Assembly (NCBI GenBank): GCA_031272805.1
Contig: JAISTC010000098.1
Location: 1-40,212, forward strand
Length of the DNA: 40,212 bases
Direction: 5' to 3'
DNA from: Propionibacteriaceae bacterium
Lineage (GTDB): Bacteria > Actinomycetota > Actinomycetes > Propionibacteriales > Propionibacteriaceae
The first letter of the stretch is position 1; each line of letters begins with the position of its first letter. The position numbers were made by a program, and so were the translations under genes. The notes under the pieces were generated by a model that was not told the origin of the DNA, did not search any database, and saw only the letters and a list, made by a program, of their open reading frames with translations. This document shows positions 1 to 40,212 of the stretch, in pieces.

Positions 1-1616
1 GCGTAGCCGACGCCCGCGCCGACGATGGCGGCCTCGGCCACGGGCGCGTTGAACAGCCGGGGGTAGCCGACGAGTTCCGTCAGCCCCCGGTAGACGGCGA
101 ACGGGCCGCCGGCGTCACGCGCGTCCTGGCCCCACGCCGCCAGCGTCGGGTCGAGCGAGAAGCGGTGGGCGACGGCCTCGAAGAGGCCGTCCCGGAGCTG
201 GTAGGCCTTGAGCTTGGAGACGGGCTGGTCCGCGTCGTCGCGGGCCTTGCGGACCTTGGCGCCGATGGCCTTGATGCGCGCGTTGTCGTTCAGCGGCTGG
301 GTCATCTCGGCCTTGCGCAGGACGTCGAACGTCTCGACGTGCTCGTGGGCGAACGTGACGGACTCGACGAACGCCGCGTCGACGCGCGGGCAGGCCTCCG
401 GGTCGGCCGCCCGGGCCAGGATGCGGCGGAGCCGGTCCTGGACCTTGCCGCGGACCTCGTCGATGGCGGCCTGGGTCGTGATGGCGTTGTGGATCATCAG
501 CTCGCCGTAGGCGCCGATCGGATCAACGGCCTCCCACGCGGCCACCTCCTCGGGCGTCCGGTAGGCGCCGGAGTCGGTCGCCTGGTGGCCGGAGTAGCGG
601 TAGGTCACGATGTCGAGGAGGACCGGGCCCTCGCCCGACTCGAGCAGTTCCCGCTTGCGGCGCAGCGCGTTGGCGACCGCCAGCGGGTTGAAGCCGTCGA
701 CGCGCTCGGCGTGCATGGCCTCGGGGCCGACGCCCGCGCCGACGCGCGCCAGGACGTCGAAGCCCGTCGTCTCCCCCGCGGTCTGCGAGCTCATCGCGTA
801 GAAGTTGTCGAACAGCGTGACGAGCAGGGGCGGGTTGCCGCCCGCCGACGCCGGCCAGAGGGTCCGGTACTGGTCCATCGACGCCATCCCGATGGCCTCC
901 CACACCGGCCCGCAGGACAGGGCCGCGTCGCCCAGGTTGGCCACGACGATGCCGGGCTGGTGGTTGATCCGCTTGTAGAGGGCGGCGCCGAGCGCGAGCG
1001 GCGCGGCGGCGCCGACCGTGGCGTTGTTGGGCATGGAGCCGAACGGCGGGAAGTGGGCGCGCAGCGACCCGGCCAGGCCGTGGTTGAAGCCCGCGCGGCG
1101 GCCGAAGCACTCGGCCAGCAGGCCGAACAGGACGCAGTTCTCGGCCAGTTCCTCGGGGGTCTCGTAGCCGAGGGCCTCGCCGGGGGCGGCCAGCTCGCCG
1201 TCGGCGAAGCCCTGGAGGACCTCCGCCGCCTTGGCCTGGCCGAGGACGCGGAGGGCGGAGAAGCTCTTGGCGATGACCTCGCCGTGGGAGCGGTGGGAGC
1301 CGAAGACGAGGTCGTCGGGGCCCAGCTCGAGGGCCTGGCCGACGACGGCGGCCTCCTGGCCGAGGCAGAGGTGTTCGGGGCCGGGGTGGTCGTAGGCCAC
1401 GCCCTGCCACTCGCCCGTGGTCGTGACGGCCTCGAGCATCGACTCGAACTCCCGGATGACGATCATGTCGTAGAGGACGCCGAACAGGCCCTCGGCCCCG
1501 TACATCGCCATCTCCGTGCCGAGGTCGAGCTGGTAGGCGTTGACGGGGATCTCGGCGAAGCGCACGACGGAGCGCGCCCGCACCTCCGCCGGGTCGACCG
1601 GCAACAACTTGGTCAT
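1..1616 (-). CDS. Fused alpha/beta 2-oxoacid dehydrogenase E1 component, 3' end beyond window
   Basis: A thiamine-diphosphate enzyme expected to decarboxylate a 2-oxoacid. 538 codons are visible and the gene runs off the left edge. Residues ~40-400 match E1-alpha (GQEAAVVG, FGSHRSHGE, a GDA...DNFYAMS version of the ThDP/Mg motif near 229-271, and YRYSGHQATD with the loop His). From ~470 an E1-beta domain begins (YQLRDGLFEAV, GGPFAVYRGL, NAPVAEAAIVG), keeping the Glu equivalent to the ThDP-activating beta-Glu59 of human PDH. Departures from the classical pattern are GDA for GDG, DN for NN and GQD where E1-beta usually has GE[DE]. I recall GDA as usual in the fused family, so it need not be a defect. 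The ATG is preceded by GGGAGGAG and lies 13 nt after the E3-like gene, as the third gene of the operon. Substrate unknown; branched-chain or pyruvate-like is a guess. Confidence 0.85.
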   Translation of the reverse strand, partial: MTKLLPVDPAEVRARSVVRFAEIPVNAYQLDLGTEMAMYGAEGLFGVLYDMIVIREFESMLEAVTTTGEWQGVAYDHPGPEHLCLGQEAAVVGQALELGPDDLVFGSHRSHGEVIAKSFSALRVLGQAKAAEVLQGFADGELAAPGEALGYETPEELAENCVLFGLLAECFGRRAGFNHGLAGSLRAHFPPFGSMPNNATVGAAAPLALGAALYKRINHQPGIVVANLGDAALSCGPVWEAIGMASMDQYRTLWPASAGGNPPLLVTLFDNFYAMSSQTAGETTGFDVLARVGAGVGPEAMHAERVDGFNPLAVANALRRKRELLESGEGPVLLDIVTYRYSGHQATDSGAYRTPEEVAAWEAVDPIGAYGELMIHNAITTQAAIDEVRGKVQDRLRRILARAADPEACPRVDAAFVESVTFAHEHVETFDVLRKAEMTQPLNDNARIKAIGAKVRKARDDADQPVSKLKAYQLRDGLFEAVAHRFSLDPTLAAWGQDARDAGGPFAVYRGLTELVGYPRLFNAPVAEAAIVGAGVGY

Positions 1617-1629
1617 GGCAATCTCCTCC

Positions 1630-3000
1630 CTACTGCTCCCGGATCGCCCAACAGGCCTCGCGGATGCCCTCCGCGACCGTCGGGTGGGGGAACACGATTT
1701 GGCGGACGTCGGCGACGGTCAGCTCGAGTTCGAGGAGACCGGCCGCGCCCCAGATGATCTCGGTGGCGTGGGGGCCGAACAGGTGGAGGCCGCGCAGTTG
1801 GCCGGTGGCGCGCTCGGCCACGACCTTGACGGCGCCCGTGGCGGCGAGGCCGGACTCGGCGACGCAGCGTTCGGACAGGACGAGGGGGGCGGTCGCGGTC
1901 ACGACCTCCAGGCCTTGGGCTTCGGCGTCACGTTCGGTCAGGCCGACGCCGGCGGCTTCCGGGAAGCCGAACATCGTGTAGGGCACGGCCTCCCAGCGCA
2001 TCACCTGGCCCTTGGCCGCCTGATCGGGGTCGAGGATGAGCGCCGCGGCGATCTCGCCGCTGCGGATGGCCGTGTTGGCGCCGAGCCCGCGGCCCGTCAC
2101 GTCGCCGACCGCCCACACGCCCGGCAGGCTCGTGCGCAGCCGGTCGTCGACCGTGACGCCGCGCGGCGTGATGTGGAGGCCGGACGTCTCGGCCCCCCAG
2201 CCCTCGAAGCGGGGGCGGCGGCCGAGCGACAGGAGGACGACGTCGGACGTGATGGCCTCGGCGCCGCCGGCGGCCGTCGTGTAGTAGACCGTGCCGCCGT
2301 CGAGGCGCTCCAGGCGGCAGCCCAGGCGGAAGCGGACGGGCCGCATGGCCGGGCGGAGCTTCTGGGCGATGTCCGCGTCCATGAACGGGGCGATCTCGCC
2401 GAGGGTCTCCAACAGCGTCACGCTCGACCCGAGCGCCGAGAACAGGCTGGCGCACTCGAGGCCGATGGCGTCGCCGCCGAGGATCGTCAGGCGGTCGGGC
2501 ACGCGCGCGCTGGCCAGCAGGGCGGCGGCGTCGACCACGCAGGGGTTGTGGGCCACCCCGCGCAGGGGCGGCAGGTTGGGCACGGAGCCCGTGGCGATGA
2601 CGACGTGGTCCGCGGTCAGGCGGCGGCCGCCGACCTCGACGACTCCGGGGGCGAGGAAGCGGCCCGCGGCGGGCACGACCTCGACCTTGAGCCTTTTCAG
2701 GAGCGCGGCCAGGCCGCCGACGAGGGTCTGGACGGCGGCGTCCTTCTTGGCCTGGAGGGCGGCCCAGTCGAGGTTGAGGCCGGTCACGGTGATGCCCTCG
2801 GCGGGCGCGGCGCGCAGGTCGCGGATGGTCTGGGCGGCGTGAAGGAGGCTCTGGGCGGGGACGGGGCCGAGGTTGACGGACGTGCCGCCGAGGCGGCCGG
2901 GTTCGGCCACGAGGACCCGCCGGCCGGCCTGGCCGAGGCGCTGGGCGACCGTGGAGCCGCCGGGCCCACCGCCCAACACGATGACGTCGTAGTCCGCCAC
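1630..3000 (-). CDS. Dihydrolipoamide-dehydrogenase-like flavoprotein lacking both redox cysteines
   Basis: A 456-residue protein with the whole pyridine nucleotide-disulfide oxidoreductase fold: FAD-binding GGGPGG (10-15), the ATGS segment, an NAD-domain segment GGDAIGLE, an AVGD FAD motif, and a C-terminal dimerisation domain ending HPTVAE with the catalytic-type His439/Glu444 pair. The redox-active C-x4-C is gone: residues 41 and 46 are Ser (codon 2878-2880) and Pro (2863-2865) in GGTSVNLGPVPAQ. The usual Lys after it is Gln50, and the third Gly of the NAD-site GxGxxG is Asp. It therefore cannot reoxidise dihydrolipoamide by the classical route. It may be a diaphorase, NADH oxidase or structural partner (inference). 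GTG start with GGGAGGG upstream, 12 nt after the E2-like gene. The frame is intact. Confidence 0.85.
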   Translation of the reverse strand: MADYDVIVLGGGPGGSTVAQRLGQAGRRVLVAEPGRLGGTSVNLGPVPAQSLLHAAQTIRDLRAAPAEGITVTGLNLDWAALQAKKDAAVQTLVGGLAALLKRLKVEVVPAAGRFLAPGVVEVGGRRLTADHVVIATGSVPNLPPLRGVAHNPCVVDAAALLASARVPDRLTILGGDAIGLECASLFSALGSSVTLLETLGEIAPFMDADIAQKLRPAMRPVRFRLGCRLERLDGGTVYYTTAAGGAEAITSDVVLLSLGRRPRFEGWGAETSGLHITPRGVTVDDRLRTSLPGVWAVGDVTGRGLGANTAIRSGEIAAALILDPDQAAKGQVMRWEAVPYTMFGFPEAAGVGLTERDAEAQGLEVVTATAPLVLSERCVAESGLAATGAVKVVAERATGQLRGLHLFGPHATEIIWGAAGLLELELTVADVRQIVFPHPTVAEGIREACWAIREQ

Positions 3001-3012
3001 AGGCCCTCCCGC

Positions 3013-4212
3013 CTACTCCGCCGGGGTTTCGGCCGGGGCGCCGCGGTCCGCCAGGAACCGGACGAGGTCGGTCAGCGCGTCGTTCAACTCCCCCGCGGCC
3101 GCCAGCCCGCGGTCCAGGCCGAGGCTGAGCGCCATGCCCGGGCCGACCGTGACGCCGGGGTGGCCGATCTCCGCCAGGTGCCGCCGCACCGCGTCCAGGT
3201 CGTCCTGCGCGCCGACCAGGAACAGCGTCACGGGCGGGGCCGGGATCGGCTCGTCCGGGTGGTCCGGCTGGCTGGGCTCGTCGGGCGTGACCGGGGAGGC
3301 CGGGGAGATCGTGACCGTGCCGGTCGGGGAAGACGGGCTGTCGGGGGTCGGGGCGGGAGGGTCTTCCGGGGCGGCCACGGTGTCAGGCCCCGTGGCCTCG
3401 AGCTCCGTGGCCTCGTCCTCGATGGCGCGGCTGGGGACCGCCGGGGACTCAGGGGAGAGGGGTGTGCCGGGCGCGGCCAGGCGGGCCTGGCCGGAGACCG
3501 CGGCCAGGACGTCGCGCTCGATGACGCGCCCGCGCGGGCCCGTCCCGACCAGGTCGTCGATCGTGATGCCGTACACCGCGGCCAACTCGCGGGCGCGGGG
3601 GCTGGCGGCCTTCGGGCCCGGTTCGGCGGGCTCGGGGGGAGAAGCAGCCTCTGGCGGGTCGGCCACGATGTGTGGCTCCGCGGCAGGTTCTGCTGGGGCG
3701 GCCACGATGGTTGGCTCCGCGGCAGCTTCTGCTGGGTCGGCCACGGCGTCAGGCCCCGTGGCTGTCGCAAGCTCCGTAGCCACGGTGCCCGACCCCGTGA
3801 CCTCGGCCGACGTGACCTCCTTGGCCTCGGCGGCGCCGAAGATGGCCGCGACGCGCGCGGACAGACGGCCGGTGTCCTCGGACACGGCCGGCTCCGGGTC
3901 TTTGGCCGGCGCGCTGGCGATGGCGGGGACGGGCAGGCCGAAGCGGGCGAACATCATGCGGACGTCGTCGCCCGGCTGGCCGACGATGAGCAGCGGGGCC
4001 TTGACGGGAATCTCGCTCCCGGCCTCGGCCAGGCGCGCGAACACGGTCCCGGCCGTCCGGGCCGCGACCGACAACGCCGTGGCCTGGTCCGTCTCGACAT
4101 CGCACACGGGCGTGCCGGCCGCGACCGTGTCCCCGACGTCGACGCGCCAGGCCACGAGGAGGCAGGTCTCGACGCCAGCGCCCACTTTGGGCATCACGAC
4201 GACCTCGGCCAT
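3013..4212 (-). CDS. E2-like scaffold: lipoyl-fold domain without lipoyl lysine, no acyltransferase domain
   Basis: 399 residues; the ATG at 4212 follows GGGAGGAG. Residues 1-80 are a biotinyl/lipoyl-fold domain (MAEVVVMPKVG...VETDQA). The residue normally lipoylated, the Lys of the ETDKA hairpin, is Gln43 (codon 4084-4086, CAG). The domain also has Cys17 and Cys37. An Ala/Pro/Glu linker carries tandem 13-residue repeats, then a peripheral-subunit-binding-like domain (~200-240, RARELAAVYG...TGPRGRVIERDV), a second Pro-rich linker, and a ~75-residue C-terminal domain (PVTLFLVGAQDDL onward) that I do not recognise. The ~230-residue catalytic acyltransferase domain with HxxxDG is absent. First gene of a tight operon with the E3-like and E1 genes. 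It could tether the partners; how it could carry an acyl group without lipoate is unexplained. Confidence 0.8.
   Translation of the reverse strand: MAEVVVMPKVGAGVETCLLVAWRVDVGDTVAAGTPVCDVETDQATALSVAARTAGTVFARLAEAGSEIPVKAPLLIVGQPGDDVRMMFARFGLPVPAIASAPAKDPEPAVSEDTGRLSARVAAIFGAAEAKEVTSAEVTGSGTVATELATATGPDAVADPAEAAAEPTIVAAPAEPAAEPHIVADPPEAASPPEPAEPGPKAASPRARELAAVYGITIDDLVGTGPRGRVIERDVLAAVSGQARLAAPGTPLSPESPAVPSRAIEDEATELEATGPDTVAAPEDPPAPTPDSPSSPTGTVTISPASPVTPDEPSQPDHPDEPIPAPPVTLFLVGAQDDLDAVRRHLAEIGHPGVTVGPGMALSLGLDRGLAAAGELNDALTDLVRFLADRGAPAETPAE
3656..3735 (-). repeat. Two tandem 39-nt (13-residue) repeats in the E2-like linker
   Basis: Two near-identical copies, offset by 39 nt (GGCCACGATG begins at 3661 and again at 3700), encode PAEAAAEPTIVAA and PAEPAAEPHIVAD. 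A further ~45-nt pair of related segments lies at 3368-3412 and 3734-3781, one in each linker. The period is a multiple of three, so the frame is kept. Such repeats lengthen a flexible swinging-arm linker. Confidence 0.75.
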
Positions 4213-4338
4213 GCGCGTCTCCTCCCTGATCCCAGTGCACAAGTCCTCAACTGGACGAACCCACGACGGTTTGGGCAACACTCTCCCACAGAACGGGCCG
4301 CGGGCCACGCTCAGCTTCGGGCCACTTGAGGGTTGGGG

Positions 4339-6036
4339 CTACTGGCCGGCCGCCAGCGCCTCGCCCAGCGTGTCGAGGCCGACGCTGCCGAGGTCGAGGG
4401 CGCGCGTGTGGAACTCCTTCAGGCTGAGGCCGCGGGCCAGCGCGGCGTCCCGGTGCTGCTCCCAGAGCCGCTGGCCGATCTTGTAGCTCGGCGCCTGGCC
4501 GGGCCAGCCGAGGTAGCGGTCGAGTTCGAAGTGGAGGAACTCGTCGCCGTCGACCGAGTTGGCGCGCAGGAACTCCCAGGCGTTGCGCCGGTTCCACGTC
4601 TCGCCCGGCCGGCCGGGGAACGGGAGGCCCAGGTGGACGCCGATGTCGAGGACCACGCGCGTGGCGCGCAGCCGCTGGCCGTCCAGCATCCCCATCCGGT
4701 CGGCCGGGGTCTCCAGGAACCCGAGCGCGTCCATCAGCCGCTCGGCGTAGAGGGCCCAGCCCTCGCCGTGACCCGACACCCAACAGGCCAGGCGGCGCCA
4801 GCGGTTGAGCGTGGCGGCGCGGTAGACCGCCTGGGCGCACTGGAGGTGGTGGCCCGGCACGCCCTCGTGGTAGACGGTCGTCCGCTCGCGCCAGACCGCG
4901 AAGCTGTCGACGCCTTCCGGCACGGACCACCACATCCGGCCCGGCCGGGAGAAGTCGTCGTTCGGCGGCGTGTAGTAGATCGCGCCCGTGTGGGTCGGGG
5001 CGATGCAGCCCTCGATGACCTGGACGGGTTCGGGCAGGTCGAAGTGATGGCCGTTGAGCGCGGCGATGGCCGCGTCGGCGGTTTCCTGCATCCAGTCGCG
5101 CAGCGCGTCCGTGCCGTGGACCCGGAGGGCCGGGTCCGCGTTGAACTGGGCCACGGCCTCGGCCACGGTCGCGCCCGGGCCGACGACCGCGTGGGCGATG
5201 GCCTGCTCCTCCGCGATGATGCGGTTGAGCTCCTCCAACCCCCAGTCGTAGGTCTCGCGCTGGTCGACGGTGGCGCCGAGGAAGTTCCGGGAGTGGGCGG
5301 CGTAGCGCTCCTCCCCCACGCCGTCCTGGTCCGCGCACTGCGGCAGCAGGTCCGTCACGAGGAACTCGGCCAGGCGGCCGTAGGCCGCCCGCGCCAGGGT
5401 CGCGCCGCGCTCGATGGCATTGATCAGGTCCGGCCGGGACGGCGCCCACTCGGCTTCCTGCGCGGCCCGGACGAGCCCCGCGAAGACGGACTGCGAGCCG
5501 GTCTGGGCGGTGGCGTCGCGGGCGGCGCGCTGGACCTGGTAGGCGGCCGGCGTCTTGTTGCGGCGGGCGCCCTCGCGCAGCGTCTCCTCGTGCTGGGCCA
5601 TGGCGTGGGGGATGGCCGCCAGGCGCGCGGCGATCGGCGCCCAGTCGTGGGGCGTCTCCTGCGGCATGAGCGAGAAGACGTCCTCGACCCAGTGCTGGGC
5701 GGAGTCGAGGACGTTGAGCTGGCGGTAGGGCTCGCCGAGGTCGTGGACGGCGAGCGCGCAGGACAGCCGGTCGCGCAGAGCCGACGCGGTCACGCGGTCG
5801 ACGGCGTCGAACGTGGCGCCGGCGTCACGCTCGAGGCGGTCCAGCTCGGCCAGCGTCGAGCGGCGGAGGTCGGCCACCGCCTCGACCCCGGCCGGCGACA
5901 GGTCGTCCAGTTCGCCGTCGTGGCCGGGCACGCCGATCTCCGTGGCGGTCATGGGCTGCAACTCGACCAGCCGGTCGAGGAACCGGTCGGTCAGTTGGTC
6001 AAGAACAGAAGGCGGACGGGCCGGGGTAGGACTCAT
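4339..6036 (-). CDS. DUF885 family protein, probable metallopeptidase-like hydrolase
   Basis: 565 residues, usual for DUF885. The family signature is clear: YHEGVPGHHLQ near residue 389, a zinc-peptidase-like HExxxHH pattern, then GHGEGWALYAE about 30 residues later, which can supply the third metal ligand. Actinobacterial members are usually annotated as uncharacterised or carboxypeptidase-like; the substrate is unknown. No signal peptide is visible, so it is probably cytoplasmic. The ATG at 6036 has no Shine-Dalgarno; TACAGT lies 7 nt before it, so a leaderless transcript is likely. The gene ends 126 nt before the E2-like gene on the same strand, far enough for separate transcription. No obvious terminator or promoter is visible in that gap. 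Confidence 0.85.
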   Translation of the reverse strand: MSPTPARPPSVLDQLTDRFLDRLVELQPMTATEIGVPGHDGELDDLSPAGVEAVADLRRSTLAELDRLERDAGATFDAVDRVTASALRDRLSCALAVHDLGEPYRQLNVLDSAQHWVEDVFSLMPQETPHDWAPIAARLAAIPHAMAQHEETLREGARRNKTPAAYQVQRAARDATAQTGSQSVFAGLVRAAQEAEWAPSRPDLINAIERGATLARAAYGRLAEFLVTDLLPQCADQDGVGEERYAAHSRNFLGATVDQRETYDWGLEELNRIIAEEQAIAHAVVGPGATVAEAVAQFNADPALRVHGTDALRDWMQETADAAIAALNGHHFDLPEPVQVIEGCIAPTHTGAIYYTPPNDDFSRPGRMWWSVPEGVDSFAVWRERTTVYHEGVPGHHLQCAQAVYRAATLNRWRRLACWVSGHGEGWALYAERLMDALGFLETPADRMGMLDGQRLRATRVVLDIGVHLGLPFPGRPGETWNRRNAWEFLRANSVDGDEFLHFELDRYLGWPGQAPSYKIGQRLWEQHRDAALARGLSLKEFHTRALDLGSVGLDTLGEALAAGQ

Positions 6037-6043
6037 GAAGCGA

Positions 6044-6049
6044 ACTGTA
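6044..6049 (-). promoter_or_regulatory. -10 element for leaderless DUF885 gene
   Basis: TACAGT on the minus strand, followed by 7 nt (TCGCTTC) and ATG. Transcription would start at or within a base or two of the start codon. Confidence 0.6.
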
Positions 6050-6102
6050 GCCCAGGCCGACGTGTCAGGCGCCCGGGCTCCTTCGTCGCCAAGGCCGCGG
6101 CA

Positions 6103-7545
6103 TCAGACACCTCGGCCTGAGATGATCTCCTTCACTCTCTCCGGGCCATCGCCGGGCGCGAGGTCGACGGTGTGGGGGGCGGCGCTGAGCACGCCGGCGA
6201 AGCGTTCCGGGATGGGCGCGGGGTGGCCGATGGCCTCCGTGATCGTGTCGGCGAACTTGATCGGCAGGGCTGTCTCCATGCAGACGAGGGGCGCCGCGTC
6301 CGCGTGACCCGCCGTCACGAAGTGCTCGGCCACCGTGACGCCGTCGGCCGTGTGCGGGTCGATCAGGACGCCCGTGCGCTCGTAGAGCGACCGGATCGTG
6401 GCCACGCGGTCGGCGTGGGTCGACGTGCCCGCCGAGAACGCGTAGGCCGTCCGGGCGGTCCGCAACAGGTCCGGCGTGACAGTGAACTCGCCCACCGCCG
6501 GGAGGACCGCCCCGAACAGCCGGGCGGTCTCCGCCGCGTCCCGGCCGACGAGGTCGAAGACGAAGCGCTCGAAATTGGACGCCTTGGAGATGTCCATCGA
6601 CGGCGAGCTGGTCGCCACGGTCTCGGCCGCCGCGCGCACGCGGTACCGGCCGGTCGCAAAGAACTCGGCCAGGACGTTGTTCTCGTTCGTGGCCAAGACG
6701 ATGTGGTCGATGGGGAAGCCCATCTGGCGGGCGATGTGGGCGGCGATGATGTTGCCGAAATTGCCGGTCGGCACGCAGAAGCCGGCGGGCGCGTCGTCGT
6801 CCCGCGTGACGCGCAGCCAGCTCGCCACGTAGTAGACGACCTGGGCGGCCAGCCGGGCCCAGTTGATCGAGTTGACGGCGCCGAGCGAGTGGGCCGCCTT
6901 GAACGCCGCGTCGGCGTTGACGGCCTTGACCAGGTCCTGGCAGTCGTCGAACGCGCCCGGCACGGTGATGTTGGTAATCCGCGGGTCGTCCAGCCCGTAC
7001 ATCTGGCCGCGCTGGAATGGCGTCATCCGCCCTTGCGGCGACAGCATGAACACGCTGACGCGGGCCTTGCCGAGCATCGCCCACTCGGCGGCCGAGCCCG
7101 TGTCGCCGGAGGTCGCGCCGAGGATCGTCAGGGTCTGGTCACGCCGCTCCAGCTCGTACTCGAACAACTCGGCCAGCAGTTGGAGGGCGAGGTCCTTGAA
7201 GGCGGCGGTGGGGCCGTTGGACAGGTGGGCGAGGTGGAGGCCGCCGCCGAGATCGGTCACGGGCACCGTGTCGGCCGAGCCGAACTTGGCCGGCGCGTAG
7301 GCGCGGCGGCAGAGCGCCAGCAGGTCGTCCGAGGGGAGGTCGTCGGCGAAGCGGGAGAGGATCGCGCAGGCCAGCCGGGGGTAGCCCTCGGCCGCGTACA
7401 GCGCCCGCAGCTCGGCCCGGTCCGCCCGGTCCAGCCGCGGGTACGCCTCGGGCCAGTACAGGCCGCCGTCGGGCGCCAGCCCCTCGAGGAGGATGTCGGA
7501 GAACGAGGCGGGCGCCGCCCGCCCCCGGGTGGAGACGTATCGCAT
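6103..7545 (-). CDS. thrC: Threonine synthase
   Basis: 480 residues. A PLP enzyme that converts O-phospho-L-homoserine to L-threonine. It shows the N-terminal MRYVSTRG signature, the PLP lysine in [12 protein letters not shown] (~115), and [12 protein letters not shown] with [10 protein letters not shown], all typical of the longer threonine-synthase class also found in E. coli and yeast. I start at the ATG at 7545, which gives the family's N-terminus; a TTG four codons upstream is less likely. TATTGT lies 8 nt before this ATG and no good Shine-Dalgarno is present. hom and thrB are not in the window. Confidence 0.95.
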
Positions 7546-7553
7546 GACCCCAG

Positions 7554-7559
7554 ACAATA
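7554..7559 (-). promoter_or_regulatory. -10 element for thrC
   Basis: TATTGT on the minus strand, 8 nt before the ATG, inside the 24-nt gap after rpe. It implies a promoter private to thrC with an essentially leaderless mRNA. Confidence 0.45.
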
Positions 7560-7569
7560 GCGGCTGGTA

Positions 7570-8265
7570 TCAGGCCGCCAAGCCCGCCGCCGCGGCGATC
7601 AGCCGCTCGATGGCGCCGTCGGCCTGGGCCCGCAGGGCCGTCACCATGGCGTCCGGGTTGTCTGCACCGAAGACGGCGGTCCCGGCCACGAAGATGTCCG
7701 CGCCCGCCTCGGCGCACAACTCGATCGTCTCGCGCGACACCCCGCCGTCGACCTGCACGCCGATGTCGAGGTTGGCCGCGCTGATGAGGTTGCGCAGCGC
7801 GGAGATCTTGGGCAGGACCAGGTTGAGGAAGTCCTGGCCGCCGAAGCCCGGCTCGACCGTCATCAACAGGACCGTGTCGACCTCGCTGAGCAACTCCGTG
7901 ACGTCGGCCAACGACGTCGCCGGCTTGAGCGCGACGCCGACCTTGGCCGACTTGGAGTGCAGCTCGCGCGCCAGCCGGACCGGCGCGTGGGCGGCCTCGA
8001 TGTGGAACGTGACGGCGTCGGACCCGGCCTCGGCGTAGGCGGGCGCCCAGCGGTCGGGGTCCTCGATCATGAGGTGGATGTCGAGGGGCTTCGTCGTCGC
8101 CTGGCGGAGCGATTGCACGACGGGGAGGCCGAGGGTGAGGTTCGGCACGAAGTGGTTGTCCATGACGTCGATGTGGATGGCGTCGGCGGACGGGACGCGG
8201 GCGATCTCGTCGGCGAGATGGCCGAAATCCGCGTTGAGCACTGAGGGAGTGATGCGCATGGCCAC
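7570..8265 (-). CDS. rpe: Ribulose-phosphate 3-epimerase
   Basis: 231 residues. Interconverts ribulose-5-phosphate and xylulose-5-phosphate in the pentose phosphate pathway. A TIM barrel with [22 protein letters not shown] (metal His/Asp), [19 protein letters not shown] (catalytic Asp region) and [10 protein letters not shown]. The GTG at 8265 gives [10 protein letters not shown], close to other actinobacterial N-termini. It is supported by TAATGT 6 nt upstream, and an ATG two codons later is the alternative. It follows rsmB by 80 nt, the conserved actinobacterial order. Confidence 0.95.
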
Positions 8266-8271
8266 GGGCCC

Positions 8272-8277
8272 ACATTA
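8272..8277 (-). promoter_or_regulatory. -10 element for leaderless rpe
   Basis: TAATGT on the minus strand with a 6-nt spacer (GGGCCC) to the GTG start. No Shine-Dalgarno is present. Confidence 0.55.
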
Positions 8278-8345
8278 CTGGCCCAATCCCGTGGGGCCCC
8301 ATATTCCCCGCCCGACGCGCCCAACCGTGCGGCTGCGGTCGAGAC

Positions 8346-9713
8346 TTAGGCCGCCCCGGGGGCCCGCAGGAGCGCGAGGAACATGGCGTCCGTGCCGTGG
8401 CGGTGGCCCCACAACTGGGCGTAGGGCCCGTCGGCCGCCCCCGGCGGCGACCCGGGGAGGAGCGGCGCGGCCGGCAACGGCGTGACCCCCGGATGGGCGT
8501 CCAGGGCGGCGCCGACGACGTCGGCCGTCTCGGCCCGGTGGGGCGAGCACGTCACATACGCCACGACCCCGCCCGGCCGGACCAGCCGGAGCGCCGAATC
8601 CAGCAACTCCCGTTGTAACGTCACGAGTTGCGCCAGGTCGGCGGGCGACTTCCGCCAGCGCGCCTCGGGGCGGCGCCGGAGCGCCCCCAGGCCCGTGCAG
8701 GGCGCGTCGACCAGGACCCGCGCGAACGAACCCGCCTCGAACGGCGGGCGGCGGCCGTCCGCCACCGTCACCTCCGGTGGCCGCCGGTAGGCCCGCAGGT
8801 TCTCGCGCACGAGCTGGGCCCGCTGGGCGTTGGCCTCGGTGGCCACCAGCCGGACGCCGCGCCCGGCGGCCAGCCCCGCCAAGAGCGCCGTCTTGCCGCC
8901 CGGGCCGGCGCACAGGTCCAGCCAGGGACCGTCCGGCGCGTCGGCCGCCGCCAGCGCCAGCGCCACGAGCTGGCTGCCCTCGTCCTCGACCCCCGCCCGG
9001 CCGGCCTGGACCGACGGGACGCGGCCGGGGTCGCCGTCGGCGCGGACCGCGTAGGGCGACCAGCGGCCCGGCTGGGCGTGCTTCCCGGCCTCCGCCAACA
9101 GCTCGTCCCGCGTCAGCAGCCCCGGCCGGATGGCCAGGACCGGGGTCGGCGGCTCGTTGTTGGCCTGGAGCGCCGCCTCGGCCTCGGCGAGGTCGCCCAG
9201 GCGGTCGGCGTAGGCCTGGGCGATCCAGACGGGGTGGCTCGTGCGCAGGGCCAGAGCGGCCAGCGGCCCGGCCCCCGCGGTCAGCTCCGCCAGCCACTCG
9301 TCGTACGTCTTGGCCGTGACCCGCCGCAGGATGGCGTTGACGAGGCCCATGACGCGGCGGCCGACGGTCGCGGCGGCCAGGTCGACGGTCGTGGCGACGG
9401 CGGCGTGGGGCGGCACGCGCAGGGAGAGGGCCTGGTGGACGCCGAGGCGCAGGAGGTCGATGACGGCCGGCTGGAGCGTGGTCAGGGAGCGGCCGGAGGC
9501 GCGGGCGATGATCTCGTCGTAGACGCCGAGGCCGCGGCAGGTCCCGGCCACGAGGGTGGTCGTGAAGGCGGCGTCCCGCGGGCTGAGGTCCGCGGCCGCC
9601 AGGGCGTGGGCGAGGGCCAGGTTGGCGTAGGCGCCGTCGGCCGTGACGCGGCGCAGGACGTCGTAGGCGACGCGCCGGGCCTCGCTGGACGGGCTGGTGT
9701 TCGAACGGCCCAT
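8346..9713 (-). CDS. rsmB: 16S rRNA (cytosine-967 C5)-methyltransferase
   Basis: 455 residues. Methylates C967 of 16S rRNA with S-adenosylmethionine. An N-terminal NusB-like RNA-binding domain (~10-150, ARRVAYDVLRRV..., DAAFTTTLVAGTCRG) precedes the RsmB/NOP methyltransferase domain: DLCAGPGGKTALLAG for SAM, VLVDAPCTGLGALRRRPEARW with one catalytic Cys, and VTCSPHRAET with the second. The ATG is only 1 nt after the fmt stop, so the two are translationally coupled. Confidence 0.95.
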   Translation of the reverse strand: MGRSNTSPSSEARRVAYDVLRRVTADGAYANLALAHALAAADLSPRDAAFTTTLVAGTCRGLGVYDEIIARASGRSLTTLQPAVIDLLRLGVHQALSLRVPPHAAVATTVDLAAATVGRRVMGLVNAILRRVTAKTYDEWLAELTAGAGPLAALALRTSHPVWIAQAYADRLGDLAEAEAALQANNEPPTPVLAIRPGLLTRDELLAEAGKHAQPGRWSPYAVRADGDPGRVPSVQAGRAGVEDEGSQLVALALAAADAPDGPWLDLCAGPGGKTALLAGLAAGRGVRLVATEANAQRAQLVRENLRAYRRPPEVTVADGRRPPFEAGSFARVLVDAPCTGLGALRRRPEARWRKSPADLAQLVTLQRELLDSALRLVRPGGVVAYVTCSPHRAETADVVGAALDAHPGVTPLPAAPLLPGSPPGAADGPYAQLWGHRHGTDAMFLALLRAPGAA

Positions 9714-9714
9714 G

Positions 9715-10650
9715 TCAGCGCCCCAGTTCGGCCGGGGCGGTCTGGCGCAGGCCGCGGGCCCAATCCGGCGCCGGCATCGCGCGCTTGCCCGCGGGGACGA
9801 CCTCCAGCAGCCGCAGGTGGCCCGCGCCCGTCGTGACGAGGACCTCCTTCTTGCCGATGGCGAGGCGGCCGGGGGGCGTCGGCGCGGGGCCTGGGGCGGC
9901 GTCCACGGGCTCGGCCCGGAGGATGCGGAGGCGCTGGCCCGCCGCAGTCGTCCAGGCGCCCGGCTCGGGGTTGGCCGCGCGGACCAGCCGGTCCAGCGCC
10001 GACGCCGGGCGGGTCCAGTCGAGGCGCACGTCGGCCGGCTCGATCTTGGGCGCGAGGCTGACCGGCCCGGCGGGCTGGGGCTCGGGTTCTTCCCCGGCGG
10101 CCGCGGCGGCCAAGGTCTCCACGAGCAGGGCGGCGCCGCGCCCGGCCAGCTCGTCCAGGAGCTCCCCGGCGGTCACGCGGGGGCCGACCGGGACGGTCAG
10201 CCGCCGGAAGACCGGTCCGGCGTCGAGCGCGGGCACGAGCCGGAAGGTCGTCGCGCCGGTCACGGTCTCGCCGTTGAGCAGGGCGTGCTGGACGGGCGCG
10301 GCCCCGCGGTAGGCGGGCAGGAGGGAGAAGTGGAGGTTGATCCAGCCCAGCGGCGGGATCTGCAACAGGGGTTCGGGGATCAGCCCGCCGTAGGCGACGA
10401 CGGGGCAGCAGTCGGGCGCCAGCTCCGCCAGCCGGGCCGCCAGGGCGGGATCCTGGGCGGACCGGGGTACCAGGACTTCGACCCCGCGGGCCTCGGCCCA
10501 CTCCTGCACGGGCGACGGCCGGAGCTTCCCGGACCGCCCGCGCGCCGCCGGCGGCCGGGTCAGCACGGCCGCGACCTCATGTCCGGCCCCCACCAGCGCA
10601 TCCAGCGCCGGCAGAGCCAGAGCAGGCGTCCCAGCAAACACAAGCCGCAT
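9715..10650 (-). CDS. fmt: Methionyl-tRNA formyltransferase
   Basis: 311 residues. Formylates initiator Met-tRNA with 10-formyl-tetrahydrofolate. The N-terminus MRLVFAGTPALALPALDAL, the active-site stretch YGGLIPEPLL and INLHFSLLPAYRGAAPVQ with the catalytic Asn/His region are all present, followed by the C-terminal beta-barrel tRNA-binding domain. It lies 31 nt after priA. TAGAGT 7 nt before the ATG and no Shine-Dalgarno suggest its own leaderless transcript as well as read-through from priA. Confidence 0.95.
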   Translation of the reverse strand: MRLVFAGTPALALPALDALVGAGHEVAAVLTRPPAARGRSGKLRPSPVQEWAEARGVEVLVPRSAQDPALAARLAELAPDCCPVVAYGGLIPEPLLQIPPLGWINLHFSLLPAYRGAAPVQHALLNGETVTGATTFRLVPALDAGPVFRRLTVPVGPRVTAGELLDELAGRGAALLVETLAAAAAGEEPEPQPAGPVSLAPKIEPADVRLDWTRPASALDRLVRAANPEPGAWTTAAGQRLRILRAEPVDAAPGPAPTPPGRLAIGKKEVLVTTGAGHLRLLEVVPAGKRAMPAPDWARGLRQTAPAELGR

Positions 10651-10657
10651 GATCGAA

Positions 10658-10663
10658 ACTCTA
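10658..10663 (-). promoter_or_regulatory. -10 element for leaderless fmt
   Basis: TAGAGT on the minus strand, 7-nt spacer (TTCGATC), then ATG, within the 31-nt priA-fmt gap. Confidence 0.5.
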
Positions 10664-10681
10664 CGTCACGCGCCGAAACGC

Positions 10682-12811
10682 CTACAGGTCGTCGGGGTCG
10701 AGGTGGATCGCTGCTTGGCCTGGGGCTTTCGCTGCGGAGCGGGCGGCGGCCAGTGCTTGGGCCACGGTGGCCAGGGCGCGGTGGTGCGCGCGGTCGGCAC
10801 GGAGCAGGACACGGGTACGGCCGGGGTCGGCCGCGTCGGGGACCGGGCCCAGCACGTCCAGCCAGGCCGGGGTGCGGTCGGCCGGCTCCGGGGCGGCGCC
10901 GAACAGGCCAGGCTGGTCGGTCCGGCGCCGGAGCCGCGCCGTCCGGTAGAACTCGGCCACGTCGCCCGAGCGGAGCGCCGCCACGACGTCGGCGACCGCT
11001 GCCGCCTCGCCCGTCACCGCCGCCACCCGGACCGCCGGGGGCAGCCCGGCCACCGCGCGGTCCGCCAGCTCGCGCGCCGCGCAACCGGCCGGGTCGAGCC
11101 GCAGCCACGCCTGGACGGTCCGGTCCGTGGCCGGGCCGACCAGCAGCGCCGTGCCGCCCCGGTCCCCCGGCCGGACCAGCGCCGTCGCCTGGAGCCAGCG
11201 CCGCAGCGCCTCCTCCCCCGCCCGCAGATTCGCCCGGCCGAGCAGCACGGCGGCGTCGAGCAGGACGGCGGCGGCGTAGCCGCCGGGGGCGGCCGGCTCG
11301 GTGCCCGGCGTCGCCACGACGAGGGCCGGGGAGTCGGGCACGGCGAGAAGCGGCTGATCCCCGTCCGACCGCCGCACCGGCACTCCCGGGAACGCCCGGG
11401 CCAGTTCCTCGGCCGTGCGGCGGTGGCCGACGGTGGCCGCCCGGACCCGGTGGGCGTGGCAGTCCGGACAGGTCCAGTCGGCCGTGACCCGGCCACACCA
11501 GGCGCACGCCAGCCCCCGGACCCCGGCCGCCTCGGCCAGCGGCCCGCCGCAGGCGCAGCGGACCGGGGCGCCGCAGCGGGCGCAGAACAGGTGGCGGCGG
11601 AAGCCGGCGCGAGGCACCTGGACGAGGACGGGCCCGGCGGCCAGCCCGTCGCGCACGACAGTGAAGACGTCGTGGGGCACGCGGGCGACCGTGGCGGCGG
11701 GGTCGGCGGCCAGGGCGTGGTCGTCCTGGGAGGCGACGGCCGTCCGGGGCGCGGCCCGGCGGCGGTCGGCGGCCGGGAGCTCCAAGGGCGTCAGCCAGCC
11801 CGCCTCGACCCAGGCCTGGACCTCGGTCGTCCGGGAGTAGGCGGCGAACAGGGCGGCGGCCTTCTCCTGGGTCACGCGTAGCGCCAGGACGTCGCGCGAG
11901 TGGGGGTAGGGGGCGTGGCGGTCGGAGTGGGAGTCGTCGCCGTCGTCCCACAGGGCCACGAGGCCCAGGTCGGCCACGGGCGCGTAGGCGGCGGCGCGCG
12001 TCCCGACGACGACGCGGGCCTCGCCGTGGAGGGCGCGGAGGAAGCCCCGGTAGCGGGCCGCGGGGCCGAGGTCGGCGGATTGCCGGGCGACCGCGGCGCG
12101 GCCGACGCGGCGCTCGACGGCGGCCGCCAGGCGGTCGGCGTCCTTGGCGTCGGGGACGACGAGGACGGCGGACCGGCCCGAGGCGTAGGTGGCGGCCGCC
12201 GCGGCGGCCAGACCGTCGGCCCAGTCCCCCGGCGCCGCCGCCGTGGGGACCAGTGTCCAGGCGGCGCGGGGCGACTGCCCGGCGGCCAGCGCGGCCAGGA
12301 AGCCGGGCCCGGTCGGGTAGGCGTCGAAGGGAGAGCCCGTCACGGTCGGGGCGGCTTCAGCGGAAGCCGGCGTGGCCTCCGCCCGGGCCGCCTCGGCCTT
12401 CTCCGTCGTGGCGTGGCGGGGTGGGACGGCGAGGCGGGCGACATCGCAGAACGTGCCGCCGCAATGGTCGGCCACGGCCCGGACCAGCGCGGCCGTGGCG
12501 GGCGGCAGGACCGGCTCGGGCGAGACGACCTTCAGGAGCGGCAGCAGGGCGCCGGCCGCAGCGGCGGCGTCGACCACGTCGACGACCCAGCCGTCCAGGC
12601 CGCTGTCCCGGGCCGCGCGCGGCTGGGCCCCCGCGATACCGGGCAGCGCCGCGGGGCCGACGGCCGGCGTGACGGGTTCGGAGCGGGGCACCCTGACGCG
12701 CACGCCGGGGCGCACGGTAGCGTCGAGGGCGGAGGGAATGGCGTAGTCGGCGGGGGTATCGAGGTGGGGCAGGCCCCGGTCGACGTAGACCCGCGCGATC
12801 CGTTCAGCCAC
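10682..12811 (-). CDS. priA: Primosomal protein N' (PriA), ATPase-degenerate actinobacterial type
   Basis: 709 residues. PriA recognises stalled forks and loads the replisome. The N-terminal 3'-DNA-binding domain (VDRGLPHLDTPADYAIP) is present, as is the zinc module with eight cysteines in CxxC pairs (FCARCG, CACGG, CAWCG, CPDCH, DNA ~11450-11590). The helicase motor is worn: where VTGSGKT should lie there is WTLVPTAAAPGDWADG, and the DEEH box reads WDDGDDSH. Loss of Walker A is, to my knowledge, usual for actinobacterial PriA, so this is a family trait. The GTG start has a weak CAGAAT 6 nt upstream. It sits 30 nt after rpoZ; coaBC and metK, often found between them, are absent. Confidence 0.88.
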   Translation of the reverse strand: MAERIARVYVDRGLPHLDTPADYAIPSALDATVRPGVRVRVPRSEPVTPAVGPAALPGIAGAQPRAARDSGLDGWVVDVVDAAAAAGALLPLLKVVSPEPVLPPATAALVRAVADHCGGTFCDVARLAVPPRHATTEKAEAARAEATPASAEAAPTVTGSPFDAYPTGPGFLAALAAGQSPRAAWTLVPTAAAPGDWADGLAAAAAATYASGRSAVLVVPDAKDADRLAAAVERRVGRAAVARQSADLGPAARYRGFLRALHGEARVVVGTRAAAYAPVADLGLVALWDDGDDSHSDRHAPYPHSRDVLALRVTQEKAAALFAAYSRTTEVQAWVEAGWLTPLELPAADRRRAAPRTAVASQDDHALAADPAATVARVPHDVFTVVRDGLAAGPVLVQVPRAGFRRHLFCARCGAPVRCACGGPLAEAAGVRGLACAWCGRVTADWTCPDCHAHRVRAATVGHRRTAEELARAFPGVPVRRSDGDQPLLAVPDSPALVVATPGTEPAAPGGYAAAVLLDAAVLLGRANLRAGEEALRRWLQATALVRPGDRGGTALLVGPATDRTVQAWLRLDPAGCAARELADRAVAGLPPAVRVAAVTGEAAAVADVVAALRSGDVAEFYRTARLRRRTDQPGLFGAAPEPADRTPAWLDVLGPVPDAADPGRTRVLLRADRAHHRALATVAQALAAARSAAKAPGQAAIHLDPDDL

Positions 12812-12841
12812 GGGTCAATTCTGCCCTGCGCGGCGGACGGT

Positions 12842-13225
12842 CTAGCCGAGTTCGGGGTCGCCGAAGGGGTTGTTGTAGTCGAAGCCGCGGACCTGGTCGG
12901 CCAGGCCGAACGTATCGTCCTTGAGGGCTTCCTCGCGGGCGGCCGCCTCGGCCTCGGGGTCGATTTCGTGGCATTCGAGGAGCGACTCGTTGATCTCGCG
13001 CAGGGCGATCGTCAGGGGCTTCTCGTCGTGGGCCGGCTCGACCAGCGGGCCGACGTTCTCCAGGAGGCCCTCCCCGAGCTGGGAGTAGTAGGCGTTGATC
13101 TGGCGGGCGCGCTTGGCCGCGAAGAGGACGAGCCGGTACTTGGAGTCGGCGTGGGTCAGCAACTCGTCGATGGGCGGGTTAGTGATGCCTTCAGGGACGA
13201 AAGTGTTCAAGGTCCTTGCCTTCAC
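12842..13225 (-). CDS. rpoZ: RNA polymerase omega subunit
   Basis: 127 residues. A small subunit that helps assemble the beta' subunit. The actinobacterial core is clear: [42 protein letters not shown]. The ~55-residue tail after this core is acidic (ending [13 protein letters not shown]), longer than in E. coli but common in actinobacteria. The GTG start at 13225 is chosen because it places the conserved PEGITNPP near residue 11 and has GGA about 8 nt upstream. It follows gmk by 22 nt. Confidence 0.93.
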
Positions 13226-13247
13226 TGGATTCCATACGGGTGCGCCA

Positions 13248-13820
13248 TCAAGCGCACAAGCCCATGAAGTCTACCAATTCTTCGACCGCGCGTTCCACTC
13301 GGTCGTTGACGATGACCCGGTCGAACTCGTCGGCGGCGGCCAGTTCCGCCTCGGCGATGGCCAGGCGGGTCGCCATCGCCGCCGGCGTCTCGGTCCCCCG
13401 GTGGGCCAGGCGGCGGCGCAGTTCCTCGCGGCTCGGCGGGGCCAAGAGCACGGTCTGGGCGCCTGCCAGCCGGTCCCGCGCCTGCCGCACCCCGGCCAGG
13501 TCCAGTTCGAGGAGCACGGGCACGCCGGCCGCGGCCTGGGCGCGCACGGCGGCGGCCGGCGTGCCGTAGCGGTGGTGGCCGTACTCGGCCCACTCGAGCA
13601 ACCCGTCGGTCGCCACGAGGTCGTCGAACTGGGCGTCCGTCACGAAGTGGTAGTGGACTCCGTCACGCTCGCCCGGCCGGGGCGTGCGCGTCGTCACGGA
13701 AATCGACAGCCAGACCTCCGGGCGGCGCCGCCGCAGCGCCGCCACCACCGTGCCTTTGCCGACGCCGCTGGGCCCGGCCAGAATCGTGGGGCGGTACAGC
13801 GGAGCAGCAGGGTCGGACAT
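13248..13820 (-). CDS. gmk: Guanylate kinase
   Basis: 190 residues. Phosphorylates GMP/dGMP to GDP/dGDP with ATP. P-loop GPSGVGKGT (~16-24), the GMP-binding segment [34 protein letters not shown], and a lid with [11 protein letters not shown] are present. In the conserved mihF-gmk-rpoZ order. A GGAGG one base before the ATG is too close to act as a normal Shine-Dalgarno; TAGGGT 7 nt upstream makes a leaderless start more likely. Confidence 0.96.
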
Positions 13821-13827
13821 GCCTCCG

Positions 13828-13833
13828 ACCCTA
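13828..13833 (-). promoter_or_regulatory. -10 element for leaderless gmk
   Basis: TAGGGT on the minus strand, 7-nt spacer, ATG, within the 23-nt gap between mihF and gmk. Confidence 0.5.
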
Positions 13834-13843
13834 CCAAGGCGGA

Positions 13844-14152
13844 CTAATGGAATTCGTCCTTGAGGCTGGCGAGCTGGCGGTGCCCGAGGCCGCGGCAGCG
13901 CCGGTTGGGGGCGATGCCGTGGCGCCTCATCGCGTCGGCCGCTTTCTTCTCGCCGATCCGGTGGATCGACATGAGGAGGTCGACCACCTTGATGTGGGAC
14001 AGGATCGGGTCGTCGACGGCCTGGTCCAGGGCGGTCGCGAAGGTGAGATCGCCACGGCGGACCTTCTCTTTGAGCTCAGCCCGTTGGCGGCGGGCGGCGG
14101 CGGCGGCCTGACGCGCCTCTTCCAACTGTTCATCCGTGAGCTTCGGAATCAC
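13844..14152 (-). CDS. mihF: Actinobacterial integration host factor (MihF)
   Basis: 102 residues. A nucleoid-associated DNA-binding protein unrelated to proteobacterial IHF. A basic coiled N-terminus (LTDEQLEEARQAAAAARRQRAELKEK) is followed by the core VDDPILSHIKVVDLLMSIHRIGEKKA and the RHGIAPNRRCRGLGHRQ tail, matching the helix-two-turns-helix DNA-binding region. The GTG start gives MIPKLT, with an AGAGAG purine tract upstream. The position between pyrF and gmk is the standard actinobacterial one. A 78-nt gap precedes it and could hold a promoter; I see no clear one. Confidence 0.93.
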   Translation of the reverse strand: MIPKLTDEQLEEARQAAAAARRQRAELKEKVRRGDLTFATALDQAVDDPILSHIKVVDLLMSIHRIGEKKAADAMRRHGIAPNRRCRGLGHRQLASLKDEFH

Positions 14153-14230
14153 GGCTTCTCTCTTTCTCGTCGGGGGGACGGATACGGGACAATCCGCCTA
14201 GACACAACGCTATCAGGCCGAAAACTGGGC

Positions 14231-15040
14231 TTAAACCCGACCCCCCCGAATTAGACCAGCCTTGGCGCGCAGCGCGGCCGGGTCCGGGCCGGCGGCGAGG
14301 ACCTCCCGGCTGGCCGACGGGAGGATGGGCGCGGCGCTGTCGCCGAACAACGCCCGGACCCCGGCGATCGTGCCGCCCTGGGCGCCGATGCCGGGCACGA
14401 GGATGGGCCCGGCGAAGCCGGCGAGGTCGGCGCCGACCGTGGCGTGGGTGCCGCCGATGACCAGCCCAATGGCGTCGAGGCCGGTCACGGCGTTGCGGGC
14501 CAGCGCGGCGTCCACGATCGCCTGGACGACGCTGCGGCCGTCGGGGCCGGCCGCCAACTGGACCGTGTGGCCCTCCGGGTTCGAGGTCCGGGCCAGGACG
14601 TAGACGCCCTTGCCCTGGGCTTCCGCCAATTCGAACGCGGGTTCGAGCGACCCAAAGCCCAGGTAGGGGCTGAGGGTGACGGCGTCGCCGGCCAGCGGCC
14701 CGTCGCCGAGGTAGGCGCGGGCGTAGGCGGTCATGGTCGAGCCGATGTCGCCGCGCTTGGCGTCGACGATGACGAGCGCGCCGGCCGCCTGGGCGTCCCG
14801 GATGGTGTCCTCAAGGACTTTGACGCCGGCGGCGCCCCAGACCTCGAAGAACGCGGATTGGGGCTTGAACGCCGCCACGGTCTCGCCCAGCGCCTCGACC
14901 ACGCCCCGCGCGAAGCGCTCGACGCCCGTGACGTCATCCGGGAGACCCCAGCGCTCGAGCAGCCCGGGGTGGGGGTCGATGCCGACGCAGAGCGCGCCGC
15001 GGGCGCGGATGTTCTCCTTGAGCCGTGCCACGTAGGTCAT
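14231..15040 (-). CDS. pyrF: Orotidine-5'-phosphate decarboxylase
   Basis: 269 residues. The last step of UMP synthesis. It belongs to the longer type 2 subfamily found in actinobacteria: CVGIDPHPGLLERWG, FKPQSAFFEVWG, VIVDAKRGDIGSTM with the catalytic Lys-Asp network, YVLARTSNPEG, and PILVPGIGAQGG for phosphate. I start at the ATG at 15040 because AAGGAGG lies 8 nt upstream; an in-frame upstream extension would be non-homologous. A run of seven C (plus strand, near 14240) falls in the last few codons and could slip, but only the C-terminal tail would change. Confidence 0.95.
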   Translation of the reverse strand: MTYVARLKENIRARGALCVGIDPHPGLLERWGLPDDVTGVERFARGVVEALGETVAAFKPQSAFFEVWGAAGVKVLEDTIRDAQAAGALVIVDAKRGDIGSTMTAYARAYLGDGPLAGDAVTLSPYLGFGSLEPAFELAEAQGKGVYVLARTSNPEGHTVQLAAGPDGRSVVQAIVDAALARNAVTGLDAIGLVIGGTHATVGADLAGFAGPILVPGIGAQGGTIAGVRALFGDSAAPILPSASREVLAAGPDPAALRAKAGLIRGGRV

Positions 15041-15070
15041 TGCTCGTGCCTCCTTCTGGTCTGCCATGAC

Positions 15071-15095
15071 AGGTGTCGCTGCGCTCAGGCTGACG
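15071..15095 (-). repeat. Decayed copy of the HPERSEGS-type repeat at the pyrD/pyrF junction
   Basis: Shares the 14-nt core TCGCTGCGCTCAGG (plus strand, 15076-15089), then TGAC after one mismatch, with the copy at 16717-16745. The flanking arm has diverged, so the outer palindrome is lost. The repeat supplies the pyrD stop codon (15085-15087). Confidence 0.55.
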
Positions 15096-15954
15096 GGTGT
15101 GTCCATTCTGCGATCAGACGCGGCAGCGTGAACGGGTCGGTGAACGTGGCCGTGCCGACGGCGACGGCCGTGGCCCCGGCGGCCAGGAAGTCGCGGACGT
15201 CCTGGCCGGTGGTGATGCCGCCCATGCCGATGAGCGGGACGGCGACGGCGGCGTGGACGCGGGCCACGGCGTAGAGCGCGATGGGCTTGATGGCCGGGCC
15301 GGACAGCCCGGCGACGCCCCGGTCGAAGACCGGTTGGCCGGTCTGCGGGTCGAGGGCGAGGCCGGCCACGGTGTTGATGAGGGAGAGCGCGTCGGCCCCG
15401 GCGTCGACGGCGGCCCGGGCGATGACAGTGATGTCCGTCACGTTGGGCGTCAGCTTGACGATGAGCGGCCGGGCCGTGGCGGCGCGGCAGGCGGCGGTGA
15501 CGCGGGCGGCGGCCACGGGGTCAACGCCGAACGCCATGCCGCCGCTGTCGACGTTGGGGCAGGAGATGTTGAGCTCGTAGGCGCTGACGGCGGGCTCCCT
15601 GTCCAGGCGCCGGATGACGGCGGCGTAGTCGGCCTCGGCGTGGCCGGAGACGTTGGCGATGACGGGTACGTCCTGCGTGGCCAGCCAGGCCAGGTCTTTG
15701 GCGCAGAACGCCTCGACGCCGGGGTTCTGCAGGCCGATGGAATTGAGGAGGCCGGACGCGGTCTCGGCGACGCGGACGCCGTCGTTGCCGGGCCACGGCT
15801 CCAGCGACACGCCCTTGGTCGTGACCGCGCCGAGGACGTTGAGCGGGATGCCCCGCTCGGCCCAGAGCGCGGCCAGCTCGCGGCCGGAGCCGAACGTGCC
15901 GGACGCGGTCGTGAAGGGGTTCTTGAGCGTCAGCCCGCCGATGTTGATGGTCAC
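15085..15954 (-). CDS. pyrD: Dihydroorotate dehydrogenase, class 1B catalytic subunit
   Basis: 289 residues. Oxidises dihydroorotate to orotate with FMN, passing electrons to PyrK. A TIM barrel with NPFTTASGTFGSG, NSIGLQNPG, YELNISCPNVDSGG (Cys as catalytic base, the class 1 mark), VKLTPNVTD, and IGMGGITTGQDVRDFLAAGATAVAVGTA. The GTG start overlaps the pyrK stop by 4 nt (GTGA). Class 1B enzymes use NAD+ through PyrK, so they do not depend on respiratory quinones; this fits a lineage able to live anaerobically. Confidence 0.95.
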   Translation of the reverse strand: MTINIGGLTLKNPFTTASGTFGSGRELAALWAERGIPLNVLGAVTTKGVSLEPWPGNDGVRVAETASGLLNSIGLQNPGVEAFCAKDLAWLATQDVPVIANVSGHAEADYAAVIRRLDREPAVSAYELNISCPNVDSGGMAFGVDPVAAARVTAACRAATARPLIVKLTPNVTDITVIARAAVDAGADALSLINTVAGLALDPQTGQPVFDRGVAGLSGPAIKPIALYAVARVHAAVAVPLIGMGGITTGQDVRDFLAAGATAVAVGTATFTDPFTLPRLIAEWTHPSA

Positions 15955-16756
15955 CAGGCCACCTCCGCCGCGTCGAACACTGGGCCCTCGGCGCAGGCCC
16001 TGGCCCGGCCGGTCGTGGTCGTCACGACGCAGGACAGGCAGACGCCGACGCCGCAGGCCATGCGGCGCTCGAGGGAGACCTGGCAGGGGACGTCGGCGGC
16101 GCGGGCCAGCGCGGCGACGAGCCGCTGCATGGGCTCCGGGCCGCACGTGGCGACGTAGTCGTACGGGTGGGCGGCGAGGAGGTCACGGGTGACGTCGGTG
16201 GCGAAGCCCGGCTGCCCGGCCGAGCCGTCGTCGGTCGTGATGTAGACGTGGTCGGCGCCGACGCGGCCGGCGAAATCGGCGTGTCCGACCAGGCGGGCGG
16301 CCGTCTGGGCGCCCAGGACGACATCGGCCGCCGGCAGGCTCTGGGCCAGCGGCAGCAGGGGCGCGGCGCCGACGCCGCCGCCCACCAGCAGGGCGTGCCG
16401 CGTGCCCACCGGCGGCCGCCACCCCCGGCCCAACGGGCCGAGCACGTCCAAACTGGCGCCCCGCGTGACCCCGCTCAACTCCGCCGTGCCCGCGCCGACG
16501 ACCTGGTAGACGATGTCCAGCGTGCCTGCCTCCGGGTTGGCCGCGGACACGCTGAACGGGCGGCGCAGGACGTGGGCAGGGTTGGGCAGGCGGAGGTGGA
16601 CGAACTGGCCGGGCGCGAGCGTGGCGGCGATGGCGGGGGCGTCGAGGGTCAGCTGGAAAAGATCAGTTGTGAGCGCCCGGTTCTGGAGTGTGGTGGCTGC
16701 CAGTGACTTGGCCCGGAGAGATCCTTCGCTGCGCTCAGGATGACAGAGGGGGGCGG

Positions 16757-16760
<4 letters not shown>
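15951..16760 (-). CDS. pyrK: Dihydroorotate dehydrogenase electron-transfer subunit
   Basis: 269 residues. An FAD and [2Fe-2S] protein linking PyrD to NAD+. FAD domain with [11 protein letters not shown] and [13 protein letters not shown] domain with [16 protein letters not shown] and [14 protein letters not shown], and cluster motif CGVGVCLSC followed by a fourth Cys ([10 protein letters not shown]). The GTG start overlaps the carB stop (GTGA). Residues 4-14 ([11 protein letters not shown]) are encoded by an interspersed repeat, and family homology begins only near residue 21. The N-terminus was therefore recast by repeat insertion without breaking the overlap. Confidence 0.93.
16717..16745 (-). 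repeat. Interspersed palindromic repeat (HPERSEGS type) inside the pyrK 5' end
   Basis: On the minus strand it reads TGTCATCCTGAGCGCAGCGA then AGGATCTCT. ATCCT and AGGAT form the outer stem, with a GC/GC inner stem around a short loop. From memory, closely related sequences are scattered through many bacterial genomes and give peptides such as CHPERSEGS. Here it is translated in frame as part of PyrK. Confidence 0.75.
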
Positions 16761-20067
<3,307 letters not shown>

Positions 20068-20068
<1 letters not shown>

Positions 20069-21198
20069 CAGCGGTGGCCCCCCATCATGTCGGTGAAGCG
20101 GTCGAACAGGTACGCCGCGTCGTGTGGCCCGGCGGCGGCTTCGGGGTGGTACTGGACGGAGAACCCGACCAGCCGGCCGTCCCGTCTCAGCTCCAGCCCT
20201 TCCACGACGTCGTCGTTGAGGTCGATGTGGGAGACGCGGGCCACGCCGTAGGGCGTCGCCACGTCGTGGCCGCGCGGGGCGTCGACGGCGAAGCCGTGGT
20301 TGTGGGCCGTGACCTCGACGATGCCCGTGGTCAGGTCCTGGACCGGCTGGTTGATGCCGCGGTGGCCGTATTTCAGCTTGTAGGTCCCGAAGCCGAGGGC
20401 GCGGCCGAACAACTGGTTGCCGAAGCAGATACCGAAGAAGGGGATCCCGGCCGCCAGGACCTCCCGGAGGAGGGCGACCTCCGCGTCGGCCGTGGCCGGG
20501 TCGCCGGGGCCGTTGGAGAAGAAGACGCCGTCGGGCTGGAGGGCGGCGATGTCCGCGAACGGGGTCGAGGCGGGGACGACGTGGACCTCGATGCCGCGCC
20601 GGGCCATCAGGGTCGGCGTCATCGCCTTGATCCCGAGGTCGACCGCGACGACCGTGAACCGCTTCCCGCCGACCGGCGGGACGACGTAGGGCTGCGCCGT
20701 CGTGACGTCGCCGACGAGGTTGGCGCCCGCCATCTGGGGGCTGGCCAGGACCTGGTCGAGCAGGGCCGCGGCGTCCAGCGTGACGGAGGACAGGCCGACG
20801 CGCATGGCGCCGCGTTCGCGGAGGTGGCGGGTCAGCGCGCGCGTGTCGATGCCGGCGATGCCGACGATCCCCTGGCGGACGAGTTCGGCTTCGAGGGGGC
20901 GCTTGGAGCGCCACGAGCTGGGGCGCGGGGCGGGGTCGCGGACGACGTAGCCGGCAACCCAGATCCGGGCGGACTCGTCGTCCTCGTCGTTCCAGCCGGT
21001 GTTGCCGATGTGGGGGGCGGTCTGGACGACGACCTGGCCGCGGTAGCTCGGGTCGGTCAGCGTCTCCTGGTAGCCGGACATGCCGGTCGCGAATACGGCC
21101 TCACCGAACGCCTCGCCGATCGCGCCATACGCCTGCCCATGAAAGGTCCGGCCGTCCTCCAACACCAGAATCGCTTGCTGTTCCTGGTGCGCGTTCAT
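20068..21198 (-). CDS. carA: Carbamoyl-phosphate synthase, small (glutaminase) subunit
   Basis: 376 residues. Hydrolyses glutamine and channels ammonia to CarB. N-terminal CPSase domain ([33 protein letters not shown]) and class I glutamine amidotransferase domain with nucleophile GICFGNQ (~255) and the His/Glu pair in [10 protein letters not shown] choose the ATG at 21198 because GGAGAGG sits 6 nt upstream; the ATG two codons earlier abuts it. Head of the operon carA-carB-pyrK-pyrD-pyrF. pyrR, pyrB and pyrC, often upstream in actinobacteria, are not here. A TAGTCT -10-like element lies at 21245-21250. Confidence 0.95.
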
Positions 21199-21213
21199 CG
21201 ACATCCTCTCCGC

Positions 21214-21232
21214 GGGGCCGGTACAGGGCCCC
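21214..21232 (-). promoter_or_regulatory. Hairpin in the carA leader
   Basis: A perfect 6-bp inverted repeat, GGGGCC/GGCCCC, with a 7-nt loop, lies between the presumed -10 (TAGTCT, 21245-21250) and the Shine-Dalgarno of carA. It could modulate translation or be incidental in G+C-rich DNA. No PyrR-type or attenuator structure is recognised. Confidence 0.3.
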
Positions 21233-21396
21233 ACCGCCGCACAGAGACTACCCGCAAGACCCCGCCCGTGCCGACCACCGCCAGGACCTGTCACGTGGTT
21301 CGCGGCGCGTGCAGTTCGAGAAACTCGGTCGTGGCCGCGGAAGTGTCAAGATCTCTCCGTCGGTGAACCGTGGCACCGGCCGAGGAATCGCCGTTG

Positions 21397-21415
21397 TGCG
21401 CTACGCTGTAGCGCA
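21397..21415 (+). promoter_or_regulatory. Palindromic operator overlapping the leaderless toxin-antitoxin promoter
   Basis: TGCGCTACGCTGTAGCGCA is a perfect inverted repeat (8-bp arms, 3-nt centre). Its last base is the A of the ATG at 21415. The -10 element TACGCT (21402-21407) lies inside it, 7 nt before the ATG, and there is no Shine-Dalgarno. A ribbon-helix-helix dimer bound here would block both polymerase and start site, the usual autoregulation of type II modules. Confidence 0.65.
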
Positions 21416-21837
21416 TGAGCACATATCCGCTGTCGATCCGCTTCGACGCGTCGGTCATCGAACGGCTCCGCCGGTGGGCCCGCAGCCACACCACGACCCC
21501 GTCTGGGCTCGTCCAGGACTTGGTTGACGAGGGCTTGCGAATGCGGGAGACCCCGGGGATCATCTTCAAGCCCGGGCCCAGCGGACGCCGCGCCAGCCTG
21601 GCGGGCGGCCCGGATGTCTGGGAAATCATGGCGGCCGTCAAGGAGACGCCTGCGGAGGCCGGGGACAAGGTGGCGTCGGTCGCCGAGGAGATGGGGCTGC
21701 CCGCCAGCTTGGTCGACCTCGCGCTGACCTACTACTCCCGTTATCCCGCGGAAATCGACCGTGAGATCGCCGACAACGAGTTGGCCGCCGAAGCCGCGTT
21801 CAAGGCCTGGCAAGTCCGGCAAGCGGCGCTGTCGTGA
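21415..21837 (+). CDS. Ribbon-helix-helix antitoxin-like protein
   Basis: 140 residues. The N-terminus STYPLSIRFDASVIERLRRWARSHTTTPSGLVQDLVDEGLRMRE reads as a ribbon-helix-helix DNA-binding unit (beta strand plus two helices). The rest (GPDVWEIMAAVKETP..., MGLPASLVDLALTYYSRYPAEID) resembles the DUF433-type helical domain often paired with DUF5615 toxins. The stop overlaps the next gene's GTG by 4 nt, so the pair is co-translated. It probably neutralises the following protein and represses its own palindromic promoter. Function is inferred from fold and context. Confidence 0.7.
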   Translation: MSTYPLSIRFDASVIERLRRWARSHTTTPSGLVQDLVDEGLRMRETPGIIFKPGPSGRRASLAGGPDVWEIMAAVKETPAEAGDKVASVAEEMGLPASLVDLALTYYSRYPAEIDREIADNELAAEAAFKAWQVRQAALS

Positions 21838-22196
21838 CCGAACGCCTGCTGCTGGACGAGCACTACTCGCCCGCCATCGCCCAGGCGTTGCGTGACCGGG
21901 GCTTCGATGTCGCGGCGGTGAACGGCGACGCGGAACTCATGGCCAAGTCCGATGCCGACCTTGTCTCCGTGGCGGTCGCCCAGGACCGCCGGATCGTGAC
22001 GGAGAACGTCAAGGACTTCCTCCCCCTGGCCGACACGGCCTACCTGGAGGGGCGACCGGCGCCCCGCCTCCTGTTGGTCGCGGCGCATCGCTTCCCCCGT
22101 GGCCGGGACAGGGTCGGCCACCTCGTGACGGCCCTCGACGGTTGGCTCCGCCAACCGGAGACGCCCGCCAGGCCCGACCAAGATTGGTTGGCCTAG
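21834..22196 (+). CDS. DUF5615 family PIN-like protein, probable toxin
   Basis: 120 residues, typical for the family. The N-terminus LLLDEHYSPAIAQALRDRGFDVAAV carries the conserved LLDE, followed by SDADLVSVAVAQDRRIVTENVKDF with the Asp/Asn positions of Mut7-C/PIN-like nucleases. DUF5615 proteins are predicted RNases of type II toxin-antitoxin pairs; few have been tested. The GTG start lies in a GTGA overlap with the antitoxin. The TAG stop shares the tetramer CTAG with the convergent dipeptidase stop, so no intergenic terminator exists. Confidence 0.72.
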   Translation: MTERLLLDEHYSPAIAQALRDRGFDVAAVNGDAELMAKSDADLVSVAVAQDRRIVTENVKDFLPLADTAYLEGRPAPRLLLVAAHRFPRGRDRVGHLVTALDGWLRQPETPARPDQDWLA

Positions 22197-23374
22197 CCTG
22201 CGGCGGCCGCCTCGACCGCTCGCATCACCCGCAGGACGTTGCGGCCTGTCAGCGCTTCCAGCTCTGGCTTGGACCAGCCGCGGTCGGCTAGGTGGTCGAG
22301 GACCTTCCGGTAGCCGGTCACGTCGGGCATGTCGTCGGGGAGGTCGAAGGTGCCGTCGTAGTCGCCGCCCAGGCCGACGTGGGCCAGGCCCGCGACCGCG
22401 CGGATGTGTTCGACGTGGTCGGCCACCGTCGCGCTCGTGACCGGGGGGCGCGGGTGGGTCTTGGCGTAGTCGGCCAGGAACGCGGCCGGGTCCGGGGTGC
22501 CCTCTCGGGCCGCCGCGTTGCGCGCGGCCGCCGCCTCGGCGGACTCGCCGGGGAGCGGCGCGGCGGCCCAGTGCCAGGTGCCGGGGGCCTCCCCCGCGGC
22601 GGCTTCCGCCGCCGTCGCCCACGCCTCGCGCTCGGCGGACAGGAAACCGGCGACGAACGTGACCTGGACGACGCCCCCGTTGTCGCGCACCCGGGCCAGC
22701 ACGTCGTCCGGCACATCCCGCGCGTGGCCGCCCAGCGCCCGCGCCGACGAATGCGAGAAGATCACGGGCGCGCGGGTCACGTCGAGGGCGTCCCGCATCG
22801 TGTCGGCCGAGACATGGGAGAGGTCGACCATCATTCCCAACCGGTTGAGTTCGGCCACGACGGCCCGGCCCTCGTCGTTCAGGCCGCCGAGCTGCGGCGC
22901 GTCGGTGGCGGAGTCGGCCCAGGCCAGGTTGTCGCCGTGGGTCAGGGTCATATACCGGGCGCCCAGGCGGGCCAGCATCCGCAGGACGCCGAGAGAGCGG
23001 GCGATGGAGTGGCCGCCCTCGACCCCGATGAGGGACGCGATCCGGCCGTCAGCCCAGGCGGCCTCGATGTCGTCGGCCGTGCGGGCGAAACGCAGGTCGT
23101 CGGGGTAGGCGGCGATGAGGCGGTAGACGCAGTCGATCTGCTCGAGCGTGGCGACGACGGCCTCGGGTTCCGGCAGCTTGGGCGTCACCCAGACCGACCA
23201 GAACTGCGCCCCGACACCGCCCTGGCGGAGCCGGACCAGGTCGGTCTGGAAGCGCGGGGCGAGCCGGTCCAGCCCCGCCACCGAGTACCCCTGGCCGTGG
23301 CGCAGGGCCGCGGCCAGGTCATGGTGTCCGTCGATGACGGGAGTAGAGGCCAGGACATCGTCAACCAAAGACAT
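22193..23374 (-). CDS. Membrane dipeptidase (peptidase M19)
   Basis: 393 residues. A binuclear zinc amidohydrolase of the renal-dipeptidase family that cleaves dipeptides, including D-residue ones. Metal and active-site stations are in order: DGHHD near the N-terminus, IGVEGGHS with the bridging Glu, LTHGDNLAWADSA, VDLSHVS, IFSHSSARAL, and GLGGDYDG near the end. An Ala/Glu-rich insert (~240-290) is longer than in minimal members. No signal peptide or membrane segment is seen, so it is probably cytoplasmic despite the family name. The ATG is preceded by TACGGT with a 6-nt spacer, indicating a leaderless mRNA. Confidence 0.93.
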   Translation of the reverse strand: MSLVDDVLASTPVIDGHHDLAAALRHGQGYSVAGLDRLAPRFQTDLVRLRQGGVGAQFWSVWVTPKLPEPEAVVATLEQIDCVYRLIAAYPDDLRFARTADDIEAAWADGRIASLIGVEGGHSIARSLGVLRMLARLGARYMTLTHGDNLAWADSATDAPQLGGLNDEGRAVVAELNRLGMMVDLSHVSADTMRDALDVTRAPVIFSHSSARALGGHARDVPDDVLARVRDNGGVVQVTFVAGFLSAEREAWATAAEAAAGEAPGTWHWAAAPLPGESAEAAAARNAAAREGTPDPAAFLADYAKTHPRPPVTSATVADHVEHIRAVAGLAHVGLGGDYDGTFDLPDDMPDVTGYRKVLDHLADRGWSKPELEALTGRNVLRVMRAVEAAAAG

Positions 23375-23380
23375 GGCTTC

Positions 23381-23386
23381 ACCGTA
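23381..23386 (-). promoter_or_regulatory. -10 element for leaderless dipeptidase gene
   Basis: TACGGT on the minus strand, 6-nt spacer (GAAGCC), ATG. No purine-rich ribosome site at a usable distance. Confidence 0.55.
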
Positions 23387-23491
23387 GTGTGTCCGGCCGA
23401 AGGACCTCCCCGCCGGTCACGCCGACGCCGACTTGGATTCAGCCCCGATGTCTGGCAGGATGACCCGCTTGGCTGACGACGGAAGGCGACC

Positions 23492-24745
23492 ATGAGCGAC
23501 ACGACCCCGGCGGACCCGCGCCTGCCGTCGCCGACGTCCGACCTGATCCACGACCGGCCCTACGTCGTCCTGTTGGTCGCCCGCACGATCGCCATGATGG
23601 GCTTCGCGTTCGCGCCCGTCGCGCTGGCCTTCGGCCTCCTTGACCTGCCCGGCGGCGACGCCCACCTGCTCTCCACCGTTCTGACCGCCCAGCTCGGCCC
23701 GAAGGTCGTGTTGTCGCTGTTCGGCGGGGTCGTGGCGGACCGCTATCCGCGGGTCCGCGTGCTCCAGATCGGGATCGCGGTCGTCGGGCTCGGCTGGGTG
23801 GCGCTGGGCCTGATGATGCTGACCGGGCTGACGTGGACGTGGCTGATGTGCCTGGCGGCGGGGCTGACCGGCATCGCCGAGTCCGTCCTCTACCCGGCCC
23901 TGACCGGCATCATTCCCGAGGTCGTGCCGCCGCTCCTGCTGCAGCAGGGCAACGCCTGGCTGTCGATGGGCGCGTCGGCCGCCCGGCTCGCCGGGCTCGT
24001 CGGCTCGGGCGCGATGGTCGTCCTGCTCGGCGGCGGCTGGGCGGTTGTCGTGGCCGGGGCGCTGTACCTGACGGCGGGGGTGGTCGCGCTCGGCCTGCCC
24101 GTCGCGCCGGCCGGCGCCAACCCGGCGGAGTCGCCGCTGCGCCAGCTCATCGCGGGCTGGGGCGAGTTCAGCTCGCGCCAGTGGATCTGGGTCTGCACGG
24201 CGCAATACGCGTTCGTCGTCATGATGCTCCAGGCCGCCCACGGCGTCCTCGGTCCGGTCATCGCCAAGGCGGAGCTGGGCGGCCCCAAGGCGTGGACGAC
24301 CGTCCTCGTCGGGGAGGCCGTCGGGGCCGTCCTGGGCGTCGTCGTGTCGCTCGTCTGGCGGCCGCGCCGGCCGATCTTCACCGGCGTCCTCGTGACCTTC
24401 TTCGCCGGGGTCCCGCCGGTCCTGCTGGGGCTCGGCGCGCCCGTGCTGGTGACGGCGGTCGCCGCCGTCGGCATGGGCCTCGGCTTCGAGCTGTTCGGCG
24501 TCCTCTGGATGACCGCCCTGCAGCGGGAGGTGCCGCCGGACGCCCTGTCGCGCGTGGCCGCGTACGACGCCTTCGGCTCGATCATGTTCGGCCCGATCGG
24601 GCTCATCATCGCCGCGCCGGCCGCCGACTGGCTGGGCCTCCACCCGGCGCTGATCGGCTGCGGCGGCACGATCCTGCTCGTCACGGCGCTGGCGGCGCTG
24701 TCGCCGGAGGTACGGCGGCTGAAGGGTCACGTGGGGGTCCGCTGA
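23492..24745 (+). CDS. MFS transporter (MFS_3/EntS-like)
   Basis: 417 residues with about 12 hydrophobic helices. YVVLLVARTIAMMGFAFAPVALAFGLL starts helix 1, and the loop 2-3 signature FGGVVADRYPRVRV fits the major facilitator family, nearest the enterobactin-exporter-like group. RQWIWVCTAQYAFVVMMLQAAHG opens the second half. Substrate cannot be read from sequence; small-molecule efflux is likely. GGAAGG lies 6 nt before the ATG. It converges with the NUDIX gene, leaving only 7 nt between stops. Confidence 0.88.
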   Translation: MSDTTPADPRLPSPTSDLIHDRPYVVLLVARTIAMMGFAFAPVALAFGLLDLPGGDAHLLSTVLTAQLGPKVVLSLFGGVVADRYPRVRVLQIGIAVVGLGWVALGLMMLTGLTWTWLMCLAAGLTGIAESVLYPALTGIIPEVVPPLLLQQGNAWLSMGASAARLAGLVGSGAMVVLLGGGWAVVVAGALYLTAGVVALGLPVAPAGANPAESPLRQLIAGWGEFSSRQWIWVCTAQYAFVVMMLQAAHGVLGPVIAKAELGGPKAWTTVLVGEAVGAVLGVVVSLVWRPRRPIFTGVLVTFFAGVPPVLLGLGAPVLVTAVAAVGMGLGFELFGVLWMTALQREVPPDALSRVAAYDAFGSIMFGPIGLIIAAPAADWLGLHPALIGCGGTILLVTALAALSPEVRRLKGHVGVR

Positions 24746-24752
24746 GCGCGGT

Positions 24753-25634
24753 TCAGCGGATGGCCGACGGCCGCAGCGTCGTCGCGCCCAGGGCTGCGAC
24801 GCGGCGGATCAGCTCGCGGTCGGCCGTGACGACGGCGACGGGCGACGTCGGGGTGGGCCGGGTGTCGAGGGCCAGGGCCGCCTGGCGGACGATCTCGTCG
24901 TCGCCGGCGGCGGGGGCCGGGACGACCGTGACGTCAGGGGTCGAGGTCACGCCGCGCGCCTGCCCTTCCGTCACGAGGACCAGGCGGGGCCACCAGCCGG
25001 CGACGGCGAGGCCCAGTTGATCCCGGGGGTCGAAGCGGATGTGGGCCAGCCCCGTCCGGGCGAGGGCTGCCAGCTCGTCGCGCAGGCGCGTGGCGGCGCC
25101 GGCCCGGTCCTTCCACCAGCCGTCCGGCCGGGAGCCGACGACGTTGGCGGCGTCGACCACGAGCGTGGCCTGGGCGCCGACGAGCGGGGCGAGGGCGGGC
25201 CAGGCTTCGGCCACGCCGGGATGGAGGTCCAGGGCGGCCGGGTCGGCGATCCAGCGGAGGTCGTCGGTCTCCCAGTGGGCACCGTCGGGTGCCAAGTCGG
25301 CTTGGGCGGCCGGGGCGGCGGCGCCGACGGTCGTGTAGGTCCAGCCGCCGTGGTCGGCCAGGTGCCACCAGCGCGGCTGGAGGACGGAGGTGTCCAGCGG
25401 AGTCTCCTCCCCGGCTTCGCGGACGGCGGCGGCGAGGGCGGTTTCCCCGCGGCGCCGGGCCCCGCCGGGCCAGCCCCACGTGCCGCCGTGGTGCGACCGC
25501 CCCGACCGGAGCTGGAGGAGGACGCGGCCGTCCGGCAGCCAGGCGGCTACCCCGGCCCCGCCGAGGCGGCCCCAGTGCTGTTCGCCGCGCGCGCACGTGG
25601 CCCAGTCCTCCTCAGGGGCGCGCTGCTGATCCAC
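24753..25634 (-). CDS. NUDIX hydrolase fused to a NYN/PIN-like nuclease domain
   Basis: 293 residues from a GTG at 25634. Residues ~20-145 form a NUDIX domain with box GARRRGETALAAAVREAGEETPL; the usual Gly near the end is Pro. From ~150 a second domain begins TLVVDAANVVGSRPDGWWKDRAGAA, ending VVTADRELIRRVAALGA, the pattern of YacP/NYN PIN-fold nucleases (acidic residues DAAN, TAD). I recall such pairings in actinobacteria, but the joint function is unknown; nucleotide or RNA-end processing is a guess. The start gives MDQQRAPEED; an upstream in-frame extension would run antisense through the next gene. Confidence 0.8.
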   Translation of the reverse strand: MDQQRAPEEDWATCARGEQHWGRLGGAGVAAWLPDGRVLLQLRSGRSHHGGTWGWPGGARRRGETALAAAVREAGEETPLDTSVLQPRWWHLADHGGWTYTTVGAAAPAAQADLAPDGAHWETDDLRWIADPAALDLHPGVAEAWPALAPLVGAQATLVVDAANVVGSRPDGWWKDRAGAATRLRDELAALARTGLAHIRFDPRDQLGLAVAGWWPRLVLVTEGQARGVTSTPDVTVVPAPAAGDDEIVRQAALALDTRPTPTSPVAVVTADRELIRRVAALGATTLRPSAIR

Positions 25635-25675
25635 GGGGCACAGTGTAGGCAGGGTGTGAGCGGCTCCCCGCGGAC

Positions 25676-26092
25676 CTACTTCTGCCGGCGGAACGGGATG
25701 GACACGATGGCCGTCAGGATCGACAGGACCAGGCCCGCGCCGATGGCCGAGCCGAACCCGTCGACGACCAGGCCGAAGCCGAGCGTCGGGGTGAACTTCG
25801 AGACCAGGACCAGCATGAGCCCGTTGACGACCAGGCCGAAGGCGCCCAGCGTGACGATGTACAGGGGCAGGGCGAGGAGCTTGACGAACGGCCGGACGAC
25901 CGTGTTGACGAGCGCCAGCAGGAGCCCGACCACGAGGTACACGAGGACCCGCCCGACGACGCCGGACTCCCCCGTGACCACGCCTGCCGCGTCGACCGAA
26001 CCGAACACCGTGACCGAGTCCAGGAGGGCGTCGAGGCAGAACAGCGCGATGGCGTTGACCACGACCTGACTCAGAAATGACACGCCCTCCAT
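25676..26092 (-). CDS. Four-helix membrane protein, phage holin superfamily IV (PF04020-like)
   Basis: 138 residues with four hydrophobic segments. The conserved core is VVGLLLALVNTVVRPFVKLLALPLYIVTLGAFGLVVNGLMLVLVSKF, the mark of the mycobacterial four-TMS holin-like family, which is chromosomal and widespread. No phage genes are nearby, so a lytic role is unlikely. The start is uncertain: the ATG at 26092 has no Shine-Dalgarno and no matching -10, and a GTG three codons in is possible. Confidence 0.8.
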   Translation of the reverse strand: MEGVSFLSQVVVNAIALFCLDALLDSVTVFGSVDAAGVVTGESGVVGRVLVYLVVGLLLALVNTVVRPFVKLLALPLYIVTLGAFGLVVNGLMLVLVSKFTPTLGFGLVVDGFGSAIGAGLVLSILTAIVSIPFRRQK

Positions 26093-26175
26093 GGTACGTC
26101 GTCACGCGGTCCGCCAGTCCCCGCGCAGCGCGCGTCCAGCGCGGCCCGACCTGGCCAAGTCCTCAGGTTTCGTTT

Positions 26176-26181
26176 AGTCTT
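26176..26181 (+). promoter_or_regulatory. Candidate -10 for the secreted coiled-coil protein gene
   Basis: TAGTCT with a weak TGGCCA-like -35 about 18 bp upstream (26152-26157), in the 149-nt divergent gap. CTCAGGTT occurs on both sides of it (near 26163 and 26185) and might bind a regulator. Confidence 0.3.
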
Positions 26182-26241
26182 CTCTCAGGTTGGGGCTAGC
26201 CGGGCGGTTGGCCACCCGGGACGGCGCGGATGGGAGGCCAG

Positions 26242-27168
26242 ATGAAGGCTCGGCGCTGGGCTGTGGTCGGCCTGTCGTGCCTCCTGGCGACGTGGGCCCT
26301 GGCCGCGCCGGCCGCCGCCGAGCCGACCTCCGAGGAGGTCAAGGCCGAGATCGCCGCCCTCGAAGCCCAGTACGACGAGCTGACGGCCGCCTACGCCGAG
26401 AGCGCCCTCAGCCTGGAGACGGCCCAGGGCCAGCTCGACCAGACGACCGCGCAACTGGCCCAGGCCGAGGCCAAGCTCGCGGGCATCCAGACCCAGGTCA
26501 TCCAGGTCGCCCTCTACCGCTGGCAGGACCACGACCTCAACCAGTCCATCGCCCTGTTCTCCAGCCCGGACGCCGCCACGATGATGCAGCGCCTCAGCGT
26601 CGTCAACCAGGTCAACTTCCAGTTCGACTCGCTCCTCGAGGACTACCTCTTCGAGCAGTCCAACCTCCAGCAGCTCAAGGCCGCCCAGGAGGCCAACCTC
26701 CAGACCATCGCCGAGCGCCGGACCGCCATGGAGCAGCAGATGGCCGACATCCAGGCCAAGACGACCGAGGCCCGCAACCTCCTCGCCACGGTCGTCTCCC
26801 CGCGTGACGTCGGCGACAACACGGGGCTGACCGCCCACGCCATCCAGGTGAAACAGACGCTGGCCGGGGTCTTCACGGAGATCACGACCATCGGCGGCTA
26901 CCGCGCGGGCGACTGGGGCGACCACGGCTCGGGCCTGGCCCTCGACGTCATGATCCCGGATTGGTCGAGCGAGTCGGGCATCGCGCTGGGCGACACGATC
27001 GCCCGCTGGTGCCAGGACAACGCCGGCGTCCTCGGCGTCAAGTACCTCATCTGGCGCCAGCGCTACTGGCAGGCGGGCTGGGGCAACGACTCCTGGCAGT
27101 GGATGGCCGACCGCGGCTCGCCGACCCAGAACCACTACGACCACGTGCACATCTCGCTCACCTCGTGA
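26242..27168 (+). CDS. Secreted coiled-coil protein with C-terminal M15/ARB_07466-like domain
   Basis: 308 residues. A signal peptide (KARRW, hydrophobic VVGLSCLLATWALA, cleavage near APAAA-E) precedes a long coiled coil (~30-190, rich in E/A/Q/L heptads), like the N-terminal regions of RipA/CwlO-type cell-wall hydrolases. The C-terminal ~100 residues hold GGYRAGDWGDHGSGLALDVM and NHYDHVHIS, a His-Asp-His arrangement like peptidase M15/LAS enzymes. A peptidoglycan role is inferred; the coiled coil may be a partner-controlled gate, as in FtsX-regulated hydrolases. GGGAGG lies 4 nt before the chosen ATG; an ATG four codons earlier lacks such a site. Confidence 0.78.
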   Translation: MKARRWAVVGLSCLLATWALAAPAAAEPTSEEVKAEIAALEAQYDELTAAYAESALSLETAQGQLDQTTAQLAQAEAKLAGIQTQVIQVALYRWQDHDLNQSIALFSSPDAATMMQRLSVVNQVNFQFDSLLEDYLFEQSNLQQLKAAQEANLQTIAERRTAMEQQMADIQAKTTEARNLLATVVSPRDVGDNTGLTAHAIQVKQTLAGVFTEITTIGGYRAGDWGDHGSGLALDVMIPDWSSESGIALGDTIARWCQDNAGVLGVKYLIWRQRYWQAGWGNDSWQWMADRGSPTQNHYDHVHISLTS

Positions 27169-27192
27169 CCTCCAACATGTGGCCCGGTGCGC

Positions 27193-27206
27193 GTGATCCA
27201 CGTCAC
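27193..27206 (+). promoter_or_regulatory. CRP/GlxR-like site upstream of corA
   Basis: GTGATCCACGTCAC fits GTGA-N6-TCAC, the actinobacterial CRP/GlxR consensus. It overlaps the expected -35 region of a TAGGCT -10 (27216-27221), a position that suggests repression. Confidence 0.4.
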
Positions 27207-27256
27207 GTTGGCCGTTAGGCTGGGCGGCAACAACCACGCTCTCCGGGGGGTTCACC

Positions 27257-28297
27257 GTGGCGCCTGTACCTGAACGCTGGCAGCGGCCCGTCGGCCACGG
27301 GCCGGGGGCCACGGCCGCGCCCGACCAATTCCGCGGCGCGCTCTACCACGACGGCGCCCGGCTCCTGACGACGGGCTCGCTCGACGAGACCTGCGAGGCG
27401 ATGGCGGCGCAGCCCGACGCGCTGGCCTGGATCGGCCTGTACCAGCCGACCGAGGCGACGCTCCGCGACCTGGCCGACCGCTTCGGCCTCCACCGGCTCA
27501 TCGTCGAGGACACGATCAAGGCCCACCAGCGGGCCAAGCACGAGCGCTACGGCGACATCCACTTCATCGTCCTGCGGACGGCCCGCTACGTCGACGGCCC
27601 GGACGAGTTCACGCTGGGAGAAGTCCACATCGTCGCCGGACCCGGCTTCGTCGTGACGATCCGCCACACGGACAACCCCAACCTCGACAGCGTCCGCCAG
27701 CGGCTCGAGGAGGAGCCCGAGCTGCTCCGTTTCGGCGCCCGCGCCATCGTCTACGCCGTCCTCGACGCGATCGTCGACCGCTTCTTCCCGGCCAGCGACG
27801 GGCTGCGCGCCGACATCGACGACCTGGAGGACCAGGTCTTCGCCGGCGGCATCTCGGACCTCCGCCCCGCCTACCACCTGTCCCGCGAGACCACGGTCCT
27901 GGCGGGCATCCTGCGCTCGACCGAGGAGGTCCTCGACTCCCTGGACGGCGAGTTCGGCGAGGAGCACGTGCCGGCGGAGCTCAAGAGCTACTACGCCGAC
28001 GTGGCCGACCACCTGGCCCGCCTGCGCGAGCGCGCCGACCTCATGCAGTCGACGCTGCGCGACGTCCTGTCGATGAACGTGTCGATCATCGGGCTCCAGC
28101 GCAACGAGGAGATGAAGAAGGTCTCCGCCTGGGCCGCCATCCTCTTCACGCCCAGCCTGATCACGGGCATCTACGGCATGAACTTCGTCCACATGCCCGA
28201 GCTGAACTGGTTCCTCGGCTACCCCATGGCCCTGATCCTGATGGTCGTATCGGCGACCATCCTGTTCATCGTGTTCAAGAAGAAGAACTGGATCTGA
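27257..28297 (+). CDS. corA: CorA family magnesium/cobalt transporter
   Basis: 346 residues. A large soluble N-terminal domain rich in acidic residues and helices is followed by two C-terminal transmembrane helices. The pore signature YGMNF ends the first helix (SAWAAILFTPSLITGIYGMNF) and is followed by the loop VHMPELNWF and the last helix, with a basic tail KKKNWI. It forms a pentameric inner-membrane channel for Mg2+ (and Co2+/Ni2+). The GTG start has a GGGGGG tract at the right distance. It converges with proS; I see no strong terminator in the 24-nt gap. Confidence 0.92.
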   Translation: MAPVPERWQRPVGHGPGATAAPDQFRGALYHDGARLLTTGSLDETCEAMAAQPDALAWIGLYQPTEATLRDLADRFGLHRLIVEDTIKAHQRAKHERYGDIHFIVLRTARYVDGPDEFTLGEVHIVAGPGFVVTIRHTDNPNLDSVRQRLEEEPELLRFGARAIVYAVLDAIVDRFFPASDGLRADIDDLEDQVFAGGISDLRPAYHLSRETTVLAGILRSTEEVLDSLDGEFGEEHVPAELKSYYADVADHLARLRERADLMQSTLRDVLSMNVSIIGLQRNEEMKKVSAWAAILFTPSLITGIYGMNFVHMPELNWFLGYPMALILMVVSATILFIVFKKKNWI

Positions 28298-28321
28298 CGG
28301 CCGGCGTCAGCCCCGCGGGCC

Positions 28322-30106
28322 CTACCCCTGGCACTGCTCCGCGATGTACGCCACCGCGTCGGCCACGGCGACCGACTGGCGGTCGCCGGTCTGGCGGTCG
28401 CGGACCTCGACGACGCCGTCGGCCAGGCCGCGGCCGACGATGACGATCGTGGGGAAGCCGAGCAGTTCCGCGTCGGCGAACTTGACGCCGGGTGAGACGT
28501 TGCGGTCGTCCCAGACGACCTCCAGCCCGAGGGCCGCCAGCTCCGTGGCGATGCGCTCGGACTCCTGGGCGATGGCGTCGCCCTTGCCGGCGGACACGAC
28601 CGTGACGTCGTACGGGGCGACGTGGCGCGGCCAGCAAAGCCCCCGCTCGTCGCAGGTGCCCTCGGCCACCATCGCCACGGCGCGCGACACGCCGATGCCG
28701 TAGGAGCCCATCCAGACGGTCTGGAGCTTGCCGTTCTGGTCCAGGACGCGGAGGTCGAGCGCCTGGGAGTACTTCTGGCCCAACTGGAAGATGTGGCCCA
28801 TCTCGACGCCGCGGGCCAGCTCCAGGGGCCCGGAGCCGTCGGGGGCGGGGTCGCCGTCGCGGACCTCGGCCACGTCGATGACCCCGTCGGCGGCGAAGTC
28901 GCGGCCCTTGACGAGGTGGACGACGTGGGTGTCGGGCCGGTTGGCGCCCGTGATCCAGTCGGTCCCGTCGACGACGCGCGGGTCGAGCAGGTAGCGGACC
29001 TTGGCCTCGCCCTCAAGCCCGAGCACGGCGACGTGGCCGCCGTCGGCCAGCCGGACGGGGCCGATGTAGCCCTTGACCAACTCGGGGTGGGCGGCGAAAT
29101 CGGCTTCGCCGAACGGCTCGACCTCGGCGGGCGCCACGGCCGCCTCCAGCCGCTTCTCGTCGACCTCGCGGTCGCCGGGGAGCCCGATGACGAGGGGCTC
29201 GCGCTGGCCGTCCGGGTACTTCAGCGTGACGACGACGTTCTTCAGGGTGTCGGCGCCCGCCCACGGCCGGTCCGCCCGCGGCACCGACTCGTTGACCAAG
29301 GTCACGAGCGCATCGATCGTCCCGGCGCCGGGGGTCGGGATCTCGGCGGCCGCGGGGACGGCACTGGCGTCGACGGCGGGCGGCGGGGCGATGTGGACGG
29401 CCTCGACGTTGGCGGCGTAGCCGCCGGGCGAGCGGACGAATGTGTCCTCGCCGAACTCGGAGAGCGCCAGGAACTCCTCCGAGCGTGACCCGCCCATGGC
29501 GCCGGACATCGCCTGGACGACGACGTAGTCGAAGCCGAGGCGGTCGAAGATGCGCGTGTACGCCTGGCGGTGGAGCTCGTAGCTGGCGGCCAGGCCCTCC
29601 TCCAACAGGTCGAACGAGTAGGAGTCCTTCATGACGAACTCCTTGCCGCGCAGGATCCCGGCGCGGGGCCGGGCCTCGTCGCGGTACTTCGTCTGGATTT
29701 GGTAGAGCGTCAGCGGCAGGTCCTTGTAGGACGAGTAGAGGTCCTTGACCAGCAGGGTGAACATCTCCTCGTGGGTCGGGCCGAGGAGGAAGTCGGCCTG
29801 GGTCCGGTCCTTCAGGCGGAAGAGGCTCGGCCCGTATTCGGTCCAGCGGTTGGTCGCCTCGTAGGGCTCGCGCGGCAGCAGGGCGGGGAAGCGGACCTCC
29901 TGGCCGCCGATGGCGTCCATCTCCTCGCGCACGATCGCCTCGACCTTGGCCAAGACGCGCAGCCCGAGCGGCAGCCACGTGTAGATGCCCGGGGCGACTC
30001 GCCGGATGTAGCCCGCGCGGACCAGCCAGCGGTGGCTGGGGACGACGGCGTCCGCCGGGTCCTCACGCAGCGTCCGCACGAACAGTTGGGACATCCTCAT
30101 GACCAT
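28322..30106 (-). CDS. proS: Prolyl-tRNA synthetase
   Basis: 594 residues from the ATG at 30106, which gives [20 protein letters not shown], the expected N-terminus; GGGGTGG lies 5 nt upstream. Class II motifs are present: motif 2 [22 protein letters not shown], motif 3 [13 protein letters not shown]. The insertion (editing) domain lies between ~220 and 400, and a C-terminal anticodon-binding domain ([13 protein letters not shown]..., [23 protein letters not shown]) completes the bacterial type. The INS domain should clear mischarged Ala-tRNA(Pro). Confidence 0.96.
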
Positions 30107-30128
30107 CGCAGCCACCCCTATCTGTCCG

Positions 30129-30160
30129 GCCCCCGGCCGGACCCTCGAACAACCGGGGGC
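30129..30160 (-). promoter_or_regulatory. 5'-terminal hairpin of the proS leader
   Basis: A perfect 8-bp inverted repeat, GCCCCCGG/CCGGGGGC, with a 16-nt loop. A minus-strand TAGGAT (30163-30168) would start transcription near 30156, so the stem would lie at the very 5' end of a ~50-nt proS leader, upstream of the Shine-Dalgarno. No T-box features are visible. Confidence 0.4.
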
Positions 30161-30261
30161 TGATCCTACCGCCAAAGCCCCGCTTCACCGTGACGCCAAG
30201 CCTGGCTCAAACCGTGACCAAACCTTAAGAAAACCGGCGCCAGGGCGCTTGGGCGAGGGGT

Positions 30262-30267
30262 TATGCT
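30262..30267 (+). promoter_or_regulatory. Candidate -10 for the ABC exporter operon
   Basis: TATGCT, in a short AT-richer pocket, would give a ~35-nt leader carrying AAGGA before the GTG at 30308. The -35 is not convincing. Confidence 0.4.
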
Positions 30268-30307
30268 TGGGCTGGCCGTTTGACCTCCTCCGGACGCAAG
30301 GATTGAC

Positions 30308-31219
30308 GTGATCTCCGTTGACACCCTGAGCAAGCGCTTCGGCGCCGTCCAGGCGGTGGACAACTTATCTTTTGAGATTGAAGATGGTGAGCTGTTCGCC
30401 CTCCTGGGCGCCAATGGCGCGGGCAAGTCGACCACGATCGCCTGCATGACCACGACGCTCCGGCCCGACTCGGGCCACATCCGCATCAACAACTACTCGG
30501 TCGGCGCCGACCAGGAGAGCATCCGGCGCGACACGGGCATCGTCTTCCAGCAATCCCTCCTCGACCCCAAGCTGACGGTCTCCGAGAACCTCCACCTCAA
30601 GGCCTCCCTCTACCGCATCGCCCACGACCGGGTCGACGACGTCTGCGACCTCGTCGGCGTGTCCGACCTCCAGCGCCGCTTCTACGGCCATCTGTCCGGC
30701 GGCCAGAAGCGGCGCGTCGACATCGCCCGGGCGCTGCTCCACCATCCCAGCGTCATGTTCCTCGACGAGCCGACGTCCGGCCTCGACCCGCAGAGCCGGG
30801 CCCAGGTGTGGGACGCCATCAACCGGCTGCGCGAGGAGGACCAGATGACGGTCGTCCTGACCACCCACTACATGGAGGAGACCGAGGAGGCCGACCACGT
30901 CGTGGTCGTCGACCACGGCCAGCTCGTGACGGAGGGGACGCCGACACAGTTGCGCAACGAGTTCTCCGCGCCCGTGCTCCGCCTGACCCCGGCGAGCGAC
31001 TTCGACGCCTACCAGCTCGAGATCATGCTCGAGCGGACCCGCCCGGACCTCTGGTGGCAGGAGAACGGCTCGTACCGCGTCGAGGTGCGCAACGCGCAGG
31101 ACGCCATCCGGGTCCTCGACGTGTACCGGCCGACCCTGGCCGATTTCGAGTTCGTCCACGGCTCCATGGACGACGTCTTCTTGAACCTGCTGGGCGGCGA
31201 GCCGGAGTATGCCGACTGA
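30308..31219 (+). CDS. ABC-2 exporter, ATP-binding subunit
   Basis: 303 residues. Walker A GANGAGKST (35-43), Q-loop VFQQSLLDPKLTV, signature LSGGQKRR, Walker B VMFLDEPTSGLDPQSR and the switch His in TTHYMEETEEAD are complete. The type is that of daunorubicin/DrrA-like exporters. AAGGA stands ~8 nt before the GTG start. Codons at 30365-30388 (TTA TCT TTT GAG ATT GAA GAT GGT) are strikingly A/T-ending compared with the rest of the gene. It overlaps the permease by one base (TGATG). Substrate unknown; drug, lipid or peptide export is typical. Confidence 0.93.
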   Translation: MISVDTLSKRFGAVQAVDNLSFEIEDGELFALLGANGAGKSTTIACMTTTLRPDSGHIRINNYSVGADQESIRRDTGIVFQQSLLDPKLTVSENLHLKASLYRIAHDRVDDVCDLVGVSDLQRRFYGHLSGGQKRRVDIARALLHHPSVMFLDEPTSGLDPQSRAQVWDAINRLREEDQMTVVLTTHYMEETEEADHVVVVDHGQLVTEGTPTQLRNEFSAPVLRLTPASDFDAYQLEIMLERTRPDLWWQENGSYRVEVRNAQDAIRVLDVYRPTLADFEFVHGSMDDVFLNLLGGEPEYAD

Positions 31220-32109
31220 TGACGAACACCCTTCTCCTCGCCCGGCGGAATCTGACGATCTACCTGCGTGACAAGACGGGCGTGTTCCTCTCGTTCCTGG
31301 CGGCGCTCATCCTCCTGGCCCTCTACATCCTGTTCCTCCAGAAGATGAACATCGACGGCATCCAGGAGGCGCTCGAGAAGCGCGAGCTGCCCTACGTCCA
31401 GGCGGACGTGGCGTACTACGTCAACGTCTGGGTCTTCGCGGGCATCGTCATGGTGACGACGGTCACGACGGGGCTGGGGGCGCTGGTCGGCTACGTCGAC
31501 GACCGGATGACCGGCCGGTTCACGGAGTTCATCGTCATGCCGATCCGGCGCTGGCAGATCATCGGCGGCTACTACCTGTCCTGCTTCGTGGCGTCGTTCG
31601 CCATGTCGTCGATCGTGCTGTTCGTCGGCTGGGGCGTCGTCCGGGTCTTCGAGGGCCGCGCCCCGGGCATCGCGGCCGTCGGCGAGGCGTGGGGCTGGGT
31701 GTTCCTCTGCGCGGCCGGCTTCTCCGCGCTCAACTGCTTCCTCATCACGCTGACGGCGTCGACCGGCTCGTTCGTCACGCTGTCCACGATCACGGGCACG
31801 ATGATCGGCTTCCTCGCCGCCGCGTACATCCCCGAGTTGATGATCCCGACGGGCGTCCGCAACGTCATCAACGTGCTGCCGTTCGCCCAGGCCGCCGGCC
31901 TGCTGCGCCGGGCCCTGGCGTCCGACGCCCTGGTCATCGTGACGGGCGGGGACTCGGGCTACACGAAGACCCTGCGCCAGAGCTACGGCTTCGACCTGTA
32001 CGTCGGCTCCCACCACATCCCCGACTGGCTGCCGCCGGTCGTGCTCGTCGCGCTGATCGCCGTGTTCGGCGCGCTGGCGGTGGCCCAGTTGCGCCGCCGC
32101 ATCAAGTAG
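31219..32109 (+). CDS. ABC-2 exporter, permease subunit
   Basis: 296 residues with about six transmembrane helices, beginning TNTLLLARRNLTIYLRDKTGVFLSFLAALILLALYILFL and ending in a basic RRRIK. An extracytoplasmic loop follows helix 1 (KMNIDGIQEALEKRELPY). The conserved ABC-2 helical stretch (GIVMVTTVTTGLGALVGYVDDRMTGRFTEF) is present. The start overlaps the ATPase stop, so the two subunits are made in a coupled way and form one exporter. Confidence 0.9.
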   Translation: MTNTLLLARRNLTIYLRDKTGVFLSFLAALILLALYILFLQKMNIDGIQEALEKRELPYVQADVAYYVNVWVFAGIVMVTTVTTGLGALVGYVDDRMTGRFTEFIVMPIRRWQIIGGYYLSCFVASFAMSSIVLFVGWGVVRVFEGRAPGIAAVGEAWGWVFLCAAGFSALNCFLITLTASTGSFVTLSTITGTMIGFLAAAYIPELMIPTGVRNVINVLPFAQAAGLLRRALASDALVIVTGGDSGYTKTLRQSYGFDLYVGSHHIPDWLPPVVLVALIAVFGALAVAQLRRRIK

Positions 32110-32137
32110 GGCGGCTGGCGGGCGGCCGCCGCCCCTA
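32107..32137. terminator. Palindrome between convergent ABC permease and GNAT genes
   Basis: GGGCGGC (32109-32115) pairs with GCCGCCC (32128-32134), extended inside by GGC/GCC around a 5-nt loop. It starts in one stop codon and reaches the other. A strong stem without a U tract, as is common in actinobacteria, it could stop transcription from both sides. Confidence 0.45.
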
Positions 32138-32989
32138 CCAGAGGACCGTGGCGAACTCGCCCACCATCGTGAAGCCGAGGCGCCGGTAGACCGACAGCGC
32201 CCGCTGGTTGTAGTCGTTGACGTACAGGCTGACGATCGGGTAGCGCCGCCGGACCAGCCGGATGACGGCCGCCAGGGCCGCCTCCGAGAGCCCCCGGCCG
32301 CGCAGGTCCGGGTGGAGCCAGACGCCGCCGATCTGGCAGACCGGGCCGGAGGCGACGGAGACGTCGGCCTTGAACAGGACCTGGTGGCCGTCCCAGACGC
32401 CGTAGGCGTCGCCCCGCTGGATGATCCGGTCGACGTGGCGCCGGTAGCCGCCGGTCGCCTCGGCCGGGGTGACGCCGATCTCCTCCGTGTACATGGCGAC
32501 GGCCGCCCGGTAGTAGGCGTCGGCCAGGGCGGCCGTGATGGGCGTCACGGCGGGGTCGGCCGGGCCGTCGGGGTCGCGGTCGATCATGAGGACGGGCTGG
32601 CGCTCGCGGACCTCGCGCGGGCCGCCCCAGACGCCCGGGAAACGGCGGGCCAGCTCCTCGAAGAGGCCCATGGCGTAGGGCCTGGCCCCGACGATCGACC
32701 CGGCCCGGCGCAGGCCGCCCAGGTAGCGGGCCAGCGGCGGGATGGCGTCGGCGGCCAGTTCGACCGGGGTGAGGGACGCGGCGTTGGACAGGAGGCCCAG
32801 GAGGCGGCCACGAAAATCGAAGGCGCCGAGGATGTCGTGACCCATCAGGTGGGGCTCGAGGCCCGAGGCGCGCATCTTGGCGAGGACGAGGACGTTCTCG
32901 ACGGGGTGCTGGCCGGCCAGGGCGAGGGCTTGGGTGAGATCACGCGGTCCCAGCGCTCGGACGGTAGGCACGGGTCCAAGAGTAGCCAC
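32135..32989 (-). CDS. DUF4081 domain GNAT family N-acetyltransferase
   Basis: 284 residues. The N-terminal half (HPVENVLVLAKMRASGLEP..., GRLLGLLSNAASLTPVEL) matches DUF4081. The C-terminal half is a GNAT domain with the acetyl-CoA motif VWLHPDLRGRGLSEAALAAVIRLV and the closing VNDYNQRALSVYRRLGF. It is the Rv2867c type, which in mycobacteria also adjoins ispG; the substrate is unknown. It follows ispG by 30 nt and is probably co-transcribed. The GTG at 32989 is used; a second GTG six codons later (MPTVRALGPRDL) is a fair alternative. Confidence 0.88.
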   Translation of the reverse strand: MATLGPVPTVRALGPRDLTQALALAGQHPVENVLVLAKMRASGLEPHLMGHDILGAFDFRGRLLGLLSNAASLTPVELAADAIPPLARYLGGLRRAGSIVGARPYAMGLFEELARRFPGVWGGPREVRERQPVLMIDRDPDGPADPAVTPITAALADAYYRAAVAMYTEEIGVTPAEATGGYRRHVDRIIQRGDAYGVWDGHQVLFKADVSVASGPVCQIGGVWLHPDLRGRGLSEAALAAVIRLVRRRYPIVSLYVNDYNQRALSVYRRLGFTMVGEFATVLW

Positions 32990-33019
32990 CGGGTCCCAAG
33001 GCGCCGGACCGCCGGGCCG

Positions 33020-34165
33020 TCAGACCACCGTGACGACCGGGGCGCCCGCGGCGTCCGGCCGCTCGGCGGCCAGGCGGCGGGCCTCGGCCAAGAGGGTGGG
33101 GACGATCTCCGCCTCCGGCACGGTCCGGATGACCTCGCCCTGGACGAAGATCTGGCCCTTGCCGTTGCCCGAGGCCACGCCGAGGTCGGCCTCGCGGGCC
33201 TCGCCCGGGCCGTTGACGACGCAGCCCATGACGGCCACGCGGAGCGGGACGGTCAGCCCTTCCAGCCCCTTCGTGACCTGTTCGGCCAGCGTGTAGACGT
33301 CGACCTGGGCCCGGCCGCAGCTCGGGCAGGACACGATCTCCAGCCGGCGGGCGCGCAGGTTGAGGGCCTCCAGGATCTTGAGGCCGACCTTGACCTCCTC
33401 GACCGGCGGGGCCGAGAGCGACACTCGGATCGTGTCGCCGATGCCCTCGGCCAGCAGGATGCCGAACGCGACGGACGACTTGATGGTCCCCTGGAAGGCC
33501 GGCCCGGCCTCGGTCACGCCCAGGTGGAGCGGGTAGTCGCAGGCGGCGGCCAGCTGGCGGTAGGCCTCGACCATGACGACGGGGTCGTGGTGCTTGACGG
33601 AGATCTTGAAGTCGAAGAAGCCAACCTCCTCGAACAGCCGGGCCTCGTTGAGAGCGGACTCGACCAGGGCGTCGGGCGTGGCCTTGCCGTACTTGGCCAG
33701 CAGGCGGGCGTCGAGGGAACCGGCGTTGACGCCGATGCGGAGCGACACGCCGGCGTCCGCGGCGGCCCGGGCGATGGTGGCGACCTGGTCGTCGAAGGCC
33801 TTGATGTTGCCGGGGTTGACGCGGACGGCGGCGCAGCCGGCGTCGATCGCGGCCAGGACGTAGCGGGGCTGGAAGTGGATGTCGGCGATGACGGGGATCT
33901 GGGAGTGGCGCGTGATCTCGGGCAGGGCGTCGGCGTCGTCCTGGCTGGGCACGGCGACGCGGACGATGTCGCAGCCCGCGGCGGTCAGCTCGGCGATCTG
34001 CTGGAGCGTGGCCGTGACGTCGACCGTCTTGGTCGTCGTCATCGACTGGACCGAGATCGGCGCCCCGCCGCCGACCTGGACCTGGCCCACCCGGATCGGG
34101 CGGGACGGGCGCCGGGGGGCGAGGACGGGGGCGGGCAGGGCGGGCATTCCAAGGTCAACGGTCAC
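33020..34165 (-). CDS. ispG: 4-hydroxy-3-methylbut-2-enyl-diphosphate synthase (flavodoxin)
   Basis: 381 residues. The penultimate step of the MEP isoprenoid pathway, a [4Fe-4S] enzyme. TIM barrel with [31 protein letters not shown] and KISVKHHDP; cluster cysteines in SCPSCGRAQ (~281) and [11 protein letters not shown] (~314) plus the downstream Glu. The GTG at 34165 is chosen because TACAGT lies exactly 7 nt upstream; the in-frame GTG at 34174 would overlap that element. dxr and rip1, its usual neighbours in actinobacteria, are absent. Confidence 0.94.
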
Positions 34166-34172
34166 GGCGGCC

Positions 34173-34178
34173 ACTGTA
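34173..34178 (-). promoter_or_regulatory. -10 element for leaderless ispG
   Basis: TACAGT on the minus strand, 7-nt spacer (GGCCGCC), GTG. The same hexamer and spacer serve the divergent gene at 34269. Confidence 0.6.
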
Positions 34179-34255
34179 CCCCCGCGCCGCTCCGGCGGCC
34201 GCCGCCCAAACCCTCGACCACCGCCGCGCGGCGTGACCGGGCGCGCCGCCGGGGC

Positions 34256-34261
34256 TACAGT
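34256..34261 (+). promoter_or_regulatory. -10 element for the leaderless DUF6394 gene
   Basis: TACAGT, 7-nt spacer (TCCAACC), ATG at 34269. No Shine-Dalgarno. Confidence 0.6.
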
Positions 34262-34268
34262 TCCAACC

Positions 34269-34652
34269 ATGAGTCTTGAGAAGGTCTTCTTCGGGTTCTT
34301 CGTCATACTCGCCGCGACCCTCAACTTCGGGTTCTTCGTCGGCGATATCTCGAACCCGGAGGCCCACAGCTCCATCGAGCTCTACGCCGCGCTCGTGGTC
34401 AACATCCTGGCCACGGTGATCAAGCTCGGCGACCGTACCCAGATCGGGGCGGTCCACATCGCCACGAGCCTCGTGGCGGACATCCAGCTCATCGTGTCCG
34501 CCATCCTCTACGCCCTCAACAGCTCGGGCGGCCGGATCCCGAGCGAGCACGTCATGGCCACAATCGTCTCGTTCTCCGGCGGCGCCCTCCTCGCCAACAT
34601 CGTCTCGGTCATCCTCCTCGTCATCGAGACGTCCACGTTCCGCCGCCGCTGA
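34269..34652 (+). CDS. DUF6394-like small membrane protein, channel partner
   Basis: 127 residues with four predicted helices: [66 protein letters not shown], and [25 protein letters not shown]. The sequence is close to what I recall as DUF6394, seen next to RCK-type ion-channel genes in proteobacteria. It lies 8 nt before the channel gene, is almost certainly co-transcribed with it, and may be an auxiliary subunit (inference). Confidence 0.75.
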
Positions 34653-34660
34653 GGGACCCG

Positions 34661-36694
34661 GTGTCCAGCCCGACCGCCCCGCCGCGGGGACCCGCCCCGG
34701 CCCCCAGCTCGAGCTCGCGGCGGCGCCGCCGCCGGGCGGTCCACCGCGCCCCGAGCCGCTCGACCCAGCTCCGCCTCGGCCACGTCGAGGTCCCCCGGGA
34801 ACTCCCGGACCTCGCGGCCGTGTTCATCTTCCTGCGGAAGATGCGGGGACCGCTGTCGGCCGTGTTCGCCACGATGACGATCGGCTCCGTCGGGCTGGCC
34901 CTCGTGCCGGGCCCGGAGGGCCAGCCCAACCTGACGGCGTTCCAGGCGTTCTACTTCATGACGTTCACGGCGTCGACCATCGGCCTGGGCGAGATCCCCT
35001 ACGCCTACTCGACGGCCCAACGGGCGTGGGTCATGTTCGCCATCTACATGTCGGTCGTGACCTGGGCCTATGCGCTGTCGCGCGTCATGACGCTCGGCTC
35101 GGACGCCGCGTTCACGTCGGCCCGCCGGGCCGCCACGTTCAGCCGGGCGGTCCACCACATGCGGGAGCCGTTCACGCTCGTGCTGGGCTATGGCTACATC
35201 GGCCGGTCGGTCGTCCGGGCCCTCGACATGCGGGGCCGCCGCGTCGTCGTCGTGGACCAGGAGACGTCGCCCATTGAACGGGTCGGGACCGACCTGCTGA
35301 CGACCGACGTCCCGGGCTACACGGCCGACGCCCGGGACCCGGTCATCCTCGGCGTGGCCGGCCTCGACCACCCGCACTGCGAGGCCGTCCTGGCGCTGAC
35401 CGGGGACGAGGAGGCCAACCTCCAGATCGTCATGGCCTGCCGCCTGCTGCGGCCGGAGATGCCGGTCCTGGCTCGCGTCACGACCCGGCCCGTGGCCCAG
35501 GCGATGCGGGACTTCAACCCGACGGCCGTCATCAACGCCTTCGACGACTACGGCCGCTTCCTCCTGCTGTCGCTGCACCGGCCGTACACGTACCGGCTCA
35601 TCATGTGGCTGATGGCGGAGGCCGGGACCGAGTTGCCGCCCCTGCCGCCCCGCTTCACTCTGAAGCGCTGGCTCGTCGTGTCCGACGGCCCGTTCGGCGA
35701 CGAGATCGCGGACGACCTGACGGCGGCCGGCCACGAGGTGGTCCGCCACAACCCCGCCGACGGCGTCCCGCGTGACCTCAGCCACATCGACGCGGTCGTC
35801 TGCGGCACCGAGTCGGACGCCACCAACCTGTCCCTGGCCGCCCACGCCCGCCGGACCCGGCCGCAGGCGTACCTGGCGGTCCGGGTGATGTCGCACCAGC
35901 GCCTGCCCCTCCTGGAGGCGTTCAAGCCCGACTCCGTCTTCTTCCCGCCCGGCCTCGTCACGCAGCAGGTCCTGGTCCACCTGGTCAACCCGCACTACTG
36001 GAAGTTCATCGCCGCGATCATGTCGGCGGAGGACGCCTGGTCGCGCGAGGTCACGGAGGGGCTGGCGGCGCGGCTGACGACCAAGTCCCCGGACGTCCGG
36101 CCGCTGCGCATCAACGAGCACGAGACCCCGGCCGTGGTCCGGTGGATGGAGAAGCACACGGTCACGCTGGGCGATCTGTTCCGCTCGCCGTACGACCGCG
36201 ACCTCCACATCGCGGCGACGCCGCTGCTGCTCGTGCGCGGCAAGAAGCGGCTCGTGCTGCCGGACGAGACGACGGAGCTCAAGCTCGGCGACGAGATCGT
36301 CATCGCGGGCCAGACCGGGGCGTTCAACTCCCAGACCGAGGTCATCTACGACGACTCGACGATCCACTACGTCGTGACCGGCCGCGAGATCCCGACGTCC
36401 TGGATCGGCCGGGTCATCTCGCGCCGCAGCCGCGAGCGCGAGGCGCTGGCCCAGATCGCCGCCGGCCTGCCGCAGCCGGGCGGCGCGGAACCGCGGACCT
36501 GGCCGGCCCTGCCGGGCGCCGACCAACTGATGGCGTCGGCGGAGACGGCGTCCAGCGCCGGCAGCGCGGCCGAATCAGAGGTCCGCGAATGGCCGGACGA
36601 CAAGTCCGAGAAGCCGTCCCGGCCCGCCGCCACGGCCGCCAAGCCGACCCCCAGCCCCGCCCGGGCCAAGGCGGGCGACCCGCCGCCGAGCTAG
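34661..36694 (+). CDS. Ion-channel/TrkA-type protein with two RCK domains
   Basis: 677 residues from a GTG. After a basic Pro/Ser/Arg tail (1-50) comes a two-helix pore unit: LSAVFATMTIGSVGLAL, pore helix FQAFYFMTFTASTIGLGEIPY, and WVMFAIYMSVVTWAYALSRV. The filter reads TIGLGE, not the classical T[VI]GYGD. Two RCK units follow: TrkA-N TLVLGYGYIGRSVVRALDMRG with a C-terminal Asp for NAD, and a second Rossmann unit LVVSDGPFGDEIADDLTAAG. A final TrkA-C-like stretch (LVLPDETTELKLGDEIVIAG) precedes a disordered Pro/Ala tail. It is probably a tetrameric K+-type channel gated by nucleotide; selectivity is uncertain. Confidence 0.83.
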   Translation: MSSPTAPPRGPAPAPSSSSRRRRRRAVHRAPSRSTQLRLGHVEVPRELPDLAAVFIFLRKMRGPLSAVFATMTIGSVGLALVPGPEGQPNLTAFQAFYFMTFTASTIGLGEIPYAYSTAQRAWVMFAIYMSVVTWAYALSRVMTLGSDAAFTSARRAATFSRAVHHMREPFTLVLGYGYIGRSVVRALDMRGRRVVVVDQETSPIERVGTDLLTTDVPGYTADARDPVILGVAGLDHPHCEAVLALTGDEEANLQIVMACRLLRPEMPVLARVTTRPVAQAMRDFNPTAVINAFDDYGRFLLLSLHRPYTYRLIMWLMAEAGTELPPLPPRFTLKRWLVVSDGPFGDEIADDLTAAGHEVVRHNPADGVPRDLSHIDAVVCGTESDATNLSLAAHARRTRPQAYLAVRVMSHQRLPLLEAFKPDSVFFPPGLVTQQVLVHLVNPHYWKFIAAIMSAEDAWSREVTEGLAARLTTKSPDVRPLRINEHETPAVVRWMEKHTVTLGDLFRSPYDRDLHIAATPLLLVRGKKRLVLPDETTELKLGDEIVIAGQTGAFNSQTEVIYDDSTIHYVVTGREIPTSWIGRVISRRSREREALAQIAAGLPQPGGAEPRTWPALPGADQLMASAETASSAGSAAESEVREWPDDKSEKPSRPAATAAKPTPSPARAKAGDPPPS

Positions 36695-36741
36695 CACGGC
36701 CACCTCGGGGGAGGCCGGGAATCGGGCCCGCCAGTTGGCCG

Positions 36742-38148
36742 CTAGGCGGCGGCGGCCCGCAGTTGGGCGGCCAGTGGTTCGTCGACCAGGGCTTCGATCG
36801 CCGTGCCCAGGGGGCCGTGGTCCTCGCTCAGCAGTTCGCCGCGCTTGTGGACCTGGTCCAGCAGGTCGCCGCGCGCGTAGGGGACGGTCACGGTCACGCG
36901 GGTCCGCGGCCGCGGCAGCCGGTCCGCCAGGCGCCGGCGCAGCGCGTCGATCCCCTCCCCCGTCGTGGCCGAGACGACGAGGGCGTCCGGGTGGCGGGTC
37001 AGCAGCGCGGCCAGGACCGCCGGGTCCGCCACGTCGGCCTTGTTGAACACGAGTTGCTCCGGGACCTCGCCCGCGCCGATGTCGCCCAGGACGGTCCGGA
37101 CTGCGTCGATCTGGCCCTGCGGGTCGGCGTCGGCGCCGTCCACGACGTGGAGCAGCAGGTGGGCGCCCGCCGCCTCCTCCAGGGTCGAGCGGAAGGCCTC
37201 GATGAGGTCGTGGGGCAGGTGGCGGATGAAGCCGACCGTGTCCGTCAGCGTGTACTCGCGGCCGTCGGCCGTCTCGGTCCGCCGCGTCGTCGGGTCGAGC
37301 GTGGCGAACAGGGCGTCCTCGACCAGCACGCCCGCGCCGGTCAGCCGGTTGAGCAGGGAGCTCTTGCCCGCGTTGGTGTAGCCGACGAGGGCGACCGACG
37401 GCACGAGGTGGCGGTGGCGTTCCTGGCGGCGCACGTCCCGCGTGACGCCGCGTTCCTTCAACTGGGCGCGGAGCCGGGCGATGCGCGCGTTGATGCGCCG
37501 CCGGTCGGTCTCCAGCTTCGTCTCGCCGGGGCCGCGGCCGCCGATGCCCGCGCCGCCCGACGCCCGGCCGCCGACCTGGCGCGACAGGTTGCCGCCCCAG
37601 CCGCGCAGCCGCTGGCGCAGGTACTGGAGCTGCGCCAGCTCGACCTGGGCCTGGCCCTCGGAGCTCTTGGCGTGTTGGGCGAAGATGTCGAGGATGAGGG
37701 CCGTCCGGTCGACGACCTTGACCTGGACCTTGTCCTCCAGGTTGCGGAGCTGCGCCGGGGTCAGCTCACCGTCGCAGATGACCGTGTCGGCGCCCTCGGC
37801 CGCGACCACCCGCGCCAGCTCCTCGACCTTGCCGCGGCCGATGAACGTCGCCGGGTCGGGCGCCTGGCGGCGCTGGACCAGCCCGGCCAGGACCTCCGAG
37901 CCCGCCGTCTCCGCCAGCAGCGCCAGCTCGGCCAGCGACTGGTCGACCTCGGCCTCCGTCTGGGACTTCAGGCCGACGGCGACGAGCACGACGCGCTCCA
38001 GGCGCAGCCGGCGGTACTCGACCTCGGTGACGTCCTCGAGCTCGGTGCGCAGGCCTGCCACCCGGCGCAGCGACAGCCGGTCTTCGAGGTCGAGCTGGCC
38101 GGCGTCCGGTTCGGGGTCGGGGTCGGCGATGCGGAAATCGGTAGTCAT
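36742..38148 (-). CDS. hflX: GTPase HflX
   Basis: 468 residues. A ribosome-associated GTPase that splits stalled or stressed 70S ribosomes. The N-terminal HflX domain (ETAGSEVLAGLVQRRQAPDPATFIGRGKVEEL) and coiled linker (QVELAQLQYLRQRLRGWG, GGRGPGETKLETDRR) precede the G domain: G1 VGYTNAGKSSLLNRL (~256), G3 DTVGFI, G4 NKAD, G5 SATTGEG. Third gene of miaA-dapF-hflX, 21 nt after dapF. Only a weak purine tract stands before the ATG. Confidence 0.95.
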   Translation of the reverse strand: MTTDFRIADPDPEPDAGQLDLEDRLSLRRVAGLRTELEDVTEVEYRRLRLERVVLVAVGLKSQTEAEVDQSLAELALLAETAGSEVLAGLVQRRQAPDPATFIGRGKVEELARVVAAEGADTVICDGELTPAQLRNLEDKVQVKVVDRTALILDIFAQHAKSSEGQAQVELAQLQYLRQRLRGWGGNLSRQVGGRASGGAGIGGRGPGETKLETDRRRINARIARLRAQLKERGVTRDVRRQERHRHLVPSVALVGYTNAGKSSLLNRLTGAGVLVEDALFATLDPTTRRTETADGREYTLTDTVGFIRHLPHDLIEAFRSTLEEAAGAHLLLHVVDGADADPQGQIDAVRTVLGDIGAGEVPEQLVFNKADVADPAVLAALLTRHPDALVVSATTGEGIDALRRRLADRLPRPRTRVTVTVPYARGDLLDQVHKRGELLSEDHGPLGTAIEALVDEPLAAQLRAAAA

Positions 38149-38169
38149 CAGGGTCTTAGCATGTCACGC

Positions 38170-39000
38170 TCAGTCGCAGGGCAGCGTCACGGTGCCGTGG
38201 AGGACGATCTCGGCGGGGCCGGTCAGGTGGGCCACGCCCGCGTCGTCGAGGCGGACGGTCAGCGAGCCGCCGGGCACGGTCACGCGGACGCGGCCGGCCG
38301 CCGCGCCGACGCGGCTGAGGTGGTCGAAGGCCGCGGCGACGACGCCGGTGCCGCAGGACTTGGTCTCGCCCACACCCCGCTCCCAGACGCGCAGTTGCAG
38401 GTGGGACGAGTCGATCGGGAAGACGAACTCGGCGTTGGCGCCCTCCGGGAACACCGCGGCGGGGTACTCGGGCGCCACGGCCAGGTCGAGGGAGGCCAAC
38501 TCCGCGTCGCCGCCCAGCCAGACGACCGCGTGGGGGTTGCCGACGTTGACCGCGGAGGCCGTCCAGTCGCGGCCGGAGGCGTGGATGACGGTGGGCTCGG
38601 CGTCACGCCGGGGCCGCCCCAGCGTGACGGTGATGCGGCCGTCGCGCTCGACCGTGGCGTGGACGAGGCCGGCGCGCGTGGCGATGTCGACGTGGTCGCC
38701 GTTGGCGAGGTTCTCGTCCAGGAGGTAGCGGACGAAGACGCGAGCGCCGTTGCCGCACATCTCGGAGATCGAGCCGTCGGCGTTGCGGTAGTCCATGAAC
38801 CAGAGTTCGGGGTCGCCGTCCCACTCGGAGAAGTGCTCGGCCCGCGTGACGCGGAGCAAGCCGTCGCCGCCGACGGCGCGGCGCCGGTCGCAGAGGAAGC
38901 GGACGTCGTCGGCCGTCGGGCTGAGCAAGGCGTGGCGGTCCTGCAGGATGACGAAGTCGTTGAGGGTGCCGTGGCCTTTGGCGATCGACCAGGTGCGCAT
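38170..39000 (-). CDS. dapF: Diaminopimelate epimerase
   Basis: 276 residues. Converts LL- to meso-diaminopimelate for lysine and peptidoglycan, so the organism is expected to use meso-DAP or lysine made from it. Both catalytic cysteines are present, EMCGNGARVF (~81) and KSCGTGVVAAA (~216), with the N-terminal KGHGTLNDFV. The ATG at 39000 follows GAGGAGG at ~9 nt; the longer frame lacks such support. It follows miaA by 54 nt. Confidence 0.95.
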   Translation of the reverse strand: MRTWSIAKGHGTLNDFVILQDRHALLSPTADDVRFLCDRRRAVGGDGLLRVTRAEHFSEWDGDPELWFMDYRNADGSISEMCGNGARVFVRYLLDENLANGDHVDIATRAGLVHATVERDGRITVTLGRPRRDAEPTVIHASGRDWTASAVNVGNPHAVVWLGGDAELASLDLAVAPEYPAAVFPEGANAEFVFPIDSSHLQLRVWERGVGETKSCGTGVVAAAFDHLSRVGAAAGRVRVTVPGGSLTVRLDDAGVAHLTGPAEIVLHGTVTLPCD

Positions 39001-39054
39001 GGTGGGGGACCTCCTCATCGACGCGGGGGGCGGACTACAGCGGATTCGACGAGG

Positions 39055-39990
39055 TCACTCTACCCGGCGCGACAAGCCGGGCAACAGGGCTGCGAGCGCC
39101 GCCGCGGCGGGCGGCGGCTCGGCCGGCAGCCACGTGATCCGCGGGTCGCGCCGCCACCACGCCAGTTGCCGCCGGGAGAACTGGCGGGTGCGGAGCGCGA
39201 TGAGCTCCTTGGCCTGGGTTTCGGTCAGTTTGCCGTCGAGAAAGTCGATGGTCTGGCGGTAGCCGATGGCCTTGGCGGCGGTCGGCGCGTCGCGCAGCCC
39301 GTCGGCCAACAGCGATTGGACCTCGCCGGGCAGGCCATTGGCCCACATGGCGTCGACCCGGGCCGTGATCCGGGCGTCCATCCGGGCGCGGTCCAGGGCG
39401 AGGCCAACCTGGACGACGCCGTCGAGCTCGTAGGTGGGCTCGGGCAGGGTGGAGCGGAAGGATCCCGTGACGGCGATGACCTCGAGGGCGCGGACGATGC
39501 GGCGGCCGTTGGCCGGCTGGATGCCGGCGGCGGCGGCCGGGTCGAGGGCCTGGAGGCGGGCGTAGAGGGGGGCGGGGCCGAGGGCGGCCAGTTCCTCCTC
39601 CAGGGCCGCCCGAGTGGCGGGGTCGGAGGGCGGGAACTCGAACCGGTCCGTGATGGCGCGGAGGTAGAGGGCGGAACCGCCGACGACGATCGGCTGGACG
39701 CCGTCACGCCGGCAGTCGGCGATGGCGGCCCTGGCCGCCCGCTGGAACTCGGCCACGGACGCGGGCTCGGTCAGCTCCATCGTGTCGACCAGGTAGTGCG
39801 GCACCTCGGCCCGCTCGGCGGGGCTCGGCTTGGCCGTGCCGATGTCCATCCCCCGGTAGACCAGCATGGAGTCGGCGTTGACGATGGCGGCCGGTTGGCC
39901 GCGGGCCATCAGCCAGCGGGCCACGCGCAGGGCCAGGTCGGACTTGCCGGACGCCGTCGGCCCGAGCAGGACCAGCACGCCGAGAGTCAT
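39055..39990 (-). CDS. miaA: tRNA dimethylallyltransferase
   Basis: 311 residues. Transfers a dimethylallyl group to A37 of tRNAs reading UNN codons; the donor is downstream of ispG's pathway. P-loop GPTASGKS (~10-17), NADSMLVYRGMDIGTAKP, VVGGSALYLRAI, NGRRIVRALEV, and RTRQFSRRQLAWWRRD are present. The ATG is preceded by GATAAT with a 6-nt spacer and no Shine-Dalgarno, so the miaA-dapF-hflX message is probably leaderless. Confidence 0.95.
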   Translation of the reverse strand: MTLGVLVLLGPTASGKSDLALRVARWLMARGQPAAIVNADSMLVYRGMDIGTAKPSPAERAEVPHYLVDTMELTEPASVAEFQRAARAAIADCRRDGVQPIVVGGSALYLRAITDRFEFPPSDPATRAALEEELAALGPAPLYARLQALDPAAAAGIQPANGRRIVRALEVIAVTGSFRSTLPEPTYELDGVVQVGLALDRARMDARITARVDAMWANGLPGEVQSLLADGLRDAPTAAKAIGYRQTIDFLDGKLTETQAKELIALRTRQFSRRQLAWWRRDPRITWLPAEPPPAAAALAALLPGLSRRVE

Positions 39991-39996
39991 GTGGTC

Positions 39997-40002
39997 ATTA
40001 TC
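39997..40002 (-). promoter_or_regulatory. -10 element for leaderless miaA operon
   Basis: GATAAT on the minus strand (five of six bases of TATAAT), 6-nt spacer (GACCAC), ATG. Confidence 0.5.
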
Positions 40003-40065
40003 CCGGACCACGGAGCGGGCCCGGTTTCGTGACATTCGCCACAGTGTTTGGTAGAAACGGTGCCA

Positions 40066-40080
40066 GCACCAAACTGGTGC
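40066..40080. promoter_or_regulatory. Inverted repeat in the miaA/MT0933-like divergent gap
   Basis: GCACCA-AAC-TGGTGC is a perfect 6-bp palindrome with a 3-nt centre, placed between the two divergent genes. It could be an operator for the plus-strand gene; no regulator is assigned. Confidence 0.35.
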
Positions 40081-40125
40081 CCGGACCGGCGCCACGGCGC
40101 CACGACAGAAAGGAGGTGGCCGCGC

Positions 40126-40212
40126 ATGGGCTTAGCTGACCAACTCAGTGACGCACTGTCGGGGCATGCCGACGAGATCAAAGCCGGAATCGAGAAGGCG
40201 GGTGATCTCGTC
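40126..40212 (+). CDS. MT0933/Rv0909-type small protein, truncated by window end
   Basis: Only 29 codons are visible (MGLADQLSDALSGHADEIKA...GDLV). The pattern of short amphipathic helix, Gly, and KAGDL matches the small actinobacterial family named after the putative antitoxin MT0933/Rv0909. The partner, if any, would lie beyond the window. The Shine-Dalgarno is extreme: AGAAAGGAGGTG, 12 nt complementary to the standard 16S 3' end, 7 nt before the ATG. A TTA codon follows at position 3, rare in this G+C-rich DNA. High expression is expected from the ribosome site. Confidence 0.6.
   Translation, partial: MGLADQLSDALSGHADEIKAGIEKAGDLV

Follow-up and report, generated by a model that had tools for sequence, protein, structure and literature searches.

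Can a 2-oxoacid dehydrogenase operon lose its lipoate chemistry and still be maintained by selection? The question is raised by one end of the window, that is, the whole stretch of 40,212 nucleotides analysed here (Propionibacteriaceae bacterium, GenBank assembly GCA_031272805.1, contig JAISTC010000098.1). As read from its sequence, the locus has lost the lipoyl Lys, the acyltransferase domain with its HxxxDG motif and the E3 disulfide, lacking the Cys pair, and keeps, among the features of a 2-oxoacid dehydrogenase complex, the peripheral subunit-binding domain; a canonical second operon is present in the same genome.

Organization of the locus and lost residues

Three minus-strand genes run from position 4212 to position 1 in the order E2-like, E3-like and fused E1, with spacers of 12 and 13 bases and a GGAGG-type site 5' of each, in agreement with the preliminary description, which had recognized three adjacent genes with Shine-Dalgarno sites. 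Its statement that all three are intact holds for the E2-like and E3-like genes, which are complete, but is not shown for E1, which runs off the contig at base 1.

The E2-like gene (3013..4212, minus strand; 399 aa) encodes a lipoyl-like domain (residues 5-76, Pfam Biotin_lipoyl; 3985..4200), Pro/Ala-rich linkers and a peripheral subunit-binding domain (E3_binding, residues 204-237, Pfam PF02817, E 1e-10; 3502..3603), the latter 85% identical to that of canonical genome G006 over 40 residues. The replacement of the lipoyl Lys by Gln43, as originally reported, is borne out by the codon CAG (4084..4086). Lys occupies this position in 39 of the 41 distinct E2s, a hand count from 51 rows minus 10 loci repeating a gene, in which 30 of the 51 rows are best hits of a similarity listing and no random sample; the two proteins with Gln are those of the window and of G008, a genome of the same genus. 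Their hairpin, ETDQATALS, is identical and exceeds that of canonical G006 and G017 by one residue. The reported absence of the acyltransferase domain is also correct, since Pfam gave no PF00198 match at the window locus or at the G008 locus on contig C25. Near the C-terminus, residues 353-389 (3046..3156) weakly match the end of the G006 acyltransferase (30% over 37 residues, BLAST E 0.35; G017, E 1.4), without the HxxxDG His, which hints at a possible deletion trace; the G008 E2-like protein gave no comparable BLAST match to the acyltransferase C-terminus.

In the E3-like flavoprotein (1630..3000, minus strand; 456 aa, GTG start) the codons TCC (2878..2880) and CCC (2863..2865) place Ser41 and Pro46 at the positions of the first and second redox Cys, as had been noticed, both Cys being present in all 17 canonical E3s scored. 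Of these states, whose conservation across a clade was a point raised at the outset, Gln43 and Ser41 are shared with G008, but Pro46 is not, since G008 retains Cys there. The window protein has additionally changed Lys50 to Gln and Gly177 to Asp (2470..2472), the latter in the NAD-binding GxGxxG motif, at a position occupied by Gly in G008 and all 17 canonical E3s scored. The HPT-motif His is absent from G008 E3, which is weak evidence of loss because it is also absent from the otherwise canonical E3 of G004. Both altered proteins retain the FAD-fold positions GGGPGG and Asp300. With motif ranges of our own choice, the losses in the window E3 are enriched in active-site motifs (17/51 vs 9/77, p 0.004); those in G008 are not (10/51 vs 16/77, p 1.0), and for losses common to both p is 0.11.

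The fused E1 alpha-beta gene (1..1616, minus strand) is cut at the contig end after 538 residues; both parts are seen in the full-length G006 relative. A piece on contig C56 very likely carries the same E1 from residue ~608 onward, which leaves ~70 codons unseen, among them that of the beta-domain His, and ends ~19 residues before the ends of the relatives. Of the ThDP and catalytic positions of E1, most of which had been described as kept at the ThDP site, the window retains Asp230, Asn271 and Tyr273 (Mg-ThDP ligand positions), His111, His344 and Glu528, which aligns with the ThDP-activating Glu, and has lost His186 of the GGSMH motif: Arg (1059..1061) occupies this position in the window, G008 and G010, and His in the other 19 E1s tabulated. 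All three share Asp230, Asn271, Tyr273 and His344, and G010 also keeps Glu528; the beta-domain His is present in G008 and G010. In G008, Glu528 is replaced by Pro and His111 by Leu. Since the altered copies retain the four shared E1 positions and the FAD-fold positions of E3, cofactor binding is possible. As a separate observation, the further residues lost differ between the window and G008 copies.

Relatives, neighbourhood and the second operon

The sister copy in G008 has the same Gln43 hairpin, the same Ser41 and likewise no acyltransferase domain, so that the losses, as first proposed, do match each other: they co-occur and are common to a second species. The full altered set is found in two genomes, both fragmented MAGs, and G010 contributes an E1 piece only. 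In the E1 tree the window, G008 and G010 group together (100/100), joined by G005 and then by G006 with G017, and the same nesting of three groups is recovered with CarB (support 96/94, 95/93 and 99/96); because the two trees agree, the altered copy looks inherited. The E3 tree pairs the window with the G008 copy on C25 (100/99), with a G005 piece joining at 89/67. Close relatives with both Cys and Lys, which had been named as a sign of recent pseudogenisation, exist in G006 and G017, but both branch outside the altered group.

The gene metH follows E1 in G006, G017, G005 and on C56 of the window genome; in G008, over the 16 kb read, and in G010 it is not adjacent to E1. Upstream of the operon, rpe-thrC is found in the window, G014, G002, G003 and G007. 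The last three have operons without E3 and a fast, altered E1 (4.1, 13.8 and 3.3 times the CarB rate), which indicates that the locus commonly loses function within the genus. An alcohol-dehydrogenase-like gene lies near the operon at 15 distinct loci (hand count), none with the described losses in the parts inspected: G013 (L114) shows only the E2 start, the E2 letters of G024 (L043) are masked, E2 of L126-L128 and E3 of L127 are counted without residue-level reading, and G004 (L044) is without the HPT-motif His. Eight loci with upstream sequence have no such gene, five altered (window, G008:C25, G002, G003, G007) and three unaltered (G014, G018, G008:C63). This count omits L038, L052, L053, L107, L109, L110 and L206/L207, which are downstream halves or have too short an upstream part.

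Both the window genome (G000) and G008 carry a second, canonical operon. In the former its E2 has the Lys on C106 and HRVLDG on C107, two contigs whose ends share a 119-base identical overlap, its E3 has both Cys and its E1 is full. The second E1 copies of the two genomes pair (95/95) within a group of other genera (100/98); the upstream cluster of the operon, too, is shared with other genera. In the E3 tree they are unpaired, G008_C63 grouping with Propionicimonas (93/84) and G000_C107 having no resolved place, and horizontal transfer of the second copy is not claimed as established. An old duplication is possible, since the root is a midpoint root.

Evolutionary rates and constraint

Between the window and G008, 41-43% of 4-fold sites differ (CarB 39%), and protein identity is 68% for E1 and 63% for E3; deeper pairs (G004-G001, G004-G006) differ at 51-60% of these sites, so the high value for the window pair does not demonstrate full saturation. 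The large divergence of the window and G008 makes a recent event unlikely. Imposing omega = 1 on the two altered tips in a five-taxon codon model costs 145 (E3) and 211 (E1) log units and neutral tips are thus rejected; these fits reached branch-length bounds, and the rejection alone is used here, the omega values of the altered branches being unusable. Fits with separate branches were unstable (E3 stem omega 20) and were discarded; the codon model covered E1 and E3. A nine-taxon E1 fit with a single omega gave 0.035.

Constraint is also visible in the columns invariant among canonical proteins, retained at 102/128 in both the window and G008 for E3 and at 184/213 (window), 168/207 (G008) and 144/158 (G010) for E1. 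Relative to CarB, the stem of the altered group evolved 4.2 (E1) and 5.1 (E3) times as fast, the altered tips 1.1-1.7 (E1) and 2.8-3.5 (E3) times, and canonical tips 0.5-1.7 (E1) and 1.6-3.1 (E3) times; the window E3 tip, at 3.5, exceeds the highest canonical E3 tip. The fast phase spread beyond one branch, because high rates also occur on the inner branch of G008 and G010 (4.7x) and on the one above the split of G005 (3.2x); some short canonical inner branches also reach 4-8x. In simple neutral simulations at 0.4 changes/site, frames stayed open in 7 (E2), 1 (E3) and 0 (E1) of 200 runs. Disabled frames and a neutral rate, the marks of a pseudogene, were thus not found, the frames seen being open and omega = 1 rejected on the tips; the pattern is that of a pseudoenzyme, with conserved catalytic residues gone and the remaining sequence constrained. 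Joint losses, shared with a second species, and continuing constraint on the proteins make recent decay unlikely, as had been anticipated from the open frames.

Interpretation of the altered operon

Taken together, the sequences probably describe an old pseudo-2-oxoacid dehydrogenase complex, maintained by selection beside the canonical copy, in which E1-like and E3-like proteins would sit on a non-lipoylated, coreless E2-like tether. Its main rival, rather unlikely in our judgement, is slow decay, in which an operon made redundant by the canonical one erodes through missense substitutions while its reading frames stay open. Such erosion would fit the canonical copy in both genomes, the loss of different active-site residues in each lineage, the rapidly changing, E3-less operons of G002, G003 and G007, and the window E1, which probably stops ~19 residues early. 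However, at a high synonymous divergence the seen frames are open, as they rarely are in the neutral simulations, and protein identity is 63-68%; neutral tips are rejected, and the E1 rates of the three altered tips fall within the canonical range.

Catalysis without lipoate, as the preliminary description proposed, would have E1 decarboxylate a 2-oxoacid and the E3-like flavoprotein, on the E2-like tether, accept electrons or an aldehyde from it. The six E1 residues kept in the window, GGGPGG and Asp300 in both E3s and the conserved subunit-binding domain speak for this relay, yet it is weakened, and now improbable, by the loss of Glu528 and His111 in G008, by Arg186 in all three altered E1s and by Asp177 in the NAD motif of the window E3; the missing HPT His of G008 E3, as in canonical G004, adds little. 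Still less probable is a stand-alone ThDP enzyme, with E1 alone active as a non-oxidative decarboxylase or carboligase and E2 and E3 as passengers: Glu528 and the Mg-ThDP ligand positions persist in G010 and the window, but G008 has lost Glu528 and E3 too is constrained, at near-canonical rates. An assembly or binning artefact, conceivable for a fragmented MAG with the E1 gene at a contig end, is very improbable, given the identical derived states in G008, the presence on this contig of genes for DUF885, threonine synthase, ribulose-phosphate epimerase and carbamoyl-phosphate synthase, and metH adjoining E1 on C56 as in relatives.

Lipoate shortage was considered as a cause of the losses and rejected. 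At E <= 0.001, lipA is matched in 3 of 19 genomes, none above the cut-off of 310 bits (G017 303, G006 300, G004 a weak 23), and BPL/LplA/LipB-type genes in 18 of 19. Within the clade lipA accompanies canonical copies, but the genus also has canonical copies in genomes that lack it, so that shortage is at most a contributor.

For the selection-maintained pseudo-complex, the following course may be envisaged. A once canonical, inherited E2-E3-E1 operon would have lost its lipoate chemistry in an ancestor shared by this genome and G008, its proteins being retained through fast change on the stem and constraint afterwards, and the second, pathway-linked operon would have taken over catalysis, leaving the old subunits for binding. 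The E2-like protein, without its core-building domain, is predicted to tether the E1-like and E3-like proteins via the conserved subunit-binding domain, and it might have a scaffolding or regulatory role without catalysis, in the simplest case by binding subunits of the canonical complex or titrating them. This regulatory step is a guess that we hold to be doubtful, and the selection-kept pseudo-complex is better supported; that an entire three-component complex turned, in one clade of the genus, into a non-catalytic one with a new selected function, for example regulation of its canonical sister, we would put at slightly under even chances. Constraint alone names no function. If the reading is true, nature provides in this locus a test of whether assemblies of E1, E2 and E3 serve purposes besides 2-oxoacid oxidation.

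Comparison with known systems

The canonical fused-E1 operons of Propionibacteriaceae (C106/C107, G006, G017, Propionicimonas L126) share with the window the E2-E3-E1 order, the fused E1 and the lipoyl-like and subunit-binding domains; what sets them apart is that the lipoyl Lys, the acyltransferase domain and the Cys pair of E3, all lost in the window copy, are still in place. Fifteen distinct loci also carry the upstream alcohol-dehydrogenase-like gene, which is absent from the window copy. The E3-like protein matches solved dihydrolipoamide dehydrogenases over its full length (best 2eq6, E 1.1e-74), with the Cys pair present in the two alignments displayed and replaced in the window. A three-part pseudo 2-oxoacid dehydrogenase complex was not found in open-access PMC titles and abstract openings among the matches listed, which is weak evidence of absence.

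The E3-binding protein (E3BP) of the eukaryotic pyruvate dehydrogenase complex retains both a core domain and a domain that is lipoylated. The window E2-like protein resembles it, E3BP or protein X being an E2 paralogue that lacks catalytic activity and carries a subunit-binding domain (PMC9974300, in its available portion), here beside the active-type E2 of C106/C107; unlike E3BP, it has neither lipoylated nor core domain (Gln43, no PF00198), and the changes extend to E1 and E3. MRPS36, the small adaptor described in the same portion of that source as recruiting E3 in the eukaryotic OGDHC, serves an active complex and is no E2 paralogue, and thus differs from the window protein. In trypanosomatids, AdoMetDC prozyme and deoxyhypusine synthase provide cases of a dead paralogue maintained with the partner that it activates (PMC5201418, PMC3663545, as far as their available portions go). 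Those are single eukaryotic enzymes, whereas the window encodes a three-part complex, which, if the reading holds, would be a pseudoenzyme case spanning a whole complex and not a single protein.

Composition of the altered operon

The three genes lie on the minus strand of the window, from 4212 to 1, as in the preliminary description, whose reading of Gln43, a missing acyltransferase domain and Ser41/Pro46 is confirmed by comparison of domains and residues with relatives. The E2-like protein has the Pfam domains Biotin_lipoyl and E3_binding only; at position 43, directly after ETD, it carries Gln, and relatives carry Lys. The E3-like protein belongs to the pyridine-nucleotide oxidoreductases and is full-length. 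Its top NCBIfam match is lipoamide dehydrogenase (343 bits, below the cut-off of 409 bits), and it has Ser41, Pro46 and Gln50 at the positions of Cys, Cys and Lys in canonical E3s (those keeping the active-site residues). The window is contig C45 of a MAG of 2.96 Mb (88.8% completeness), and the E1 gene ends at its edge past residue 538; an E1 piece on contig C56, followed by metH, shows a 79% match to the E1 of the related genome G008 across 193 residues. Elsewhere in the window (21415-22196, plus strand), two small overlapping ORFs, the first without Pfam match and the second a DUF5615 protein, have a layout that we take to resemble a toxin-antitoxin pair.

Relatives and genomic context

The E3-like protein search covered 96 genomes, in which close relatives (genus, family) are 50-63% identical, and E1 relatives are present in 16 of the 19 genomes of the genus. 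E2-E3-E1 is the recurrent gene order in the loci read, except in G002, G003 and G007 and in loci cut by contig ends. Both Cys are kept in 17/17 canonical E3s scored, that is, those with an N-terminus (the G005 piece cannot be scored and was left out), and not in the window or G008 (contig C25); 39 of 41 distinct E2s have the lipoyl Lys. The other two, from the same pair, carry Gln, and their hairpins are identical to each other and exceed those of G006 and G017 by one residue. The E2 of G005 (L109, contig C213), which runs off the contig beyond the hairpin, keeps Lys in EAGKSAMK (ETDKSAME in relatives), possibly an intermediate state in the lineage adjoining the altered clade. The E3 of G004 (L044) has the Cys pair, with Pro for the HPT-motif His (FPPPTVSEG).

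An alcohol-dehydrogenase-like gene (PF08240) lies near the operon in 15 distinct loci, mostly together with a gene that fuses aldolase and short-chain dehydrogenase domains (PF00596, PF00106); where the neighbourhood was read, a PHP-domain gene (PF02811) is there too. The parent complex may therefore act in that pathway by oxidising one of its 2-oxoacids. The fusion and the alcohol-dehydrogenase-like gene stand upstream of canonical E2-E3-E1 in L044, L048, L115, L116, L117, L118 and L127, most of which have the PHP-domain gene. Upstream of the window operon are instead ribulose-phosphate epimerase, threonine synthase and DUF885 genes. Within the genus, aceE-type pyruvate dehydrogenase is above cut-off in 12/19 genomes, the source genome included, and lipA (lipoyl synthase) comes close to the family cut-off in G006 and G017 alone, with a weak match in G004, so the other genomes probably scavenge lipoate.

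The source genome also has a canonical operon (Lys, HRVLDG, Cys pair, full E1) over C106 and C107, whose ends have 119 identical bases in common; G008 likewise has a canonical (C63) and an altered operon, the latter on C25 and C29, again overlapping by 119 bases. The E1 tree unites the altered copies from the window, G008 and G010 in a single group (100/100), with G005 and then G006 with G017 beside it, and places the canonical copies of G000 (the source genome) and G008 among other genera; the E3 tree does not settle the position of these canonical copies. Since the tree of CarB, a housekeeping reference, nests the window, G008 and G010, then G005, then G006 with G017 in the same way, it is the altered copy that looks inherited.

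Losses and constraint

The window and G008 alike have lost the lipoyl Lys, the acyltransferase domain, E3 Cys41, Lys50 and Trp341, and E1 His186, the last missing from G010 as well. E3 Cys46, Gly177 and His309 are lost in the window only, the E3 HPT His and E1 Glu528 and His111 in G008 only, and E1 Asp230, Asn271, Tyr273 and His344 are present in all three altered E1s (window, G008, G010); the catalytic roles of these residues are presumed from known families. In the window, E3 losses fall preferentially in active-site motifs (p 0.004); in G008 they do not (p 1.0), and for losses common to both there is no clear enrichment (p 0.11).

Canonical-invariant columns are kept at 102/128 in both E3s and at 184/213 (window), 168/207 (G008) and 144/158 (G010) in E1, compared with 93-100% (E3) and 95-100% (E1) in leave-one-out canonical sequences. 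Divergence between the window and G008 at 4-fold sites is 41-43% (CarB 39%), and their proteins are 68% (E1), 63% (E3) and 84% (CarB) identical; omega = 1 on the two tips worsens the codon model by 145 (E3) and 211 (E1) log units. Branch lengths relative to CarB on fixed topologies give stem rates of 4.2x (E1) and 5.1x (E3, whose stem includes time before the G005 split), 4.7x for the inner branch of G008 and G010, and 3.2x above G005. Altered E1 tips are at 1.7 (window), 1.7 (G008) and 1.1 (G010), against 0.5-1.7 in canonical ones, and E3 tips at 3.5 (window) and 2.8 (G008), against 1.6-3.1.

Discussion

Rapid change with constraint regained afterwards is a pattern expected from a new role, although it does not point to a particular one. 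The earlier case against recent decay is strengthened. We consider a pseudo-complex kept by selection the best explanation, with moderate confidence. Slow decay of the operon is rather improbable, and was given more weight, at the cost of the pseudo-complex, because the fast phase is not confined to one branch and E1 His344 is kept in the altered copies. The main ground for caution is what looks like separate degeneration of the same complex in G002, G003 and G007 (L111, L112, L113), E2-E1 operons without an intervening E3 gene in which the E1 beta-domain His is gone. G003 also lacks E1 Glu528 and the E2 HxxxDG motif, which reads HAVVDE in G002, and their E1 rates relative to CarB are 4.1 (G002), 13.8 (G003) and 3.3 (G007).

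For the selectively kept pseudo-complex, the sequences most likely indicate a non-catalytic assembly, in which an E2-like tether, lacking the core-forming domain and unable to be lipoylated at the usual site, would bind the E1-like and E3-like subunits through its conserved subunit-binding domain. The redox relay from E1 to a tethered flavoprotein, proposed earlier, is weakened. The simplest role would be to regulate or titrate the canonical complex, by analogy with E3BP (PMC9974300) and with dead paralogues such as prozyme. The altered operon would then be a variant of an already known kind, the pseudoenzyme, unusual in that all three components are affected.
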